From NCBI GenBank assembly GCA_016788565.1, contig JAEUSP010000011.1, positions 1 to 64,000 of the forward strand: 64,000 nucleotides of DNA. The letters run 5' to 3'. Made by a program: the position numbers and the translations under genes. This DNA comes from Chlorobiota bacterium. Its GTDB lineage: Bacteria > Bacteroidota > Ignavibacteria > OLB7. Of the stretch, positions 1-64,000 are shown piece after piece. The notes beneath the pieces are model-generated. The model did no database searches and had not been told where the DNA came from. It saw nothing but the letters and a program-made list of their open reading frames with translations. How positions within the stretch are numbered: position 1 is the first letter of the stretch; each line of letters starts with the position of its first letter.

Positions 1-462
1 GTCGTCGTCGCGGATGTACTGATCCACAAACGGCTTCTGCTGCGAGACCAACACGTACTCACGCAAACTTGGCAGCTGGCGGTACAGCAGGAATTTCTCC
101 CCTCGGTCGTACGCCTCGGTAGAGGCTGATAAAATTTCAATGATTGCTACCGGGTTGGTCAAATTGTCCTTGAATCCATCAGCTGATTTTGGCTGGCCAC
201 AGACAATGGAGAGGTCAGGGTACGTATAAAGGCCCGCCTCATTCACCTGCACCCGTAAATCACTGGAATTCACCAAACAGTTGCTCCCCTTTAGGCGGCT
301 GAACAGCTCCCCAGTAAAGTTTACGATCAGCCGATTATGCGCCTCGGACCCTCCGGCCATTGCGAACATCTCCCCCTGGTAGTACTCACTTTTCCACTCG
401 GCTTCACGCTCGATGGCCAAGTATTCTTCCGGCGTTAGATATTTGCGCGGGAGTGCGTCCAT
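1..462 (-). CDS. Uma2-family (DUF820) endonuclease-like protein, 3' end cut by window
   Basis: The translated part (154 residues) begins MDALPRKYLTPEEYLAIE and shows the Uma2/DUF820 pattern. This includes the YLxxE...EYxxGE opening, an AHNRL motif near residue 41, an acidic 'YPDLSIV' strand near residue 80 and a 'VAIIEILSAST' strand near residue 107; the last two carry the D and E of a PD-(D/E)XK-like nuclease core. The final turn 'DRGEKFLLYRQLPSLREYVLVSQ' type region is also typical. The reading frame runs off the left edge, so roughly the last 30-40 residues are missing. These proteins are abundant multi-copy genes of unproven function, often linked to mobile DNA. The start at 462 is the ATG nearest the conserved opening and lies 33 bases downstream of the amidotransferase stop, so the two may be co-transcribed. 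Confidence 0.85.
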   Translation of the reverse strand, partial: MDALPRKYLTPEEYLAIEREAEWKSEYYQGEMFAMAGGSEAHNRLIVNFTGELFSRLKGSNCLVNSSDLRVQVNEAGLYTYPDLSIVCGQPKSADGFKDNLTNPVAIIEILSASTEAYDRGEKFLLYRQLPSLREYVLVSQQKPFVDQYIRDDD

Positions 463-494
463 GGTTCATGGCTGAATTGCGGATTCTGCGAAGG

Positions 495-1391
495 CTACTC
501 GTTGTACACAAACGCGGCTTTCTCGAACGGAAGCTCAATGTCTTCAAAGCGGATGGAGAGGTCTTCATCCACGATAATCATGCTGTTGCGGCCCACTTTC
601 ACGAAGTCCGATTTGTGGGTTGTGAACGGCTCGCTGGCAAGGATGATCGTCTCACTCTGGCCGTCGTCGGGGATCATGTAGCAACGATCGTTGGCCGCCA
701 CGTACTCCCTGCCGAACATGTAGTAGAGCGAAGCCGGCTGCACCCGTGGGTTGGTGGTGTAGCGTGTGGCAACGATTGCTTTGCCGTTCGAGACACAAAG
801 GTTCAGGTAGGAATGTTCGCGGATGTCGTGTTCGTACAATAACGCATTCAGGTCATCGAACATCCCGAACATTGCATCTACCATCTGCTGGGTTGTGACA
901 TCCCCCAACGGGTTGTCTAACTTATTCAGGAACATTCCGAACAGATGCTCGGAATCGGTGGAGCCATGGACGGCATCGTAGGCCTCGGTGTTCAGTTCGC
1001 GAAGCAGTGCGCGGCGGATTTTCCCGAAACCTTGCACCATCCCGTTGTGCATCCACGTCAGTTTTCCGTGAACAAACGGGTGGCAGTTCACTTCCTCCAC
1101 CAACGACCCCGGCGTTGCCGCGCGGACGTGAGCGAACAGCATGGTGGTCTTGACCTTCTTGGCCAGATACCGCAGGTTGATATCGCTCCATGCCGGACGC
1201 ACCGAACGGAACTGGCACGGTTCGTCGTCAAGGTTGAAATCGTACCAACTGATCCCAACGCCATCGCCGTTAATGGGGATGGACATTTCCTGGGCGCCGA
1301 TTGATTGGCGCTCGATCAGCGAGTGCTGCGGTTTGTAGAGTAGGTCGTAGGCAAGAACTGGTTTGCCGATATAAGCCACGAAACGGCACAT
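495..1391 (-). CDS. class II glutamine amidotransferase (GATase_4/YafJ type)
   Basis: A stand-alone Ntn-type glutaminase of 298 residues. I chose the start at 1391 because it gives MCRFVAYIG, which puts the catalytic cysteine at residue 2 as the family requires; the frame is open 96 bases further upstream, but that would bury the Cys. Further family marks are 'FAHVRAATPG' (substrate-binding Arg), 'NCHPF', 'WMHNGMV' and 'STDSEHLF'. The length fits the YafJ/DUG3-like group, which hydrolyses glutamine or gamma-glutamyl compounds without a fused synthase domain. The physiological substrate cannot be read from sequence. It lies 122 bases after lipB on the same strand, in a lipoate-related neighbourhood, with no obvious functional link. 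Confidence 0.85.
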   Translation of the reverse strand: MCRFVAYIGKPVLAYDLLYKPQHSLIERQSIGAQEMSIPINGDGVGISWYDFNLDDEPCQFRSVRPAWSDINLRYLAKKVKTTMLFAHVRAATPGSLVEEVNCHPFVHGKLTWMHNGMVQGFGKIRRALLRELNTEAYDAVHGSTDSEHLFGMFLNKLDNPLGDVTTQQMVDAMFGMFDDLNALLYEHDIREHSYLNLCVSNGKAIVATRYTTNPRVQPASLYYMFGREYVAANDRCYMIPDDGQSETIILASEPFTTHKSDFVKVGRNSMIIVDEDLSIRFEDIELPFEKAAFVYNE

Positions 1392-1513
1392 ATTCATTCG
1401 ATTGAGGGTTCCTTGTGCGGTCGTTATTCTCCGAGAGAGGTGCGCGAATATAAGCAGCCGGGAAAATTGGCCAAGCCTTTGAAGCAACTTAGCCGCGCAG
1501 AAGCCTGCAAGCC

Positions 1514-2188
1514 TTAGGCTGTTAGAACTTCATCCCAGTGTGCAGCGAAGCGGTCGGCAACCTCAAGCAGTGTGTGGGCGCGCCCTGTTTCGGCAAGCAT
1601 GGAGGTCACGGCGTGATCGGCAATGCCGCAGGGGATGATCGCCCCAAAGCGTTCAAGGTCGGTTGTGACGTTCAGGGCAAAGCCGTGCATGGTTGTCCAG
1701 CGGCTTGCGCGCACACCAATGGCGCAGATTTTCCGGCTGTTGCACCAGACCCCGGTGAGTTTTTCAATCCTGCCGCCGGCAATTCCAAAATCGCCAATGG
1801 TTTTAATGATGACCTCCTCCAGCGACCTCATGTACCATCCCAAATCCTCCCGGAAATCCCCCAGCCGAACGATTGGGTATCCAACCAGTTGGCCCGGGCC
1901 ATGGTAGGTGACATCCCCCCCGCGATCAACATCGAACACCTGGTATCCACGCTGGCGGAGTGTTTCGCGCGGGGCAAGCAGATTGCGGTCGTCGCGGGCG
2001 TTTTTGCCGATGGTCAGCACGTCGGGATGTTCGCAGAACAGGATTGTGTTCGGGCGTTCCCCCCGCAGCACCTCATCAAACACCTGGCGCTGAAGCTGCC
2101 AAGCATCCTGGTACCGAACGCACCCCAGCCACCAAGCCGTAGCGGTGCGCGGCTGAGTAATCTGCGTTGTTTCGGTTGCCGGCATCAT
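1514..2188 (-). CDS. lipB: octanoyl-[acyl carrier protein]:protein N-octanoyltransferase LipB
   Basis: LipB moves octanoate from acyl-ACP to the lipoyl domains of 2-oxoacid dehydrogenases and the glycine cleavage H protein, the first step of lipoate synthesis in the cytoplasm. The 224-residue protein has the family signature 'RGGDVTYHGPGQLVGYPI' near residue 90, the catalytic-lysine context 'RKICAIGVR' near 155, and the acyl-cysteine in 'IIPCGI' near 185. Length is normal for the family. It follows lpdA (dihydrolipoyl dehydrogenase) by 62 bases on the same strand, a functional pairing because LpdA re-oxidises the lipoyl groups that LipB helps to install. A perfect 12-bp hairpin lies between the two genes. 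No lipA was seen in the window. Either of the two adjacent Met codons could be the start. Confidence 0.95.
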   Translation of the reverse strand: MMPATETTQITQPRTATAWWLGCVRYQDAWQLQRQVFDEVLRGERPNTILFCEHPDVLTIGKNARDDRNLLAPRETLRQRGYQVFDVDRGGDVTYHGPGQLVGYPIVRLGDFREDLGWYMRSLEEVIIKTIGDFGIAGGRIEKLTGVWCNSRKICAIGVRASRWTTMHGFALNVTTDLERFGAIIPCGIADHAVTSMLAETGRAHTLLEVADRFAAHWDEVLTA

Positions 2189-2207
2189 ACGGTTTTTTCA
2201 AGAAGAT

Positions 2208-2240
2208 CGCTGCCGAAGAGTTGTGGATTCTTCGGCAGCG
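2208..2240. terminator. perfect 12-bp intercistronic hairpin between lpdA and lipB
   Basis: CGCTGCCGAAGA (2208-2219) pairs exactly with TCTTCGGCAGCG (2229-2240) around a 9-base loop. On the minus (transcribed) strand the stem is followed after about 11 bases by A-rich rather than T-rich sequence, so it is not a textbook intrinsic terminator. It may be an attenuating or mRNA-stabilising stem that uncouples lpdA from lipB. Confidence 0.5.
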
Positions 2241-2250
2241 TTCGGTTGCT

Positions 2251-3654
2251 TTACATATTCAGTGCTTCGCCGTAGGCATCGGCGGCAGCTTCCATCACGG
2301 CTTCGGAGAGCGTTGGGTGGGCGTGGATGGTGCGGAAGACCGATTCGCCGGTGGCTTCCAGCGACCGCGCCAGTCCAAGCTCGGCAATCATTTCGGTGGC
2401 TTCGCTTCCAACGATATGCGCCCCCAAAATCTCGCCATATTTGGCATCAATCACCAGCTTCACAAAGCCATCGGTTTCGCCGATTGCGCGCGCTTTACCG
2501 CTGGCCTTGAAGGGGAACTTCCCAATTTTCAACTCATATCCCGCAGCGCGTGCGGCTTTTTCGGTCATCCCGACCGAGGCCACTTGCGGCTGGCAGTAGG
2601 TGCAGCCGGGGATGTTGGAGTAATCCATTCCCGGGGTGTGGTGGCCGGCGATGTGTTCGGCAGCAACCACCCCTTCTGCGCTGGCAACGTGGGCAAGCCA
2701 GGGCGCGCCCACAACATCACCAATGGCGTAGATTCCTTCCACGTTGGTTTGCATGAACGTATCCACCTTGATGTGGCCACGCACAACTTCAACCCCCAAT
2801 CCCTCCAGGCCAATCCCCTCAATGTTTCCGGTTACGCCAACGGCGTTCAGCGCAAGGTCGGCGTTCAAGGTTTTTTGTTTGCCGTTTTTGTCTTCCACCA
2901 CAACCTCAACCCCTTCGCCAACGGTTTTTGCGGAGATCACGCGGTGCTCGGTCAGCAGCTCAACCTTCCGTTTCTTGAAGGCGCGGGCAACCTCTTTGGA
3001 AGCGTCCTCATCCTCAATCGGCATGATGTTCGGCTGCATTTCAACGATGGTGACTTTGGTCCCAAAAGCGTTGTAGAAGTAGGCGAACTCAACGCCGATA
3101 GCCCCGGCACCCATGATAATCATGGAGTTGGGGAGTTTCTCCTGAAGCATTGCTTCGGTGGAGGTGATGACGTGTTTGAAATCCACCTCAATTCCTGGGA
3201 ACACCCGTGGGCGCGCGCCGGTGGCAAGAATAATGGCACGGCAGGAAAGTTGGGCGGTTGGGTTGCCGTCGGTGTCGCGGACCTCCACCTGTCCTTTCCC
3301 TTTGGCCACCCCCCAACCGTTGATTACGGTGACGTTATTTTTTTTCATCAGGAAGCTAACGCCGTTGCTGTTGGCATCGGCAACCTCGCGGCTTCGTTGA
3401 ATCACCCGCTGGAAATCCACGCTCAGGTTATCGAAGCTGAATCCGAAATCGGAAGCGTGGTTCAGGAAGTGCATGTATTCGGCATTTTTCAGCAGTGCTT
3501 TGGTGGGGATACATCCCCAGTTCAAGCAAACGCCGCCAAGCCGGTCGCGTTCAACAATTGCGGTTTTTAGGCCAAGCTGGGAAGCACGAATTGCGGCAAT
3601 GTAGCCCCCCGGCCCGCTGCCGATGACGATAACATCAAACTGAGTGTCGGCCAT
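2251..3654 (-). CDS. lpdA: dihydrolipoyl dehydrogenase (E3)
   Basis: This flavoprotein re-oxidises dihydrolipoamide in the pyruvate/2-oxoglutarate dehydrogenase complexes and the glycine cleavage system, passing electrons to NAD+. The 467-residue protein has the FAD Rossmann motif 'GSGPGGYIAA' near residue 12 and the redox pair in GGVCLNWGC (C43 and C48). It also has a second dinucleotide fold 'MGAGAIGVEFA' near 178, the FAD motif 'IYAIGDV' near 308, and the C-terminal catalytic 'HAHPTLSE' that serves the partner subunit. Length and motifs are fully canonical. It is the first gene of a minus-strand group with lipB. No E1/E2 genes are in view. Confidence 0.97.
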   Translation of the reverse strand: MADTQFDVIVIGSGPGGYIAAIRASQLGLKTAIVERDRLGGVCLNWGCIPTKALLKNAEYMHFLNHASDFGFSFDNLSVDFQRVIQRSREVADANSNGVSFLMKKNNVTVINGWGVAKGKGQVEVRDTDGNPTAQLSCRAIILATGARPRVFPGIEVDFKHVITSTEAMLQEKLPNSMIIMGAGAIGVEFAYFYNAFGTKVTIVEMQPNIMPIEDEDASKEVARAFKKRKVELLTEHRVISAKTVGEGVEVVVEDKNGKQKTLNADLALNAVGVTGNIEGIGLEGLGVEVVRGHIKVDTFMQTNVEGIYAIGDVVGAPWLAHVASAEGVVAAEHIAGHHTPGMDYSNIPGCTYCQPQVASVGMTEKAARAAGYELKIGKFPFKASGKARAIGETDGFVKLVIDAKYGEILGAHIVGSEATEMIAELGLARSLEATGESVFRTIHAHPTLSEAVMEAAADAYGEALNM

Positions 3655-3902
3655 GTGAATGTGGGAAAATCGTTGTCAGGTTTGGCTGGATGTACGGATG
3701 GTAAGCAACCACGATTGATGATGCCAGAACAGGCCGAACATCACCGCCATCAAGCTGCTTTCACTCCCTTGCGTAAGGGGCGCAAGTTACTACCAGCCCT
3801 GTGGTGGTGAAAGAATACTCGTGAAGTGTTACAGAATCGGGAGCGGTGGTGTGGGAGCCAGAAATCGCGAGGCCACATTGAGGTTCGTTGGGTTGCTGCT
3901 GG

Positions 3903-4574
3903 CTACCGGTTTCCTTCCTCTTTCTCCCCTTCCTCCACCAGTTTTGCGATCACGTCTTCAAACCCGTCTGTGGCCCCAACCGAAGCGTTCAGGAACAGAA
4001 GGCGTTGTGAGGCCAAGCGGATTTGTTGGGCAACGGTGCTAAGCTCCACAACCTCACGGTAGCAAACAGCGGCATCATGCAAACGCCCGTCCAATTCCAG
4101 CAGTGTTCCGCAAATCAGCCGAAGCTCGACCGACAGCGGCGAGGCTTTGGCGCACTCAATCAGCAGCCCGTAGGAACGCCGCCGCTGGCCAGAGCGATGC
4201 AGCGTGAACGCAAGATTCCGGAGGGCCTCGTTGTTGGTTGGATCCAGCTTCAAGGCTTCCTCAAACTGCTCGCGGCTCTCCTCCTCCTTTCCAATCGAAG
4301 CCAACATCAGCCCAAGCGCGTTGAAAAGCGAGGCCTCCCCCCCCAACTCGGTAATTGCCGAACGCATCGTGGCCAGTGCTTGCTCGGATTTCCCAACCCG
4401 CAGATAGAGCGAGGCCAGCGCCGGAAGCATGCGCGGCTCCGGCTGCTTGCGCTCGATAAACTGCGCAAGGAACCGCCGTGCGTCCCGTATTCTTCCGGCA
4501 TCAATCAATTCCTCGACGTATGCAAGAAGCGACAGGAAGCTATCGGTGGAAGGCCCGATGCTTTGGTTGGTCAC
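3903..4574 (-). CDS. tetratricopeptide-repeat protein (cytoplasmic)
   Basis: A 223-residue protein without signal peptide or membrane segment, made almost wholly of helical TPR-like units: 'LASLYLRVGKSEQALATM', 'LFNALGLMLASIGKEEES' and the clear 'ALKLDPTNNEALRNLAFTLH' unit near residues 110-130. The C-terminus is acidic and Lys/Glu-rich (LVEEGEKEEGNR). TPR arrays mediate protein-protein contacts, and no partner can be named. It is divergent from the FecR-domain gene, with a 189-base shared upstream region. The start at 4574 gives MTNQSIGPS; no good ribosome binding site is visible. Confidence 0.75.
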   Translation of the reverse strand: MTNQSIGPSTDSFLSLLAYVEELIDAGRIRDARRFLAQFIERKQPEPRMLPALASLYLRVGKSEQALATMRSAITELGGEASLFNALGLMLASIGKEEESREQFEEALKLDPTNNEALRNLAFTLHRSGQRRRSYGLLIECAKASPLSVELRLICGTLLELDGRLHDAAVCYREVVELSTVAQQIRLASQRLLFLNASVGATDGFEDVIAKLVEEGEKEEGNR

Positions 4575-4676
4575 GTAGGTGTGTGTGTTGACGTTGGTTA
4601 TACCGCCGGCAGAGAAGCGTCACAAGCAGAACTGAAGCGAAGTTCACGAATTTCTGGCAATGTGCAAAGAGCCGAG

Positions 4677-4704
4677 TTCAACGCAGGAAGAATTTTGGTA
4701 TAAT
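4677..4704 (+). promoter_or_regulatory. candidate -35/-10 promoter for the FecR-domain gene
   Basis: TTCAAC (4677-4682), a 16-base spacer, then TATAAT (4699-4704), about 60 bases before the chosen ATG at 4764. The -10 box matches the general sigma-70 consensus; the -35 is weak. In Bacteroidota the main sigma factor prefers TAnnTTTG, so this is only a candidate. Confidence 0.35.
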
Positions 4705-4763
4705 GCACAGCCTTCTGTACGATCAACAAACAGATGAACCAAGGATACTTAACCAAGAACGCT

Positions 4764-5831
4764 ATGGCCAAGGAATTGCGACTGCTGCTTGGCGCAACCC
4801 TCCTTCTGCTTCTTGCTGCAACGGCCCCTGCGGTTGCCGACGATGTTGTTGTCCGAATTTTGTTTTTCACTGGGGATGTCACCGTGAAATCAGGGGGCAG
4901 CGCATCGGCAGCACGCATTGGGCAAGCCGTTGGGAAGAAGGATGTGATTATCCTGAAGGGGAACGCCACACTTCAACTCTCGGTAAACGGGAAGGTGCTG
5001 AAGTACAACAAACCCGCCCAACTGAAGGTTGCCGATGCAATCAAACGCGCCGGCAAAGGGGAAAACGAAGCCGTTGCTAACTCACTCCGAACACTTGCCG
5101 CTGCAAGCGGAGCCGGGCGCAACAGCCGCCACAGCGAAGCCGGCGCAACCCGCGCAGCCCCCCCCACAGATTCCTCGCGGCTGCTTGACGATGCCAGACG
5201 GAAAGGGATGGAGACAGTCAAGAACGAAGCCAACAGCGAAGTTGGAAAACAGCTTGGCATTGACGACCCGCTTGGCAAAGCCACGGGCCTGATGGACTAC
5301 CTGCGTGGCGACAAGCTGATTGTGTTGGAGCCACGCTCGACAGCAATCAGCAGCGGGCCAGTAACGTTCCGCTGGCTTCGCACGCCGGGGGTGACAAGCT
5401 ACTCCATCACAGTGCGGAACTACTTGGGGGATGAGCTGTTCAAGACCTCAGTCAGCGATACCCAAGCCGTTTGGCCAACTCCGTCGCTTCAGCCGGAAGC
5501 GGTTTATACCTGGACCCTTCAGAACGAGGCGAACCCTCTGAATCGCTCCACCTCCTCCTTCTTCCAAATCAGCGCGCAGAAAGATGCCGAGCTTCACGCA
5601 GGGGAGCAAGCCTTGCTGAAAGAGCTTGGCCAAACCGAGGACCCCGCAACCATGATGATGCTTGGCGCGCTGTACGCCGACCTTGGATGCTACGGCCAAG
5701 CCGCACGCTACTTCACCATGTCGGCAATCAAAGCACCGGAACACCGGCAGGACTTGCTGGGAATGGCACGCGAACAGTATCTGTACAACATTGTCATGCC
5801 GGAGGAAGATGTTGCCATTATCTGCCGATAG
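4764..5831 (+). CDS. secreted FecR-domain protein with C-terminal TPR-like tail
   Basis: A 355-residue exported protein. A signal peptide (MAKELRLLLGATLLLLLAAT...AVADD) precedes a FecR-like domain, 'VRILFFTGDVTVKSGG...ARIGQAVGKKDVIILKGNATLQLSVNGKVLK', about residues 25-85. A low-complexity Ala/Arg linker follows, then a Fn3-like beta segment with 'VTFRWLRTPGVTSYSITVR' near 200, and a short TPR-like tail. FecR domains of this secreted kind occur in envelope proteins that are not iron regulators; no FecI-type sigma factor is next to it. It overlaps the start of the downstream AI-2E-family gene by 23 bases, so the two are probably translationally coupled. I preferred the Met at 4764 over the upstream in-frame Met at 4734 because the signal peptide then starts normally. 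Confidence 0.75.
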   Translation: MAKELRLLLGATLLLLLAATAPAVADDVVVRILFFTGDVTVKSGGSASAARIGQAVGKKDVIILKGNATLQLSVNGKVLKYNKPAQLKVADAIKRAGKGENEAVANSLRTLAAASGAGRNSRHSEAGATRAAPPTDSSRLLDDARRKGMETVKNEANSEVGKQLGIDDPLGKATGLMDYLRGDKLIVLEPRSTAISSGPVTFRWLRTPGVTSYSITVRNYLGDELFKTSVSDTQAVWPTPSLQPEAVYTWTLQNEANPLNRSTSSFFQISAQKDAELHAGEQALLKELGQTEDPATMMMLGALYADLGCYGQAARYFTMSAIKAPEHRQDLLGMAREQYLYNIVMPEEDVAIICR

Positions 5832-6948
5832 CCCGCCAACATCCACGCAATCAACCGCCGATCGCCCAGCCAGCAGCTACCAGATGATCCCCATTTTTTT
5901 GGGGTTCATCGTGGTGTTTTTGGTGGGTGCGCTGCTGTACCAATTGGGGAGCATTCTGCTTCCGGTGGTGATTGCGGTGTTTGTCAGCTACGTCTTCAAG
6001 CCGCTGGTGATTTATCTGGATAAACTGAAAGTTCCCCGCGCAGTATCCATCATTGTGGTGTTGGGGATTGTGGCCGGCGGAATCTACGGGCTGTACTCCA
6101 TCATCAAAGCCAGCGGGCAATCGTTCGTGGCGGCCGCGCCGAAGTACGAACAGCGATTCAACACACTGCTGGCCGACCTGAAAGTTGTTGCCACCGACTA
6201 CGGGATTGACCTGAATACCGCCGTGCAGAGTGGCTTCGATTTTTCCACCATCAACTCCGTGCTCACCAACGGCCTGAACTCCTTCCTTTCGCTGATGAGC
6301 AATTTCTTCTTGATCCTTCTGTTCACCCTCTTCATTCTTGCGGGAACCGGAACCGTGGCGATTAAGATCAAACGGGCATTCAGCGCCGAGCGTGCCGAGC
6401 AAATCGGGGAGGTGATCCGCCGGATTGACGAGAAGGTGCGGCGGTATCTTCTGACCAAAACATTAATCAACCTGCTGATGGGGCTGGTGACAGCCGGAAC
6501 ACTCTATCTGTTCGGTGTTGATTTCGCGCTGCTGTGGGGGTTCTTTGCGTTCCTGCTCAACTTCATTCCGAACATCGGTTCGGTGGTGGCGAACATCCTG
6601 CCGGCACTTATCACACTGCTGCAATTCGGTTCGCCGGGGACCGCAGCGTTGGTGCTGGTGCTGCTAATTGTGGAGCAAAACTTGATTGGGAACGTGTTGG
6701 AGCCACGCATCATGGCATCGGGGCTGAACCTTAGCCCGTTAGTTGTGCTGATGTCGTTGGTGTTTTGGGGATGGTTGTGGGGGATTCCCGGGATGATCCT
6801 GGCCGCGCCACTGACGGCCATTATCCGCATCATCTGCGAGCAGATACCGCAGCTTCACTTGATTGCAGTGCTGATCGGTGGGGTGGATTCCGACAGCCCT
6901 ATTCGGAAACAACAGCGGTTGCTGGTGAATCCCCAAAAAGGGAAGTAA
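5809..6948 (+). CDS. AI-2E family (PerM/YdiK-like) membrane transporter
   Basis: A polytopic inner-membrane protein of 379 residues. There are two N-terminal transmembrane helices ('IPIFLGFIVVFLVGALLYQ' and the following segment), a third near residue 70, then a soluble-looking central loop. A C-terminal bundle of helices follows, containing the family marks 'FALLWGFFAFLLNFIPNIGS', 'LIVEQNLIGNVLEPRIM' and 'WGIPGMILAAPLTAI'. The family was named for autoinducer-2 export in E. coli, but members include Na+/H+ antiporters and unassigned exporters, so the substrate is unknown. The start at 5809 has GGAGGA just upstream, though very close. A Met at 5884, directly before the first helix, is the alternative. 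It overlaps the 3' end of the FecR-domain gene. Confidence 0.85.
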   Translation: MLPLSADSPPTSTQSTADRPASSYQMIPIFLGFIVVFLVGALLYQLGSILLPVVIAVFVSYVFKPLVIYLDKLKVPRAVSIIVVLGIVAGGIYGLYSIIKASGQSFVAAAPKYEQRFNTLLADLKVVATDYGIDLNTAVQSGFDFSTINSVLTNGLNSFLSLMSNFFLILLFTLFILAGTGTVAIKIKRAFSAERAEQIGEVIRRIDEKVRRYLLTKTLINLLMGLVTAGTLYLFGVDFALLWGFFAFLLNFIPNIGSVVANILPALITLLQFGSPGTAALVLVLLIVEQNLIGNVLEPRIMASGLNLSPLVVLMSLVFWGWLWGIPGMILAAPLTAIIRIICEQIPQLHLIAVLIGGVDSDSPIRKQQRLLVNPQKGK

Positions 6949-6986
6949 AACCAGCTTGGCCAGAGCAGTCCGTGGTGGCCGCACAG

Positions 6987-7322
6987 TCAGTCCCCAACGG
7001 AATCGGCAACCCACTCCAAGTATCCCGCCAAGCCAGCAACCACCGGAACCGCGATAATTTCTGGAAGCTGATATGGGTGCAATTCTTTGATCCGCTGCTG
7101 TAGCTGTGAGTATTGCTGGTGCGTGGTTTTTATCAGCATCACGGTTTCTTCCGATTCCTCCACCTTCCCTTCCCAACGATACACCGAGCCAGCCCCAGTA
7201 AGGATAGTGCAGCAAGCCGCGTGGCGTTCCTGCACCAGCGTTTGGGCAAGTTGGCGGGCGGCTTGGGGGGTTGGCGCGGTGGAAAGCACCACCAGAACTG
7301 AGGTTGTTGCTAAATCGGGCAT
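6987..7322 (-). CDS. cutA: divalent-cation tolerance protein CutA
   Basis: A 111-residue CutA1-type protein of the ferredoxin-like trimeric fold. Family motifs are 'ERHAACCTIL' near residue 33, 'SVYRWEGKVEESEETVMLIKT' near 45-65, and 'HPYQLPEIIAVPV' near 82. CutA was linked to copper tolerance in E. coli, but its biochemical role is unsettled and it is common in all kingdoms. The start at 7322 (MPDLATTSVLVVLS) matches the family length. Upstream in-frame Mets would add about 68 residues that translate a dispersed repeat (7387-7420) and are rejected. It is convergent with the AI-2E-type gene. Confidence 0.93.
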   Translation of the reverse strand: MPDLATTSVLVVLSTAPTPQAARQLAQTLVQERHAACCTILTGAGSVYRWEGKVEESEETVMLIKTTHQQYSQLQQRIKELHPYQLPEIIAVPVVAGLAGYLEWVADSVGD

Positions 7323-7386
7323 GATCGGTTGATGTGGTTTGTGCAAAAAGTAGATGGAAGATCGGCTGCTTCTTGGTTCGGTGGCT

Positions 7387-7420
7387 CCGCTCATACTTCG
7401 ACGTGGCTCAGCATGAGCGG
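7387..7420. repeat. dispersed palindromic repeat, copy 1 (CCGCTCAT...ATGAGCGG)
   Basis: 34 bases with perfectly inverted 8-base ends: CCGCTCAT at 7387 and ATGAGCGG at 7413. The centre 'ACTTCGACGTGGCTCAGC' matches the other copies at 40127, 60331, 61089 and 61363 in reverse orientation. The flanking GGTGGCT/AGCCACC bases are also shared. It lies between cutA and the rpmF terminator. Confidence 0.8.
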
Positions 7421-7466
7421 GGGCGATGTTCGGTGGCCGTTGCACACAAACGTGAGATGAGCAAAA

Positions 7467-7511
7467 AAAGGCAGATGGTTTCCCAGAATTCTGAGTGAGC
7501 CATCTGCCTTT
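7467..7511 (-). terminator. intrinsic terminator of the DUF177-rpmF operon
   Basis: AAAGGCAGATGG (7467-7478) pairs perfectly with CCATCTGCCTTT (7500-7511). Read on the minus strand, the stem runs into seven consecutive T residues (complement of the A-run at 7463-7469), 46 bases past the rpmF stop. This is a typical Rho-independent terminator. Confidence 0.85.
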
Positions 7512-7557
7512 GGAATGTACTGGCAACCTGTGATGTGGGCAGCCTAATCGTTGGGGG

Positions 7558-7737
7558 CTACAACGTTGAGTTCAGTATCACTCGCCCGTTGTAGTAACCG
7601 CAATCGGTGCAAGCAACGTGGTGCAACTTCATCTCGCCACAGTTTGGGCATTTGCCGAACGCTGGCGCGGTTGCTTTGTAGTGGGTGCGGCGTTTGTCAC
7701 GGCGTGACTTTGAGTGTTTCCGTTTTGGATTTGGCAT
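7558..7737 (-). CDS. rpmF: 50S ribosomal protein L32
   Basis: A 59-residue protein beginning MPNPKRKHSKSRRDKRRTHY, the invariant L32 opening, followed by a zinc ribbon: CPNC near residue 30 and CTDC near residue 43. It retains all four Cys, so it is the C+ (zinc-binding) paralogue type. The gene follows the DUF177 gene by 39 bases, the usual yceD-rpmF order in bacteria, and ends before a strong terminator. The start codon at 7737 is fixed by the conserved MPNPKR. Confidence 0.97.
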   Translation of the reverse strand: MPNPKRKHSKSRRDKRRTHYKATAPAFGKCPNCGEMKLHHVACTDCGYYNGRVILNSTL

Positions 7738-7776
7738 GGTCGGTCTCCTGTTTCTATGATGTTATTGTTCAGTTAC

Positions 7777-8316
7777 TCAGTCTTCTTTTGCTGGGCTTCC
7801 ACTCTCTTCTTCCCCTTTCTGGAACAATCCTGCCAGCCCTTGCCAGCGCGGGTCAACCTCGGTGTTGGTGCATCGGCATTGTTCGTTGTTCAGGTCGGCC
7901 CCGCAGCCGGAACAGAGGCCTTTGCAGTCATCGCGGCAAAGGGTTTTCAGGGGGATCGCCAGCAACAGTGCTTGGCGGGCTTCTTCATCAAGGATGATGC
8001 TATCGTGATTTCCCGGCAGCTCGCGAATCTCTTGGTCATCGGCCTGGGGCGAAACCCGCTCACCAGGAACGATGATGTGGTAATACAGGCTTAGCTCGGC
8101 ATCAACTGGGAATTCCGTTTCGGCAAGGCACCGGTCGCACTCACGCCGGATGGTTCCGGCCAGTTGGGCATTAACGATAATTTCGTGAGCAAGCCGGCGA
8201 ACGGTTCCGCTGGCCGTTACTTCCCCCAGGAATTCATCAAGCCCGATAGCCGCTGCCGGGGCCGTGAATGCAAACGCATGATCCCCATCGGCCAACGCCG
8301 CGATGAAAAGCTCCAT
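7777..8316 (-). CDS. DUF177 / YceD-family protein
   Basis: A 179-residue soluble protein of the YceD/DUF177 family, commonly encoded just before rpmF and implicated in 23S rRNA accumulation in plants and E. coli. It shows the 'IRRECDRCLAE' CxxC motif near residue 68, the 'YHIIVPGE...DDQEIRELPGN' acidic segment, and the C-terminal cysteine cluster 'LCRDDCKGLCSGCGADLN' near 135-152, followed by 'DPRWQGLAGL'. I chose the start at 8316 because MELFIAAL fits the family's opening strand and GAGGGG lies about 10 bases upstream; 8346 is an alternative. A Bacteroidota-type promoter sits at 8391-8420. Confidence 0.9.
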   Translation of the reverse strand: MELFIAALADGDHAFAFTAPAAAIGLDEFLGEVTASGTVRRLAHEIIVNAQLAGTIRRECDRCLAETEFPVDAELSLYYHIIVPGERVSPQADDQEIRELPGNHDSIILDEEARQALLLAIPLKTLCRDDCKGLCSGCGADLNNEQCRCTNTEVDPRWQGLAGLFQKGEEESGSPAKED

Positions 8317-8390
8317 CTGCGCGTCCCCTCTCTTGTGATGCTTCATAACTTCTCTCTCTCTGGGCGTTTTCAATGGGCAGAAAAACTCGG

Positions 8391-8420
8391 CAAAAATAGG
8401 TGTGCAATCGGCGCAAGCAA
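8391..8420 (-). promoter_or_regulatory. Bacteroidota-type promoter (TTG-N19-TAnnTTTG) for DUF177-rpmF
   Basis: On the minus strand, TTG (complement of 8418-8420), exactly 19 bases, then TATTTTTG (complement of 8391-8398). This matches the -33/-7 consensus described for Bacteroidetes. It lies about 75 bases upstream of the chosen DUF177 start, giving a leader of roughly 65 bases. Confidence 0.6.
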
Positions 8421-8534
8421 TCACCCGTTGCGAATGGATACGAAAGACACGAAGATTGCGGCTCGGTCTCCGGTAGAATTTCGCAACAAGCCAGTTCAAA
8501 ATTCTCACACCTAAACAAATGCCTTTTCCCCCCA

Positions 8535-11500
8535 TCACGGCATCACCACCAATTTCTTCACCCCGCTCTCCACCGCCTCACCCGCTTGGTTGGTCCCTTC
8601 GACCCGATAGAGATAAATCCCGGTTGGCACAATTTCGCCGTTGCTGGCGCGGCCATCCCAGCTTACTAACTGGTCGCCAGCATGGCTTTGGAGGGTGGCG
8701 ATTGCCCCGCCACTCTGCGTGAAAATCGTCACCGTTGCGGTGCGGGTTAGTCCGCCAAAGGCTACCCGCTCATCTTTCAGCAAGGAAAAGGGTTGCGGGT
8801 AGGCAAAGGCCCCCGAAAGGTCGCTCCCCTCCAACGTGAACCCAACCACACTCCCCGCGCCATCACCAATCTCTTTCCCCTGAAGGTCCTTCACCCCTTT
8901 CACCGTCACCAAGTAGGGGCGGCCCAGCGGGGCAAGCTGGTAGGAATCGGGAAGCGAGAGCAAGGCCCGCTGCGGATCTACCGGATCAATCGCCACGGCA
9001 AGGATTGCACCGGGTGGGTCAAGCTGGTAGTTGGAAATATCAGTCGCCGTTGCCGGGTCCGGCTGGCGGTTGAACTCAACGGAAATTTGATGCTCCCCCG
9101 TTTTGGATGCACGCGCCGCAATGAATGGAACTCCATCAGCGGGAGCGGGGAACTCCACCGTGACGCTGCTTGCCGTGTCTGCCGGCGAGCCGTCGCGGTC
9201 ACGAAGCAGGTAGGTTGGCTGAACCCGAACAACACGCCCGGGATGCGGCGCAGAAAACCGCACCAATAACGTCGAATCGCTTGCTGCAATCACCGATGAA
9301 ACGGGAAGTTCCTGGCCACTCTGCAGGTCGCGTACCAGCACCGCTCCGGCGCGCTCGGTGCTTTGCCGCATCGGGTAGCTGAAATGAAGCAGCAAGGATT
9401 CCGACGAAGCGGCCAGGGCCGCCACCAACCGCGCTGGCTGGTGAGCCGTTACCACCAACAAATTGCTGGCGGTCGCCACCTCACCCGTTGCAATGTTGAT
9501 TGCCCGCACCAAGTAGGCATACCTTCCCCCTGATTTCAGTTTTCCATCCGGCATTCCCGCTCCAGCGTCAATCGTGGTTCGGTTGTTTGTTCGTTGAATT
9601 TCTTGCAGGCTAATGCTTTCGCTTCCGGGAAGGACCTGGCCCGACAGCACCGCAAAGGAATATCCACTTGCTTCTGGGCCTAACCACGAAAGGGTGATTG
9701 CCGAATCACTCACGGCCCACCCCGACAAGGCAAGCGCTGGTTCCGCGCCACGGATGTAGCTGGAATCCAACCGGTAAAAACGGATGGAGTCGCCGTCGCC
9801 AATCCCCACACCACGCTGGTCCCCATTCCCCAACGGGACGGTGAACAGGCGGTAGTTGATGGGGCCGTAGGTCCACCACACTGGCTTGATTGCTGTTCCC
9901 AGAGCATTGCCGTCGAACAGATAGACGTTCGGGAAAAGCGATAGAGCCAGATACTGCTTCCTTCCCGATGCAAGGTTCACCCCGCCAATCGCATTGCGGA
10001 AACCGCCGCTGATTTGGCGATACGCAAACCGTTGGCTCCAGACCAGCGAATCGGTTCCATCGGTGAATCGGAGGTACGCATTCACCTGCCAGTAGGGGGC
10101 TTCGTACTCACGGTCGTTGTTCATAAACGGTGAGGAAGCAACGGCGGTGAGTATCAGCGAGCGACCTGCAAAATTCACCGCACCAATCAGCGGGGCGTTT
10201 CCGCTGCCGTTGTTCAGCTTGGTCCAGACTAACCGGAACACGCCGTCGTCCCCCCGCTCGTAGGCCATGAAATCGTTGTCGTCGTCGGCCAGAAGAACCT
10301 CCATCCGTCCGTTGCCGTCAAAATCGGCCAGCACCGACTCGCTGTTGCTGAAGCTGTTTTTTCCGCCAGGGACTGCGGGTGGGGTTGGATTATCCAAGCG
10401 GGCAATCTGCTGGTAGCCGGTTCCGCCCCACTTCAGGATGTAGAAATAACTTCCGGCGGTGTCCGGCTCGCGGCTGCGGACGATTAGCTCCATCGTGCCA
10501 TCATTGTCAAAATCAAACGTTCCGCTGGGGTAGAAGCCGCCGCTGGTGGTGTCGGCAAATTTGATGGTGGCAAACGGCGACCCGCCCACGGTGGCTTGCT
10601 CGAACACCACCCCCTGCCCGGCTGATTGCCCAAACACCTCCAACAACCCGTTTCCGTCGGAATCCCCCAGGCCCCGCGGTGCCCAGTTTCCGGTTGAATC
10701 GCGGGGGGTGAACGCCGTTCCATCGAAGGAGTAGGCGATCAGTTTATCGAACTGCCCGGCATTGAAGCGATTGAGTAAAAAGCAGGGCTTGCCGTCGGCA
10801 TACATCTGCGCGGTTTGGTCCAGCGGGTATCCGTACGGAAGCACCGGACCCGCTTCAACAAGGGTGTTGGTTGGCATTGCGTCCGGTTCCAACATCACGT
10901 TCAGCGGGGCCGATGCCGAGCCATGCAACGCCGTATCGCCGGCACTGTTCACCGCAATCACGTAGGCATCGTAGCCAACCCCGCGCTCCAATTCTTGGTC
11001 GGTGAGATAGAGGTAATGCGTCCGTGTGAAAAGCGATTTTTCCGGCTCCAGATCAAGCAGCCGCCACGGGATGTTCGGCGATGCTGTTGGCCGAAGATAG
11101 ACCCCGGCCCGCGTCAAATCGTCGGTGCGGAACAGCAGTGCAACAGCGCGGCGGTCGAACCTCCAGATGTTTGCAACCTCCACCGGGGCTGTGAATTTCG
11201 GTGCGGTGTGATCCACAAACAATCGGACGCGCTGCTCGGTTTGGCGGCCATCGGTCAGCATCAACGTCAGCCGCAGCGTGAGGGTGGTGTCGGGCAGCCC
11301 GGCCGTGCTGAAGCTCCCCAACGTGTCGCGCATCAGCCCCTTCCTGCCCCGCTTCCCAATCGGCTTCCACTCTTTTGGCGTTTCGCCCAGGCCGTAGGAA
11401 AGCTCCCACCAATCCAGCAACGGGGCCATCACCGAGCCAATCACCGCCACGGCCGTGTCGCGGCGGAAACCAGTTTCGGCGGGTGGGTTTGTCAGGGCAA

Positions 11501-12929
11501 CTTCAGCCGGGCCGGGGAAGTTCACGGCACGGCGTGCGTTCACCCGTCCGGCTCCGTAATCAATATCCCAGCCATCGTTGCGGCGGTCGTCGGCGGTTAG
11601 CTCCATCACCGTTCTGATCTCATCCGGGGTCCATGTTGGATGAAGCGTCCGGAGCAACCCCGCCACCCCCGCCACAAACGGCGCGGCCGCGCTTGTTCCG
11701 CCGAAGCCGGTGGAGTAGCGGCCAAACGTGTTTGTGGTGGCGATTGAGGAACCAGGCGCGGCCAGCGAAACATGCGATCCCGAAGTGCTGAAACTGGTGC
11801 GGACATCGTTCGAGTCGGTGGCGGAAACGGAGATGACTTCGGGGTAGTTGGAAGGGTAGTGATTGAACACACCGCCATCGTTTCCGCTGCTGCCAACCAA
11901 CACGCAACCCCGCTGGTAGGCGTAGCGAACCGCATCGTGCATCAGCGGTGAGTAGTAGCTGTCGCCGAAACTCATATTGATGACCTTCGCGCCACGGTCG
12001 GCGGCGTAGATAATGGCGGCGGAGATGTCGTCATCCTCCCCATTCCCCCGCGAGTCGAACGCCCGCAGCGCAAGCAACCGGGTGCGCGGGGCAACGCCAG
12101 CAACGCCAATCTGGTTATCTGCCGCCGCCGCAATAATCCCTGCCACGTTGGTTCCGTGGGCGTTGAACTCACCCGACAGCGGATCGAACGGCACGGGGTC
12201 GCGCCCGGTCCAATCGCCAACGTTCAGGGCTGTTTGGTCCACAAAGTCAAAGCCGATAACATCATCGGGGATTCCGTTTTCATCTTGGTCAACTCCATCA
12301 AAATCGCCAGCAATTCCTTCCCGCGTCTCGCTGGCCGGCCAGGGGTCGAACCTGCGGTTTCCGTTGCGATCCTCGGCGGGGTTAATCCAGAGTGAGGGGA
12401 GCAAATCGGGGTGCAGGAAATCAATGCCGGTATCCACCACCCCAACAATCACACTGCTATCCCCTTCGGTCCGTTCCCACGCGGCTTCAATTTCCAACTT
12501 CCGCAATCCCCACTGCCGCCCGTACAGCGAATCGTTGCGGAAGCCATCCACCCGGTAGGTTCGGTTCGGGAAGGCAAGCTCCACCTGGGGCTGCGAAGCC
12601 AGCTGGGAAAGCAACGGAGCCACGGCGGCAGCGGAATCAAGGTTCACCACCACGTATCGGTTCAATCGGTTTGCGGCAAGCAGTGAGGTTGCGGTTTTTC
12701 CGTTCAAGAAGCTCCGCATCTGCGCTGTGGCCCCAACTCGGTTGGCGCACTCGGCAATCACCCCCTGCATTTCTTTCTGCGTGACCCCTTCGCGCAATCG
12801 CAGAATCAGCGAGCCAGGTTCGGGCAACGGGCGTTTGGACTGCCCCACAAGGAGAGCAGGAGCCAACAGCAACCACGCAGCGATACGGGCAACGGCAAGG
12901 AAGCGGGAGCGAGCTTGGCAGAAATTCAT
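8535..12929 (-). CDS. secreted subtilisin-like (S8) protease with FG-GAP-like repeats and T9SS-type C-terminal domain
   Basis: A 1464-residue exported multi-domain protease. The order is signal peptide (MNFCQARSRFLAVARIAAWL...), an inhibitor-like prodomain ending near 120, then the S8 catalytic domain. The triad is D166 (VVDTGID), H258 (HGTNVAG) and S413 (GGTSAAAPF). Next come beta-sandwich segments and, about residues 730-870, three calcium-loop motifs resembling FG-GAP/VCBS blades (GDSDGNGLLEVF, DFDNDGTMELIV, DFDGNGRMEVLL). Fn3/Ig-like domains follow. The last ~85 residues have the pattern 'YPQPF...WDGRASNGEIVPTGIYLYRV...KLVVMP', a FlgD-like/T9SS type A sorting domain. The likely fate is T9SS export and surface anchoring or release, to degrade extracellular protein. 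I chose the start at 12929 over 12965 because it gives a standard signal peptide and avoids overlap with the divergent chelatase gene. Confidence 0.88.
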   Translation of the reverse strand: MNFCQARSRFLAVARIAAWLLLAPALLVGQSKRPLPEPGSLILRLREGVTQKEMQGVIAECANRVGATAQMRSFLNGKTATSLLAANRLNRYVVVNLDSAAAVAPLLSQLASQPQVELAFPNRTYRVDGFRNDSLYGRQWGLRKLEIEAAWERTEGDSSVIVGVVDTGIDFLHPDLLPSLWINPAEDRNGNRRFDPWPASETREGIAGDFDGVDQDENGIPDDVIGFDFVDQTALNVGDWTGRDPVPFDPLSGEFNAHGTNVAGIIAAAADNQIGVAGVAPRTRLLALRAFDSRGNGEDDDISAAIIYAADRGAKVINMSFGDSYYSPLMHDAVRYAYQRGCVLVGSSGNDGGVFNHYPSNYPEVISVSATDSNDVRTSFSTSGSHVSLAAPGSSIATTNTFGRYSTGFGGTSAAAPFVAGVAGLLRTLHPTWTPDEIRTVMELTADDRRNDGWDIDYGAGRVNARRAVNFPGPAEVALTNPPAETGFRRDTAVAVIGSVMAPLLDWWELSYGLGETPKEWKPIGKRGRKGLMRDTLGSFSTAGLPDTTLTLRLTLMLTDGRQTEQRVRLFVDHTAPKFTAPVEVANIWRFDRRAVALLFRTDDLTRAGVYLRPTASPNIPWRLLDLEPEKSLFTRTHYLYLTDQELERGVGYDAYVIAVNSAGDTALHGSASAPLNVMLEPDAMPTNTLVEAGPVLPYGYPLDQTAQMYADGKPCFLLNRFNAGQFDKLIAYSFDGTAFTPRDSTGNWAPRGLGDSDGNGLLEVFGQSAGQGVVFEQATVGGSPFATIKFADTTSGGFYPSGTFDFDNDGTMELIVRSREPDTAGSYFYILKWGGTGYQQIARLDNPTPPAVPGGKNSFSNSESVLADFDGNGRMEVLLADDDNDFMAYERGDDGVFRLVWTKLNNGSGNAPLIGAVNFAGRSLILTAVASSPFMNNDREYEAPYWQVNAYLRFTDGTDSLVWSQRFAYRQISGGFRNAIGGVNLASGRKQYLALSLFPNVYLFDGNALGTAIKPVWWTYGPINYRLFTVPLGNGDQRGVGIGDGDSIRFYRLDSSYIRGAEPALALSGWAVSDSAITLSWLGPEASGYSFAVLSGQVLPGSESISLQEIQRTNNRTTIDAGAGMPDGKLKSGGRYAYLVRAINIATGEVATASNLLVVTAHQPARLVAALAASSESLLLHFSYPMRQSTERAGAVLVRDLQSGQELPVSSVIAASDSTLLVRFSAPHPGRVVRVQPTYLLRDRDGSPADTASSVTVEFPAPADGVPFIAARASKTGEHQISVEFNRQPDPATATDISNYQLDPPGAILAVAIDPVDPQRALLSLPDSYQLAPLGRPYLVTVKGVKDLQGKEIGDGAGSVVGFTLEGSDLSGAFAYPQPFSLLKDERVAFGGLTRTATVTIFTQSGGAIATLQSHAGDQLVSWDGRASNGEIVPTGIYLYRVEGTNQAGEAVESGVKKLVVMP

Positions 12930-13028
12930 CAAAAAAGATACGAGTTGGGAGGAAGAGTTTGGCAACAGCCGCAGATTTCTGCTTACGTTGGCAAGCAGAT
13001 CAACAGCAGATCAACAAACGCAAAGCAC

Positions 13029-14981
13029 GTGAATTTTCGCAGTCCATCCAATCCCCAAATTGGTGGGGGAACTTCATCATCAATCGGGCATCTTCCGTTC
13101 GCGGCTTTTATCGGCTACGGCACAGCGCGGCGGGCGTTGCTGTGCACGTTGGTGGATCCAACGCTGTGCGGTGTGGTGGTTGCGGGTGGGGTGGGCGTTG
13201 GGAAGTCGGAACTGATATCCAGCTTCGGCCAATTTGTTCGGGAGCAGATTGACCCGCACACACCCGTTGTTCGCCTTCCGCTGGGCATCACGCAGGATCG
13301 TTTAGTTGGCGGGATTGACCTTGACGCAACCATCACCCACGGGAGGCCAGTGCTGCAACCCGGGGTGCTTTCGGCGGCCAGCGGCGGCTTCCTTCTGGTG
13401 GATAATCTTCCGCTGCTGGATTCCACAATCGCTGCAACCATCGGCCAATCGCTCGACTCCGGAACGGCACACTGCCAGCGTGAAAATTTGGGCCAGCAGT
13501 TCGCCGCACGCTTCACACTGCTTGCCACGGCAGCCCCCAGCGAGCGCCCAATCCCCCAATCTATCGCCGATAAAATCCCCTTCCTGATTCCGCAGGAGCG
13601 GCGGCTTCCGGCGGAGTATCTGGCAAAACTGCTGAGGCTTCGTGAGGAGTTTGCTGCATCGCCGCAAGCAATTGCTGAGCGGTATTCCGCCCACCAGCTG
13701 CGGATGGCCGAGCGTGTGATGAATGCCCGCGCTTGCTGGTCTCAAATCCGGGTTAGCGACCTTGCACTCCAAGAATTGATTGAGGCTGCATCGGCATTGC
13801 AAGTTCGGGGTGAGCGTGGGTTAATTTTTGCGGCAAAAGCTGCGCGCGCCCACGCTGCCTTGCGGGGAGCATTGATGATCGAGGAGCCAGACCTGAGTTT
13901 TGCGATAGCCACAATCCTTGCGCCCCGCACCCAGAACATCCCCAACCCAACCGAACCAAGCCCCCAGCAACCGGAAGCAGAGGAACCTCCATCACTCAAA
14001 AATGAGAACCAAAACGGAGCACAGCCCAACAGCCAGCCCAACAACACCGACGCGGAAACCGAAGGGGAAGGAACCCAAGCCGAGGGCCGGCAAGATGAGC
14101 AACCGACGGAAACAGCAAGCATCATCGGGGAATCGCAAGCCGGCGACGAGCAGTTGTTCGACCCGCTGGATTGGAGCAACCCGATACCGCAGCTTCAGCA
14201 ATTTTTTGAGCAAGCGCTTGGCTTGGAATCGGGCAAGCGGGGAAGCCGCAAGCAGTTAATTCGCGGGCGGCACGTCCGCACAACCGAAGGGGAATTGGGC
14301 GGAAGGCGGATTGATATTCTGGCCACGATTCGCGCCGCCGCCCCACACCAGCAAGCCAGAAATCGCAACGGTGAATCGCGGGTGGTTGTGCGGAGGGCCG
14401 ACCTGCGGGTGAAAGAATTTTCCGAGCGGGCCGGGACGCTCTTCATCTTCTGCGTTGACAGCAGTGGATCAATGGCAACCAACCGGATTCGCGAAGCAAA
14501 AGGGGCTGCCGGAAGGATTCTGCAAACGGCCTACATCAGCCGCGACCGCGTTGCGGTGATTGGCTTCCGAGGAAGCGAAGCGGAGTTGTTGTTGCCCCCC
14601 ACAAACTCCATCGAGCGCGCCAAACGTTCGCTGGACCGGATGCCGACCGGCGGGGGAACGCCGTTGGGATCATCGTTGGTGATGGCACTTGCAGTTGCCG
14701 AACGGGAGCGGGTTCGGGGGAACGAGCAAACGCTGGTGGTGATCCTGACTGACGGGCGCGCCAACGTGCCAATCGAAGCGGGGACCGCTGCAATGATCCG
14801 TGAGGTACGCCGCAGGGTTGTGCAGGAAGAGATGCAGAAAATTGGCGAGGCATATCGCCACGCTGGTTTGCGTTCGGTGGTGATTGACACCCGCCACCAT
14901 TTCAGCCAGCAATCCGATGCCGTCCGCTTAGCCGAGCAGCTTGGGGGTGAGTATGTTTTTCTTCCGCAACATTCTTCGTGA
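13029..14981 (+). CDS. magnesium/cobalt-chelatase D-type protein (degenerate AAA+ ATPase plus VWA)
   Basis: A BchD/ChlD-like protein of 650 residues. The N-terminal AAA+ domain keeps Walker A (GGVGVGKS, K59). Its Walker B reads LLVDNLPLLD with Asn126 where active BchI-type ATPases have Glu, and the sensor-1 Asn is lost (TAAPSE), so ATP hydrolysis is doubtful, as in BchD. An acidic, Pro/Gln-rich linker follows (about residues 295-390). The C-terminal VWA domain has a complete MIDAS: DSSGS 477-481, 'GGGTPLGSS', 'LTDGRAN'. Such subunits assemble with an AAA partner and a large CobN/BchH catalytic subunit to insert Mg or Co into tetrapyrroles. Neither partner is nearby. The frame is open back to an ATG at 12915, but that would overlap the divergent protease; GTG at 13029 sits near the conserved domain edge. 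Confidence 0.8.
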   Translation: MNFRSPSNPQIGGGTSSSIGHLPFAAFIGYGTARRALLCTLVDPTLCGVVVAGGVGVGKSELISSFGQFVREQIDPHTPVVRLPLGITQDRLVGGIDLDATITHGRPVLQPGVLSAASGGFLLVDNLPLLDSTIAATIGQSLDSGTAHCQRENLGQQFAARFTLLATAAPSERPIPQSIADKIPFLIPQERRLPAEYLAKLLRLREEFAASPQAIAERYSAHQLRMAERVMNARACWSQIRVSDLALQELIEAASALQVRGERGLIFAAKAARAHAALRGALMIEEPDLSFAIATILAPRTQNIPNPTEPSPQQPEAEEPPSLKNENQNGAQPNSQPNNTDAETEGEGTQAEGRQDEQPTETASIIGESQAGDEQLFDPLDWSNPIPQLQQFFEQALGLESGKRGSRKQLIRGRHVRTTEGELGGRRIDILATIRAAAPHQQARNRNGESRVVVRRADLRVKEFSERAGTLFIFCVDSSGSMATNRIREAKGAAGRILQTAYISRDRVAVIGFRGSEAELLLPPTNSIERAKRSLDRMPTGGGTPLGSSLVMALAVAERERVRGNEQTLVVILTDGRANVPIEAGTAAMIREVRRRVVQEEMQKIGEAYRHAGLRSVVIDTRHHFSQQSDAVRLAEQLGGEYVFLPQHSS

Positions 14982-15025
14982 GTGTTCAAAGCATTGTTCC
15001 CGCCGCTACCCGCCCTCACCCCCCG

Positions 15026-15082
15026 CCCTCTCCCAAACTGAAATTGCTGCTGGTTGCCTCACATTGGTCAGCTGGGAGAGGG
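15026..15082. repeat. inverted repeat CCCTCTCCC...GGGAGAGGG with purine-rich tandem tail
   Basis: CCCTCTCCCAAACTG (15026-15040) faces CAGCTGGGAGAGGG (15069-15082) around a 28-base loop. It is followed by repeated GAAGAGTGA/GAGATG units up to about 15126. This fills the intergenic space after the chelatase-type gene; no T-run follows, so it is more likely a dispersed repeat or mRNA stem than a terminator. Confidence 0.6.
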
Positions 15083-15140
15083 AGCCGAGGCGAAGAGTGA
15101 AGAGTGAGATGGGAAGAGTGAGATGAAGCCAAAGCCAGCA

Positions 15141-15206
15141 ACTGACCAATGACTAATGACCAATGACTAATGACTAATGACTAATGACCACTGACCAATG
15201 ACCACT
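15141..15206. repeat. heptamer tandem repeat tract (TGACYAA-type units)
   Basis: About nine near-perfect 7-base units (TGACCAA, TGACTAA, TGACCAC) in tandem, ending 6 bases before the PIG-L deacetylase stop codon. The same unit type recurs at about 30430-30450 and, as TGACAAC/TGACCAC, at about 30490-30528. Confidence 0.85.
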
Positions 15207-15211
15207 CCCCC

Positions 15212-16162
15212 CTACTTGTACTCCTTCTTCTTAAAACTCACCGGCTTCAACCGCTCGAACAATTCTTGTGTTGATGAAATTTTCGCCGGGTCGTTGATGT
15301 CGAAAAACCAAAATTGCTCGATGTCTCCCCTGCTCATTCCGGTTTGCATTGTGCCTTGCGATTTATGTTCGGCAATCAGCCAGTTCACCACGATTTTGTA
15401 ATCCAGCGCGTTTTTAAATCCGAATTTCACTGTTCGATCAAAGAAAAAACTTGGCTTGCCACTGCTGACTTTTGTTTCGGGATAATTTGCCAGCATGGTG
15501 AACCGTGTTGCTGCCGTGTCCCCTTTTGTTGAATCGGAAACACCAAGAACAACCGGGCGTTTGTCTGCCGGTAATTCTTTCACCGCCTGAAGTGCCAGAA
15601 TTGTTGCCGATTTATGGTGGCCGTGAGTTCCATCGGTTGGCAGCAAGCAAAAAATGTAGTTGTAACCTTCGCGAAGAATAATTTCTGCCAGCCGTTGCTT
15701 CACCTGCGTTAGGTTCCAAACTCCGGTATTCATCACTTCTGCTGGGTCGGTGGAATACCGGGTGTCTTTCTGCTCCATGAAATAATAATTTCGGATACCT
15801 ATCCACTTCCCACCGTTCATCAATTCTTGCTTCCGAATTGTTGGCAAAAACTCTCTTCCAACAGCTTCTTCGGTTAGCTCCAAGCCATAAATTGATTCGG
15901 CCAGTGTGGAGTATTTGTAGCCGGCCTCGCCGTTGGTTATCACCGCAAGGTCCACTTTCCCTTTCAGGTCGTGGGTAATTTTATAAACGGTGGCTGCACA
16001 CCCCGATTCATCATCAGGATGCGCGTTTACGATCAGGATTTTTACCGTTGTGTCGGCCTGGCCAAACAATGCGGCAGGGGTGATGCTTATCAATGCCAGC
16101 ATCAGGAAACATTGAATATGCTTCCGGCGGCTGATTTGGCTGGTTCGGTTATTGTGGCTCAT
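15212..16162 (-). CDS. secreted PIG-L family N-acetylglucosaminyl deacetylase-like protein
   Basis: A 316-residue exported protein of the PIG-L/LmbE zinc deacetylase family. A signal peptide ('CFLMLALISITPAALFGQ', residues 18-35) precedes the zinc/catalytic motif AHPDDE (47-52) and the third zinc-ligand region 'DGTHGHHKSA' near 185. Characterised relatives remove acetyl groups from GlcNAc-containing lipids or small thiols (MshB, BshB). Export suggests a periplasmic or surface glycan substrate here. I chose the start at 16162 for the signal peptide, which makes it overlap the upstream acyl-CoA ligase gene by 14 bases, so the two are translationally linked. Base composition is AT-richer than most of the window. 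A heptamer repeat tract abuts its 3' end. Confidence 0.85.
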   Translation of the reverse strand: MSHNNRTSQISRRKHIQCFLMLALISITPAALFGQADTTVKILIVNAHPDDESGCAATVYKITHDLKGKVDLAVITNGEAGYKYSTLAESIYGLELTEEAVGREFLPTIRKQELMNGGKWIGIRNYYFMEQKDTRYSTDPAEVMNTGVWNLTQVKQRLAEIILREGYNYIFCLLPTDGTHGHHKSATILALQAVKELPADKRPVVLGVSDSTKGDTAATRFTMLANYPETKVSSGKPSFFFDRTVKFGFKNALDYKIVVNWLIAEHKSQGTMQTGMSRGDIEQFWFFDINDPAKISSTQELFERLKPVSFKKKEYK

Positions 16163-17762
16163 CGTTGAAATCGGCAGTTGTTGGTTTGGTTGCAGCAAGC
16201 TCTTCGCGAATCGCTCGCTTGGATATTTTCCCCGTTCCGGTGCGGGGAAGCGTGGGGAGAAAAAATATGTGCCGAGGAATTTTATACCCGGATAGATATT
16301 TTCGGCAAAACTCAATAATTTCATCAGCAGAAATTTTATTCGGTTCGAGCAGCACCACAGCGGCGGCCACTGTTTCGCCAAAAACATCATCGGCTAACCC
16401 AAAAGCGGCTGCCTCCAGAATTTCTGGATGTTGATAGAGTATGTTCTCCACTTCCGTCGAATAAACATTTTCCCCGCCGGTGATAATCATATCTTTTTTT
16501 CGATCCACGATTGTCACGTATCCTTCTTCGTCAATCACCGCAAGGTCGCCGGTTTTCAGCCACCCATTCTGGAATGCGGCGTTGGTTTCTTCCCGACGGT
16601 TCCAATATCCGGGCGTTACTGTTCCGCCTCGCACAAGAATTTCGCCAACTTCTTGCTCGTTATTACTCACCTGATTTCCGTTGTCGCGCACAACCTGCAA
16701 TTCAACCGTGATAAATGCCCTTCCCGTTTTTGATTTAAATCGGAGCTGATCTTCTTGGGGAAGATTTTTCAGATGATTTTTCAGCAGGCTTAGCGTTAAA
16801 TATGGGCTGGTTTCCGTCATGCCGTAGGTTTGCACGTAATCGCAGCCAAAGGTGGCAATAATTTGGCGGACAACTTCCGGGGGGATCGGCGCGCCACCGC
16901 TCAGGATATACCGAAGCGAGGAGTACGAATATGCCGCAATTTGCGGGTGCTTCACCATCAGGTTCAGCATGGTTGGGATAAGGTTGGTGATGGTGATCCT
17001 CTGTTGCTCAATCGCCGCAAGCGTCTGCTCGGCCTGGAATTTTGGGACGATGACGTGGCAACCGCCCACCAGGGTGATTGCAAACGTGGCCCAAGCATCG
17101 GCAAGGTGGAACATCGGCGCGATATGCCCCCAGCGGTCGGATTCGGAAAGGCCAAACTCGGCCACGGCGCCAACCGCGTGAAGATACACGTTCCCGTGAG
17201 TGAGCATCACCCCTTTTGGGCGGCCAGTGGTTCCGCTGGTGTAGTAAAGTTGGGCAACGGTGCTGGCGGTGATGATGTCAGGAAACATCACCTCACCCGC
17301 TTCGGCAACGGCTTGCTGGTAGCTCACTTCCTCCACACTCCAGCCATTGCTCGCTGGCGGATCGCCAATCCAAATAACTTTGGAAAGTGTGGTTCCGGTT
17401 TGCAGCCCGGCATTGATGGTGGCCTGGACAATCGGCGCAAACTGGGCGTTGGCAATCAACACCTCTGCTTGGCAATCGGCAAGGATTGCGGCAAGCTCGG
17501 CAGAACTCAGCCGGAAGTTGAGCGGGCAGAGGATTGCCCCAAGCGCGGCGGCAGCAAAGTAGCTTTCGATGTACTCGATGGAGTTTACATCCAGCACCGC
17601 AATCCGGTCGCCAGGGGCAACCCCTGCCAACTGGAGGTGGCTTGCAAAATTCCGCACACGCTGGTCAATGGTGCGGTAGGTGACGGTGCGTTGGTCATCA
17701 ACCGCCGCAACCGAATTTGGGAAAAGGGTTGCGGCGCGGCGAAGTAACTGATAGAGGTTCAT
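16149..17762 (-). CDS. AMP-binding long-chain acyl-CoA ligase (FadD/FadK-type)
   Basis: A 537-residue ANL-superfamily adenylating enzyme, predicted to activate a carboxylic acid with ATP to an acyl-AMP and then a CoA thioester. Motifs are the P-loop-like 'YYTSGTTGRPKGVMLTHGN' near 175, 'YGMTETSP' near 312, 'GWLKTGDLA' near 398, 'DRKKDMIITGGENVYSTEVE' hinge near 415, and the C-terminal catalytic lysine context 'LPRTGTGKISKRAIRE' near 510. No signal peptide, and no substrate can be named. The 3' third of the gene (below about 16800) is markedly AT-richer than the 5' part. Its stop overlaps the start of the PIG-L gene. Confidence 0.9.
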   Translation of the reverse strand: MNLYQLLRRAATLFPNSVAAVDDQRTVTYRTIDQRVRNFASHLQLAGVAPGDRIAVLDVNSIEYIESYFAAAALGAILCPLNFRLSSAELAAILADCQAEVLIANAQFAPIVQATINAGLQTGTTLSKVIWIGDPPASNGWSVEEVSYQQAVAEAGEVMFPDIITASTVAQLYYTSGTTGRPKGVMLTHGNVYLHAVGAVAEFGLSESDRWGHIAPMFHLADAWATFAITLVGGCHVIVPKFQAEQTLAAIEQQRITITNLIPTMLNLMVKHPQIAAYSYSSLRYILSGGAPIPPEVVRQIIATFGCDYVQTYGMTETSPYLTLSLLKNHLKNLPQEDQLRFKSKTGRAFITVELQVVRDNGNQVSNNEQEVGEILVRGGTVTPGYWNRREETNAAFQNGWLKTGDLAVIDEEGYVTIVDRKKDMIITGGENVYSTEVENILYQHPEILEAAAFGLADDVFGETVAAAVVLLEPNKISADEIIEFCRKYLSGYKIPRHIFFLPTLPRTGTGKISKRAIREELAATKPTTADFNDEPQ

Positions 17763-17846
17763 CTGGCCGAAATTAGCACGGGAGAGGGAACTTTACGACA
17801 TTGCGCCCAGATGCAATTCACACAAACAGATTTGAATCACCAAACA

Positions 17847-19268
17847 ATGACCAATCAAGAATCGGAGACCCCGGCCCCCCGGCTTCGCAAAGGGAATCAA
17901 TACAAACTGGCCGCCGAATCCGCAGCGTTTGAAGGGGGATGCGTTGCCCGATATGACGGGATGGCGGTGTTCCTTTCCGGCTGCGTTCCTGGCGATACGG
18001 TGCTGGCGCAGATTACCCGCACCAAACAACGCTACGCCGAAGGGCGCACGGTGCAAGTGATGGAACCCAGCCCGCACCGCGTTTCCCCCGAATGCCAATA
18101 CTTCGGGACGTGCGGCGGGTGCAAGTGGCAGAACCTTGAGTATGGCCAGCAGCTTCGTTGGAAACGCCAGCACGTTCTGGATGCTTTCCAACGAATTGGG
18201 GGATTGCAGCAGGTGGAAATCCGGCCAACAATTGGCTGTGCCGAACCATTCTTCTACCGGAATAAAATGGAGTTCTCCTTTGCCGACCAGCGTTGGCTAA
18301 CCGAGGCCGAAATTGCCAGCGGGAAGGAGTTTGTGCGGAATTTTGCGTTGGGATTGCACGTGCCGGGCAGATACGACAAGGTGTTGGATATTGAAGGTTG
18401 CTTCCTGCAATCGGAGCTCAGCAACCAGATATTGAACGCCACCCGCGCCTTTGCTCTGGAGAACGATTTGCCCCCGTACAACTTCCGCACCCACACCGGG
18501 CTGCTTCGCAATTTGGTGATCCGAACGTCGCGGGGGACTGGGGAGACGATGGTAATTTTGGTGACAAGCGAGGAAGCGGATGAAGCGGTGGAGAAATACG
18601 CACGATTCCTTCGGGTGGAGTTGCCGCAGGTGACAACCATTGTGCAGGGGATTAACCGGAAGAAGGCGCAGATTGCGTTCAGCGAAGAGGTTCGGGTGCT
18701 TCACGGAAGCGGCACAATCACCGAAACCGTTGCGGGAAATTGCTTCAGCATCTCCCCTTTTTCCTTTTTTCAAACCAACAGCTTGCAGGCGAACCGGCTG
18801 TACCAGGAAGCTCTGGACGCTGCCGAAATAACAGCCAGCGACCACGTGTGGGATTTGTACTGCGGTGCCGGAACCATCACCCTTGCGGCGGCGCGCCGCT
18901 GCGGAAGCACGGTGGGAATTGAACTAAACGAAGGGGCCGTTGCCGACGCACGCGAAAACGCCAAGCTGAATGGAGTTGAGAATGTTGAATTTATTTCCGG
19001 CGACTTGAAGGATGTGGTGGAGAAAGTACGCAGCGTTCCCGATGTGGTGATTACCGACCCGCCGCGTGCCGGAATGCACGAGGATGTTGTACGGCGGCTG
19101 ATGGAGCTTGGCCCGCGGCGGATCAGCTACGTTAGCTGCAACCCCACCACCCAAGCGCGTGACTGCGCAATGTTGGCCGAGCGTTACTCCGTTGATTTTG
19201 TGCAGCCGGTGGATATGTTCCCGCAAACCTACCACATCGAAACAGTGGCACGGCTGACGTTGCGGTGA
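17847..19268 (+). CDS. rlmD: 23S rRNA (uracil-5-)-methyltransferase, RlmD/RumA family
   Basis: An SAM-dependent tRNA/rRNA uracil-C5 methyltransferase of about 473 residues. It has an N-terminal TRAM RNA-binding domain, the iron-sulfur cysteine set 'CQYFGTCGGCKWQ' near residue 85, the SAM motif 'LYCGAGTITLAAA' near 335, 'TDPPRAG' near 400, and the catalytic nucleophile in 'SYVSCNPTT' near 425. The [4Fe-4S] cysteines favour the RumA/RlmD group (U1939 of 23S rRNA) over TrmA, although RlmC/RlmCD specificity cannot be excluded. It is divergent from the acyl-CoA ligase gene. The frame is open to a Met at 17811; I took the next Met, which leaves a normal short leader before TRAM. Confidence 0.88.
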   Translation: MTNQESETPAPRLRKGNQYKLAAESAAFEGGCVARYDGMAVFLSGCVPGDTVLAQITRTKQRYAEGRTVQVMEPSPHRVSPECQYFGTCGGCKWQNLEYGQQLRWKRQHVLDAFQRIGGLQQVEIRPTIGCAEPFFYRNKMEFSFADQRWLTEAEIASGKEFVRNFALGLHVPGRYDKVLDIEGCFLQSELSNQILNATRAFALENDLPPYNFRTHTGLLRNLVIRTSRGTGETMVILVTSEEADEAVEKYARFLRVELPQVTTIVQGINRKKAQIAFSEEVRVLHGSGTITETVAGNCFSISPFSFFQTNSLQANRLYQEALDAAEITASDHVWDLYCGAGTITLAAARRCGSTVGIELNEGAVADARENAKLNGVENVEFISGDLKDVVEKVRSVPDVVITDPPRAGMHEDVVRRLMELGPRRISYVSCNPTTQARDCAMLAERYSVDFVQPVDMFPQTYHIETVARLTLR

Positions 19269-19288
19269 GTTGGCGTTGCAGGGCAAGC

Positions 19289-19316
19289 GGGAACGGTATT
19301 CCCTGTCCCGTTTTTG
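19289..19316 (+). terminator. possible rlmD terminator (also read from the opposite side)
   Basis: CGGGA (19289-19293) pairs with TCCCG (19307-19311), partly extended inward (ACGG/CCCTG imperfect), and is followed by TTTTT (19312-19316). It lies 20 bases past the rlmD stop, between two convergent genes. Confidence 0.4.
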
Positions 19317-19323
19317 CCCCCCT

Positions 19324-20676
19324 CTACTTCTGCAAAATGATGAACTCCGTTCGGCGATTTAATTGGCGGCCTTCTTCGGTTTCGTTGCTGGCGGTGGGGC
19401 GGGTTTCGCCGTAGCCGACGGTGAACAGCCGCTTGGGGTCCACCCCCTTGCGGATCATGTAGCCGCGCACCGATTCCGCACGAAGGTTGCTCAGTTTCAT
19501 GTTGTAGAAATGGTCGCCAGCGTCGTCGGTGTGTCCTTCAATTTTTAGCCGAAGCGTTGGGCGCGCACTCATCAGTTCAACCAAGTAATCCAATTCCGGC
19601 ATCGAGGCAGCTTCGATGGTGTAGCGGTTGGTGGCAAACCGGATATTTTCCAAGATCAGTTTGCGCCCAACTTCCAGCACCGAAAAACTTTTCTTCACGG
19701 TCACTTTCTGGTTTGGCAAGCGGATTTCCACACGGATGGAGTCGGGGATAAAGTCCGCACGGGAACGGTAGGTGGCGGTGTAGAGTGAGGTCATGGTGTT
19801 GACAAACCGGTTCAGCACCTCGCTGAAGGGTTGGCGAATATCGAACACCTGCCCTCCGGTTCGTTCGGCAATTTCCGAATATCCCTCCACAGCTGGCGAG
19901 GTGATGCAGAATGCCCGAATCTCGAAGCGGTTCAGGATGGTGCTGATGGTGCGTGGGGTGTACATTGTTCTTCCGCTTCCGTAGGTGTGGTAGGAAGCAT
20001 CGGTAATCAAAATTGCGCAGCGGTTTGCGCTGGAACGGAAGTTCATTCCGGTTGCCGCACGCAATGCCTCCAGCGCGTTTTCCGGCTCGTCCCCTCCCCC
20101 TTCAGCCTTCAGTTTACTCACCCATGTTTTGAACTCGTTGATGTTGTCCGTCAGCCAGTAGCGGTCGTTGACGTTGTCGTCAAACACCACCAATCCCAAT
20201 CGGTAATCAATCCCTTTTGCGGCAAGGCGTGTGGTGAACTCATCAATGTTCTGCTTCACCGCATCAATTTTATCCCCCATGCTTCCGGTGTGGTCAATCA
20301 GGAAGACGAAATCAACGGGAACACGGTTTTGGCTGGTGATAAGTGAGAGTGAGGTGACTTCCTGGGGCGCGCTGTTTTCCGTGATGACGATGTCCGATTT
20401 CCGCAGGCTATCCACAAACCGGTACTGGCGGTCGAAGACATCGAAGACAATGCTGACAAAGGGGAATTTGGTGATGTCAATGTTCCGAATCGCCACCCGC
20501 AAGTTGCTGTCAAGGGTGATGACGGTGGTGGATTCTAGAGTTCCTGCGCCGCCGTTATCCTGTTTTTTTCCCTGTGCAATTCCGTGGGTTGCCAGCAGAA
20601 GCAGCGCGGCAATCGCCACCCACATTTGCCGGAGCGTGCGTTGTGTTATGGATGAAACGGTTGGGGTAGCATTCAT
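19324..20676 (-). CDS. exported VWA-OmpA protein (peptidoglycan-binding, von Willebrand A domain)
   Basis: A 450-residue protein. A signal peptide (MWVAIAALLLLATHGIAQG, ending near 36) is followed by a beta segment, then a VWA domain with MIDAS-like DHTGS (128-132) and 'RCAILITDASYHTYG' near 235. A C-terminal OmpA-like domain (about 345-450) has 'IEGHTDDAGDHFYNMKLSNLR' and 'GYGETRP', which in this family hold diaminopimelate of peptidoglycan. It is therefore probably periplasmic, tethering a metal-dependent adhesion domain to the cell wall. It is the last gene of a minus-strand group with two outer-membrane proteins and a single-span GldM-like protein. I chose the start at 20676 for the signal peptide; the frame is open to 20820. 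Confidence 0.85.
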   Translation of the reverse strand: MNATPTVSSITQRTLRQMWVAIAALLLLATHGIAQGKKQDNGGAGTLESTTVITLDSNLRVAIRNIDITKFPFVSIVFDVFDRQYRFVDSLRKSDIVITENSAPQEVTSLSLITSQNRVPVDFVFLIDHTGSMGDKIDAVKQNIDEFTTRLAAKGIDYRLGLVVFDDNVNDRYWLTDNINEFKTWVSKLKAEGGGDEPENALEALRAATGMNFRSSANRCAILITDASYHTYGSGRTMYTPRTISTILNRFEIRAFCITSPAVEGYSEIAERTGGQVFDIRQPFSEVLNRFVNTMTSLYTATYRSRADFIPDSIRVEIRLPNQKVTVKKSFSVLEVGRKLILENIRFATNRYTIEAASMPELDYLVELMSARPTLRLKIEGHTDDAGDHFYNMKLSNLRAESVRGYMIRKGVDPKRLFTVGYGETRPTASNETEEGRQLNRRTEFIILQK

Positions 20677-20829
20677 ACGTATCGTTAGCTGGTTCAGTGC
20701 GTCATCTGGGGTGGCGCGGATGCTGGTGCGGTGAATATCCATCAGTGCTGGCTTCGATGCTTCGACAAACTTAGCACTTAGCACAAGCGGCGGCGAAAAA
20801 ATAGAACGTTCCTTGTTCACAAAACGATT

Positions 20830-20879
20830 GTGTCTCTGCCATCAGCATCCAACTATGGATTAACTACTGGCAGAGACAC
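20830..20879. other. perfect 12-bp inverted repeat with 26-base loop
   Basis: GTGTCTCTGCCA (20830-20841) and TGGCAGAGACAC (20868-20879). It lies in the 287-base gap between the VWA-OmpA gene and the next upstream gene. No T-run follows, so it could be an operator, a leader hairpin or a repeat. Confidence 0.5.
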
Positions 20880-20915
20880 CATAAGCCCGTTGCGGGTAAC
20901 GCGCCGCCCCCCGAA

Positions 20916-20962
20916 CGTTGGGGAAATTGCGGGACAACGGCGCGCAACCGTTGGGGAAATTG
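20916..20962. repeat. 14-bp direct repeat CGTTGGGGAAATTG x2
   Basis: Identical copies at 20916-20929 and 20949-20962, separated by 19 bases, immediately beyond the stop codon of the outer-membrane protein gene. The second copy is part of a GGGGAA...TTCCCC stem (20953-20973) that reaches into that stop codon. Confidence 0.6.
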
Positions 20963-20963
20963 G

Positions 20964-22442
20964 TTAATTCCCCATGTCAATCTTGAATCGCAGAATCGGC
21001 GAGATCATAAAGAAGTGCCGTTGCTCCCACGGGGCTGGGTTTTCGCGCAGCAACGGTGTGCTGTACTTTGCTTCGATAAACAGCCAGTTTGGGAAGAGGG
21101 GGATAAACCCGGAGATCATCAAGTTTTGGTTGGCAAGTTGCGCGCTTAGGCCAAACGGGAAGCCCGATTGGTTCAAGTAATCCACTTTGAACATCACCCA
21201 ATCCTCGGCGGTGGTTGGGTGGATGATGCCACCGTTCTCGTAGCTGACAACCGTTGCTTCCGATTCGAACTGCGAAGGATTTTTCTTGGTGTGAGCCACG
21301 AATTTTCCGGCACCATCAACAAACCCCAAAAATCCACGGGCGTAATCTTGGTAGCTTAAGCCAACGCTAAAGCGGAAGAAGTGCTCGTAGTCGTTCAACC
21401 ATGTTTCCCAGAAGAGGGTTCCCTGCACGACGTTCCGCAAGAAATATGCGGCCTTTCCGGTGTCGGGAAGCGCGCCACGCTTGTTGATTGCTTCGGGGAA
21501 CCAGACCACCGATTTATCAGGATCGAACCCACGCTGCTCCAGCTTGCCGAACGGGACCTCGGTATTCAACGACATACCGAAAATGGAGTTTGTGGAGAGC
21601 CAGAATACCGGCGGGCGATAATCCACGCGGGCAATGGCTTTCCCACCCAACGAACCATTCAGCAAACGCGCAGGGATGGTGCCGCTCAGGAAGGAATCAT
21701 CTGGCCCGCCGAACTTCAATCGGTAGCCAGCGCCCAGCATCACGGTAAGAATATCGGGAACCCCTTTGGAGCGAAGCTCGCCGTTATCCAACTCAATAAT
21801 TGGATATTTCAACGAAGCCTTCCCCTGGCCTGATGCCCAGAAGTGGTAGCCGATTTCATCGTTCCCCAGCATGTGCTCAATTCGTGCACCGGTGGTTCCG
21901 ATCTGCACGGTTTGCTTGAATGCCGAGACGGCGATGAATTGCCGTGAGTTCACCGGATTCAGCACGTCGGGAACGCGCTCGGGGTCCTTGGAGGTGACAG
22001 GGCGAGCCGGCTCGATCACTGCATGGGCGTAGTTGCGCAGCAGGATTTCTCGGTACAGACCATCGCCCAAATCATTCTGGAGTTTACGGCTACCGTTGAT
22101 AACAGCATTTTTTGATGTGTCGCCAACGCGAATTGTCAGCAATTCCTGGGGGCGGCCCGGCTGCACAAAGCTGGCCACCACAACCATGGAATCCCCTTCG
22201 CTGACGGCGTAACCGTAGCCCCGGAAAATTGTTGCCAGCTTAATCTTCAGATTAGCCTCCAAAATTTTCCACCGCGGCATGTACTTCTCAAGGTCGGGAT
22301 CCAACCGCGTCATATCATCAATGTTTTCCCGAAGGTCGTTTGTTGTTGGCGGTTGTGCCGCCGCACTTGCAGGCAGAAGCAGCATTCCCGCGACGATCAG
22401 AGCGGCCCCCACGGGGACCGCAAGTCTCAACAGCTTTCGCAT
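20964..22442 (-). CDS. predicted outer-membrane beta-barrel protein, unknown family
   Basis: A 492-residue protein with a clear signal peptide (MRKLLRLAVPVGAALIVAGMLLLPASAAAQ). About 140 residues follow that look globular, with a charged opening and 'TLI RVGD'-like strands. From about 200 on there are alternating aromatic/hydrophobic strands ('IEHMLGNDEIGYHFWASGQG', 'FRFSVGLSYQDYARGF', 'WLFIEAKYSTPL', final 'FFMISPILRFKIDMGN') that look like a transmembrane barrel. I recognise no named family. It lies 55 bases downstream of another predicted barrel with the same architecture (soluble N-terminal part plus barrel), and both sit behind the GldM-like gene, so a shared role in an envelope complex is likely. 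It ends in GN rather than an aromatic residue. Confidence 0.65.
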   Translation of the reverse strand: MRKLLRLAVPVGAALIVAGMLLLPASAAAQPPTTNDLRENIDDMTRLDPDLEKYMPRWKILEANLKIKLATIFRGYGYAVSEGDSMVVVASFVQPGRPQELLTIRVGDTSKNAVINGSRKLQNDLGDGLYREILLRNYAHAVIEPARPVTSKDPERVPDVLNPVNSRQFIAVSAFKQTVQIGTTGARIEHMLGNDEIGYHFWASGQGKASLKYPIIELDNGELRSKGVPDILTVMLGAGYRLKFGGPDDSFLSGTIPARLLNGSLGGKAIARVDYRPPVFWLSTNSIFGMSLNTEVPFGKLEQRGFDPDKSVVWFPEAINKRGALPDTGKAAYFLRNVVQGTLFWETWLNDYEHFFRFSVGLSYQDYARGFLGFVDGAGKFVAHTKKNPSQFESEATVVSYENGGIIHPTTAEDWVMFKVDYLNQSGFPFGLSAQLANQNLMISGFIPLFPNWLFIEAKYSTPLLRENPAPWEQRHFFMISPILRFKIDMGN

Positions 22443-22497
22443 TCTATGGCTGATAAATGGAACGTGTGCGTTATTGAAGATTTCGGGTTGCCGTTGG

Positions 22498-24399
22498 TTA
22501 GAAGTGATACTTCACCGTCACCGCTGGCGCAAAAATGGTCTTGTTCTCCCACGGGTAAGGGTCGCGTAGCACGGCGGCGGCAAGTTTCCCTTCCACCTTA
22601 AAATCCCACCGCTGCGACGGGAAGAACTGAAGCCAGATAGTCCCCAAAATTGATTGGTCGAAATACTGGATGCTGGCCCCAAACGGAATCCGTGTTCCAC
22701 TCCGCATAAACTCCAATTTTCCGGAGACGCTTGCTTTGGTTTCGTCGTCGGTTTTGGCAAACACCATTGTTTCTTTCTCGCCAATCAGCGCGGTTGTGTC
22801 GTTTTGCCGTGCGAACTCATCCATGCCGTACATGGTGGCCCCCAACTTCAAGCGGAACAGGAACTGCGCATTGTCATCAAGGAAGAAACCGAAGCTGTAG
22901 TAGGCTTGGGCGGCATAGCGCACCAGCCAAGCACGTTCGCCACGGTTGTTCGGATCCTCCACAAAACTTCCCCCCTGCCGAAGCAGTTTCCGCGGGCGGA
23001 TGTCGTCAAGGTCTTGCTCGCTGAAGGTGTAGGTGGCAAAGACGTTGAACAGGCCGGAGTTATCCATGATTGGGAAGGCGAAATCACCACTGAAGGCTGC
23101 GCCAATTCCACCAAGTATTTTCTGGTTGTTGTTGCCGAAGCCGCTGGTGGCGTAGGAGCTATCGCCAGTTTCGCCAAAGCGAACGGTAGGAAGCACAACG
23201 CCCAACTTCACATTTTCCAGCATGGCGTTCAGCGTCATGCGTCCACCCCAGATTGAGGGGTAGTTCAGCTCATCAAGGTTGTTGCGAAGCTCCACCCCCC
23301 AGTCGGTTTCTGGGATTACTTTTTTGGCATCGTTCAGTTTGAACTTGCGGAAGCTCACGATCACATCGTTGCCAACGCCAACTTCGTAAGGATACTCGCC
23401 AGCAATGGCAACTTTTGCGCCGTCAACTTTGTTTTCGCTGGTGGTTGTGCCTTCGCCAAACAATCCCCCTGCATCGCCTCCTGCGCCACCAAACAACCCA
23501 CCGGTCTCTTCTTCAGCACCGGAGGAATCATCTGGGGCTGATTCTTTTGGCTCGGCACGCAGCGGGCGGCCTTCGGTGATGCTGGTGAGGATGTAGGGAT
23601 ATTTCCCTTCATCAAGGTAGCTGGCGCGGGCTTTGGTGACAGCCGTGAAATTCAGCTTGGATAAGTCCCGCATTTCGTTCGTCATGTTTTTCACAAGCAC
23701 CGATCCTGGTTCGGTCACGGCTTGCTTCATTTCACCGTAGATGGTGGTGTCGGTACGGTTGGCGGTAAGCCAACTATAGACTTCGCTTCCACCTTTGACG
23801 AATTTGATGTTGAGGGAGGACTCGGCGATGTTCCGCTTCATCCCAAGCAGGGCGATGATGCGGGGCTGCACGCCTTCTTCCACACGCGAGGTGACGATGT
23901 AGTATTCGTCCGGACGGGAATCGCGGGCAGAAATAATACCTTTGGCAATGCCGAAAGCGTTTCCGGCTTCGGTTTCGTCCAAGTCGTCTTTATCCAGGGA
24001 GTAGCGTTTTGCTATCTCATTTCTGAACTGGTCACCATTTCGTGTCGTTGGCCGTTGGGCAATGGTGAGTGCGTTGGTTGCAAAATCGGGAAGCGGATCG
24101 TCGGTAATCGTTTGCCCGATATCTTCCAGCCGTTTTCTGTCTGCGGCATCTTCCGACTCCAACCCTTTTTTAATGCGGGTCAGGAGTTCGTCGCGGACTT
24201 GCCAAATGCGCACGTTGGCCCAGACGACATCTTCAAGCGAAGGGATAAGGTTCGCGATTTTGCGGTCAAGGCGTACTCGCTCTTTTTCATCTTTATCCTG
24301 TGCTTGTGCTGGCTGCATCATTGCCTGGGCAGCGATTGCAACCGCCGCAAGCGCAGCAAGTTTTTTCCACCAAGCGACTTGGGTTGACATAAGCTTCAT
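22498..24399 (-). CDS. predicted outer-membrane protein with periplasmic N-terminal domain and Gly-rich linker
   Basis: A 633-residue exported protein (signal MKLMSTQVAWWKKLAALAAVAIAAQAMMQPAQAQ). Residues about 35-290 are charged, mixed alpha/beta and probably periplasmic ('SLEDVVWANVRIWQVRDELL', 'YYIVTSRVEEGVQPRIIALL'). Then comes an acidic and Gly-rich stretch (GLFGGAGGDAGGLFGEG). Residues about 330-633 resemble barrel strands ('FNVFATYTFSEQDL', 'YAAQAYYSFGFFLDD', 'QFLFRLKLGATMYG', 'GTIWLQFFPSQRWDFKV'), ending in VTVKYHF, a Phe-terminal strand as expected for BAM substrates. I recognise no family. It follows the GldM-like gene by 46 bases, so it probably works with it. Confidence 0.65.
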   Translation of the reverse strand: MKLMSTQVAWWKKLAALAAVAIAAQAMMQPAQAQDKDEKERVRLDRKIANLIPSLEDVVWANVRIWQVRDELLTRIKKGLESEDAADRKRLEDIGQTITDDPLPDFATNALTIAQRPTTRNGDQFRNEIAKRYSLDKDDLDETEAGNAFGIAKGIISARDSRPDEYYIVTSRVEEGVQPRIIALLGMKRNIAESSLNIKFVKGGSEVYSWLTANRTDTTIYGEMKQAVTEPGSVLVKNMTNEMRDLSKLNFTAVTKARASYLDEGKYPYILTSITEGRPLRAEPKESAPDDSSGAEEETGGLFGGAGGDAGGLFGEGTTTSENKVDGAKVAIAGEYPYEVGVGNDVIVSFRKFKLNDAKKVIPETDWGVELRNNLDELNYPSIWGGRMTLNAMLENVKLGVVLPTVRFGETGDSSYATSGFGNNNQKILGGIGAAFSGDFAFPIMDNSGLFNVFATYTFSEQDLDDIRPRKLLRQGGSFVEDPNNRGERAWLVRYAAQAYYSFGFFLDDNAQFLFRLKLGATMYGMDEFARQNDTTALIGEKETMVFAKTDDETKASVSGKLEFMRSGTRIPFGASIQYFDQSILGTIWLQFFPSQRWDFKVEGKLAAAVLRDPYPWENKTIFAPAVTVKYHF

Positions 24400-24445
24400 C
24401 TATTAATGCTTGTGTTAAGTTGTTCGCGCACGACGACGGTGTACG

Positions 24446-26320
24446 TTAACGCTTCCCGATGGTGAAGGTCACGAATGCAACCCCAGCACCGTCGGCACTT
24501 GGTTTTTTCCGCCCTTTCAGGGTAACGGCAAATTCGAATTTGTGGCCGTTGATTGTTGGCTTCACTTTTTTCTTGTCAACATCAACAATCAGGCTCCAGT
24601 TCACGCCATCCACTTTGGAAAGCCGCCCGCTAATGCCAAAGGCTTCGCACTCGGCGCAGGAAAGTTCGGCTTCATCAATGTCGCTGAAATCGGCCACACC
24701 AGAGCCTGTTTTCTGCTTGAAGACCAGCGGCGAGAACGTCTCGTTGAATCGGGTTGGTGTCAGCACAAAGGTGAAGTCGCCAATCCCTTCTTGTTCTGGG
24801 GCTGGGTATTCTTTGGTGACGGTTCCTGGCTTCACTGGTGCGTCAACGGCGGGATCGGTGCTGAGCAATGGGATCCATTTGCTGCGGTCGGCGGTTCCGC
24901 CTGGCTTCCAATAGACGATGGTTTTGATGTCGCGAACGGCATCGCCAATAATCAAATCGTTCGGAAGCTCGGCCGGCTTAAAGTTGGTGCCGGATTGATC
25001 GAAAACCTGGCGGCCATCAATGGTGACCACTGTCTGGTAATCGCCTGGCGGAATGTCGGTGCTTTTCCACTCGCTGGTTGGGTTGTACTTGCTTCCCACC
25101 ACAGCTTTGGTTCCACGGTAGCGTGCAGTTTTCAGTTCCGGGCGTTGCACAATCACCACGCGCTCATCAACAGCACTTTGCCCAACCGTGTTGCGCGCTT
25201 GTGCGGTGATGCTTTGGGCACCTTCTGGCAAGGAAGCGAACTCGGCCTCGTAGCGATTGTTCACCTTGTCAATCTCGGTCAAGGTGCCCAATGGGACATC
25301 GCGCGAGCCATCTTTGGGGCCTAGTTTTACGCGCAATCGCAGCGGCGCGCCGGTGTACCAGAAGATGGTGTCGCGGCCATACTCCCAGCTTGCAACGGGG
25401 TCTTGAGTGACAATCAACGGTTGTTTTACAAGGACGTTGAAGGAGTTCCCGGAGATATTCCCCCCCATCTTATCAGTTTTGCCAGGGGTCATAAGGTCAT
25501 CAATAAGCTGCAGCACACCTTCAAGGTTCACCGTAGCGTCCATCTGCCCTTTTTGCTTTACCAAGGCTTTACGGACGTTTTTCAATTGCTTCACTGTCAG
25601 CTTCACGGTGCCAATCCGCACGGTATCATTATCGCTGGGTCTGGGATTGGTGATGCCAACGATTTTGTTGGTTTTGGAGTACATACGCAGGCGATACCAC
25701 CCTTTGCCACGGTTCGGCTGGAAGCTGATGTTGAACACTTTCACCCGTTGTCCACGGGCAACTTCTTCCTGTGTGCGGACTTCGTTCAGGGTGAAATACG
25801 GGACATCACCGCTGGGGGCTGGCGCGCTTCCGCCGAACAGCGCACGCGGGTTGATGTAGCCGTCGTATTCGGTGCCCAAAGCCGCCTTAAAAATGACGGT
25901 GTTGGGGTCGCCCAACAGGTCGGCAGTGTCGGCCCCAAGTTCAGTTTCGGGCTTGTTTTCATCGGCGATATGGGAGACGATGTACTCAAGGATTGGGATG
26001 TCGTCCCCTTTCACCGGTTTGCCGTTGAACTCGAACGATGCCTTCGGATCACCCACCGAGACTTTGGCTTCGTAGTTACGAACATTTTTGGCGTTGTCGG
26101 GATCCAGAACGATTTGATCCTTTGGGTTCACAGTGATGCCACTGGCACCGCTGCCAGTTTGCAACTGCGAAAGAATCGTCTGCACGATCTGGATAGCTTC
26201 TTGCTGCTGCTTGCGAAGGTTCTCTTCGGCCTCATCGCGTTCGATGAAGATGATGAGAAGCTCAAGAATGACGGCAAGGTAGAGTACGAAATAGACCTTA
26301 CCAGCACCACCTTTGGACAT
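24446..26320 (-). CDS. single-span inner-membrane, large periplasmic protein (GldM/PorM-like architecture)
   Basis: A 624-residue protein with a short cytoplasmic start (MSKGGAGK), one transmembrane helix ('VYFVLYLAVILELLIIFI', about 9-26), a charged coiled-coil (ERDEAEENLRKQQQEAIQIV), then about 570 periplasmic residues of beta-rich domains. These include a segment like an Ig fold ('LRVKLGPKDGS...YEAEFASLPEGAQSITAQARNTVGQS') and a C-terminal CAEC pair. This layout is that of GldM/PorM, the PMF-coupled shaft of the type IX secretion/gliding motor. However, the N-terminal region lacks the usual 'QKMINLMYLV' signature and I cannot prove homology. No GldL-like two-helix protein is adjacent. It heads a four-gene minus-strand cluster with two outer-membrane proteins and a VWA-OmpA protein, and a PorW-like gene lies upstream on the same strand. 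Confidence 0.55.
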   Translation of the reverse strand: MSKGGAGKVYFVLYLAVILELLIIFIERDEAEENLRKQQQEAIQIVQTILSQLQTGSGASGITVNPKDQIVLDPDNAKNVRNYEAKVSVGDPKASFEFNGKPVKGDDIPILEYIVSHIADENKPETELGADTADLLGDPNTVIFKAALGTEYDGYINPRALFGGSAPAPSGDVPYFTLNEVRTQEEVARGQRVKVFNISFQPNRGKGWYRLRMYSKTNKIVGITNPRPSDNDTVRIGTVKLTVKQLKNVRKALVKQKGQMDATVNLEGVLQLIDDLMTPGKTDKMGGNISGNSFNVLVKQPLIVTQDPVASWEYGRDTIFWYTGAPLRLRVKLGPKDGSRDVPLGTLTEIDKVNNRYEAEFASLPEGAQSITAQARNTVGQSAVDERVVIVQRPELKTARYRGTKAVVGSKYNPTSEWKSTDIPPGDYQTVVTIDGRQVFDQSGTNFKPAELPNDLIIGDAVRDIKTIVYWKPGGTADRSKWIPLLSTDPAVDAPVKPGTVTKEYPAPEQEGIGDFTFVLTPTRFNETFSPLVFKQKTGSGVADFSDIDEAELSCAECEAFGISGRLSKVDGVNWSLIVDVDKKKVKPTINGHKFEFAVTLKGRKKPSADGAGVAFVTFTIGKR

Positions 26321-26878
26321 AGCGTATGGTTCCTTTGTGAGAGGAAGAAAAGTGAACGATCAGCGCTTACGTGCGTTGAGCAACGAGTAACGTTTTTTTA
26401 GGAAAGATGTAGATGCAGAGAGAGCGTGCGCTGTGACCCAAGATCATTCTTGTGGACACGGCCATGAGCCTTTGCGGCTGCCTACTGCACGGCATAAACG
26501 TGTTTGTGTACAACGTGTGAATGGGTGCAGTCGGTTCGGTTAGGACATAGGCTTGTGTACGAAGGAAAGAACGACCTCTGAACGCGCAACAACGGATGGC
26601 AAAGATAAAAAAGGCTGGCATTCCATCACCGCTTTGTGGCGGCAAGTGTTTGTGCTTCTATCACTTTTCTCCGTTGGATGCGGCGATAATACGTTGAGCG
26701 TACCTCACGAAACAAGAAAAATTTCTCTCTTGCGTGAATCTTCGCACGGTGGGGCGGGATTTTTACCGAACAATCCCGACCCTTTCGGGCCGGGATTGAT
26801 CAGCCATTTCAACCAATAGAGGCCAGTGCCTACTGCCTTTCATATCCATAACGAATCACCCCCCCGCCGCGTCACACA
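26321..26878. other. 558-base intergenic region with a GC-rich hairpin
   Basis: No convincing gene. It contains one hairpin, AATCCCGACC (26772-26781) against GGCCGGGATT (26788-26797), with one mismatch and a 6-base loop. There is also an A/T-rich stretch near 26605 with TATCTTTG on the minus strand (complement of 26600-26607), a possible -7 element for the GldM-like gene but without a TTG at the right spacing and with a 280-base leader. A TTG-started 88-codon frame (26553-26819) was considered and not accepted. Confidence 0.5.
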
Positions 26879-29263
26879 CTACACCACCCGAAGGTGAGAA
26901 AATTTTAGCATCAGCTGTTTTCGCCCCACCGAATCGAACCGAACGGTCAGTTTTGTGCGGTCGCCAGTGCCCACCACCAACTCCACTTTCCCCCGCCCAA
27001 ACTGCGGGTGAACCACCACGCTCCCCACACGAACCTCCTTCGGCATCTGCGAAAAATCATCGCTACCACCTAAGTCGTCGCTCCCCTGGTCGGGTGAAGT
27101 TTGGTCGTACTCATGGCGCGGCTGGGCCTTGCTAGCTTGTGCGGCCGGGCGCGGTTGCTGTGATTGTTGCTGTGGCGGCGGCTGCCGCGAAAAACTCCAT
27201 TCACCGCCACGCTCGGCCACCCTGCCCCCTCCGGTTTCCCTTCCGCCAGCTGGCCGCGACGGCGCGGTTGCGTTGAACTCCAACACCTCCGAACGAATCT
27301 CGTTCAAAAACCGCGAAGGGGTTGGGTAGCTTAACTCGCCAAACCGATATCGCCGCTCGCAGTTGGTCAGCACCAGATGCTCCTTTGCTCGCGTCACCGC
27401 CACGTAGAACAGCCGCCGCTCTTCTTCAAGCTCATCCTGGTTTTGCGCTGCGTTCCCGATTGGGAACAGCCCTTCTTCCATCCCCACCACCACCACCAAC
27501 CCGAACTCTAACCCCTTTGCCGAGTGGATGGTCATCAGCGTCACCCGCTCGGCAAGGGCATCGTAGCTGTCGGCATCGGACATCAGCGAGATGTCCTGCA
27601 GATATTGATCCAGCGTGGCTTCGGGGTTGTCGGCGGCGTACTCCGCCACGTGCGAGAGTATCCGCTGCACGTTGTCCCAGCGGGCAATGGCTTCCGGCGT
27701 TCCTTCGTCGCGGTAGCTTTGCAGCAAGCCGCTTTCGCTAAGCAGCATCCGCATGGATTCGGCAAGCGGAAGATCCGTTAAGGTGCGGCGGCGGGCATCA
27801 ACAAGCTCAACAAATTTGGAAAGGATGTTCCCCACACGTGGGGTCACATCGGGAACCTGTTTTGGGTTGCGGGCAACCTCCATCAGCGAAAGTTCTTTGG
27901 CCGCCGCAAAGCTGCGCAACCGCTTGATCGTCACTTCCCCCACCCCCCGCGCCGGTGTGTTCACCCCCCGCAGGAAGGCTTCGTCGTCGCGGTCGTTCAC
28001 CACAAGCCGCATGTACGCAAGCGCGTCCTTCACCTCCTTCCGTTTGTAGAATGCAACCCCGCCAACCAGCCCGTAGGGGATGTTCGCACGGCGGAGCGCG
28101 TCCTCGATGGAAAGCGATTGTGAGTTGGTTCGGTACAGCACCGCAACGTCGTTCAACGTCCGGCCACGCCGCGACTCACGCTGGATCAGTTTTGCTAGCT
28201 CCTCCCCTTCCTCGCGTTCATCACGCAGCGTCACCACCCGCAGTTTTTCGCCGATGTCGTTCTCGGTCCACAACGTTTTGCGGATTTGATTCCGGTTGTT
28301 TTTGATGACATCATCGGCAGCCGTCAGGATGTTTTTTGTGGAGCGGTAGTTCTGCTCCAACCGGAAAATTCGGTGGTTCGGATAGTCCCGCTCGAAATCC
28401 AGAATATTCCGAATATCGGCCCCACGGAAACGGTAGATTGACTGGGCATCATCCCCCACCACACAGATATTCCCGTGGCGCGCGGCAAGCAATTTCACCA
28501 CGGTGTATTGCGCCCGGTTGGTGTCCTGGTACTCATCAATCAGGATGTACCGGAACTGATCTTGATACCGCGCCAACGCATCGGGGTAGCGCTGGAACAG
28601 CTCAATCGTTTTCACCAACAGATCATCAAAATCCATGGCGTTGTTCCCCCGCAGCTTGGCCTCGTAGGTCTCATACACCGGCCCAACTTTCTGCTCGATG
28701 TAATCAAACGCATTGCGCAGATAGGCCTGGGGGCTAACAAGGGAATTTTTGGCGGAGGAGATGCGGGAAAGGAACATCTTGGGGGAGAAGTCCTGCGTGG
28801 AGATACCATGCTGGGCCATGGCCGCCCGCACCACCGAAACGGAGTCGTCGGTGTCGTAGATGGTGAAGCTGCTGGTGTAGTTCAGCCGCTCGGCCTCGCG
28901 GCGAAGGATGCGGCTGAAGATGGAGTGAAACGTCCCCATCCACAGCGGGCGGGCTTGCGACTCATCCACCAGCGTGCTAATCCGTTCCTTCATTTCGGCA
29001 GCGGCTTTGTTGGTGAAGGTGAGTGCCAAGATATTCCACGCCTTCACCCCTTGCGACAGCAGATAGGCCACGCGAAACGTGAGCACACGGGTTTTGCCGG
29101 AACCAGCCCCGGCAACAATCAGGCTGGGGCCATCCACCGTGGTGACGGCATCGCGTTGCACGTCGTTCAGCTGCTTCAAATAATCGCCGAAAGGAACGGA
29201 GGGCTTCCGTTCTTCCAGTGTGATGATGCGGGTTTCGTTCGGGTCAATGCGGCGAATAACCAA
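26879..29263 (-). CDS. uvrD: UvrD/PcrA-type superfamily 1 DNA helicase
   Basis: A 794-residue 3'-5' DNA helicase for repair and replication-fork processing. All SF1A motifs are present: Q motif/I (LNDVQRDAV, then VAGAGSGKT near 55), Ia (LTFTNKAA), II (LIDEYQDTN near 225), III (VVGDDAQSIYRFRGAD), IV (LEQNYRS), V (LMTIHSAKGLEF near 560) and VI (EEERRLFYVAVTRA). A disordered Ser/Gln/Pro stretch (about 665-735) precedes a C-terminal Tudor-like domain ('VVHPQFGRGKVELVVG'), as in PcrA. PcrA versus UvrD cannot be settled from sequence. It lies 80 bases downstream of pyrD on the same strand. Confidence 0.95.
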   Translation of the reverse strand: MVIRRIDPNETRIITLEERKPSVPFGDYLKQLNDVQRDAVTTVDGPSLIVAGAGSGKTRVLTFRVAYLLSQGVKAWNILALTFTNKAAAEMKERISTLVDESQARPLWMGTFHSIFSRILRREAERLNYTSSFTIYDTDDSVSVVRAAMAQHGISTQDFSPKMFLSRISSAKNSLVSPQAYLRNAFDYIEQKVGPVYETYEAKLRGNNAMDFDDLLVKTIELFQRYPDALARYQDQFRYILIDEYQDTNRAQYTVVKLLAARHGNICVVGDDAQSIYRFRGADIRNILDFERDYPNHRIFRLEQNYRSTKNILTAADDVIKNNRNQIRKTLWTENDIGEKLRVVTLRDEREEGEELAKLIQRESRRGRTLNDVAVLYRTNSQSLSIEDALRRANIPYGLVGGVAFYKRKEVKDALAYMRLVVNDRDDEAFLRGVNTPARGVGEVTIKRLRSFAAAKELSLMEVARNPKQVPDVTPRVGNILSKFVELVDARRRTLTDLPLAESMRMLLSESGLLQSYRDEGTPEAIARWDNVQRILSHVAEYAADNPEATLDQYLQDISLMSDADSYDALAERVTLMTIHSAKGLEFGLVVVVGMEEGLFPIGNAAQNQDELEEERRLFYVAVTRAKEHLVLTNCERRYRFGELSYPTPSRFLNEIRSEVLEFNATAPSRPAGGRETGGGRVAERGGEWSFSRQPPPQQQSQQPRPAAQASKAQPRHEYDQTSPDQGSDDLGGSDDFSQMPKEVRVGSVVVHPQFGRGKVELVVGTGDRTKLTVRFDSVGRKQLMLKFSHLRVV

Positions 29264-29343
29264 AGCAGGTAGGGATTAAGGGAATGTCGAATTTCAAATG
29301 TCGAATGGGGGGATTGAGAGAGGGGTGAGAAATATCTGGAATT

Positions 29344-30288
29344 TCAACTCCATCCGGCGGCAACAAGGCTTGGCTGCATGGTCACGTCCAGCGAGCCGAT
29401 AAGGTCCGTGAGATGGCGGAAGCCGTTCCGCTGCATGTACTCTTCAATCCCTTTTGGGATGGTGGTGGCGGCCATCGGGTCCACAAACAGGACGGTTCCA
29501 AGCTGCACCAGCGATGCCCCCACCACCAAGAATTTAATGGCATCCTCGGCGGTCATAATTCCGCCAATTCCGATGATCGGAATCTTCACGGCTTTGCGGA
29601 CTTCATACACTTTTGCCAGGGCCATCGGCAAAATTGCGGGGCCGCTGTAGCCGCCGGTGATGGTGGCAATTTTTGGGCGGCGCGTGCCAACGTCAATGTC
29701 CATTCCGATGAAGGTGTTCACGCAGCTGACGGCGTCGGCCCCTTCGGCCTCGCAAGCCCGCGCAAACTCACCGATAGAGGCCACGTTCGGGGTCAGCTTC
29801 ATGGATAGGAAACGGTCGGTCCGGCCCCGCAGCTCGCGGGTGATGTTCGCCACCGCTGGGCAGTTCGTGCCAAAACTCAGCCCGCCATCTTTCACGTTTG
29901 GGCAACTGACGTTGATTTCGTAGCCAGCAATCCCTTCATGCTCCTCGCATCGCTCCAGCACGTAGCAGTATTCCTCCACCGAGCTTGCGGCGATGTTGAC
30001 GATCACCGTGGCCTTGCGCTGGAGTAACGCCGGGAGTTTTTGATCCAGAAAAACATCCACCCCAACGTTTGCCAGGCCGATGGAGTTCAGCATCCCACCG
30101 CTGGAGGTTTCGGCGATTCGTTGCGGAGGGTTGCCGTCGCGCGGTTTGCGGCTGATGCTTTTGGTGACCACCCCACCAAGCTGCGAAACATCGAACAAAT
30201 CGGGGCATTCAAGCCCATATCCAAACGTTCCCGATGCCGTCAGCACAGGGTTCTTAAATCGGGCGTTGCGTATCTGAAGTTCTGTCAT
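29344..30288 (-). CDS. pyrD: dihydroorotate dehydrogenase B, catalytic subunit (NAD+-linked)
   Basis: A 314-residue FMN enzyme that oxidises dihydroorotate to orotate in pyrimidine synthesis. It has 'KNPVLTASGTFGYG' near residue 11, 'VTKSISRKPRDGNPPQRI' near 40, the catalytic base cysteine in 'INVSCPNVKDGG' near 128 (class 1 enzymes use Cys, class 2 use Ser), and FMN-phosphate motifs 'GGYSGPAILPMAL' and 'IGIGGIMTAEDAIKFL'. Cys plus the linked pyrK gene mark it as the PyrDB type that passes electrons through PyrK to NAD+. A 240-base tract of heptamer repeats separates it from pyrK, so expression as one mRNA is uncertain. Confidence 0.95.
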   Translation of the reverse strand: MTELQIRNARFKNPVLTASGTFGYGLECPDLFDVSQLGGVVTKSISRKPRDGNPPQRIAETSSGGMLNSIGLANVGVDVFLDQKLPALLQRKATVIVNIAASSVEEYCYVLERCEEHEGIAGYEINVSCPNVKDGGLSFGTNCPAVANITRELRGRTDRFLSMKLTPNVASIGEFARACEAEGADAVSCVNTFIGMDIDVGTRRPKIATITGGYSGPAILPMALAKVYEVRKAVKIPIIGIGGIMTAEDAIKFLVVGASLVQLGTVLFVDPMAATTIPKGIEEYMQRNGFRHLTDLIGSLDVTMQPSLVAAGWS

Positions 30289-30295
30289 GTTCGGG

Positions 30296-30528
30296 AATCG
30301 GGAATCGGTTGTCGGGGATCGGGAGTCGGGGATCGGGAGTCGGTTGTCGGGGATCGGTGGTCAGTTGTCCGTGGTCAGTTGTCCGTGGTCAGTGGTCGGT
30401 TGTCAGTTGTTAGGAATCAGACTTCTTGCCAATGACTAATGACTAATGACTTCTATCGGCAATCGGGAGTCGGGAGTCAGGATTCAGCCAACCACTGACA
30501 ACTGACAACTGACCACTGACAACTGACC
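30296..30528. repeat. heptamer tandem-repeat tract between pyrK and pyrD
   Basis: Almost the whole pyrK-pyrD spacer is 7-base units in tandem. They read TCGGGAA/TCGGGAG/TCGGTTG, then TCAGTTG/TCCGTGG/TCAGTGG, then (after a break at about 30413-30428) TGACTAA units, then TCGGGAG again. The last stretch, TGACAAC/TGACCAC (the complement of the GTTGTCA type), runs up to the pyrK stop at 30529. The unit register changes in blocks, typical of a decaying heptamer repeat. Confidence 0.85.
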
Positions 30529-31317
30529 TCAATGCACCGCCGGAATAGACTCCAGCCGGATGTGGTTATAATCGTAGTTAGGGCCGTGGGTGCAGACCAG
30601 TGTGTACTTGCGGTCGCCGGTTGCCATTTCCACCGGGCAGCCCTGGCAGATTCCGATTCCGCACGCCATCTGGCACTCCAACGATACCTCCAACGGAATC
30701 CCACGCAGTTGGCAAAAATCCCCCAAAGCCATCAGCATTTTGTTGGGGCCGCAGGCAAACACGCGAAGCCCGTCGGCTCCTTCCTCGGCAAGGAACTGCT
30801 GAAGCAACCCAACAACGTTCCCGTGGAAGTCAAGCGAGCCGTCGTCGGTGGCGTAGCGGGCGTTGTGAAGGCGGCCATCGTCGGCAATCATTGCGGCGGT
30901 GCGTGCGCCGTAGATGTTGGCCACCTGCTTCCCTTGCTTCAGCAGCCAATCGCCCAAGAACGGCATTGGCGCAATGCCAACTCCACCGGAAACCAGCACC
31001 GCACGGCGGAACTCACCTTCCAGATGAAATGGAGTTCCCAGCGGTCCCAGAATATCCAACGTCTCCCCCACCTTCGCTTCGGCAAACAGTGCCGAGCCTT
31101 TCCCGACAACGTTGTAGATAATCTCCAGCCGGTCGCCCATCACCCGATGAATGCTGTACGCGCGGCGCAAAAATGGATCGTAAAAACGGCTGGGACGGAT
31201 GTTCAGAAATTGCCCGGGAATTGCTTCGGCAGCAATGGCTTCGGACTGAAACTCAAGGATGTGGACGTTCTGCGCAACCTGCTGGGAACGTGTGATTGGG
31301 ACGTGCTGTTGGTACAT
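30529..31317 (-). CDS. pyrK: dihydroorotate dehydrogenase B, electron-transfer subunit
   Basis: A 262-residue ferredoxin-NAD reductase-type flavoprotein that carries electrons from PyrDB FMN to NAD+. The FAD-binding barrel has 'DPFLRRAYSIHRV' (RxYS motif) near residue 50, the NAD domain starts with 'VLVSGGVGIAPMPFL' near 108, and the [2Fe-2S] cluster is in 'CQMACGIGICQGCPVEM' plus 'LVCTHGP' near the C-terminus. I chose the start at 31317 (MYQQHVPITRSQQV); the frame is open 57 bases upstream. It lies just downstream of the porW-like gene (97 bases). The pyrD partner follows after the heptamer repeats. Confidence 0.93.
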   Translation of the reverse strand: MYQQHVPITRSQQVAQNVHILEFQSEAIAAEAIPGQFLNIRPSRFYDPFLRRAYSIHRVMGDRLEIIYNVVGKGSALFAEAKVGETLDILGPLGTPFHLEGEFRRAVLVSGGVGIAPMPFLGDWLLKQGKQVANIYGARTAAMIADDGRLHNARYATDDGSLDFHGNVVGLLQQFLAEEGADGLRVFACGPNKMLMALGDFCQLRGIPLEVSLECQMACGIGICQGCPVEMATGDRKYTLVCTHGPNYDYNHIRLESIPAVH

Positions 31318-31414
31318 GGCGTGGGCAAAACTACAAAAGGCCTCTGTCCCACCGAACAGAAGCCTTCGAGACAAATTGTCGAGCCGAACGAAGAAGCCGA
31401 AATCGCCCCTGATC

Positions 31415-33517
31415 CTACGGTTTTTTTATCGGTTTCCCGGCTGAGTCAAGCAGTGGCACGGCATCCATGGGGGCCCGCATGGTGGCGGGTAGCCGCGCCC
31501 GCGCATCGGGGGGGAGCGTGCCGTTTGGCGCAAGCCGCATCCCGCGTGGATTATTCGGGTCCACAAAGACAGGGCTGTTCGGGTCGTCGGTTGGGGCAAC
31601 GCTTTCGGCTGGCATGGTCATCGGCGAGGTTGCCCCTTGATCCAGCGGAATCAACCCGCCATCCGGCGGCGCGCTCCCTTCTTCTTCCGGCGTGCCTGTT
31701 GGGCGGCTCCGTTTCAGCAACGCGGTTTCCACCATCGGCTTCACGGCGATTGCTTGCTCGGTGCCGGGGTACAGCTCAATAATTTTGGAGTAGTACGCCA
31801 GCGCGCTATCCAGATTGAAGAGCTTGGTTTCGTAGATCAATCCAATGCCGTAGTAGGCCTGCGGCGCGTACTCCGATTTTGGGAACTCACGGATCACCCG
31901 CTCGAACTGCATCAACGCCTTCCCGTTATCCCCCACGTTCATGTTGCTCACGCCGGAAGTATAGACGTCGCGAGCGGTGTCCTGGCGGGAGTAGTCGGTG
32001 TAGCCAAGCCGGGCGCGGGCATCGGTTCCGTACTCGGTGGTGGCGTAGGCATCGGCCAGCACTTGCAGCAGCGAATCGCTGAAGGCGGTGCGCCCCTTGC
32101 TGCGGGCCACCATCGAGCGGGCGTACATTGCGCGGGCAGCTTCCACGCTCCCTTCCGGTGCCCACTCGCTCGATTTGTTGTAGAAATATTCGATGGAGTC
32201 CGGCTTGTTCAGCGCGGCAAACACACGGGCAAGGGTGTAGTAGGCATCGGCAGCAACGGCCCGTTCCGGTTCGCCGAAATTATCAACGGGGCGCATCATA
32301 AACTTCATCAGCTTATTCTTGCCTTCCACGTAATCGCCCAAGATTTGCGCGTAGCGTTGGGCGCGGCGTTGGAACGGAGCCTGGACCGACTGCACCCGCA
32401 CAAAATTCGTGTGCGCCTCCTTGTAATCCCCTGCGCGGAAGGCTCGCATTCCCCGTTCATACACCCCATACGTGGCAAAATTTTTCCCCTTTGCCAGCGA
32501 GTCAATCACTTTGATGGTGCTGTCGCTTAGCTCTTCGCCGCCGGGTTGGTCGGCGGCAAGGTTCAGCCGTTCAAGCTCCACCAACGCGAACCAGGGTTCG
32601 TAGTTATCCTCGTCTCTCAGTTCATCAAGCTGCTGTTTGGCTTGGTCGTGGCGGCCAAGCGTCCGCAGCGTCACGGCGCGTTGCAGCCCTGTTTGGAACT
32701 CGGTCAGAAGGTCGGGTGAGTAGTCATCCACTTTGTCGAACTCAATCAGTGCTTGCTCAAAATTGGCATTGCGGAAATGGAGTACTCCAATTTCGTACTG
32801 CCACCGCGCCAGTTCTTCTCCATCGGTGGAAAGGAGCATTGCGCGCTGGTAGGGCTTCAGTGCTTTCTGGAAGTCGCCGGTGCCAACGTACAAATCGGCG
32901 TTCAGCCGGAAGGCTTCCGACAGGACATCGGCGCGCTTGCGGCCCCAGGCAACGTCAATGCACTTGCTGATGGTTGGCTCGGCCGCTTCAAGATTCCCCT
33001 GCTGCATTTGGTTCATTGCCAGCAGCAAGTGCGCGTCGGGGTACCAGTAGCTTTGTGGGTAGTTGTTGATAAGCTCCTCGCACTTTTTCTGGGATAGATA
33101 CCAGTCGCGCTCGTAGAAATAGGTCTTGCCAATGTAGTAGATAGCATCCGGCACGTAATCGCTTTTCGCGCTACGCACCAGCAGCTTGCTCCCTTTCAGC
33201 AGAATGGAGTCCAGCTTGATTTTGTTGGCGCGGGTTTCCTCCGGGTTCATGGTGCGGCGGTCCAGGTGGTTGAACACCCGCAGCCCGGTTAGGGATTGGT
33301 CATCGTAGGGGATGACGTAGGAAGGCTCCGGCGTTTTTTGCTCACGGATGTACAGCAGCTCATCCTCCACCTCACCCATAATCCGCTCCATGTTGTAGAA
33401 CAGGTTGTAGTAGGTGGTGAAGTTGCGGAACGGCTGGCAGGCAGCAAGCACGCCACCAAGCCCCACGGCCAACCCCCAAAGCGACAATGCGCGAATTGAT
33501 TTCATCATTGATTTCAT
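31415..33517 (-). CDS. PorW/SprE-like type IX secretion lipoprotein with TPR repeats
   Basis: A 700-residue lipoprotein with lipobox 'GVLAAC' about residue 26. The segment directly after the Cys, 'RNFTTYYNLFYNMERIMGE', resembles the conserved post-lipobox sequence of PorW/SprE ('...N.YYN...'). Then come TPR-type helical pairs throughout ('PDAIYYIGKTYFYERDWYLSQKK', 'YEIGVLHFRNANFEQALIEF', 'YYGIGLIYETKLFNLDSALAYY') and a Pro-rich tail. In Bacteroidota PorW/SprE links the T9SS motor (PorLM) to the outer-membrane translocon. It lies between dnaG and pyrK. Several Mets crowd the start (33556, 33520, 33517, 33508, 33505); 33517 gives a standard lipoprotein leader. Confidence 0.75.
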   Translation of the reverse strand: MKSMMKSIRALSLWGLAVGLGGVLAACQPFRNFTTYYNLFYNMERIMGEVEDELLYIREQKTPEPSYVIPYDDQSLTGLRVFNHLDRRTMNPEETRANKIKLDSILLKGSKLLVRSAKSDYVPDAIYYIGKTYFYERDWYLSQKKCEELINNYPQSYWYPDAHLLLAMNQMQQGNLEAAEPTISKCIDVAWGRKRADVLSEAFRLNADLYVGTGDFQKALKPYQRAMLLSTDGEELARWQYEIGVLHFRNANFEQALIEFDKVDDYSPDLLTEFQTGLQRAVTLRTLGRHDQAKQQLDELRDEDNYEPWFALVELERLNLAADQPGGEELSDSTIKVIDSLAKGKNFATYGVYERGMRAFRAGDYKEAHTNFVRVQSVQAPFQRRAQRYAQILGDYVEGKNKLMKFMMRPVDNFGEPERAVAADAYYTLARVFAALNKPDSIEYFYNKSSEWAPEGSVEAARAMYARSMVARSKGRTAFSDSLLQVLADAYATTEYGTDARARLGYTDYSRQDTARDVYTSGVSNMNVGDNGKALMQFERVIREFPKSEYAPQAYYGIGLIYETKLFNLDSALAYYSKIIELYPGTEQAIAVKPMVETALLKRSRPTGTPEEEGSAPPDGGLIPLDQGATSPMTMPAESVAPTDDPNSPVFVDPNNPRGMRLAPNGTLPPDARARLPATMRAPMDAVPLLDSAGKPIKKP

Positions 33518-33601
33518 CATAAATGCCAAGTTATTCAACCAGATGGCCGCCGTCAAGTGAGTTTTCCTGACACTGCCACAAAATTTCCATGCTGCCCATG
33601 G

Positions 33602-35602
33602 CTACCCTTCCTGCAATGCCGATAGATTCCGATGCCAGTCGTTCAGCTCGCGGATGCGCTGGAAGTAGATCATTTTTTTCTCTTCCCGCTCCTCCTCCCC
33701 CAACGTCTGATCGCCTTCCAACTTCAACAACTCTTCTTGGATTGTTTGGAACTGCCGCCGCTCGCTGGCTTTTGCAATCCGCACCAGGCAGTCGCGGGCA
33801 ATTTTCCAGTGGTTCGGTTCGCGCAGCTCTGGGTCCCAGCGGCTCCAATGGGTGCTGATAGTTTCCCGCTCGATTGCCAGCAACGTCACAAGGTCGCGCA
33901 GTTCGGGGTTCATTTCCTCCATCAACAAATCATCCCACACAAACGAGCGTTGATTGACGTAGTGAGCAAGAATCACCCCAACCAGCTGGCGTGTGGCGTG
34001 ATGAGTGAAATCGTCGGGGTCAATGTGAGCAAAAACGTGTTCCAGCAATTGCTGATCGCCCCGCACCAACACCTTCAGCAACCCAAACTCTTCCGCCGGA
34101 AGCTCCGCTTGCGTGATCGGCGTGCGCAGCAATGACGGCTGCAAGCTCGGGGCCGTAACTTCTTGCTGGGGAGCGGTTGGGATTGCTGGGGCTGCAACTA
34201 TTTCTGCCCCACTTTCGGCCTGGGTCGCATCGGCTGAAGCTGGCAGCTCAGCCGGCGTTGCAGGCTGAGTTGGCGCGGAAGCCTGGCGCGGACGGCGGGC
34301 GGATTGGGTTCCAACAGCGCGCGCCAATTCTTGCGTCAGCAGTGCTTCCGGCAAGTGGTAATCGGCTGCCAATTTCTGGACGTACAACTCACGTTTCAGT
34401 GTGTCGGGAATCAGCGCGATTGCACCAACGATGCTGCGGATTGCATCGGCCTTCCGCTCGGGTGCGTCGAAATCCCCCGCTGCCTTCATCGCGCGGGCGC
34501 GGAATTCAAGGAAGGAGACGCTGGCGGCCACGCGACTTTCAAACTCCTTCGCGCCAAATTTCTGGACGAAGGTGTCGGGGTCTTCGCCGTTGGGAAGCCG
34601 CATCACCGAAACATCCAAGCCTTGCCGCAGCAGCACATCAATGCCCCGTTCGGTTGCAGCTTCGCCGGCGCGGTCGCTGTCAAAAATCAACACCACGCGG
34701 TTGGTGTAGCGGCGGATCAGCTCGGCATGGTCGGGGGTCATGGCCGTGCCGCAGGTGGCAATGGCAATATCCACGCCCGCTTGGTGAAGCGAGATCACAT
34801 CGGCATAGCCTTCCACAAACAACGCCAGTTCCCGCTTGCGGATGGAGTCCTTCGCCTGAAAAAGTCCGTACAGAACGCGGCTTTTTTGGTAGATGGGGGT
34901 TTCGGGGGTGTTGATGTATTTCGGCTGGTCGGGGTCCTCCTTCATCCGCCGCGCGCCGAACCCCACCACCCGCCCGGTCGCGCCAAAAATTGGGAACATG
35001 GTGCGCCCCCGAAATCGGTCGTACCACCCGGCGCGCCCCTCGCGTTTCAGTATCAGCCCAGCTTTCTCCAATTCTTGGTTGGTGAAGCCTTGCTCGGCAA
35101 GGTGTTTCAGCAGTGCTTCCCATTCATCGGGGGCGTAGCCCAAGCCGAAGCGAAGGATGGTTTCGTCGGTAAACCCGCGCCCCTTGAAGTAGGCTTGTGC
35201 GGGAAGCCCTGCATCGGAGCGGAGCGTGCGAAAGTAGAATCGGGCGGCCTGGCGGATTGCGGCGGCGATGCGTTCGTTTTCGGTGTACTGTTCGCGGTCG
35301 GCGCGGTCCTCGGGGATTTCGATGCCAAGCTGCGCGGCAAGGTGGCGAACAGCTTCGGGGAAAGTCCAGCCATTTTTTTCGGTGAGGAACGTAAAAACGT
35401 TTCCCCCTTTCCCGCAGGAGAAGCATTTGTAGATTCCGCGCACCGGCTCCACCGCAAACGACGGGCGTTTGTCGTCGTGGAAGGGGCAAAGCCCGGTCCA
35501 ATTTTTCCCGGTTCGGCGCAGCCGAACATAATCGCTGATAACATCAACGATGTTCGCCTCCAGGCGGACACGTTCAACGATTTCGTTGGGGATGCTGGAC
35601 AT
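33602..35602 (-). CDS. dnaG: DNA primase
   Basis: DnaG makes RNA primers for replication. The 666-residue protein has a CHC2 zinc ribbon ('LCPFHDDKRPSF' near 40 and 'CFSCGKGGNVFTFL' near 60) and the RNA-polymerase domain with 'RFRGRTMFPIFGATGRVVGFGAR' near 205. It also has Toprim motifs 'LFVEGYADVI' near 270 and 'VLIFDSDRAG' near 320, a Pro/Ala/Thr/Gln-rich linker (about 440-510), and a helical C-terminal DnaB-interaction region. Length is usual. It lies between dcd and the porW-like gene on the same strand. Confidence 0.96.
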   Translation of the reverse strand: MSSIPNEIVERVRLEANIVDVISDYVRLRRTGKNWTGLCPFHDDKRPSFAVEPVRGIYKCFSCGKGGNVFTFLTEKNGWTFPEAVRHLAAQLGIEIPEDRADREQYTENERIAAAIRQAARFYFRTLRSDAGLPAQAYFKGRGFTDETILRFGLGYAPDEWEALLKHLAEQGFTNQELEKAGLILKREGRAGWYDRFRGRTMFPIFGATGRVVGFGARRMKEDPDQPKYINTPETPIYQKSRVLYGLFQAKDSIRKRELALFVEGYADVISLHQAGVDIAIATCGTAMTPDHAELIRRYTNRVVLIFDSDRAGEAATERGIDVLLRQGLDVSVMRLPNGEDPDTFVQKFGAKEFESRVAASVSFLEFRARAMKAAGDFDAPERKADAIRSIVGAIALIPDTLKRELYVQKLAADYHLPEALLTQELARAVGTQSARRPRQASAPTQPATPAELPASADATQAESGAEIVAAPAIPTAPQQEVTAPSLQPSLLRTPITQAELPAEEFGLLKVLVRGDQQLLEHVFAHIDPDDFTHHATRQLVGVILAHYVNQRSFVWDDLLMEEMNPELRDLVTLLAIERETISTHWSRWDPELREPNHWKIARDCLVRIAKASERRQFQTIQEELLKLEGDQTLGEEEREEKKMIYFQRIRELNDWHRNLSALQEG

Positions 35603-35652
35603 TATGATCTGGCTACCCCGCAGCTATTGCCGGGCGCGCTTGGCTGAATAGA

Positions 35653-36216
35653 TTATTTCTCCAACTCCATCATCAACTTCTCCTCAAAATTTTTCCACAT
35701 CATGCTTTCTACTGGTTTTTCGGTGCGAGCGTTGTATTTGGCGCTCCCTTTTTTGTTGTACGGCACCTCCACATCCCCCTGTACTTCAAAGTAGATCAAC
35801 TGCCCAATCGGCATTCCGGCATAGACGCGGATTGGCTGCTTCACGGAAATTTCCAGCGTCCAGTGGTTGCAGAACCCAACGTCACCCTTCCCTGCTGTGG
35901 CGTGGATGTCAATGCCCAATCGCCCAATGGAGCTTTTCCCCTCCAGAAACGGGACGTGCTTGTGCGATTCGGTGTACTCAACCGTCACCCCCAAGTAAAA
36001 TCCTTCGGGCCGCAGCACAAACCCTTCATCAGGGATGCGGAAGGTGGTGATGGAGTTGTGGCGGCGCGCATCCAACTCTGCATCATTGTAGGTGGCCAGC
36101 CACTCGCCAAGATGAACGTCGTAGCTGTTGGTCCCCAAGTACTGGCGGCGATATGGGGCGATAACAATATCACCACTGCTGATTGCCTTCAGGATTTCGG
36201 TGTCGGTGAGAATCAC
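35653..36216 (-). CDS. dcd: dCTP deaminase
   Basis: A homotrimeric enzyme converting dCTP to dUTP for dTTP synthesis. The 187-residue protein has 'VPFLEGKSSIGRLGIDIHATAGKGDVGF' near 95-122, holding the active-site Ser/Arg/Glu set (SSIGR and the trimer motif), and 'MPIGQLIYFEV' near 147. I chose the GTG start at 36216: it gives VILTDTEILKAI, matching the family's 'xhLsDxxI' opening and the normal length, while the upstream ATG at 36369 would add 51 non-conserved residues and run under the divergent gene's leader. It is first in the long minus-strand run dcd-dnaG-porW-pyrK. Confidence 0.93.
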   Translation of the reverse strand: MILTDTEILKAISSGDIVIAPYRRQYLGTNSYDVHLGEWLATYNDAELDARRHNSITTFRIPDEGFVLRPEGFYLGVTVEYTESHKHVPFLEGKSSIGRLGIDIHATAGKGDVGFCNHWTLEISVKQPIRVYAGMPIGQLIYFEVQGDVEVPYNKKGSAKYNARTEKPVESMMWKNFEEKLMMELEK

Positions 36217-36332
36217 GGTTGTTCGGATTTCGGTTGTTGTTTTGGATTGCGGGCAAGATAGCGGATTCGCGGCATCCAGAGCATCCCAGTTTACGGAACG
36301 TTGTGAATGGATGCGGCGGGGAAATCCGTGTG

Positions 36333-36340
36333 TATCTTTG
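36333..36340 (+). promoter_or_regulatory. possible Bacteroidota -7 element TATCTTTG before the IolB-family gene
   Basis: TATCTTTG fits TAnnTTTG and lies 49 bases upstream of the ATG at 36389 in the divergent gap with dcd. No TTG is found at 17-23 bases upstream (the nearest, at 36301, is too far), so support is weak. Confidence 0.3.
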
Positions 36341-36388
36341 GGGCAATCCAAAGGCTCTGTTCGTTCCAACTATCAATCAACCGCAACC

Positions 36389-37180
36389 ATGCCACAGCAT
36401 CCCTGGGTAGTCCGCAACACCGCTTCCGCGAAAGGGCGGAACATCGTTATCTCGCCCGAAAACACCGATTTTCGGTTTATCTCGGCAGGCAGAATCATCC
36501 TTGATTCCGAAACGCCAAGCATCACCGCCCGCAACGATGGCCGCGAGACCACACTGCTGGTGCTGCACGGCGAAGGGACCATCACCGTTGGGGAACAAAC
36601 GTTTGCCGTTGCGCGATTTGATGGCGTGTATATCCCCTACAGCGCAGAGTTCACCGTGGCCACCGGAAGCTCGATAGATATTTTTGAAGGGAGCGCGCCA
36701 ACCGAACTTGAGTATCCAGCACAGTTGGTTCGCCACGAAGAAGCGCGCCAGCAAGAAGGGATGTACTTGAAGGTTGGTGCCGAGCCGTACTACCGCGAAA
36801 TCCACAAAGTGATTGCCGAGAACGTCCAGGGGGCGAAGCTGCTGACCGGGGTAACGATGTCGAAGCCGGGAAACTGGACCAGTTGGCCGCCGCACGAACA
36901 CGCCGCCACGCAGGAGGAACTCTACCTATTTTTCGATATGCCCCGCCCCGGTTTTGGAACGCAGTATATCTACACCAATTTGGCCGATCCAGAAGTCATC
37001 ACGCCGGTGTATGAAGATGACGCGGTGGTGATTGTGAAAGGCTACCACCCGAACGTAGCCGCCCCCGGTTTCCCGATCAACTTTGCGTGGCTGCTCTGCT
37101 CGCTGGAAGACCACACGTGGCGAAAAGTTGGCGGCGTAAACGTCCAGCCAGAATTTTTGATGGAGACGGGGTTGAAATGA
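36389..37180 (+). CDS. iolB: 5-deoxy-glucuronate isomerase (IolB) family bicupin
   Basis: A 263-residue bicupin. The C-terminal half has 'GNWTSWPPHEHAATQEELYLFF' (about 165-186), the metal-binding His/Glu set of IolB, and 'VVIVKGYHPNVAAPGFPINF' near 225, the family's 'GYHPvsAaPGY' motif. The N-terminal half has 'LLVLHGEGTITVGEQTFAV' cupin strands. IolB isomerises 5-deoxyglucuronate in myo-inositol breakdown. No other iol gene lies in the window, so either the pathway is elsewhere or this member has another sugar-acid substrate. I chose the start at 36389 (MPQHPWVVRN) because the long upstream extension would overlap dcd on the other strand. It is convergent with the TPR lipoprotein gene. Confidence 0.85.
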   Translation: MPQHPWVVRNTASAKGRNIVISPENTDFRFISAGRIILDSETPSITARNDGRETTLLVLHGEGTITVGEQTFAVARFDGVYIPYSAEFTVATGSSIDIFEGSAPTELEYPAQLVRHEEARQQEGMYLKVGAEPYYREIHKVIAENVQGAKLLTGVTMSKPGNWTSWPPHEHAATQEELYLFFDMPRPGFGTQYIYTNLADPEVITPVYEDDAVVIVKGYHPNVAAPGFPINFAWLLCSLEDHTWRKVGGVNVQPEFLMETGLK

Positions 37181-37220
37181 GGTAAATGGGTGAGCAACCA
37201 ACATTGATGAAGCTGCCACC

Positions 37221-38843
37221 TCACCGATTCCCCACCCTCCCTCTTCCCCCAGCTTTTTCCCAAGCGACACGGGCTTTTTCGGGGTAGCCCAGGGCTTCGT
37301 AGAGATGAGCAAGATGTTGGAAGGTGGCCGGTGCGGTTGGATCCATCTCCGCCGCGCGTTCAAGGTAGGGCAAGGCTTGCTGCGGGTTATCCATCCGAAC
37401 AAGAACCCAACCGACGGCATCGTGGCAGATGGAAAGGGAATCGTTCAGCCGCAAGGCAAGCTGTGCCATTCGCAGCGCGTCATCAAGCCGGGTGGAGTGA
37501 TCGGCAAGGGAAACGGCGTAGCGGCAAAGCGTTGGAAGGTCATCGTTCTCATGCTCCAACGCCCTGTCCCATGCTCCGTAGGCTTCACTTAGCCGCCCTT
37601 GCTGTTCCAGCAATTCGCCAAGCTGGCTCCACCCATCGGCATCGCCGGGGAACATGGTGGTGGCTAATCGGGTGTACCATTCGGCACTGTCGGGGCGGTC
37701 TGCTTCTGCATACAGCTGCCCCAGCTTCAGCGGAATTGTGGAGTGTTTCGGCAACCTCCATCCTGCCGGCAGCAGCACCCGCAACGCACGCAGCGCCCCA
37801 CCGTGCGCAATCCATTCATCGGCCACAGCCTCCCACTCCAGCGGGGTGCACTCCTTGCTCGATAATCCTTGCCGTGCCAACGTGTCGGCACGTAGCAGCA
37901 AAGAATCAACTGCGTGAAGGGCAATGCCGGAATACAGCTTCACCCGCCAAGAAGCCGAACGGTTGGCAGCGGAGGTAGCAAGCCGCAATCCATACTCACG
38001 CTGCGCCCCGTCAATCTGCGCACCTGCATCGCGGCTCTCGGTGAAATCCGACAAGCGATCCAGAAAGAATTCCTCCACCGAAGCACTGTCCCCAATGCGG
38101 CTTGTGGCAAGCTCCACCACCTGGCTCATCCGGCTCCACGCGGAATCCCGCTGGTAGGCATCAATCAGCAAGGCGTACACATCGGGGTCGCCGGGTGCCA
38201 GCTCCGCCGCGTCACACAGCGTGGAAGCGGCGGCGGCAAATTGGGAAGTGCTCAGGTAGAGTTCGGAAAGGTTCAGCAGAAGATCGTAGTCATCTTCCGT
38301 TGTTCGGCGCAGAAATTCGTAATGGGTGATGGCTTCTGCCGGGTTCCGCCCCTGCATGATGACCGCAATCATATAGTGGGCGTTGGTGTTGTACGGCTGG
38401 CGTTCCAGGATGAACCGGCACTGCGCCACAGCCGAATCAAACTCCCCGTTGGTTGCCAGCAGCTCGGCATACTGCTGGCGCGACGGCAGATATTCGGGAT
38501 TTGCCCGCACCGCTGCGGCGGCATACCGCACCGCGCTATCGGGGTGGCCAAGCCGTTGCCAGCAGCGGGCAAGCGCGGCCAACGTTGGGCCATTGGCCGT
38601 ATCAACCCGAAGCACCCGCTGGAACTCGCCGATGGCCCGGTGGAACTCACCCTGCATCTGGAAAGTTGAGCCGCGCAGAAAGTGATATTCCATGCGGCCA
38701 CGCTCCACCGATGTTCCCGTGCGGGCCAGCGTTCTTGGCCGCGCAATTTGCCCCGGTGAACACCCCGGCAAACACGCAACAATCGCCAGCACGCAGAGTG
38801 CGGCGGCACAACAGCATACTCGGTATCGTCTGGCGGTTGGCAT
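37221..38843 (-). CDS. TPR-repeat lipoprotein
   Basis: A 540-residue protein whose N-terminus (MPTARRYRVCCCAAALCVLAIVACLPGC) is a lipoprotein signal with likely lipidated Cys in 'CLPGC'. The rest is a dense array of TPR units from about residue 50 to the end, such as 'GEFHRAIGEFQRVLRVDTANG', 'PEYLPSRQQYAELLATNG', 'ADGWSQLGELLEQQGRLSEAYGAW' and the last 'PATFQHLAHLYEALGYPEKARVAWEKA'. Proteins of this kind act as scaffolds on the inner or outer membrane. It is divergent from prfA. The upstream in-frame Met at 38861 would add six residues. Confidence 0.8.
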   Translation of the reverse strand: MPTARRYRVCCCAAALCVLAIVACLPGCSPGQIARPRTLARTGTSVERGRMEYHFLRGSTFQMQGEFHRAIGEFQRVLRVDTANGPTLAALARCWQRLGHPDSAVRYAAAAVRANPEYLPSRQQYAELLATNGEFDSAVAQCRFILERQPYNTNAHYMIAVIMQGRNPAEAITHYEFLRRTTEDDYDLLLNLSELYLSTSQFAAAASTLCDAAELAPGDPDVYALLIDAYQRDSAWSRMSQVVELATSRIGDSASVEEFFLDRLSDFTESRDAGAQIDGAQREYGLRLATSAANRSASWRVKLYSGIALHAVDSLLLRADTLARQGLSSKECTPLEWEAVADEWIAHGGALRALRVLLPAGWRLPKHSTIPLKLGQLYAEADRPDSAEWYTRLATTMFPGDADGWSQLGELLEQQGRLSEAYGAWDRALEHENDDLPTLCRYAVSLADHSTRLDDALRMAQLALRLNDSLSICHDAVGWVLVRMDNPQQALPYLERAAEMDPTAPATFQHLAHLYEALGYPEKARVAWEKAGGRGRVGNR

Positions 38844-38995
38844 GCGGGAAAGATACAGCATTGCTTGAAAGAAGAATTCACCCGCGCCGATCCACCCGCG
38901 TGATCGTTGTTGATTCGTCGTTGATTCATATCCGAACAGCCAGTTCAGCGGGGGATATGTAGATTGCTGGCCGTTTTTTTTTCAGAACCAACATC

Positions 38996-40075
38996 ATGCT
39001 TGATAAACTGACCCAAATTGCCCGCCGGCACGAAGAGGTTGAGCACCGCCTTGCCGACCCAGGAATCTTCAACGATATGAAGACCTACCGCGAGCTTGGC
39101 CGCCAGCAAAAGCAGCTTGCGCCAATCGTGGAGGCGTACCACAGCTACCGCAAACTGCTGAACGATCTTGACGGCGCAAAGGAGCTGATGAACTCCGCCG
39201 ACGACCCCGAGCTTCACGACATGGCCGAGGTAGAGTTCGCCGAACTTCGCGACCGGAAGGAGGCGATGGAGGAAGAAATCCGAATCCTGCTGATCCCCCC
39301 CGACCCCGACGACACCAAGAACTGCATCGTGGAGGTTCGTGCCGGAACCGGCGGCGAAGAAGCCGCGCTGTTTGCCGGCGACCTTTACCGGATGTACACC
39401 CGGTTTGCCGAGCGCAAAGGCTGGCGGTTAGAGCTTTTGGATTTCAGCGAGAGTGATCTTGGGGGATTTAAGGAGGTTGTGTTCCAACTGAGCGGCGAAG
39501 AAGTGTTCGGAACCATGAAGTGGGAATCGGGGGTGCATCGGGTGCAACGCGTTCCGGCAACCGAGGCGCAAGGGCGGGTGCATACATCGGCAGCAACCGT
39601 GGCAATTTTGCCGGAAGTGGAGGATGTTGAGATTGACATCAACCCCGCCGACATTCAGCTGGACACTTTCCGGTCCGGCGGGAAAGGGGGGCAAAACGTG
39701 AACAAAGTGGAAACTGCGGTGCGGCTTACTCACACCCCAACCGGCGTTGTGGTGGCTTGCCAGCAGGAGCGTTCCCAGCTGCAGAACCGCGAGCGGGCAA
39801 TGAAGATGCTTCGCGCAAAATTGTACGAGATGGAGCGTGAGAAGCGCGACAGCGCCTACGCCGCGCAACGGAAGGAGATGGTGGGAAGCGGCGACCGTTC
39901 CGATAAAATCCGAACCTACAACTGGCCCCAGAACCGCGTGACCGACCACCGGCTTACCGGCGACGACAAAAACCACCCGCTGGTGGAGGTTGTTGAAGGT
40001 GGACTTGAGCCAATCATCACCGCGCTGAACCTTGCCGACCGCACCGAAAAATTGAAAGTGGGGGCAACGTTGTAA
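38996..40075 (+). CDS. prfA: peptide chain release factor 1
   Basis: RF1 ends translation at UAA/UAG. The 359-residue protein has the codon-recognition tripeptide P-A-T in '[19 protein letters not shown]' near residue 185, which distinguishes RF1 from RF2 (SPF). The GGQ peptidyl-hydrolysis motif is in '[19 protein letters not shown]' near 230, where a methyltransferase such as PrmC modifies the Gln. No prmC/hemK is adjacent in this window. Length is canonical. The gene stands alone on the plus strand, followed by a repeat-rich spacer. Confidence 0.97.
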
Positions 40076-40126
40076 TCCACTTTGGCTCATCTCAAGGTAG
40101 TGTGCAAACTCCACCGAACCTCGCCT

Positions 40127-40159
40127 CCGCTCATGCTGAGCTTGTCGAAGTATGAGCGG
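40127..40159. repeat. dispersed palindromic repeat, copy 2 (CCGCTCAT...ATGAGCGG)
   Basis: 33 bases, CCGCTCATGCTGAGC then TTGTCGAAG then TATGAGCGG, ends perfectly inverted, flanked by AGCCACCGA as in other copies. It lies 20 bases before the 116-bp element in the prfA-L,D-transpeptidase gap. Confidence 0.85.
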
Positions 40160-40178
40160 AGCCACCGAATATCGAAGC

Positions 40179-40294
40179 TATACTCGGCGCAAATTGGTTT
40201 GCGAAACTCTACTCAGCTAGGTGCGCTATGGATTCCCGCTTTCGCGGGAATGACAGTGATTGAGTTTTTCGCAAACCACTCTGTTTGGAGTATA
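40179..40294 (+). repeat. 116-bp dispersed inverted-repeat element, copy A (dRS3-like core)
   Basis: The element starts TATACTC and ends GAGTATA, with extended imperfect terminal inversions (GGTTTGCGAAA...TTTCGCAAACC). Its centre is the palindrome ATTCCCGCTTTCGCGGGAAT (40232-40251). The copy at 60188-60303 is its reverse complement, with only two mismatches that I can see. The core fits the ATTCCC-N8-GGGAAT pattern of neisserial dRS3 repeats. One frame through it reads WIPAFAGMT, a common spurious peptide. The whole 429-base prfA-transpeptidase gap has no other recognisable content beyond this and the palindrome at 40127. Confidence 0.9.
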
Positions 40295-40504
40295 CTGATG
40301 TCCACTTACTGCGTGCACGAATTGTAGATGAGCCTCCCCCGCCCCTTTTTTCCTTCATTATTGGAACTATCACTGCGGATTCTTCAAACGGAGCATCCGC
40401 TTTTCTTTTCCCCCATTGCTCTTTCCGCAAAAAGGTTCATTTTGGAAGCGTCTTCGCAACCGCTACAGACCCAACAACAACGCAACCATCGTTCCACTGT
40501 ATCC

Positions 40505-41641
40505 ATGGCTTTTTGCACCCGGACACTGCTTCTGGCAGTACCATCATGCTTGTTACTGCTTTCCTGCGGAGGCGAGGCCGCACGCCAGGAAGAACGCCGC
40601 ACCGACTCCGTGGCTAAAGCCGACTCCATCCGTCGCGCCGATTCCGCCATTGCAGCCAAGCGGCGGGCTGAAGAAGAAATTTTCCCACGGGTTGGCTACC
40701 AAAGGGTGGCCGTAACAAAGGTGATGTTAGACTCCATCCGCAAGCGGTTTGCCTACGCCAAGGACACCGCCGCCCACCGTGCAATCATCACCATGAACCG
40801 GAAGGAGTTTGGATACTTTCACGTTGGCGACACCATCGCGCTGCCGGACACCATCATCCCCGACCTGCGGGCGTACTCCATTTTTCCACAGCGATATCCG
40901 GCGGCGGATTCCATCAAGAAGATCATCATGATCTCCAACAAATTCCAAGCCTACGCCTGTTATGAGAACGGCAAGCTGGTGCGGTTTGCGGCCTGCAACA
41001 CCGGAACCGAACGGAAGCCAACGCTTCCCGGGCGATACGCGCTGAACTGGAAGGAGCGGCTGCGGATTTCATCATTGAATGAGTTCTGGAAGCTCCCCTA
41101 CACTTGGAACTTTCATCTTCATGCCGGCAATGCGTTCCACCAGTTTGCAATGCCGGGGCGGCCGGTTTCCCATTCCTGCGTTCGCCAGTTTATGACCGAC
41201 GCAAAATGGTTGTTCGATTGGGGGGAAGGTGCGCGCCGCGAGAACGGGCGGTTTGTGGCGTTATCGGGAACCCCGGTGATTATTCTGGATATGTTCGATT
41301 TCACCCGCAAGCGTGGCGGCCCGTGGCTGGAGCTAACCAGCAACCGCGACAGCATCCTGAAATTACCCGACGCACCGATGCAGATTGAAGAAGCGTTGAT
41401 CCCCATCAGCCAAGTTCCCGCCGACGCGCGTGGCGGGCTGCCCGACCGGCAACGCTACGCAACAGCCGAGGACACCTTGAAAGCTCGCGGGATCATCCGC
41501 AAGGAAGTTCAGCTTTCGTGGTCCATTGACTACAACAAACGACGCAAGGCAAAGCAAGCAGCGGCGGCCACGGCTGCCGAGAAAAAGAAACCGAGCACCG
41601 CCGCGCCAAGCAATTCCGGGCCGAACAACTCAGGTCAGTAG
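40505..41641 (+). CDS. L,D-transpeptidase (YkuD) lipoprotein with altered SHxC motif
   Basis: A 378-residue lipoprotein (MAFCTRTLLLAVPSCLLLLSC, lipobox LLLSC). After a charged helix (about 25-55), the YkuD domain spans about 135-275: 'KKIIMISNKFQAYACYENGKLV', 'TLPGRYAL', 'WNFHLHAGNAFHQFAM', and the active-site stretch SHSCVR (222-227, Cys225). YkuD enzymes form 3-3 peptidoglycan crosslinks or attach proteins to the wall through this Cys. The usual motif is SHGC(V/I)R; here Gly224 is Ser. The C-terminal 60 residues are Lys/Ala-rich and low in complexity. The start at 40505 is set by the lipoprotein signal. The next gene begins on the base after its stop codon. Confidence 0.85.
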   Translation: MAFCTRTLLLAVPSCLLLLSCGGEAARQEERRTDSVAKADSIRRADSAIAAKRRAEEEIFPRVGYQRVAVTKVMLDSIRKRFAYAKDTAAHRAIITMNRKEFGYFHVGDTIALPDTIIPDLRAYSIFPQRYPAADSIKKIIMISNKFQAYACYENGKLVRFAACNTGTERKPTLPGRYALNWKERLRISSLNEFWKLPYTWNFHLHAGNAFHQFAMPGRPVSHSCVRQFMTDAKWLFDWGEGARRENGRFVALSGTPVIILDMFDFTRKRGGPWLELTSNRDSILKLPDAPMQIEEALIPISQVPADARGGLPDRQRYATAEDTLKARGIIRKEVQLSWSIDYNKRRKAKQAAAATAAEKKKPSTAAPSNSGPNNSGQ

Positions 41642-42652
41642 ATGGAACAAGGCACCAACGATTACGACAGCCCGTGGAAGGAGATCATCGAGGGATACCT
41701 GGATCAGTTCTTTGCGTTCTACTTCCCCGAAGCATTTTCGCAAATTGACTGGAGCCGCCAGCCAGAGTTTTTGGATAAAGAGCTTCGGCAGATCACGCGC
41801 GAGGCGGAAGTTGGGCGGCGGTATGTGGACACCCTGGCGAAGGTCTGGACTACCGAAGGCGAAGAAGCATGGGTGCTGATTCATATTGAGGTGCAGCAGC
41901 AGCCCGACACCGATTTTGCCGAGCGGATGTACATCTACAACAACCGTATTTTCGACCTGTACCGCCGCCGGGTTGCCAGCTTCGCAGTGCTTGCCGATAA
42001 CGACCCGCGTTGGCGGCCAGCCACCTTCAGCTACGGCATGATGGGAACCGAAGTGCTGCTGCGGTTTGCCACCACCAAGCTGGTAGATTTCCGCGGCAGC
42101 GTGGACACGATAACCGAGCGCAGGAACGTCTTTGCAACCGTCACCGCTGCGCACTTGCGCACGGTGCAGTGGCGGCGCAACACAACCATGATCTACCAGT
42201 GGAAGTTGGAGTTGATTAAAGGGCTGTACCGAACCGGCTACAACCGCCAGCAGATACTTGACCTGTTCCGGTTTATTGACTGGTTAATGCGGTTGCCCGA
42301 AGCACTCACAACCCGCTTTTGGATGGAGTTCACAACATTTGAGAAGGAGAACACAATGCCGTACATCACCAGCATCGAGCAATTAGGATTTAACCGTGGC
42401 CTTCAGCAAGGCATCGAGCAGGGAATCGAGAAAGGTATGGAGAAAGGCATCGAGAAAGGCATCGAGAAAGGGCTTCAGCAACTACGAACCGTTGTTCTTA
42501 CGCTGCTCACCAACAGGTTTGGCGAACTGCCAGAATCTGTTGTCAACAGCATCAACAGCATCAATGTACCAGAAACTTTAAGCCAGCTGAGTTTGCGCGC
42601 AGTGACCTCGGCATCGGTGCAGGAGTTCATCCAATTTCTTGAAAACGAGTAG
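41642..42652 (+). CDS. Rpn/PDDEXK-type putative nuclease ('putative transposase' family)
   Basis: A 336-residue cytoplasmic protein. The N-terminal half resembles Rpn/YhgA-like PD-(D/E)XK proteins: 'YLDQFFAFYFPEAFSQIDW' near 18, then 'RRYVDTLAKVWTTEGEEAWVLIHIEVQQQ' near 60-90, giving the D and the E-x-Q catalytic strand, and 'RIFDLYRRRVASFAVLADN' near 105. Near residues 258-282 a four-residue repeat, (GIEKG)-like, runs about six times (QGIEQGIEKGMEKGIEKG). This is typical of these multi-copy proteins. Rpn members promote RecA-independent recombination; the role here is unproven. The ATG follows the transpeptidase TAG with no gap, so the two are probably translated together. Confidence 0.8.
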   Translation: MEQGTNDYDSPWKEIIEGYLDQFFAFYFPEAFSQIDWSRQPEFLDKELRQITREAEVGRRYVDTLAKVWTTEGEEAWVLIHIEVQQQPDTDFAERMYIYNNRIFDLYRRRVASFAVLADNDPRWRPATFSYGMMGTEVLLRFATTKLVDFRGSVDTITERRNVFATVTAAHLRTVQWRRNTTMIYQWKLELIKGLYRTGYNRQQILDLFRFIDWLMRLPEALTTRFWMEFTTFEKENTMPYITSIEQLGFNRGLQQGIEQGIEKGMEKGIEKGIEKGLQQLRTVVLTLLTNRFGELPESVVNSINSINVPETLSQLSLRAVTSASVQEFIQFLENE

Positions 42653-42682
42653 CCCGGCATACTCTCCCCCTTCCCTATTTTC

Positions 42683-43837
42683 ATGCGTCTTGATCGCTAC
42701 ATTCTTCGGCAGTTTATCCAAACGTTTTTGTTCGGCGTATTGGCTTTTGTGGTCATCTACATTGCCGTGGATATCATGGAAAAATTGGGGAAGTTTTACG
42801 ACAACAACGTTGCCGGCTCCATCATCCTGAACTACTACCTGTACGCTATCCCCGACATCGCTCAACTGATCGTCCCGATCGGAACACTGCTGGCAAGCCT
42901 GTTCACCATTGGCCGCTTGGACCAGACCCACGAGCTAACCGCCATGCGGGCCGCCGGGCGAAGCATGAAACGGATTGCCACCCCCATCCTGCTGTTCGGC
43001 TTGCTGATAAGCGGATTTATGATCTACTTCAACGGCTGGATTGTGCCTGTCACCAACAAAGAACGCTACTCTATCGAGCGGAAATACCTTGAGAAAAGCA
43101 GCATCGGCACACAGTACAACGTATTTAAGCGCATCTCCCCCACCCTTAATCTTCTCATCAATTTTTTTGACCCCACAACCAACCAGGCAACCGCTGTTGC
43201 CCTTGAGCGGTTCGATACGGCTGCGCGTGTTCCGGTCAGCACCATTCACCGGAAATCGGCAACGAAGGTTGAGGTTAGAACCGACACCGCAACCACCATC
43301 CGTATCACCGAACGGATTGATGCGGCAACCATGCGCTACGACACCGCCCGGAAACTCTGGATACTTCAGAACGGAACCGCCCGAAACCTTACCAACCCCG
43401 AACTGATCGCCACAACCCCGTTTGCAACTCGGGAAGTCGGATTCCTCCCCATCACCCCGCAAGAGCTGAACTTGTCGCAGCAAAACGTGAAAGAACTGAC
43501 GTTGGGTGAGTTAAGCGAACGGATTGAGCAAGAACGGATTGGCGGGCGCGACGTTAAAAAACTGCTGGTTGACTACTACAGCCGATTCGCCTTCCCTTTC
43601 TCAGCTTTCATTGTTGTCTTTTTCGGCATTCCATTTTCATCCTCGCAGCGGAAAAGTGGCGCGGCAATGCAGATAGCAATCACAGCACTGATCAGCGCGT
43701 TGTACATGGTGCTGAATGAGGTGAGCAAAACTTTCACGTACGGCACAAATTTCCCCCCCGAGCTTACCGCTTGGATGTCCAACATTGTCTTTTTTGCGAT
43801 TGGCGTGTTCAACTTGTTCCGCATTGAGCGGGGATAG
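42683..43837 (+). CDS. LptF/LptG-family lipopolysaccharide export permease
   Basis: A 384-residue YjgP/YjgQ permease. The opening 'MRLDRYILRQFIQTFLFGVLAFVVIYIAVDIMEKLGKF' is the family signature, followed by further N-terminal helices ('IAQLIVPIGTLLASLFTIGRL', 'ELTAMRAAGRSMKRI'), a periplasmic beta-jellyroll (about 130-290) and C-terminal helices. With an LptB ATPase and a second permease these proteins extract LPS from the inner membrane. It cannot be assigned to LptF or LptG from sequence alone, and no partner is adjacent. It follows the Rpn-type gene by 30 bases. Confidence 0.92.
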   Translation: MRLDRYILRQFIQTFLFGVLAFVVIYIAVDIMEKLGKFYDNNVAGSIILNYYLYAIPDIAQLIVPIGTLLASLFTIGRLDQTHELTAMRAAGRSMKRIATPILLFGLLISGFMIYFNGWIVPVTNKERYSIERKYLEKSSIGTQYNVFKRISPTLNLLINFFDPTTNQATAVALERFDTAARVPVSTIHRKSATKVEVRTDTATTIRITERIDAATMRYDTARKLWILQNGTARNLTNPELIATTPFATREVGFLPITPQELNLSQQNVKELTLGELSERIEQERIGGRDVKKLLVDYYSRFAFPFSAFIVVFFGIPFSSSQRKSGAAMQIAITALISALYMVLNEVSKTFTYGTNFPPELTAWMSNIVFFAIGVFNLFRIERG

Positions 43838-43955
43838 CCAGGCTGCAGGCGGCACACCTGCCCCCAAGATTTCCGTAGATTCGCGCCCGATTGCTTTCGG
43901 CACTTCGTTCTCAATCATCCCGGCATATTCCCCCGGCACTCATTCCTTGCACGCA

Positions 43956-45173
43956 ATGATCTCATTCTCCGAAGCCCTTTCGATAGTTATTGCCAACAGC
44001 ACACGGGCAATGCCAACCGAGACCGTCCCGTTAGTGCTGGCGGCTGGGCGTGTTTTGGCAAATTCTGTCGTTGCTACCGAGAATATCCCCCCGATGCCAA
44101 ACTCAGCAATGGATGGATATGCTATTCATGCCGAGGACGTTACCACAGCATCGGTGGATATGCCAGTGGCTCTTCAAGTTATCGGGGAATCCGCTGCTGG
44201 TTCCCCGTTTCCTGGCGTTGTGGGGCGTGGCCAAGCTGCCCGAATTATGACAGGAGGAATTCTGCCGGAAGGGGCAAACGGAGTGATTGAGGTTGAAGCG
44301 ACCACCGAAACCGACACCACCGTTCTGGTTCGCCGCGCAATTCGCCTGTGGGAATCGGTGCGTGCGGCTGGGGAGGATATTCAGGAAGGAGCCGAAGTGA
44401 TACCGGCAGGGAAGCGATTAACAGCGGCTGATGTTGGAGTGCTTGCATCGTTGGGAATCGTGAACGTCCCCGTCCGTCTGAAACCGATTGTGGGGTTGCT
44501 TGCAACCGGGAATGAACTTGTTGAGCCGTTCCGAACACCGTCGCTTGGACAGATTCGGAACAGTTCGCTTCCGGCGTTGTACGCCTTGTGCAACAGCTTC
44601 GGTGCCGAACCAATTGATCTGGGAATAGCTGGCGACGACCGCGACGATCTGCTGGAAAGCATTGAGCAAGGCCTGCGGTATGATCTTCTGGTGACAACCG
44701 GTGGGGTGTCGGCGGGCGAATATGACCTTGTGCAGGAAGTGTTGCCGGAGTTAGGGGTCAGCATCCAATTTCATCAAGTCAACATCCGCCCCGGGAAACC
44801 GGTGATGTTTGGGGTCTATGATGTTGCCGACCAACGGACGCTAGTGTTCGGGCTGCCGGGGAACCCGGTGTCCACGGTTGTCACCTTCCAGCAATTTGTG
44901 CTTCCAGCAATGCGAACCATGTTGGGGATGACCGAGCAACCGATGCACATGGCCGCACGGCTAACCTCTCCAATCAAAAAAGCCGACAGCAAACGGCACT
45001 TCATTCGTGGGATATTCAGCACCGATGAAACCGGGCAACTGGCCGTTGCGACTACCGGCACTCAGTCCAGCGGCGCGTTATCGTCGGTCAGCAAAGCCAA
45101 CTGCTTGATTATTTTGCCCGAAAACTCTGGCTTTCACGAATCGGGAGATAGTGTTACCATTGAATTCCTGTAG
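43956..45173 (+). CDS. moeA: molybdopterin molybdenumtransferase
   Basis: MoeA inserts molybdate into adenylated molybdopterin. The 405-residue protein has 'PPMPNSAMDGYAI' near residue 50 (family signature), 'ARIMTGGILPEGAN' near 95, 'GLLATGNELVEP' near 178, 'LVTTGGVSAGEYDLV' near 245, 'NIRPGKPVMFGV' near 275 and 'VFGLPGNPVSTVV' near 298. I chose the start at 43956 (MISFSEALSIV), the normal family length; the frame is open back into lptF/G. No other moa/moe gene is nearby, and no molybdoenzyme is visible. Confidence 0.95.
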   Translation: MISFSEALSIVIANSTRAMPTETVPLVLAAGRVLANSVVATENIPPMPNSAMDGYAIHAEDVTTASVDMPVALQVIGESAAGSPFPGVVGRGQAARIMTGGILPEGANGVIEVEATTETDTTVLVRRAIRLWESVRAAGEDIQEGAEVIPAGKRLTAADVGVLASLGIVNVPVRLKPIVGLLATGNELVEPFRTPSLGQIRNSSLPALYALCNSFGAEPIDLGIAGDDRDDLLESIEQGLRYDLLVTTGGVSAGEYDLVQEVLPELGVSIQFHQVNIRPGKPVMFGVYDVADQRTLVFGLPGNPVSTVVTFQQFVLPAMRTMLGMTEQPMHMAARLTSPIKKADSKRHFIRGIFSTDETGQLAVATTGTQSSGALSSVSKANCLIILPENSGFHESGDSVTIEFL

Positions 45174-45246
45174 GAACCGCATCGCTAACAAAAACCGCTA
45201 ACGGGATATGAGGATTGTCTTCAAACCCACAAACCGATTGATTCCC

Positions 45247-48200
45247 ATGACGAACAGCTTAACAACCCAATACCAACTTCGGCGGTGGAGCCTCTGGTGC
45301 ATCACCATGGTTGCCTTCTGCTGCAACCAACTAAACGCACAACAAGGTTCCCTCTTCACGTTTCTCCCACCGGATGAAACTGGTGTCACGTTCGCCAACC
45401 CAGTTGTAGAGACGCAGGATTACAACATCAACGTCTTCATCTACGCCTACAACGGCGCAGGCGTGGCGGCTGGCGATGTGAACGGCGACGCACTTCCAGA
45501 CCTCTTTTTTGGTTCTTCGCAAGGTTCGTGCAAGCTCTATCTCAATCGTGGAAATTTCCGTTTTGAAGACGTTACTCAGTCCGCCGGCGTTGCCGACTCA
45601 ACTGGTGTGCATTTTGGCGTTTCCATGATTGATATTGATGGCGACCAAGACTTGGATGTTTACCTGTGCAAGGAATTCGAACCCAACAAATTGTTTATTA
45701 ATGACGGTAATGGAAATTTCACCGAGCATGCTAAGGAGTTCGGTTTAGATTGGAAAGGGTTCAGTATGCAATCAGCATTTTTTGATTACGACCGCGATGG
45801 CGATCTAGATATGTATTTGGGAATTAACGGGCGTGGCTCAAATAACCCACAAGCGTTGCTGAGCTCCAGTGGCTACAACAACACTAGCTCTGATTATTTA
45901 TTCCGCGGTCAGCCCGATCAGCTGTTTAAAAACAATGGGAATCAAACATTCACCAACGTCACAAAAGAGGCAGGAATTCTTGATAACGGCTTTTGCCAAA
46001 GCGTCTCCATCGGTGATCTAAACAACGACGGTTGGCCCGACATCTACCTTGCCAACGATTTTGAAATTCGTGATATTCTTTACCTGAATAATCACGATGG
46101 CACGTTCCGCAACGCCTCACGCCAAGCCCTGCGCCATACTTCGCAAGCGAGCATGGGAACAGATATTGCCGATTTTAATAATGACGGATTATTAGATATT
46201 ATCAGCCTTGACATGCTTCCGGAAGACCACAAGCGCCGGATGTCCCATATCGGCGTTGGTCCGATTTATTCGCCTACGTATGATTCCACGCAAATGACCC
46301 GGAATGTGTTGCAATTAAATCTGGGGAACGGCAGTTTCACAGATATCGGCCAGCTTGCGGGGATTGCAGAAACCGATTGGAGTTGGGCCGCACTACTCGA
46401 GGATTTAGACAACGACGGGAATAAAGATCTGTTTATCACCAATGGCTATAAACGGGATGTCTCCAATTTAGATGTCACGTTTAACATGCAGCGAACGCGC
46501 ATGGATCCAGTCACCATGTACCGAAGCATTCCCACAACCCGGTTGCAGAATTACGTATTCCGCAACAATGGCGACCTCACATTTAGCAAGTACAATAACC
46601 AATGGGGAATTACTCAGGTAATTAACTCCAACGGTGCAGTAGTTTGCGATTTAGACCGCGACGGCGATCTTGATATTGTGACCAACAACATTGATAGCGT
46701 TGCTTTTTTGTACCGGAACAACGCCGAACAATTTTCGATTGGCCGCTATCTGCGCGTAGCTCTGCGGGGAAATGCGCCCAATACTGAAGGGATTGGAACA
46801 CGGATTGAGCTATGGGCTGGCGGAAATCATCAACTACGTGAAGTGTACCGCAATCGTGGGTATTTATCCTCGGTTGAGCCTATCGCACATTTTGGCATCG
46901 CGGCGGCCACTGTTGTGGATTCGTTGAGAATTACTTGGCCCGATGGCACTATCCAACAACTAAAAAATGTGCAGCCAAATCAGACGTTAACACTTTCCCA
47001 AGCTGATGCTACTATGCCAAGTACTGCGGCAAAACCTTCAGTTATCCCTCCATTGTTCACTCCAACAACCGATAATGCTTTGAAATTCGTTCATAAAGAG
47101 AATGGCGAGTATGATGACTTCAAACGGGAGCGGCTAATCCCACGGCGTTTTTCAAAAAGTGGTCCCGGAATTGCCAGCGGCGATGCCAACGGCGACGATA
47201 TAGATGACCTGTTTATCGGTGGCGCAAAAGGAATTGATGGCAAAATTTTCTTGCAACAGCCGGATGGCACATTTCAGCAGACCAAACAAAATTCCATTGC
47301 TGCAGATTCCGCAAGCGAAGACATGGGCGCATTATTTTTTGATGCCGATAACGATGGTGATAATGATCTGTACGTTGTAAGCGGTGGCAATGAATTTGAA
47401 GCAAACGACCAACGTCTGCAGGATCGCTTATATCTGAACGATGGGAAGGGGAATTTCACCCGCTCGGCATCATCCCTTCCACGCATGCTTACCAGTGGCT
47501 CTTGCGTGGTTGCTGCCGATTATGACATGGATGGCGATTTTGATCTATTTGTTGGTGGGCGTGTTGTTCCTGGAGCTTATCCAACAGCCCCGCGCAGCTA
47601 CCTTTTGCGGAACGATAAAGGGAAATTCACCGATGTCACGGCTACGGTTGCTCCTGGGTTGGACACTGCGGGGATGGTATCTGGCGCAATCTGGACTGAT
47701 GCTGATAACGACAATGCAGTTGATCTGTTTATCGTTGGCGAGTGGATGTCGCCACGGCTGTTCCGCAATATCAAAGGGAAATTCCAAGATATTACCTCGA
47801 CCACTGGGTTAGATTCAGCAACCGGATGGTGGAACAGCATTATCGCCGGGGATTTTGACAACGACGGCGATATGGATTATGTGGCCGGTAATTTGGGGCT
47901 AAACACAAACTCGCGCCACCACGCTTCTCATCAATTCCCGGTGCGGCTGTATGCCAACGATTTCGATGACAATGGTAGCCTTGATCTAATAATGTCATAC
48001 TACTATCAAGGTACAGAATACCCAATGCGCGACCGCATGACCATGAGCGGCCAGATGCCGCCATATATTCGCCGGAAATATCCCACGTTCTCGGCATACG
48101 CAGCCGCTTCACTTTCATCCATGTTCGCAAAGGAAAAACTGGATTCTGCACAGCAATTTTTTGCCACAACATTCAGCACCAGCTACATCGAAAATTTAGG

Positions 48201-48795
48201 CAATGGGAAATTTGCCATACGCCCTCTTCCAACGATGGCTCAGGTCTCTCCCACGCTTGGCATGGTTGCCGAAGATTTCACCGGCGATGGCAACTTAGAC
48301 CTTTTATTAGTTGGAAATTTTCATGGTGCCGACCAAGAAGTGATTCTGTATGATGCGGGGCAAGGTCTGCTGCTGCGTGGTAATGGGAAAGGGGATTTCC
48401 AACCGGAAACGGTTGCCGAAAGTGGCATTTTTGCCCCGAACGATACGCGCGGCGTTATTTCGGCCCGCAAAGCTGAAAGCAATACTATGTACGCTGTGGT
48501 TGTAAACAACAACGGCCCGGCACAACTGCTCCAGCGTCAATTCGCCACCTCAGAAGGAAAGTTGTGGAGTGTAGATAAGTCGCTAAACTACACCCATCTG
48601 CTGGTAAAATTCAGCGATGGAAGCCAACGCCGGTACGAATGCAGCTTCGGTTCAGGGTATCTTTCACAATGTTCCGGGGCAATTTTTGTTCCGTCAACAG
48701 CAACCGAAGCGGTGATATTCCGTGGCTCGAAACTGCTAAAAACTATCACGTTCAACGGAAAATCCGGCATCAATGGAAAGGAAACCACACAATGA
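45247..48795 (+). CDS. secreted CRTAC1-type FG-GAP/VCBS repeat protein with ASPIC/UnbV domain (paralogue 1)
   Basis: A 1182-residue exported protein (signal MTNSLTTQYQLRRWSLWCITMVAF...NAQQ). About fourteen calcium-loop FG-GAP/VCBS motifs of the form DxDxDGxxD occur, for example DIDGDQDLDVYLC, DYDRDGDLDMYLG, DLNNDGWPDIYLA, DADNDGDNDLYVV and DFDNDGDMDYVAG. They form what should be two beta-propellers separated by an ASPIC/UnbV domain near residues 510-590 ('GIGTRIELWAGGNHQLREV', 'YLSSVEPIAHFG'). The family is extracellular, with suggested roles in binding glycans or other surfaces. Composition is AT-richer than flanking genes. The stop overlaps the next gene as ATGA. The Met at 45208 is an alternative start. 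Confidence 0.88.
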   Translation: MTNSLTTQYQLRRWSLWCITMVAFCCNQLNAQQGSLFTFLPPDETGVTFANPVVETQDYNINVFIYAYNGAGVAAGDVNGDALPDLFFGSSQGSCKLYLNRGNFRFEDVTQSAGVADSTGVHFGVSMIDIDGDQDLDVYLCKEFEPNKLFINDGNGNFTEHAKEFGLDWKGFSMQSAFFDYDRDGDLDMYLGINGRGSNNPQALLSSSGYNNTSSDYLFRGQPDQLFKNNGNQTFTNVTKEAGILDNGFCQSVSIGDLNNDGWPDIYLANDFEIRDILYLNNHDGTFRNASRQALRHTSQASMGTDIADFNNDGLLDIISLDMLPEDHKRRMSHIGVGPIYSPTYDSTQMTRNVLQLNLGNGSFTDIGQLAGIAETDWSWAALLEDLDNDGNKDLFITNGYKRDVSNLDVTFNMQRTRMDPVTMYRSIPTTRLQNYVFRNNGDLTFSKYNNQWGITQVINSNGAVVCDLDRDGDLDIVTNNIDSVAFLYRNNAEQFSIGRYLRVALRGNAPNTEGIGTRIELWAGGNHQLREVYRNRGYLSSVEPIAHFGIAAATVVDSLRITWPDGTIQQLKNVQPNQTLTLSQADATMPSTAAKPSVIPPLFTPTTDNALKFVHKENGEYDDFKRERLIPRRFSKSGPGIASGDANGDDIDDLFIGGAKGIDGKIFLQQPDGTFQQTKQNSIAADSASEDMGALFFDADNDGDNDLYVVSGGNEFEANDQRLQDRLYLNDGKGNFTRSASSLPRMLTSGSCVVAADYDMDGDFDLFVGGRVVPGAYPTAPRSYLLRNDKGKFTDVTATVAPGLDTAGMVSGAIWTDADNDNAVDLFIVGEWMSPRLFRNIKGKFQDITSTTGLDSATGWWNSIIAGDFDNDGDMDYVAGNLGLNTNSRHHASHQFPVRLYANDFDDNGSLDLIMSYYYQGTEYPMRDRMTMSGQMPPYIRRKYPTFSAYAAASLSSMFAKEKLDSAQQFFATTFSTSYIENLGNGKFAIRPLPTMAQVSPTLGMVAEDFTGDGNLDLLLVGNFHGADQEVILYDAGQGLLLRGNGKGDFQPETVAESGIFAPNDTRGVISARKAESNTMYAVVVNNNGPAQLLQRQFATSEGKLWSVDKSLNYTHLLVKFSDGSQRRYECSFGSGYLSQCSGAIFVPSTATEAVIFRGSKLLKTITFNGKSGINGKETTQ

Positions 48796-51700
48796 CAACC
48801 CAACAACATATTGATAGACATACGCTGGAAACCCTTATCAACAAGATGTGTTCTCAGAAAAACAATCATAACTACAGATACAGAATGCTGATCAATCCAA
48901 AGCCTTGCAGCAACCAATTTCGCTCCATCCAAAATCATGGATTAGCATCATTGCTGTTTGGATTAGCAATGGTAATGGTGGCCACATTGTTGCTTCCATC
49001 AACAGCACAAAGCCAGCAAAAGCTCTATGAGCTTCTCTCTCCAAGCCAAACAGGAATAACCTTCGCCAACCGTATTAACGAGACAAAGGAATTCAATATC
49101 CAAGAGTTTATATACGCTTACAACGGCGGTGGTGTTGGGGTGGGTGATGTGAACAACGACGGGCTTCCAGACCTGTTTTTCACAGCCATGCAGCTTCCTA
49201 ATAAACTGTACATCAACAAAGGGAATTTGTATTTTGAGGACATTACACAGCAAGCGGGACTAGTAACAAACGATGGCATCAGCTTTGGCGTGTCCATGGT
49301 GGATATTAATGCTGATGGCTGGATGGACATTTACATCTGTCGCCAAGATGGCCCCAACCGCCTGTACATTAACAACGGTGATTTAACATTTACCGAGCGT
49401 GCAAAAGAATTTGGTTTGGCATACAGCCCCAACAGCACCCATTCCGCATTTTTTGATTACGACCGCGACGGTGACTTGGATGTGTACGTTCTGGTGAACG
49501 GCGATGCTCGTGGCAATAATTATACGCGCAAAGGATTAACGGATCACTTGTTCCGTAACAACGGGAACAACACATTCACCGATGTCACTGCCGAATCAGG
49601 AATCAACGACCGTGGTTATGGGCTTGGTGTGGGCGTGGGGGATTTAAACGACGATCAATGGCCCGATATATTCATCACCAATGATTTTGAAGAACGGGAT
49701 ATTATTTACCTCAATAACCGTAACGGTACTTTTACCAACGCCACAAAATCGGTCACAAAACACACTACCGAGTTCGGTATGGGGAACGATATCGCCGATT
49801 TTGATAATGACGGGCACTTAGACATTGTGGCCGTGGATATGCTCCCTGAAGATCACAAGCGATTGCTTGGCCACATGGGAAGCCAATCGGTCTATAGTCC
49901 ATTATTCGACAGCACGCAATTAATGCGGAATATCCTGCTGTATAATCGGGGAAACGGAACTTTTGCCGACATCTCATTCCTTTCCGGCATTGCCGAAACT
50001 GATTGGAGTTGGGCCTGCCTGCTGGAAGATTTGGATCAGGATGGTTACAAGGATCTGTACGTTGCCAATGGCTACAAGCGTGATGTCAGTAATCTTGATG
50101 TTATCAACAATTTTAGCCGAACCTCAATGGATCAAGTCTCGGCTGTAAAATTAGTCCCAACAACACGGCTACAAAATTATGCCTTCCGAAATAATGGTAA
50201 CCTTACGTTCAGTAAAATCACCGACCAATGGGGATTCTCCCAAGTGGTGAACACTAACGGCGCGGCGTTTGCCGACCTTGACCGCGACGGCGACCTTGAT
50301 CTGGTGCTGAATAACCTTGACTCCATTGCATCTATCTACCGCAGCAACGCAGCCGACAATAAGGTGGGTAATTATCTTCGGATAAAATTAAATGGGAAAA
50401 TTCCTAATGCAGAAGGGATTGGAGCGCGTATTGACGTATGGGTCAATGGTGGTCACCAAATTCGCGAAGCCTACCGCTCACGTGGGTACCTCTCTTCAGT
50501 GGAACCAATTCCCCATTTCGGTGTTGGACAAGCAACAACGATTGACTCAGTTCGTGTGATTTGGAGCAACGGTACAGAGCAAACGTTGCGCAAGGTCTCG
50601 GCTAACCAAGTGCTTACCTTGAATCAATCAGAGGCCGGAGCCGCAACACCAAAAAATCAACAGAAACCACAAACATTATTCACGGAAGTGCCCGCCGATA
50701 ACGGGCTGAAATTTAATCACCGCGAGAACACCAAATGGGATGATTTTGAGCGCGAACGATTGCTGCCAAATCGGCTTTCACGAAGTGGCCCCGGAATTGC
50801 TGTTGGCGATGTAAACGGCGATAATCGTGAGGACGTGTTCGTTGGTGGGGCAAAATTTCAGCCGGGAAAAATTTTCATCCAATTAGCTGATGGCAATTTT
50901 CAGCAATATGAGCAGCCAAGCATCGCTGCCGACTCGGCAAGTGAAGATATGGGCGCGCTATTTTTTGACGCTGACGGCGATAACGACCTTGATCTGTACG
51001 TTGTCAGTGGCGGAAATGAATATCAAGCTGACAGCCCTGAATTGCAAGATCGGTTATACTTCAACGATGGGAAGGGGAATTTCAAAAAAAACACTAATGC
51101 ATTACCGCAAATGCTAACCAGTGGCTCATCGGTTATTGCTGCCGATTATGATGGTGATAACGACCTTGACCTATTTGTTGCGGGGCGCTGCGTCCCAGGG
51201 CGGTATCCTCTGAACCCGCGCAGTTACTTGCTGAACAATAACAAAGGGAAGTTCACCGATGTAACGGCAAAAATTGCACCCGAGCTTGACACCATCGGCA
51301 TGGTGACGTCTGCAATCTGGAGCGATTACGATAACGATAACGACCCTGATATTCTGCTTGTTGGCGAATGGATGACACCCCGCGTAATCCGAAACGAGAA
51401 AGGAAAATTCAAGGATGCCACAGCTAACTCTGGATTAGAAAAAGAGTACGGTTGGTGGAACAGCATTATTGCTGGCGATTTTGACAACGACGGCGATATG
51501 GATTACGTTGCTGGGAATTTAGGGTTAAATACCTCCCTTCGCATGAAGGCAAGTCACGAATATCCAATTCGCTTATATGCCAACGATTTCGATGATAACG
51601 GTAGCCTTGACCTTATCACTAGCTACTATTATCGTGGAATCGAATATCCAACCCGTGGCCGCCAAACGATGGCATCGCAAATGCCCCCGTTTATTCGCCG

Positions 51701-52382
51701 GAAATTTCCAACATACGCGTCGTATGCTGCCGCGTCTATTCAGGAAATTTTCGATAAGAAAAGGTTGGATTCGGCTATCCGTTTGCAGGCAGTCAATATG
51801 GCAAGCTCCTACATTGAAAATATCGGGAACGGGAAATTCAAACTTTCCTCGCTTCCTATCCAAGCACAGGTCTCCCCTACTTTTGGCACAATAACCCAGG
51901 ATTTTAACGCCGATGGCAATCTCGATCTGATGCTTGTGGGAAATTTCTACGGGCCGAACCAAGATGTTGTGCGTTATGATGCAGGAAGTGGATTGGTTTT
52001 ACAAGGCGATGGTAAGGGGAATTTCACCCCCCTGGGGCCGGTAGAGAGTGGGCTATTTGCCAACGATGACGCACGCGGCGTTACGGCGCTTCAGCAATCG
52101 GAGGCCAATACCTTGACGATGATTGTTGTGAATAACAACGCTCCCTTCCAGCTTTTTCAACGCCAATACTCCGCTACCAACGGCAAATTGGTAGATTTTG
52201 AAGGCGTTGCAAAATACACGCACATGATCTTGAAATTCAACGATGGGCGGCAGCGGCGATACGAATGTGCTTACGGCTCCGGCTACCTTTCGCAGTGCTC
52301 GGGCGCAATCCTGATAACCCCGCAAGCAGAGTCGGTAACGCTGTTCAAAGGGGCAAAGCAAATAAAACAGATCAACTTCTAA
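48792..52382 (+). CDS. secreted CRTAC1-type FG-GAP/VCBS repeat protein with ASPIC/UnbV domain (paralogue 2)
   Basis: A 1196-residue paralogue of the preceding protein, collinear along its length: same 'TGITFANRINETKEFNIQEFIYAYNGGGVGVGDVN' type opening after the signal, same ladder of DxDxDG loops (DYDRDGDLDVYVL, DLDRDGDLDLVLN, DYDGDNDLDLFVA, DFDNDGDMDYVAG), same ASPIC/UnbV domain ('GIGARIDVWVNGGHQIREA') and same ending ('RRYECAYGSGYLSQCSGAI'). The ATGA overlap at 48792 with AAAGGAAA upstream suggests translational coupling. The 31-residue pre-leader before MLINPKP is unusually long, so 48885 may be the true start. A duplication is the obvious origin. AT-rich composition is shared with its neighbours. 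Confidence 0.87.
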   Translation: MTTQQHIDRHTLETLINKMCSQKNNHNYRYRMLINPKPCSNQFRSIQNHGLASLLFGLAMVMVATLLLPSTAQSQQKLYELLSPSQTGITFANRINETKEFNIQEFIYAYNGGGVGVGDVNNDGLPDLFFTAMQLPNKLYINKGNLYFEDITQQAGLVTNDGISFGVSMVDINADGWMDIYICRQDGPNRLYINNGDLTFTERAKEFGLAYSPNSTHSAFFDYDRDGDLDVYVLVNGDARGNNYTRKGLTDHLFRNNGNNTFTDVTAESGINDRGYGLGVGVGDLNDDQWPDIFITNDFEERDIIYLNNRNGTFTNATKSVTKHTTEFGMGNDIADFDNDGHLDIVAVDMLPEDHKRLLGHMGSQSVYSPLFDSTQLMRNILLYNRGNGTFADISFLSGIAETDWSWACLLEDLDQDGYKDLYVANGYKRDVSNLDVINNFSRTSMDQVSAVKLVPTTRLQNYAFRNNGNLTFSKITDQWGFSQVVNTNGAAFADLDRDGDLDLVLNNLDSIASIYRSNAADNKVGNYLRIKLNGKIPNAEGIGARIDVWVNGGHQIREAYRSRGYLSSVEPIPHFGVGQATTIDSVRVIWSNGTEQTLRKVSANQVLTLNQSEAGAATPKNQQKPQTLFTEVPADNGLKFNHRENTKWDDFERERLLPNRLSRSGPGIAVGDVNGDNREDVFVGGAKFQPGKIFIQLADGNFQQYEQPSIAADSASEDMGALFFDADGDNDLDLYVVSGGNEYQADSPELQDRLYFNDGKGNFKKNTNALPQMLTSGSSVIAADYDGDNDLDLFVAGRCVPGRYPLNPRSYLLNNNKGKFTDVTAKIAPELDTIGMVTSAIWSDYDNDNDPDILLVGEWMTPRVIRNEKGKFKDATANSGLEKEYGWWNSIIAGDFDNDGDMDYVAGNLGLNTSLRMKASHEYPIRLYANDFDDNGSLDLITSYYYRGIEYPTRGRQTMASQMPPFIRRKFPTYASYAAASIQEIFDKKRLDSAIRLQAVNMASSYIENIGNGKFKLSSLPIQAQVSPTFGTITQDFNADGNLDLMLVGNFYGPNQDVVRYDAGSGLVLQGDGKGNFTPLGPVESGLFANDDARGVTALQQSEANTLTMIVVNNNAPFQLFQRQYSATNGKLVDFEGVAKYTHMILKFNDGRQRRYECAYGSGYLSQCSGAILITPQAESVTLFKGAKQIKQINF

Positions 52383-52420
52383 AAACATCCATACACCAAT
52401 TCCCGAGGAGGGAAAAAGCC

Positions 52421-53788
52421 ATGAACAGAAGAAACAGATACCAGAGCATGATAGGGATACAAACCCTATTTATGGTTCTCTTTTTTGGATTGATGTTAAC
52501 AACATCAGCGATGGCAAAGGAGAAGTATGCTGAGGGGGGCCGCTACATCCATCAGTTGAATAGGCAAATTATCGAGACGACACTCGGCGATGGATTTTCC
52601 CCGCCAGTGGCAAGCCGAATTTATGCCTATGCTAACCTTGCTGCATACCAGGCATCCTGCTCTGGTTTTCAAGGATTTAAAACTTTAGATGGCCAGCTGA
52701 ACGTTATCACAGGTATGCCAGTTGCTGATCGCACATTGGAGTATGATTGGCGCGTTAGCAGTGTTGTAGCATTAAGCGGGGTTGCTTCAAAAATGGTGTA
52801 CTATTACCAAAGCATTGACTCCGTTAGTGCTTTGATTTTGAACGAATTACAATCCACAACCTCACCTGAAGTCTTTGAACGCTCCAAAGAATTCGGCCAG
52901 CAAGTTGTGGCTGCGCTGATGAAGTATGTGAAAGTGGATGGGTTTGTCAAAATCCAAGCAAGCGCAAAATTTGATTTCCCGAAAGATATAGATAGCGTTT
53001 GGGAGCCAACGCCGCCAGCTTTCATGGATCCAGCGGATCCGTTTATTGCTACCGTGCGAACAATATCCATGAAATCAGCTGGAGAACTTGACCCGGGTGC
53101 CCCAATAAAATTCAGCACCGATCCCAACAGTGCATTCTACAAACAAGCGCAGGAGGTTTATCAAATCTCTCAGAACATGACCGACGAGCAACGGGCAATC
53201 GCGCTATTCTGGAATGATACACCGGGATCAACCGAATTTATTGGCCATTTTATGCCAACACAACGCCAGATCAACCCGGGGGGGCATTGGATCAATATCA
53301 CCAGAATTGTTTGCGAGCAACGCAATTTGGGCTTGATGGAAACAATTGAGGCTTACGCGCTTGTTTCCGTTTCGATGTTTGATGGGTTTCTTTCCTGCTG
53401 GAGCGCGAAATATAAATACAACACGATTCGCCCGGTAAGCTATATCAATCGCTATTTCCTGAACGACCTTACCGACCACGCATCGTGGAAGCCGTTAATC
53501 CAAACGCCTTCCTTTCCTGAATATCCAAGCGGGCACAGCACCATCAGCGCTGCGGCAGCAACGGTGCTGACCAAACTGTTTGGCCCAATGGCATACACCG
53601 ACGACACCGAAACTCCGTTTGGTTATCCAGCACGCAGCTTCAATAATTTTATGGATGCAGCACAGGAAGCCTCCGTAAGCCGTGTGTATGGCGGAATTCA
53701 TTTCCGCGAGGGGTGCGATGCAGGAAATCGCTTGGGGCAGATGGTTGGCAACAACGTTGTCCAAAAATTGATAACCCGCGCAAGCTGA
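52421..53788 (+). CDS. exported vanadium-dependent haloperoxidase/PAP2-family protein
   Basis: A 455-residue exported protein (signal MNRRNRYQSMIGIQTLFMVLFFGLM...AMA). The PAP2/haloperoxidase vanadate (or phosphate) pocket is complete: K330-x6-R337-P ('KYKYNTIRPV'), PSGH with H372 ('EYPSGHSTISAAAA'), and S-R421-x5-H427 ('SRVYGGIHF'). V-haloperoxidases oxidise halides with H2O2; related PAP2 members are phosphatases, so the activity is inferred from overall length and fold only. GAGGAGGG (52405-52412) sits 8 bases before the ATG, one of the few strong Shine-Dalgarno sites here. It follows the second CRTAC1-type gene by 38 bases and ends at a strong terminator, closing a three-gene unit. Confidence 0.9.
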   Translation: MNRRNRYQSMIGIQTLFMVLFFGLMLTTSAMAKEKYAEGGRYIHQLNRQIIETTLGDGFSPPVASRIYAYANLAAYQASCSGFQGFKTLDGQLNVITGMPVADRTLEYDWRVSSVVALSGVASKMVYYYQSIDSVSALILNELQSTTSPEVFERSKEFGQQVVAALMKYVKVDGFVKIQASAKFDFPKDIDSVWEPTPPAFMDPADPFIATVRTISMKSAGELDPGAPIKFSTDPNSAFYKQAQEVYQISQNMTDEQRAIALFWNDTPGSTEFIGHFMPTQRQINPGGHWINITRIVCEQRNLGLMETIEAYALVSVSMFDGFLSCWSAKYKYNTIRPVSYINRYFLNDLTDHASWKPLIQTPSFPEYPSGHSTISAAAATVLTKLFGPMAYTDDTETPFGYPARSFNNFMDAAQEASVSRVYGGIHFREGCDAGNRLGQMVGNNVVQKLITRAS

Positions 53789-53802
53789 TTGTTGCGCTAA
53801 CA

Positions 53803-53842
53803 AAAAAGCGTGGTTAGAATGGATATTCTAACCACGCTTTTT
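53803..53842. terminator. strong bidirectional intrinsic terminator
   Basis: An 18-bp perfect stem, AAAAAGCGTGGTTAGAAT (53803-53820) against ATTCTAACCACGCTTTTT (53825-53842), with loop GGAT and further T residues after it. It lies between the convergent haloperoxidase and kbl genes; the A-run makes it usable in both directions. Confidence 0.95.
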
Positions 53843-53859
53843 CTTTTTTGGATTATTGT

Positions 53860-55077
53860 TTATCCTTCCGCCCCAACCTCTTTCAGCACACCTAACTCGC
53901 GTCCAACTTTTGTGAAGGCTGCAATTGCGGTGTCAAGGTGGCCGCGATTGTGGGCGGCAGAAATCTGCACACGGATACGCGCTTGCCCTTTCGGTACAAC
54001 CGGGTAGAAGAACCCGGTCACATAAATTCCTTCTTCCAACAATCTGGAAGCAAATTGCTGTGCAAGCGGGGCATCGTACAACATGATTGGCGTTATTGGG
54101 TGCTCGCCGGGGATAATATCAAACCCAGTTTCCCCCATTTTTTCACGGAAGTATTTGGTGTTTTCTTCCAACGTGTCGCGCAGTTCGGTTGTTTGGCTAA
54201 GCATATCAATCACCGCAATTCCAGCACCCACAACGCTTGGCGGCAAGGTGTTGCTGAACAGGTATGGGCGCGAGCGTTGGCGCAGCATTTCAATAATTTC
54301 CTTGCGCCCGGTGGTGTAACCGCCGATTGCCCCACCCAACGCTTTCCCGAGCGTTCCGGTGATAATATCCACCCGCCCCATTGCGTTGCAGTACTCCGTT
54401 GCGCCGCGCCCTTTTGTCCCCATAAATCCAGCGGCGTGGCACTCATCCACCATCACTAAGGCTTGGTATTTATCGGCTAAATCGCATACTTTATCAATAG
54501 GGGCAATAATTCCATCCATCGAAAAAACGCCGTCGGTGACGATAATTTTTTGCACGCAGCCATCGGCTTCCGCTTGCTGAAGCTGCGCCTCAAGGTCGGC
54601 CATATCGGCATTGGCGTAGCGGTAGCGTTTTGCTTTGCACAGGCGAACTCCATCAATAATGGAGGCATGATTTAATGAGTCGGAAATAATCGCATCTTTT
54701 TCGCCAAACAGTGGCTCGAACACTCCGCCGTTTGCATCAAAACAGGCGGCATACAGAATGGTGTCCTCCGTCCCGTGGAACTCTGCAAGTTTCCGCTCAA
54801 GCTCCTTGTGAATATCCTGCGTTCCGCAGATAAATCGAACGGAACTCATCCCAAACCCGTGCGAATCCAGCGCGCTGTGGGCCGCTTGAATTACTGTTGG
54901 ATGAGAGCTTAACCCCAAATAATTGTTTGCACAAAAATTTAGCACCGTTCCTTCCCGTCCCTCAACGGCGATTTCCACCCCTTGGGGTGAGGTAATCACC
55001 CGCTCATTTTTGAACAATCCCGCTTCGCGGATATTCTGAAGCTCTTGCTGAAGTGCCGGACGTAGTTTGTCGAACAT
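53860..55077 (-). CDS. kbl: glycine C-acetyltransferase (2-amino-3-ketobutyrate CoA ligase)
   Basis: A 405-residue alpha-oxoamine synthase. The PLP-lysine is in '[20 protein letters not shown]' near 245, the cofactor aspartate in '[13 protein letters not shown]' near 210, 'NLGLSSHP'-type motif '[15 protein letters not shown]' near 50, and '[13 protein letters not shown]' near 135. Kbl cleaves 2-amino-3-ketobutyrate with CoA into glycine and acetyl-CoA, in threonine breakdown. BioF and SPT relatives share the fold, but the substrate-region sequence '[16 protein letters not shown]' fits Kbl. The usual partner Tdh is not adjacent. It converges on the terminator at 53803. Confidence 0.93.
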
Positions 55078-55157
55078 GATGTTGGTATGGTTAGTTGGTT
55101 ATGATGTAGATATTTTTATTCTGTGTTGAGTGCGTTGATTACCAGCACGGAACTCAC

Positions 55158-56042
55158 TTATAAATTCACCTGAAACCCTAACGACATGATTGCTTCCAGC
55201 GTGAAAAAGCTGTGGGATGCGCGCCCTTCGCCCACGGTTAGGACATCGCTGTAATCGGCATAGGCACCTTTTAGGCTGGCTTCCACAAAACCGTATTTCA
55301 AGAAATCGTACCGCAGGCCAACGTCAATCCCAAGCACGTAGCCGGCGATGTGATAACGATTGTCGGTTTCTACATCGAAAATTGCCACGTCGGATTTTGG
55401 AATCACCACCCCAACCCCAACTTTCCCCAGCAGCCCAAGCCAGTGAAGCCGGTTGCTGGATTTCACCAAGTTTTGCCGCTTCAGGAAATTCACCATCCAG
55501 AAATTGGCCCCGTTGGTGTGTTCGAACCGAAGGAACTGCGAGCTTACCACCGTGTCGGTGCTCACCTTCCGCCCACGGATTTCCCCTTCAATGCGGGCGG
55601 TTTGGTTTTGGGTCATCACATATTTCACGTGATCGAAGCAGATTTCAACGCCAAGATCGTTGGGGTCGTTGAAAAAATAGGCCAGCCGATACACGTACTG
55701 CGGCACCGAAAGATTGGAAAGATTCGTCCCAACAATCTCCAGCCCCGGACGGTCGTGGGCTTCAAGATTGTAGAGGGTGAAATCATAATCGTCGGCAGTG
55801 TGGTCGCTAAAGTGGATGCTGCTTCGGCTGAACCACGATTTGTTGTAGCCCCACGCAAAACTGAGCGTCCCGCTCCCCTGTTCGGCTTGCGACGGGCAAT
55901 CGCAGCGTGCGGGAAGGGTTGTGTCGGCAACTGGGTGATCTTGAGAACCTTCCTGGGTAAGGGCCTGCGGCGGCAGCAGAAACAGCGAGAACAGAACCAG
56001 CAGAAACAGAAGCCACCGCCGAACTAATTGTTGAACAAGCAT
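55158..56042 (-). CDS. predicted outer-membrane beta-barrel protein, unknown
   Basis: A 294-residue exported protein (signal MLVQQLVRRWLLFLLVLFSLFLLPPQALTQ). The mature part has a short Cys pair (CDCPSQ), then alternating beta-strands with aromatic edges ('GTLSFAWGYNKSWFS', 'VYRLAYFFNDPNDLGVEICFDHV', 'HWLGLLGKVGVGVVIP', 'GYVLGIDVGLRYDFLKYGFVEASLKGAY') and a final 'FFTLEAIMSLGFQVNL'. This resembles an 8-stranded barrel. I recognise no family. It lies 80 bases upstream of kbl on the same strand, with no functional link that I can see. I chose the start at 56042 for the signal peptide. Confidence 0.6.
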   Translation of the reverse strand: MLVQQLVRRWLLFLLVLFSLFLLPPQALTQEGSQDHPVADTTLPARCDCPSQAEQGSGTLSFAWGYNKSWFSRSSIHFSDHTADDYDFTLYNLEAHDRPGLEIVGTNLSNLSVPQYVYRLAYFFNDPNDLGVEICFDHVKYVMTQNQTARIEGEIRGRKVSTDTVVSSQFLRFEHTNGANFWMVNFLKRQNLVKSSNRLHWLGLLGKVGVGVVIPKSDVAIFDVETDNRYHIAGYVLGIDVGLRYDFLKYGFVEASLKGAYADYSDVLTVGEGRASHSFFTLEAIMSLGFQVNL

Positions 56043-56167
56043 AAAGTTGGGATGAGATGAGTTGGCAAACCGCGCACAAACGGGCTGCAAGTTAGCATTC
56101 GTTCCAGATTGCCAGCACGGTTGCAACGGCTTGCTTCCAGATGAAACAGTGCCGTAGATTCGCGGCC

Positions 56168-57031
56168 ATGAGCCAAGCAGATGTCACAACTATCAATTTC
56201 ACGCTGCCAACAAGCGGTGGCCAATCACTTTCCTGCACCGCTCGATTCCCCACCGAACCGGTTCGCCCGCTTCCGGGGCTGATCTTTTTGCACGGGTTCA
56301 AAGGCTTCAAGGATTGGGGCGGATTCCCCTACGCCTGCCAACGCCTTGCCGATGCTGATTTTTATGTTGTGAGCATCAATTTTACTCACAATGGTGTGGA
56401 AGGGAACGGAACGGAGTTCACGCAATTAGAGCGATTTGCCAACAACACTCACACCCGTGAAGTGCGTGAAGCGTGTGAGGTGATTGACGCGGTTGCTGGC
56501 GGAAATTTACCGGAATCGCACCTGCTGCTGAAAGGGCATCTTGGCCTGATTGGACACTCGCGCGGGGGGGGCACAGCAATCCTTGCCGCTGCCGAACGGC
56601 CAAGCGTTGGCGCGGTTGCCGTGTGGGGTTCGGTCAGCACGTTCGACCGCTACACCCCCCAGCAGAAAGAACGCTGGCGCACCGTTGGTTTCATCGAAAT
56701 CCCCAACGCACGCACCGGGCAGACGATGCGGATGAACGCCAGTTTTTTGGATGACCTTGCCACCAACCAGAACCGACTTGATATCTGCGCCGCTGCCGGA
56801 AGGCTTTTATCACCGCTGCTGGTGATTCATGGAGACCAGGACCTTTCGGTGAGGCCCGACAACGGGGCGCGGATTGCGGCTTCGGCTAGCCCCGATTTAA
56901 CAACCTACCTCCCGATACCCAGCACTGGCCACACGTTCGGGACGGTGCACCCGTTTGCTGGCACAACGTTGGCGTTCGAGCAGGTGATTGATGCCACGGA
57001 AGGTTTTTTTCTGGAACATCTGTTGCATTAA
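56168..57031 (+). CDS. alpha/beta hydrolase (dienelactone hydrolase-like)
   Basis: A 287-residue cytoplasmic hydrolase. It has the oxyanion strand 'LIFLHGFKGFKDWGGFPY' near residue 40, the nucleophile elbow G-H-S-R-G-G near 132, an acid strand 'LLVIHGDQDLSVRP' near 222, and a C-terminal catalytic His in 'STGHTFG' near 253. The triad is therefore complete. The substrate is unknown; the 'HGFKG.KDWG' pattern is seen in peptidase S9/DLH-type proteins. The Met at 56168 is chosen over 56141. It is followed closely by the repeat protein gene, whose frame opens 18 bases after this stop. Confidence 0.82.
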   Translation: MSQADVTTINFTLPTSGGQSLSCTARFPTEPVRPLPGLIFLHGFKGFKDWGGFPYACQRLADADFYVVSINFTHNGVEGNGTEFTQLERFANNTHTREVREACEVIDAVAGGNLPESHLLLKGHLGLIGHSRGGGTAILAAAERPSVGAVAVWGSVSTFDRYTPQQKERWRTVGFIEIPNARTGQTMRMNASFLDDLATNQNRLDICAAAGRLLSPLLVIHGDQDLSVRPDNGARIAASASPDLTTYLPIPSTGHTFGTVHPFAGTTLAFEQVIDATEGFFLEHLLH

Positions 57032-57142
57032 CCCTCTGCTCCATTCGGGGTGGGCTGGTTATTTTGGCGTTTCGCTTCCCCGATCCTGAAAGGTTTTTCT
57101 GCCTTGATCTGCTCCATCCATTCAAACACAACCGCACACGTG

Positions 57143-60100
57143 ATGCCAACCCCTGCGACTATGATGCTCTCCCAGATATTTCCGATGCGTGGCGTTCTGC
57201 TTGCCTGCGTCGTGCTGTTTGGCCTACTCCCTTCCGCCGCCCCGCTCCGTTCGCAAGCCCTTCCGCCGTATGTGATGCGGGCGATTGACACGTCGCTATC
57301 GGCAATCCTGATGACCCGCAACGACATGAAGCTCCGCTGGGATCGCGTCCCCGACGACCGCCACCGGCTTAGCTTGGTGAAACGGATGTTCGAGGAACCG
57401 CTGATCTGTTTTGCGCTGGCCGACACGCTGGGCAATGTTGCCGAAAAAGGGATAGATGAACCGGCACTGATATTTAAGCAGTTCGCCGCAATGCTCGATT
57501 TGGGGGACAACATTCTGGACAACCCCCAGCTTACCGTCACCGACCGCGAGCTTCGCTCCTTCGCAAAAGTTGATCTGGATTCGGTGGATTTCGCCCCCGC
57601 GTTTATCCTGCGCCGTTTTCTGACGCTAACGCTGATTGCGGATCTGCAGATGTACAACGCCCGCACCACCGTGATTGAGGAGCGCCTGAAAGGGCTGATT
57701 GAGTATTGCGACTCGCTGGTGCTGCAATCCGAAGGGAGCGGCGAGGCAACACCGGTGGAGCTTCGGATGGCCGAACGCTACGGGCTGGCACGCGCAAAAC
57801 AGTTCTTCAACACCGACGCTGCCGACATCAACTTCATGCAGTTTATCACCCCTGGCGCAAGCCTGTTTATCAACAGTTTAGACTTCGCCAGGAATATCGC
57901 GCCCGAGGTTCAGAAGCTGAAGGATTCGGTGAAAACCCGGATTTGGAACACCCGACTTGGGCGAATTGCAATCGGCGGACCGGGGGATGACGTGTACACC
58001 GGCAACTTCTACTGCATTATTGATGTTGGCGGAAACGACGTATATAAACCAACCCCACGCAGCAAGGAAAAAGCCGCCGACCGTGGCGTGCAGATGATTG
58101 TGGATTTTGACGGAAACGATAATTACATCGGCGGAGATTTTGACTTTGGCGGGACGCTGTTCGGGGCCTCGGTGCTGATTGACATGAAGGGGGACGACAG
58201 CTACTCCGCCGGAAATTTTGCGCTTGGAACCGGATATTTCGGCACCGGCGTTCTGTACGATGCCGAAGGAAGCGACCGCTACATTGGCGGAACCGCCGTG
58301 CAAGGCGCGGGCCTGTTTGGAGTTGGGCTGCTGATTGACCGCGCCGGAAACGACATCTACCAAGCTCACCTCTGCTCGCAAGGCTTCGGTTTCACACGCG
58401 GCGTTGGGGGAATTATTGACCGTGAAGGGAACGACAGCTACATCGCCAACAGCCCGTACACCGACTTCCTCCGTTACGACGACCACTACGAAACTTTCTG
58501 CCAGGGGGCCGCGCTGGGAAGCCGCCCGGTTGCCTCGGCCGGCTACGGATTTATTGCCGACCTTGCCGGAAGCGACAGCTACAACGCCGATATTTTTGGG
58601 CAAGGAACCGCCTACTGGTTCGGCTACGGAGCAATTATTGACCGCAAGGGGAGCGACCGCTACAACGCCTACCAGTACGCACAAGGTGCGGGGGTCCACT
58701 TCGCCCACGGGGTGATCTTGGATAACGCCGGCGACGACAACTACGTCTCGCACGGGGTCTCGCAAGGGTGCGGCCACGATGTCGGGTTTGGCGGCCTGTA
58801 CGACGTGAAAGGGGACGACAACTACGTGGTGGAATCCCTTTCGCAAGGGGGAGGGAACGCCAACGCAATCTCGCTGTTCATTGATGGCGCGGGGGAAGAT
58901 GGATACATTGCCCGCCGCGACAACACCATGGGCTACAGCGATTTGCGCAACTGGTTCGGCATGATCGGAATCTTCCTGGACCTTGATGGCCACGACTTCT
59001 TCGGCAGCGCGAAAGGGAAAAACGACACCCTTTGGACCGGCAGCTTCTACGGCGCAGGGCTTGATGGAAATTTCAAGCCAAAGGATGATGAACCTGGCGC
59101 GCCAGCCGAAGAAAAAAAGCCGGAGAAAACCAAAGAAGAGATTGCCAAGGAGTTGGCCGACGACCTTCCCACGCTGTTTATCCAAGCCAGCACCGCACCG
59201 CAGAAATATCAGTACATGGTTGGCCCAGCGCGCCAGAAACTGATTGACCGCGCCGATGAATCCATCCCCTACCTGATGGAGATGCTGAACACCGAGCTTC
59301 CCCGCGAAGCTCTTGCCCTGCGCGACTACATCCTCCCGAAAATTGGGCGGCGGCTTACCCCCCAGTTGATTGATACGCTCCGGTTTGGCCAGCCCTCGCG
59401 CCAGGGGCTAACGATGTACGTGCTTGGCGAGATGAAGGACAGCACCGCCGCAATCGCGCTGGGGCGGAAATTGGTAGATCCCACCAACTGGCGAATCCGC
59501 GCCACCGCCGCCGAAGCCTTGCTGAAAATGAAAGCCGACACGGCGCGCCCCTATCTGATCAAAGCATTAAGCGACACGGTGGAGATTGTGCGTGGGCGCG
59601 CGGCGCGGGCGTTGGTGAACATTGCCGACAGCACCGAACTGGAGACGCTGATCCTTCCGCTGATGAACGACCCCAGCCAGATTGTCCGCTACCAAATCCA
59701 GATTGGGCTTGGGATGCGGGCGATTGACAGCATCGCGCCGTTCATTGCCGACGGGCTGCTACGGGAACGGAAGGGATACACCTACGATCTGCTTCGCCCG
59801 CTTGCGGCAAAAATCACCCAGCCGGTGCAACGCAAACGCCTTGTGGATGGATTCCTTGCCGACACCGATCCCAAGTACCGCGCCGAAGGTGCACGCCTTG
59901 CCATCGCGTGGCAAGATTTGGAGCTGCTGGAACGTGTGGTGAAATTGAAAAAAGCGGAGAAAAACTCAGCCGTGTTGTTCGAGATTTACCGGGCAATCGA
60001 GCTGCAAAAAACGCTGAAAGAGCAAGCGAAAGAGGAGAAAAAGAAAAAAGGAGAGAAGGGAGAACACGCCGAAGGAGCCGAAGCGAAGGGGAAACAGGAG

Positions 60101-60166
60101 GCAGCAACAGCCACTGAAGCGGCAACCGAGAAGCCAGCAAAAAAATCGAAGAAGCGGAAGCGGTAG
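57143..60166 (+). CDS. exported protein with thirteen 'GNDxY' repeats followed by HEAT repeats, unknown family
   Basis: About 1007 residues. A signal-like helix (MRGVLLACVVLFGLLPSAAPLRSQA) is followed by a helical domain to about 270, then thirteen units of about 26 residues (57962-59005). Their pattern is hhhD..G(N/S/D)D.Y......QG.G...G.G, for example VLYDAEGSDRYIGG, LLIDRAGNDIYQAH and VILDNAGDDNYVSH. The Asp/Asn-rich turn recalls calcium-binding RTX loops and the regular period suggests a beta-solenoid. An acidic/Lys linker (about 680-710) leads to HEAT-like helical pairs ('WRIRATAAEALLKMKADTARPYL', 'VRGRAARALVNIADSTELETL'). The tail is extremely Lys/Glu/Ala-rich. I know no characterised member. 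The start is uncertain: frame open to 57050, other Mets at 57164, 57167 and 57185. Confidence 0.75.
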   Translation: MPTPATMMLSQIFPMRGVLLACVVLFGLLPSAAPLRSQALPPYVMRAIDTSLSAILMTRNDMKLRWDRVPDDRHRLSLVKRMFEEPLICFALADTLGNVAEKGIDEPALIFKQFAAMLDLGDNILDNPQLTVTDRELRSFAKVDLDSVDFAPAFILRRFLTLTLIADLQMYNARTTVIEERLKGLIEYCDSLVLQSEGSGEATPVELRMAERYGLARAKQFFNTDAADINFMQFITPGASLFINSLDFARNIAPEVQKLKDSVKTRIWNTRLGRIAIGGPGDDVYTGNFYCIIDVGGNDVYKPTPRSKEKAADRGVQMIVDFDGNDNYIGGDFDFGGTLFGASVLIDMKGDDSYSAGNFALGTGYFGTGVLYDAEGSDRYIGGTAVQGAGLFGVGLLIDRAGNDIYQAHLCSQGFGFTRGVGGIIDREGNDSYIANSPYTDFLRYDDHYETFCQGAALGSRPVASAGYGFIADLAGSDSYNADIFGQGTAYWFGYGAIIDRKGSDRYNAYQYAQGAGVHFAHGVILDNAGDDNYVSHGVSQGCGHDVGFGGLYDVKGDDNYVVESLSQGGGNANAISLFIDGAGEDGYIARRDNTMGYSDLRNWFGMIGIFLDLDGHDFFGSAKGKNDTLWTGSFYGAGLDGNFKPKDDEPGAPAEEKKPEKTKEEIAKELADDLPTLFIQASTAPQKYQYMVGPARQKLIDRADESIPYLMEMLNTELPREALALRDYILPKIGRRLTPQLIDTLRFGQPSRQGLTMYVLGEMKDSTAAIALGRKLVDPTNWRIRATAAEALLKMKADTARPYLIKALSDTVEIVRGRAARALVNIADSTELETLILPLMNDPSQIVRYQIQIGLGMRAIDSIAPFIADGLLRERKGYTYDLLRPLAAKITQPVQRKRLVDGFLADTDPKYRAEGARLAIAWQDLELLERVVKLKKAEKNSAVLFEIYRAIELQKTLKEQAKEEKKKKGEKGEHAEGAEAKGKQEAATATEAATEKPAKKSKKRKR

Positions 60167-60187
60167 GGATTCGGGCGTGACTATAGT

Positions 60188-60303
60188 TATACTCCAAACA
60201 GAGTGGTTTGCGAAAAACTCAATCACTGTCATTCCCGCGAAAGCGGGAATCCATAGCGAACATAGCTGAGTAGAGTTTCGCAAACCAATTTGCGCCGAGT
60301 ATA
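60188..60303 (-). repeat. 116-bp dispersed inverted-repeat element, copy B (dRS3-like core)
   Basis: Reverse complement of the element at 40179-40294, same length, with two mismatches by eye in the GCTATGTTCGC segment. The core palindrome ATTCCCGCGAAAGCGGGAAT is at 60231-60250. It lies 21 bases past the repeat-protein stop codon. Confidence 0.9.
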
Positions 60304-60330
60304 GTGTGCAAAAGCCCGCGAATATTGCCC

Positions 60331-60362
60331 CCGCTCATGCTGAGATCCGTCATAGATGAGCC
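60331..60362. repeat. dispersed palindromic repeat, degenerate copy
   Basis: CCGCTCATGCTGAGATCCGTC followed by ATAGATGAGCC: the left half matches the family, the right half is damaged. It lies 27 bases from the 116-bp element, mirroring the arrangement at 40127/40179. Confidence 0.6.
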
Positions 60363-60369
60363 AAAACCA

Positions 60370-60406
60370 AACAAGCCGGAAGCAGGCAATCTGCTTCCGG
60401 CTTGTT
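60370..60406. terminator. 16-bp perfect hairpin, likely terminator of the DUF3098 gene
   Basis: AACAAGCCGGAAGCAG (60370-60385) pairs with CTGCTTCCGGCTTGTT (60391-60406) around GCAAT. On the minus strand it is followed by TGGTTTTGG; it lies 23 bases beyond the DUF3098 stop. Confidence 0.8.
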
Positions 60407-60428
60407 CCATTTCTGAAGATTTTCGGTT

Positions 60429-60785
60429 TTATGCTGCGGCTTCTTCCGGCTCGGTGAGGCTCTCCTTTTTCCCACGGTAGAGGATTGCGAAGGGGATGAT
60501 AAGGCCGTAGCCGATGGTCAGCAGGATTGGCGCGAACGTGACGGCGTTGGCGTTATTCCAGATGCCATCGTTCATTGCTGGGTCGCCGTCGGTGATGGCT
60601 GTGCCCATCAGAAGGTACCCGATCACAATCACAGCGATTCCAACAAGCAGCAGTATCAGGTTCATTTTCCCGAAGGAAAATCCCCACGTCATGCTCGGTT
60701 TGCTTCCCCCACTCTGGGTTGCTCGAACCCCGGGGCGGACGCGCTGCGTTGTTGTTCTGCGGGCTGGTATTTCTTGCTTTGCCAT
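60429..60785 (-). CDS. DUF3098 small membrane protein
   Basis: A 118-residue protein. A basic, Thr/Arg-rich start (about 1-30) leads to 'FSFGKMNLILLLVGIAVIVIGYLLMG' (first helix, about 37-62), a loop 'DPAMNDGIWNNANAVTFAPILLTIGY' and a second helix 'GLIIPFAILYR', ending acidic. This matches the DUF3098 pattern (FGKxN...IGxxhxxxGFhLM...D...ISVaPxh), a family found mainly in Bacteroidota and often near ftsX or genes of cell division. No ftsX is in view here. The start at 60785 is chosen because the upstream in-frame Met (60863) gives non-conserved sequence. A hairpin terminator follows. Confidence 0.8.
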   Translation of the reverse strand: MAKQEIPARRTTTQRVRPGVRATQSGGSKPSMTWGFSFGKMNLILLLVGIAVIVIGYLLMGTAITDGDPAMNDGIWNNANAVTFAPILLTIGYGLIIPFAILYRGKKESLTEPEEAAA

Positions 60786-60840
60786 GCTTCGATATCTGAT
60801 TGCCAGAAGTGAATTGATAGAGTGAGATGTTGATTGGGCG

Positions 60841-60870
60841 CAAACATACGCCCCTACCCACAAAAAAAAA
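60841..60870 (-). promoter_or_regulatory. candidate Bacteroidota-type promoter for the DUF3098 gene
   Basis: On the minus strand, TATGTTTG (complement of 60841-60848, matching TAnnTTTG) lies 56 bases before the ATG. Upstream of it is a ten-base T tract (complement of 60862-60871) in the -33 region, in place of an exact TTG. Confidence 0.4.
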
Positions 60871-61088
60871 AGCCGGTCATGGAGACAGACCGACTAAGAG
60901 CGTCTTTGCACACCCGCCAGGGGATGGTAGATGTTCGGCTCTTGGGCTGCAACATACAACATTGGGTGGGGGGAGCGCAAGAAGTTTTTGGGAAATGGCG
61001 AATGTCGAATGTCAAATGCCGAATAGAAGAGCGGGGAATGCTGGAACGCCGGATGAAGAATCTTGGAATTTCCGGCGGACCCCGCCCT

Positions 61089-61121
61089 CCGCTCATGCTG
61101 AGCCCCGTCGAAGTATGAGTT
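61089..61121. repeat. dispersed palindromic repeat, copy with damaged right arm
   Basis: CCGCTCATGCTGAGC then CCCGTCGAAG then TATGAGTTG, followed by AGCCACCGA. The right arm has TTG where intact copies have CGG. Confidence 0.7.
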
Positions 61122-61362
61122 GAGCCACCGAAACGCGCGGCTCTCTTCTTCGTCATCGCCCCGACGGGTCGGGGTCTTCGACAAGGAGCGATTAGCGACG
61201 TGGCACCGCGAAGCAGCGGCGAAGCCCATCCCGCGACCAGCACGGTGGCCGATGACTTCTCAGGAACCTACGAGATCGCTTCGTCGAAGACTCCTCGCGA
61301 TGACAGCGCGTGAGTTGAGGTCTGGAGAAATCCCCCCTGCGGCAACCTCCGAACCCAGCCCT

Positions 61363-61396
61363 CCGCTCATGCTGAGCTCCGTCGAAGTATGAGCGG
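61363..61396. repeat. dispersed palindromic repeat, intact copy
   Basis: CCGCTCATGCTGAGC, then TCCGTCGAAG, then TATGAGCGG, followed by AGCCACCGAAC. Ends are perfectly inverted; the sequence is the same as copy 2 apart from the middle. Confidence 0.85.
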
Positions 61397-61516
61397 AGCC
61401 ACCGAACGGCACGGTTCTCTTCTTCGTCATCGCGAGGAGCGATAAGCGACGTGGCTATCTCGCGGCTGGCTGTGTGTCCGATGCTCTCCCAGAAATGCGC
61501 GAGATGGGCTTGCGCC

Positions 61517-61555
61517 GCTGCTTCGCGGTGCTGCTTCGCGGTGCTGCTTCGCGGT
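61517..61555. repeat. 13-bp tandem repeat GCTGCTTCGCGGT x3
   Basis: Three exact consecutive copies, running into a fourth, partial GCTTCG that joins the GTCGAAGACTCCTCGC block. Confidence 0.9.
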
Positions 61556-61678
61556 GCTTCGTCGAAGACTCCTCGCAATGACGGGGCGGAATGCGGGGGG
61601 GTGCGGGACAATGACGGTGAGATGATGGTGACGGGGATGGAGGTTCGGCGAAATTGGCGCACACAATGCTTCCGCCTT

Positions 61679-63693
<2,015 letters not shown>

Positions 63694-63999
63694 TTAGGAG
63701 CGATTGTTGGTGGAAAGATACCGGCCATAGACGCTATCGGTGAAGCGAATGGCCGTGCGTGAGTAGGGGTCAACGTTGTTGCGGACAAAAAGCTCATCCA
63801 GAATTTGGCTGGCGACCTTCCAGTTTTGCGCGCCGTTGAGTTTGTTCAGCACCGATTCGTATTCGCTTCGGTTCCGCTGGAACACTTTTTTGATGACCTT
63901 CCGCTCCAGCATCGCATCAATGAACGTGCGCACGTCGCTCATCCCCGGCGCGGCGGCGGATGCTTGCTGGTGAGCAATGGGAAGCGTCTGTGGCGCAGG
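63694..63999 (-). CDS. C-terminal part of an unidentified protein (runs off the right edge)
   Basis: The frame ending at 63694 stays open to the window edge. A Met at 63942 would give an 82-residue protein (MSDVRTFIDAMLERKVIKKV), but the preceding 19 codons (PAPQTLPIAHQQASAAAPG) look like a Pro/Ala linker, so this is more likely the tail of a larger gene. The visible part is helical and charged: 'VFQRNRSEYESVLNKLNGA' and 'ASQILDELFVRNNVDPYSRTAI'. I recognise no family. It is 15 bases upstream of the obgE start on the same strand. Confidence 0.55.
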   Translation of the reverse strand, partial: PAPQTLPIAHQQASAAAPGMSDVRTFIDAMLERKVIKKVFQRNRSEYESVLNKLNGAQNWKVASQILDELFVRNNVDPYSRTAIRFTDSVYGRYLSTNNRS

Positions 64000-64000
64000 C

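Follow-up and report, generated by a model that had tools for sequence, protein, structure and literature searches.

Type IX secretion has been described from Bacteroidia that bear the gldKLMN locus, where it is powered by the motor proteins GldL and GldM (PorL/PorM). GldL forms a two-helix hairpin, the second helix of which carries a conserved Glu, and has a charged tail in the cytoplasm; GldM is bitopic and extends into the periplasm by a long series of beta domains. Among the 5:2 motors MotAB, ExbBD and TolQR, the M-type subunits MotB and ExbD have an acidic residue in their only helix. In Flavobacterium johnsoniae E49 of GldL is essential for the motor, and the passage of protons through this residue alters the periplasmic conformation of GldM (PMC8986121), the first domain of which (D1) consists of five helices (PMC5790014). 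The outer-membrane proteins of the GldLM-driven system include SprF/PorP and PorG, and cysteines of SprF and PorG bond to GldK (PMC12635249). In the Kapabacteria and their relatives a translocon and a sortase occur without the motor genes tested; no paper on a type IX motor in these organisms was found, and papers on Melioribacter and Kryptonia mention, of type IX, the C-terminal sorting domain alone.

A conserved trans-envelope gene cluster

The window, by which is meant the whole stretch of 64,000 nucleotides that was analysed, represents contig C59 of a draft genome (4.58 Mb, 137 contigs), and its nearest named records are Kapabacteria and Ignavibacteria MAGs. The same-genus record JADZEY01 carries the label Armatimonadetes but is evidently misnamed, being closely related to records of Kapabacteria, Chlorobiota or Bacteroidetes. 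An earlier note on this DNA had placed four genes on one strand, and their open reading frames (ORFs) are indeed found on the minus strand at the coordinates that it gave; they are listed here with a fifth, neighbouring gene.

M1: 26320-24446, minus strand; bitopic inner-membrane protein of 624 aa, proposed as a GldM-like force-transmitting subunit (from the ORF, alignments and an AF2 model)
M1 transmembrane helix: residues 9-26, 26243..26296, minus strand; invariant E20, with invariant E27-R28-D29 after the helix
OMP-A: 24399-22498, minus strand; 633 aa, with a signal peptide, a soluble N-terminal part of ~300 residues, a predicted outer-membrane beta region and a terminal Phe
OMP-B: 22442-20964, minus strand; 492 aa, paralogous to OMP-A, the soluble N-terminal part being shorter
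VWA-OmpA: 20676-19324 (20820-19324 from GTG), minus strand; signal peptide, VWA domain and C-terminal OmpA-type peptidoglycan-binding domain
PorW/SprE-like TPR lipoprotein: 33556-31415, minus strand; 5 kb upstream of the cluster, possibly an associated part only

The gap between M1 and OMP-A is 46 bases, as first counted, and that between OMP-A and OMP-B is 55 rather than 54; the distance from OMP-B to VWA-OmpA is the 287 bases of the earlier note only if the signal-peptide Met (20676) is taken as the start, and is 143 from the upstream GTG (20820). All four are genuine genes kept by purifying selection, with NG86 dN/dS ratios relative to a same-genus genome of 0.044 (M1), 0.091 (OMP-A), 0.047 (OMP-B) and 0.086 (VWA-OmpA). 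Relatives of M1 were detected in 24 of 61 related genomes with a single-sequence query and in 27 with a profile (model A1), and 80 named loci contain them. The order M1-OMP(s)-VWA/OmpA is kept in 52 of 62 related loci from many genera, the count being based on loci with at least 5.5 kb downstream and leaving out L170, where the ORF caller resolved no M1. Five of the other ten loci have OMPs only, and five have no OMP but an L-type gene (see below) directly upstream of M1. The four genes are a conserved, unannotated trans-envelope module, in line with the span from inner to outer membrane first proposed for them and with the gene-order conservation on which that proposal was to be judged.

M1, an M-type protein without a GldM family match

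The AF2 model of M1 (pLDDT 82, pTM 0.53) has one N-terminal helix (residues 5-55) followed by a chain of beta-rich domains, which bears out the single transmembrane helix and large beta-rich periplasmic region read from the sequence. The transmembrane helix, KVYFVLYLAVILELLIIIVERDEAE, is almost invariant among relatives, despite a whole-protein identity of 17-26% outside the window's own family, and carries a buried Glu (E20). Invariant columns in 17 relatives are V9, Y10, F11, L13, Y14, L15, A16, V17, E20, L21, L22, I23, I24, E27, R28 and D29, all of which are again invariant in an alignment of 56 relatives.

The likeness to GldM/PorM noted earlier holds for the general layout, since in the model a single N-terminal helix precedes an elongated multi-domain periplasmic region, but does not extend to D1, which is helical in GldM; in the M1 model mostly beta structure follows the helix as far as residue 300. 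GldM also differs from M1 in the invariant Glu that the latter has inside its helix, a residue that resembles the acidic residue in the MotB and ExbD helix. The GldM signature is missing, as was first noticed: M1 has no match to the GldM/PorM models (TIGR03517, PF12080 and PF12081), or to any Pfam, NCBIfam or PDB entry, and Pfam searches of 56 relatives gave no consistent match and no match to GldM. Foldseek searches with the model returned generic Ig/cadherin chains, with GldM absent from the best 50 of 1947 hits. Profile searches of PDB sequences recovered neither GldM nor GldL. A direct family or PDB-sequence identity was likewise sought for M1, OMP-A and OMP-B in Pfam, NCBIfam and PDB and was discarded for want of a match.

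Predicted outer-membrane and wall components

OMP-A and OMP-B are paralogues, their HMMs cross-matching at 1e-16 to 1e-19, and have the C-terminal part in common. They had been described as two predicted outer-membrane proteins with soluble N-terminal parts; to this their kinship can now be added, and the outer-membrane beta barrel that each would form is consistent with a crude strand-periodicity test, which was weakly positive (z 1.7-2.2). Neither protein matched a Pfam or NCBIfam family, and Pfam searches of 38 OMP relatives matched no known outer-membrane family. As proposed here, OMP-A and OMP-B would be outer-membrane proteins of a motor-driven system in the manner of SprF/PorP and PorG. 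The OMP-B of most families has conserved Cys residues that recall those of SprF and PorG, although they are located in the N-terminal part and not in a C-tail, and they are missing in the OMP-B of the window.

The domains of VWA-OmpA are firm (VWA, PF25106, 3.5e-18; OmpA, PF00691, 1.6e-22), confirming the peptidoglycan-binding domain assigned to it. It also matches the PorE model NF052230, below the PorE cut-off and via the OmpA-like C-terminal domain only; this domain is common to both proteins, but PorE has a TPR-WD40 part where VWA-OmpA has the VWA domain. The PorW-like gene on the same strand, which the earlier note had connected with the cluster, matches NF052312 (E 7.4e-25), but its 87.7 bits are well under the cut-off of 250 bits, and its position beside the cluster is confined to the window's own family. 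A subtilase with a CTD-like tail is also encoded in the window.

A candidate partner, L, and a second L-M pair

Directly upstream of M1, 7 of the 80 loci encode a membrane protein, here designated L, whose two-helix hairpin resembles that of GldL and bears a conserved Glu. One such family (f2), in which L directly precedes M1, has the genes L2-M2-L1-M1-OMP-OMP-VWA in a single cluster. A profile of the f2 L protein finds two L genes in the window's genome, both on other contigs, one of them overlapping a second M-type gene, M2.

L1: L176:896-2089 (contig C92); 397 aa, four predicted helices
L2-M2: L177:9180-11608 (contig C119); L2 of 298 aa, with overlapping L2 and M2 genes

The gene for L, the putative partner of M1, is usually found elsewhere in the genome; for L1, which is on a short contig of the draft genome, this is judged from relatives whose genomes are closed, namely the single-contig genomes G037 and G028, in which L1 is hundreds of kb away from M1. 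Common to the L hairpins are the stretch GAA-x-L-I...G-L-R-G of helix 1 and a Glu of helix 2 that is invariant in 17 aligned hairpins, with Gln at this position in one further L2 sequence; as in GldL, the cytoplasmic tail of L is charged. An AF2 model of an L1 protein, made from a 7-row alignment, was too poor for use (pLDDT 56). The helix layout of L1, with two helices, a cytoplasmic stretch and a hairpin, is similar to that of MotA, whereas GldL has two helices in place of the four predicted. However, neither M1 nor the f2 L protein matches MotA_ExbB or ExbD in Pfam, or in NCBIfam for the proteins scanned, the hairpin motif is a different one from that of the MotAB, ExbBD and TolQR motors, and the periplasmic part of M1 is far larger.

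L (hairpin profile, model A6) and M1 (model A1) are present in an identical set of 27 of 61 genomes. This co-occurrence reflects shared ancestry in part, as most families have both or neither throughout; presence varies only in f9, where one genome has both and the others neither. Minimal L-M pairs again precede OMP genes in families f9 and f12 (L264-L267, L304), both L-M pairs occur together in f1, f2, f6, f14 and f15, and the gene after L1 is of the PorU2 type in f14, f15 and f6. The adjacency of L and M genes in several lineages is a feature shared with gldL and gldM, but unlike in the gldKLMN locus L and M1 are usually unlinked, and the OMP pair and VWA-OmpA are next door instead of gldK and gldN.

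Relationship of the two pairs to GldL and GldM

Canonical GldL, GldM and GldN were taken from 16 Bacteroidia genomes, and GldL and GldM were compared by unsupervised hhalign with 78 protein families of at least four members each from the loci retrieved. Self-matches aside, GldL scored best with the family that holds L2 (36.8; next 22.9) and GldM with M2 (51.4), followed by the M1 family (27.7) and then by a score of 26.9. With larger sets, L2 matched GldL at a probability of 89% (E 2e-6) and M2 matched GldM at 82-83% (E 9e-6, 173 columns), the latter alignment covering the D2-D3 part and ending at the IP-x-P stretch. The hairpins of L scored 19.3 against that of GldL, compared with a maximum of 17.6 among 37 control hairpins, and the conserved Glu of L aligns with GldL E49. 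The L2-type subset used for the hairpin and larger-set comparisons was picked after the 78-family ranking, which was itself made independently of that choice; a mixed L set had given a probability of 0.4% in a first hhalign against GldL and was abandoned, the signal arising only with L2-type members. Profiles of M2 and L found no match among PDB sequences.

M1 and GldM matched at a profile-profile probability of 2-5%, and M1 and M2 at 86% over the helix only (23 columns). Membership of M1 in the GldM family is not supported. The relation between M1 and M2 is mainly through the helix, and M1 appears to be linked to GldM through M2 and not directly. Profile-profile comparison, a check that the earlier note proposed, connects L2 and M2 with the known motor and the 624-residue protein only weakly. 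The L2 and M2 pair provides the best profile matches to GldL and GldM; L and M1 are without a family match.

Type IX setting of the genome

The window's genome contains SprA/Sov (TIGR04189, 7.6e-215) and the PorU sortase (NF033707, 1.6e-235), both above cut-off. No match to canonical GldL, GldM or GldN models was found in it, and the same models match the Bacteroidia controls. GldM models were negative in all nine genomes of the class searched, versus positive in six of six Bacteroidia controls, and no genome of the class exceeded the GldL cut-off (TIGR03513), which was passed by 18 of 80 genomes of the phylum; low-scoring TIGR03513 matches in other class members lay mostly inside long unrelated ORFs and were rejected. 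To judge from these profile matches, the genome encodes type IX secretion but no recognisable GldL/GldM/GldN motor. PorU is present in all 31 class genomes searched, and about half of these have neither L nor M1 by the models used, so that type IX secretion there uses another or undetected motor, or else L and M1 are not a type IX motor. In family f10, where PorU is present, a single L accompanies M1 and no L2 was detected.

Proposed mechanism and alternative readings

The explanation that we favour, with a little better than even confidence, is that a divergent motor of the GldLM type, driven by protons and spanning the envelope, draws its force-transmitting and outer-membrane half from this cluster and probably serves type IX secretion. 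In the arrangement that we infer, including its stoichiometry, proton use, OMP contact and type IX function, a ring of L1 in the inner membrane would enclose two M1 helices, and proton flow at the Glu in the last helix of L would turn or rock M1. The chain of M1 beta domains would cross the periplasm and act on OMP-A and OMP-B at their soluble N-terminal parts, the pair being the putative receiver of this force, and VWA-OmpA may act as a wall anchor that holds the complex to peptidoglycan. Like the acidic residue of MotB or ExbD, E20 of M1 could be protonated, which would give the motor two such sites. The motor most likely drives type IX secretion or the movement of surface proteins, given the presence of SprA and PorU without recognisable GldL, GldM or GldN, and the PorU-type gene that adjoins L1 in several families.

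The closest relative of GldM in this genome is M2, on another contig and beside the closest relative of GldL, and the cluster therefore looks like a second, paralogous motor. GldL-like partners exist for the M1 family, but direct comparisons do not make M1 a GldM. The results agree with either of the two possibilities raised by the earlier note, a divergent type IX motor or a separate machine. L1-M1 and L2-M2 are concrete candidates for the type IX power source in this lineage, with the L Glu and M1 E20 as residues to mutate, and GldLM may belong to a broader family of motors whose branches are coupled to different partners in the outer membrane.

A decidedly less probable reading, though one of some weight, gives the cells of this lineage two GldLM-type paralogues. 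Type IX secretion would be the task of L2-M2, its hidden motor, and L1-M1 would form, together with the OMP pair and VWA-OmpA, a new trans-envelope machine with another task, such as surface motion, the export of other cargo or outer-membrane maintenance. This machine would act directly on the OMP pair, with VWA-OmpA as its own peptidoglycan anchor, and its four-helix L and its M with a buried acidic residue would have a layout between GldLM and MotAB/ExbBD. The reading agrees with the ranking of L2 and M2, not L1 and M1, as closest to GldL and GldM, with the coexistence of both pairs in five families, with the dedicated OMP pair and VWA-OmpA gene of M1 and with the buried E20, invariant in M1 and absent in M2. 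However, in f10 a single L with M1 accompanies PorU, so M1 may be that family's type IX motor, and a PorU2-type gene adjoins L1 in several families.

It is improbable that the cluster encodes no motor at all and instead forms an envelope complex that is static or mechanical in a passive way, for instance a tether anchored in peptidoglycan that joins the inner to the outer membrane. OMPs and VWA-OmpA proteins typically occur in static complexes of this kind, and neither the best 50 of 1947 Foldseek hits nor the PDB searches included a motor protein, but the near-invariant M1 helix with its buried Glu strictly co-occurs with, or adjoins, a Glu-bearing L hairpin, a pattern of ion-driven two-component motors and not of a simple tether. 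That the genes are incidental neighbours without common function is very improbable indeed, since nothing beyond the missing family annotation speaks for it, and the short gaps, the selection on every gene and the retention of their order across many genera argue against it.

Organization of L and M Gene Clusters

At several loci of family f2, two M genes, the genes for GldL-like hairpin membrane proteins (L) and the OMP-OMP-VWA module, which encodes two predicted outer-membrane proteins and a VWA-OmpA protein, are united in a single cluster in the order L2-M2-L1-M1-OMP-OMP-VWA (L048:3323-12877; also at the f2 loci L047, L049, and L055). Some f2 genomes (L046, L051) carry an additional L1-M1 pair that lacks OMP genes.

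OMP-like genes also follow M2 in three genomes of family f1 (L181:5475-7872, L183, and L191), an arrangement that parallels the M1 module. In the genome of the window, this position 3′ of M2 is instead occupied by repeats (L177:11600-12260). Intergenic repeats of one type apparently constitute a dispersed family in that genome:

Window 30290-30530 and L177:11610-12260, repeats of the type GGTCAGTGGTCAGTGG / GGGAATCGGGAGTCGGG

Further L1-type paralogues are located at L185:7671-13456, L190:7293-10521, and L193, where none has an M gene as its neighbour. Each lies directly 5′ of a gene for a large protein whose N-terminus resembles a P-loop ATPase domain.

Probable Type IX Cargo and Distribution of the Proposed Motor Genes

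One product of the window is a probable type IX cargo protein:

Window 8535-12965, minus strand, 1476-aa subtilase with FG-GAP repeats and a FlgD/CHU_C-like C-terminal domain

In some same-class genomes bearing the type IX sortase PorU (G006-G008, G010, G011, G014, G018, and G021, among others), neither GldL, L nor M1 was found.

Cysteines and an M1-Like Protein

The soluble N-terminal part of OMP-B, one of the paralogous outer-membrane proteins, contains three cysteines that are kept in 50-57 of 70 relatives (e.g., L109:14146-15606) and are missing from the OMP-B of the window, while the M1 of the window carries a CxxC near its C-terminus (about C555 and C558). Genome G002 encodes an extra 386-aa protein (L037:9189-10349) that matches the C-terminal half of M1 and has a signal-like N-terminus in place of the invariant membrane helix.
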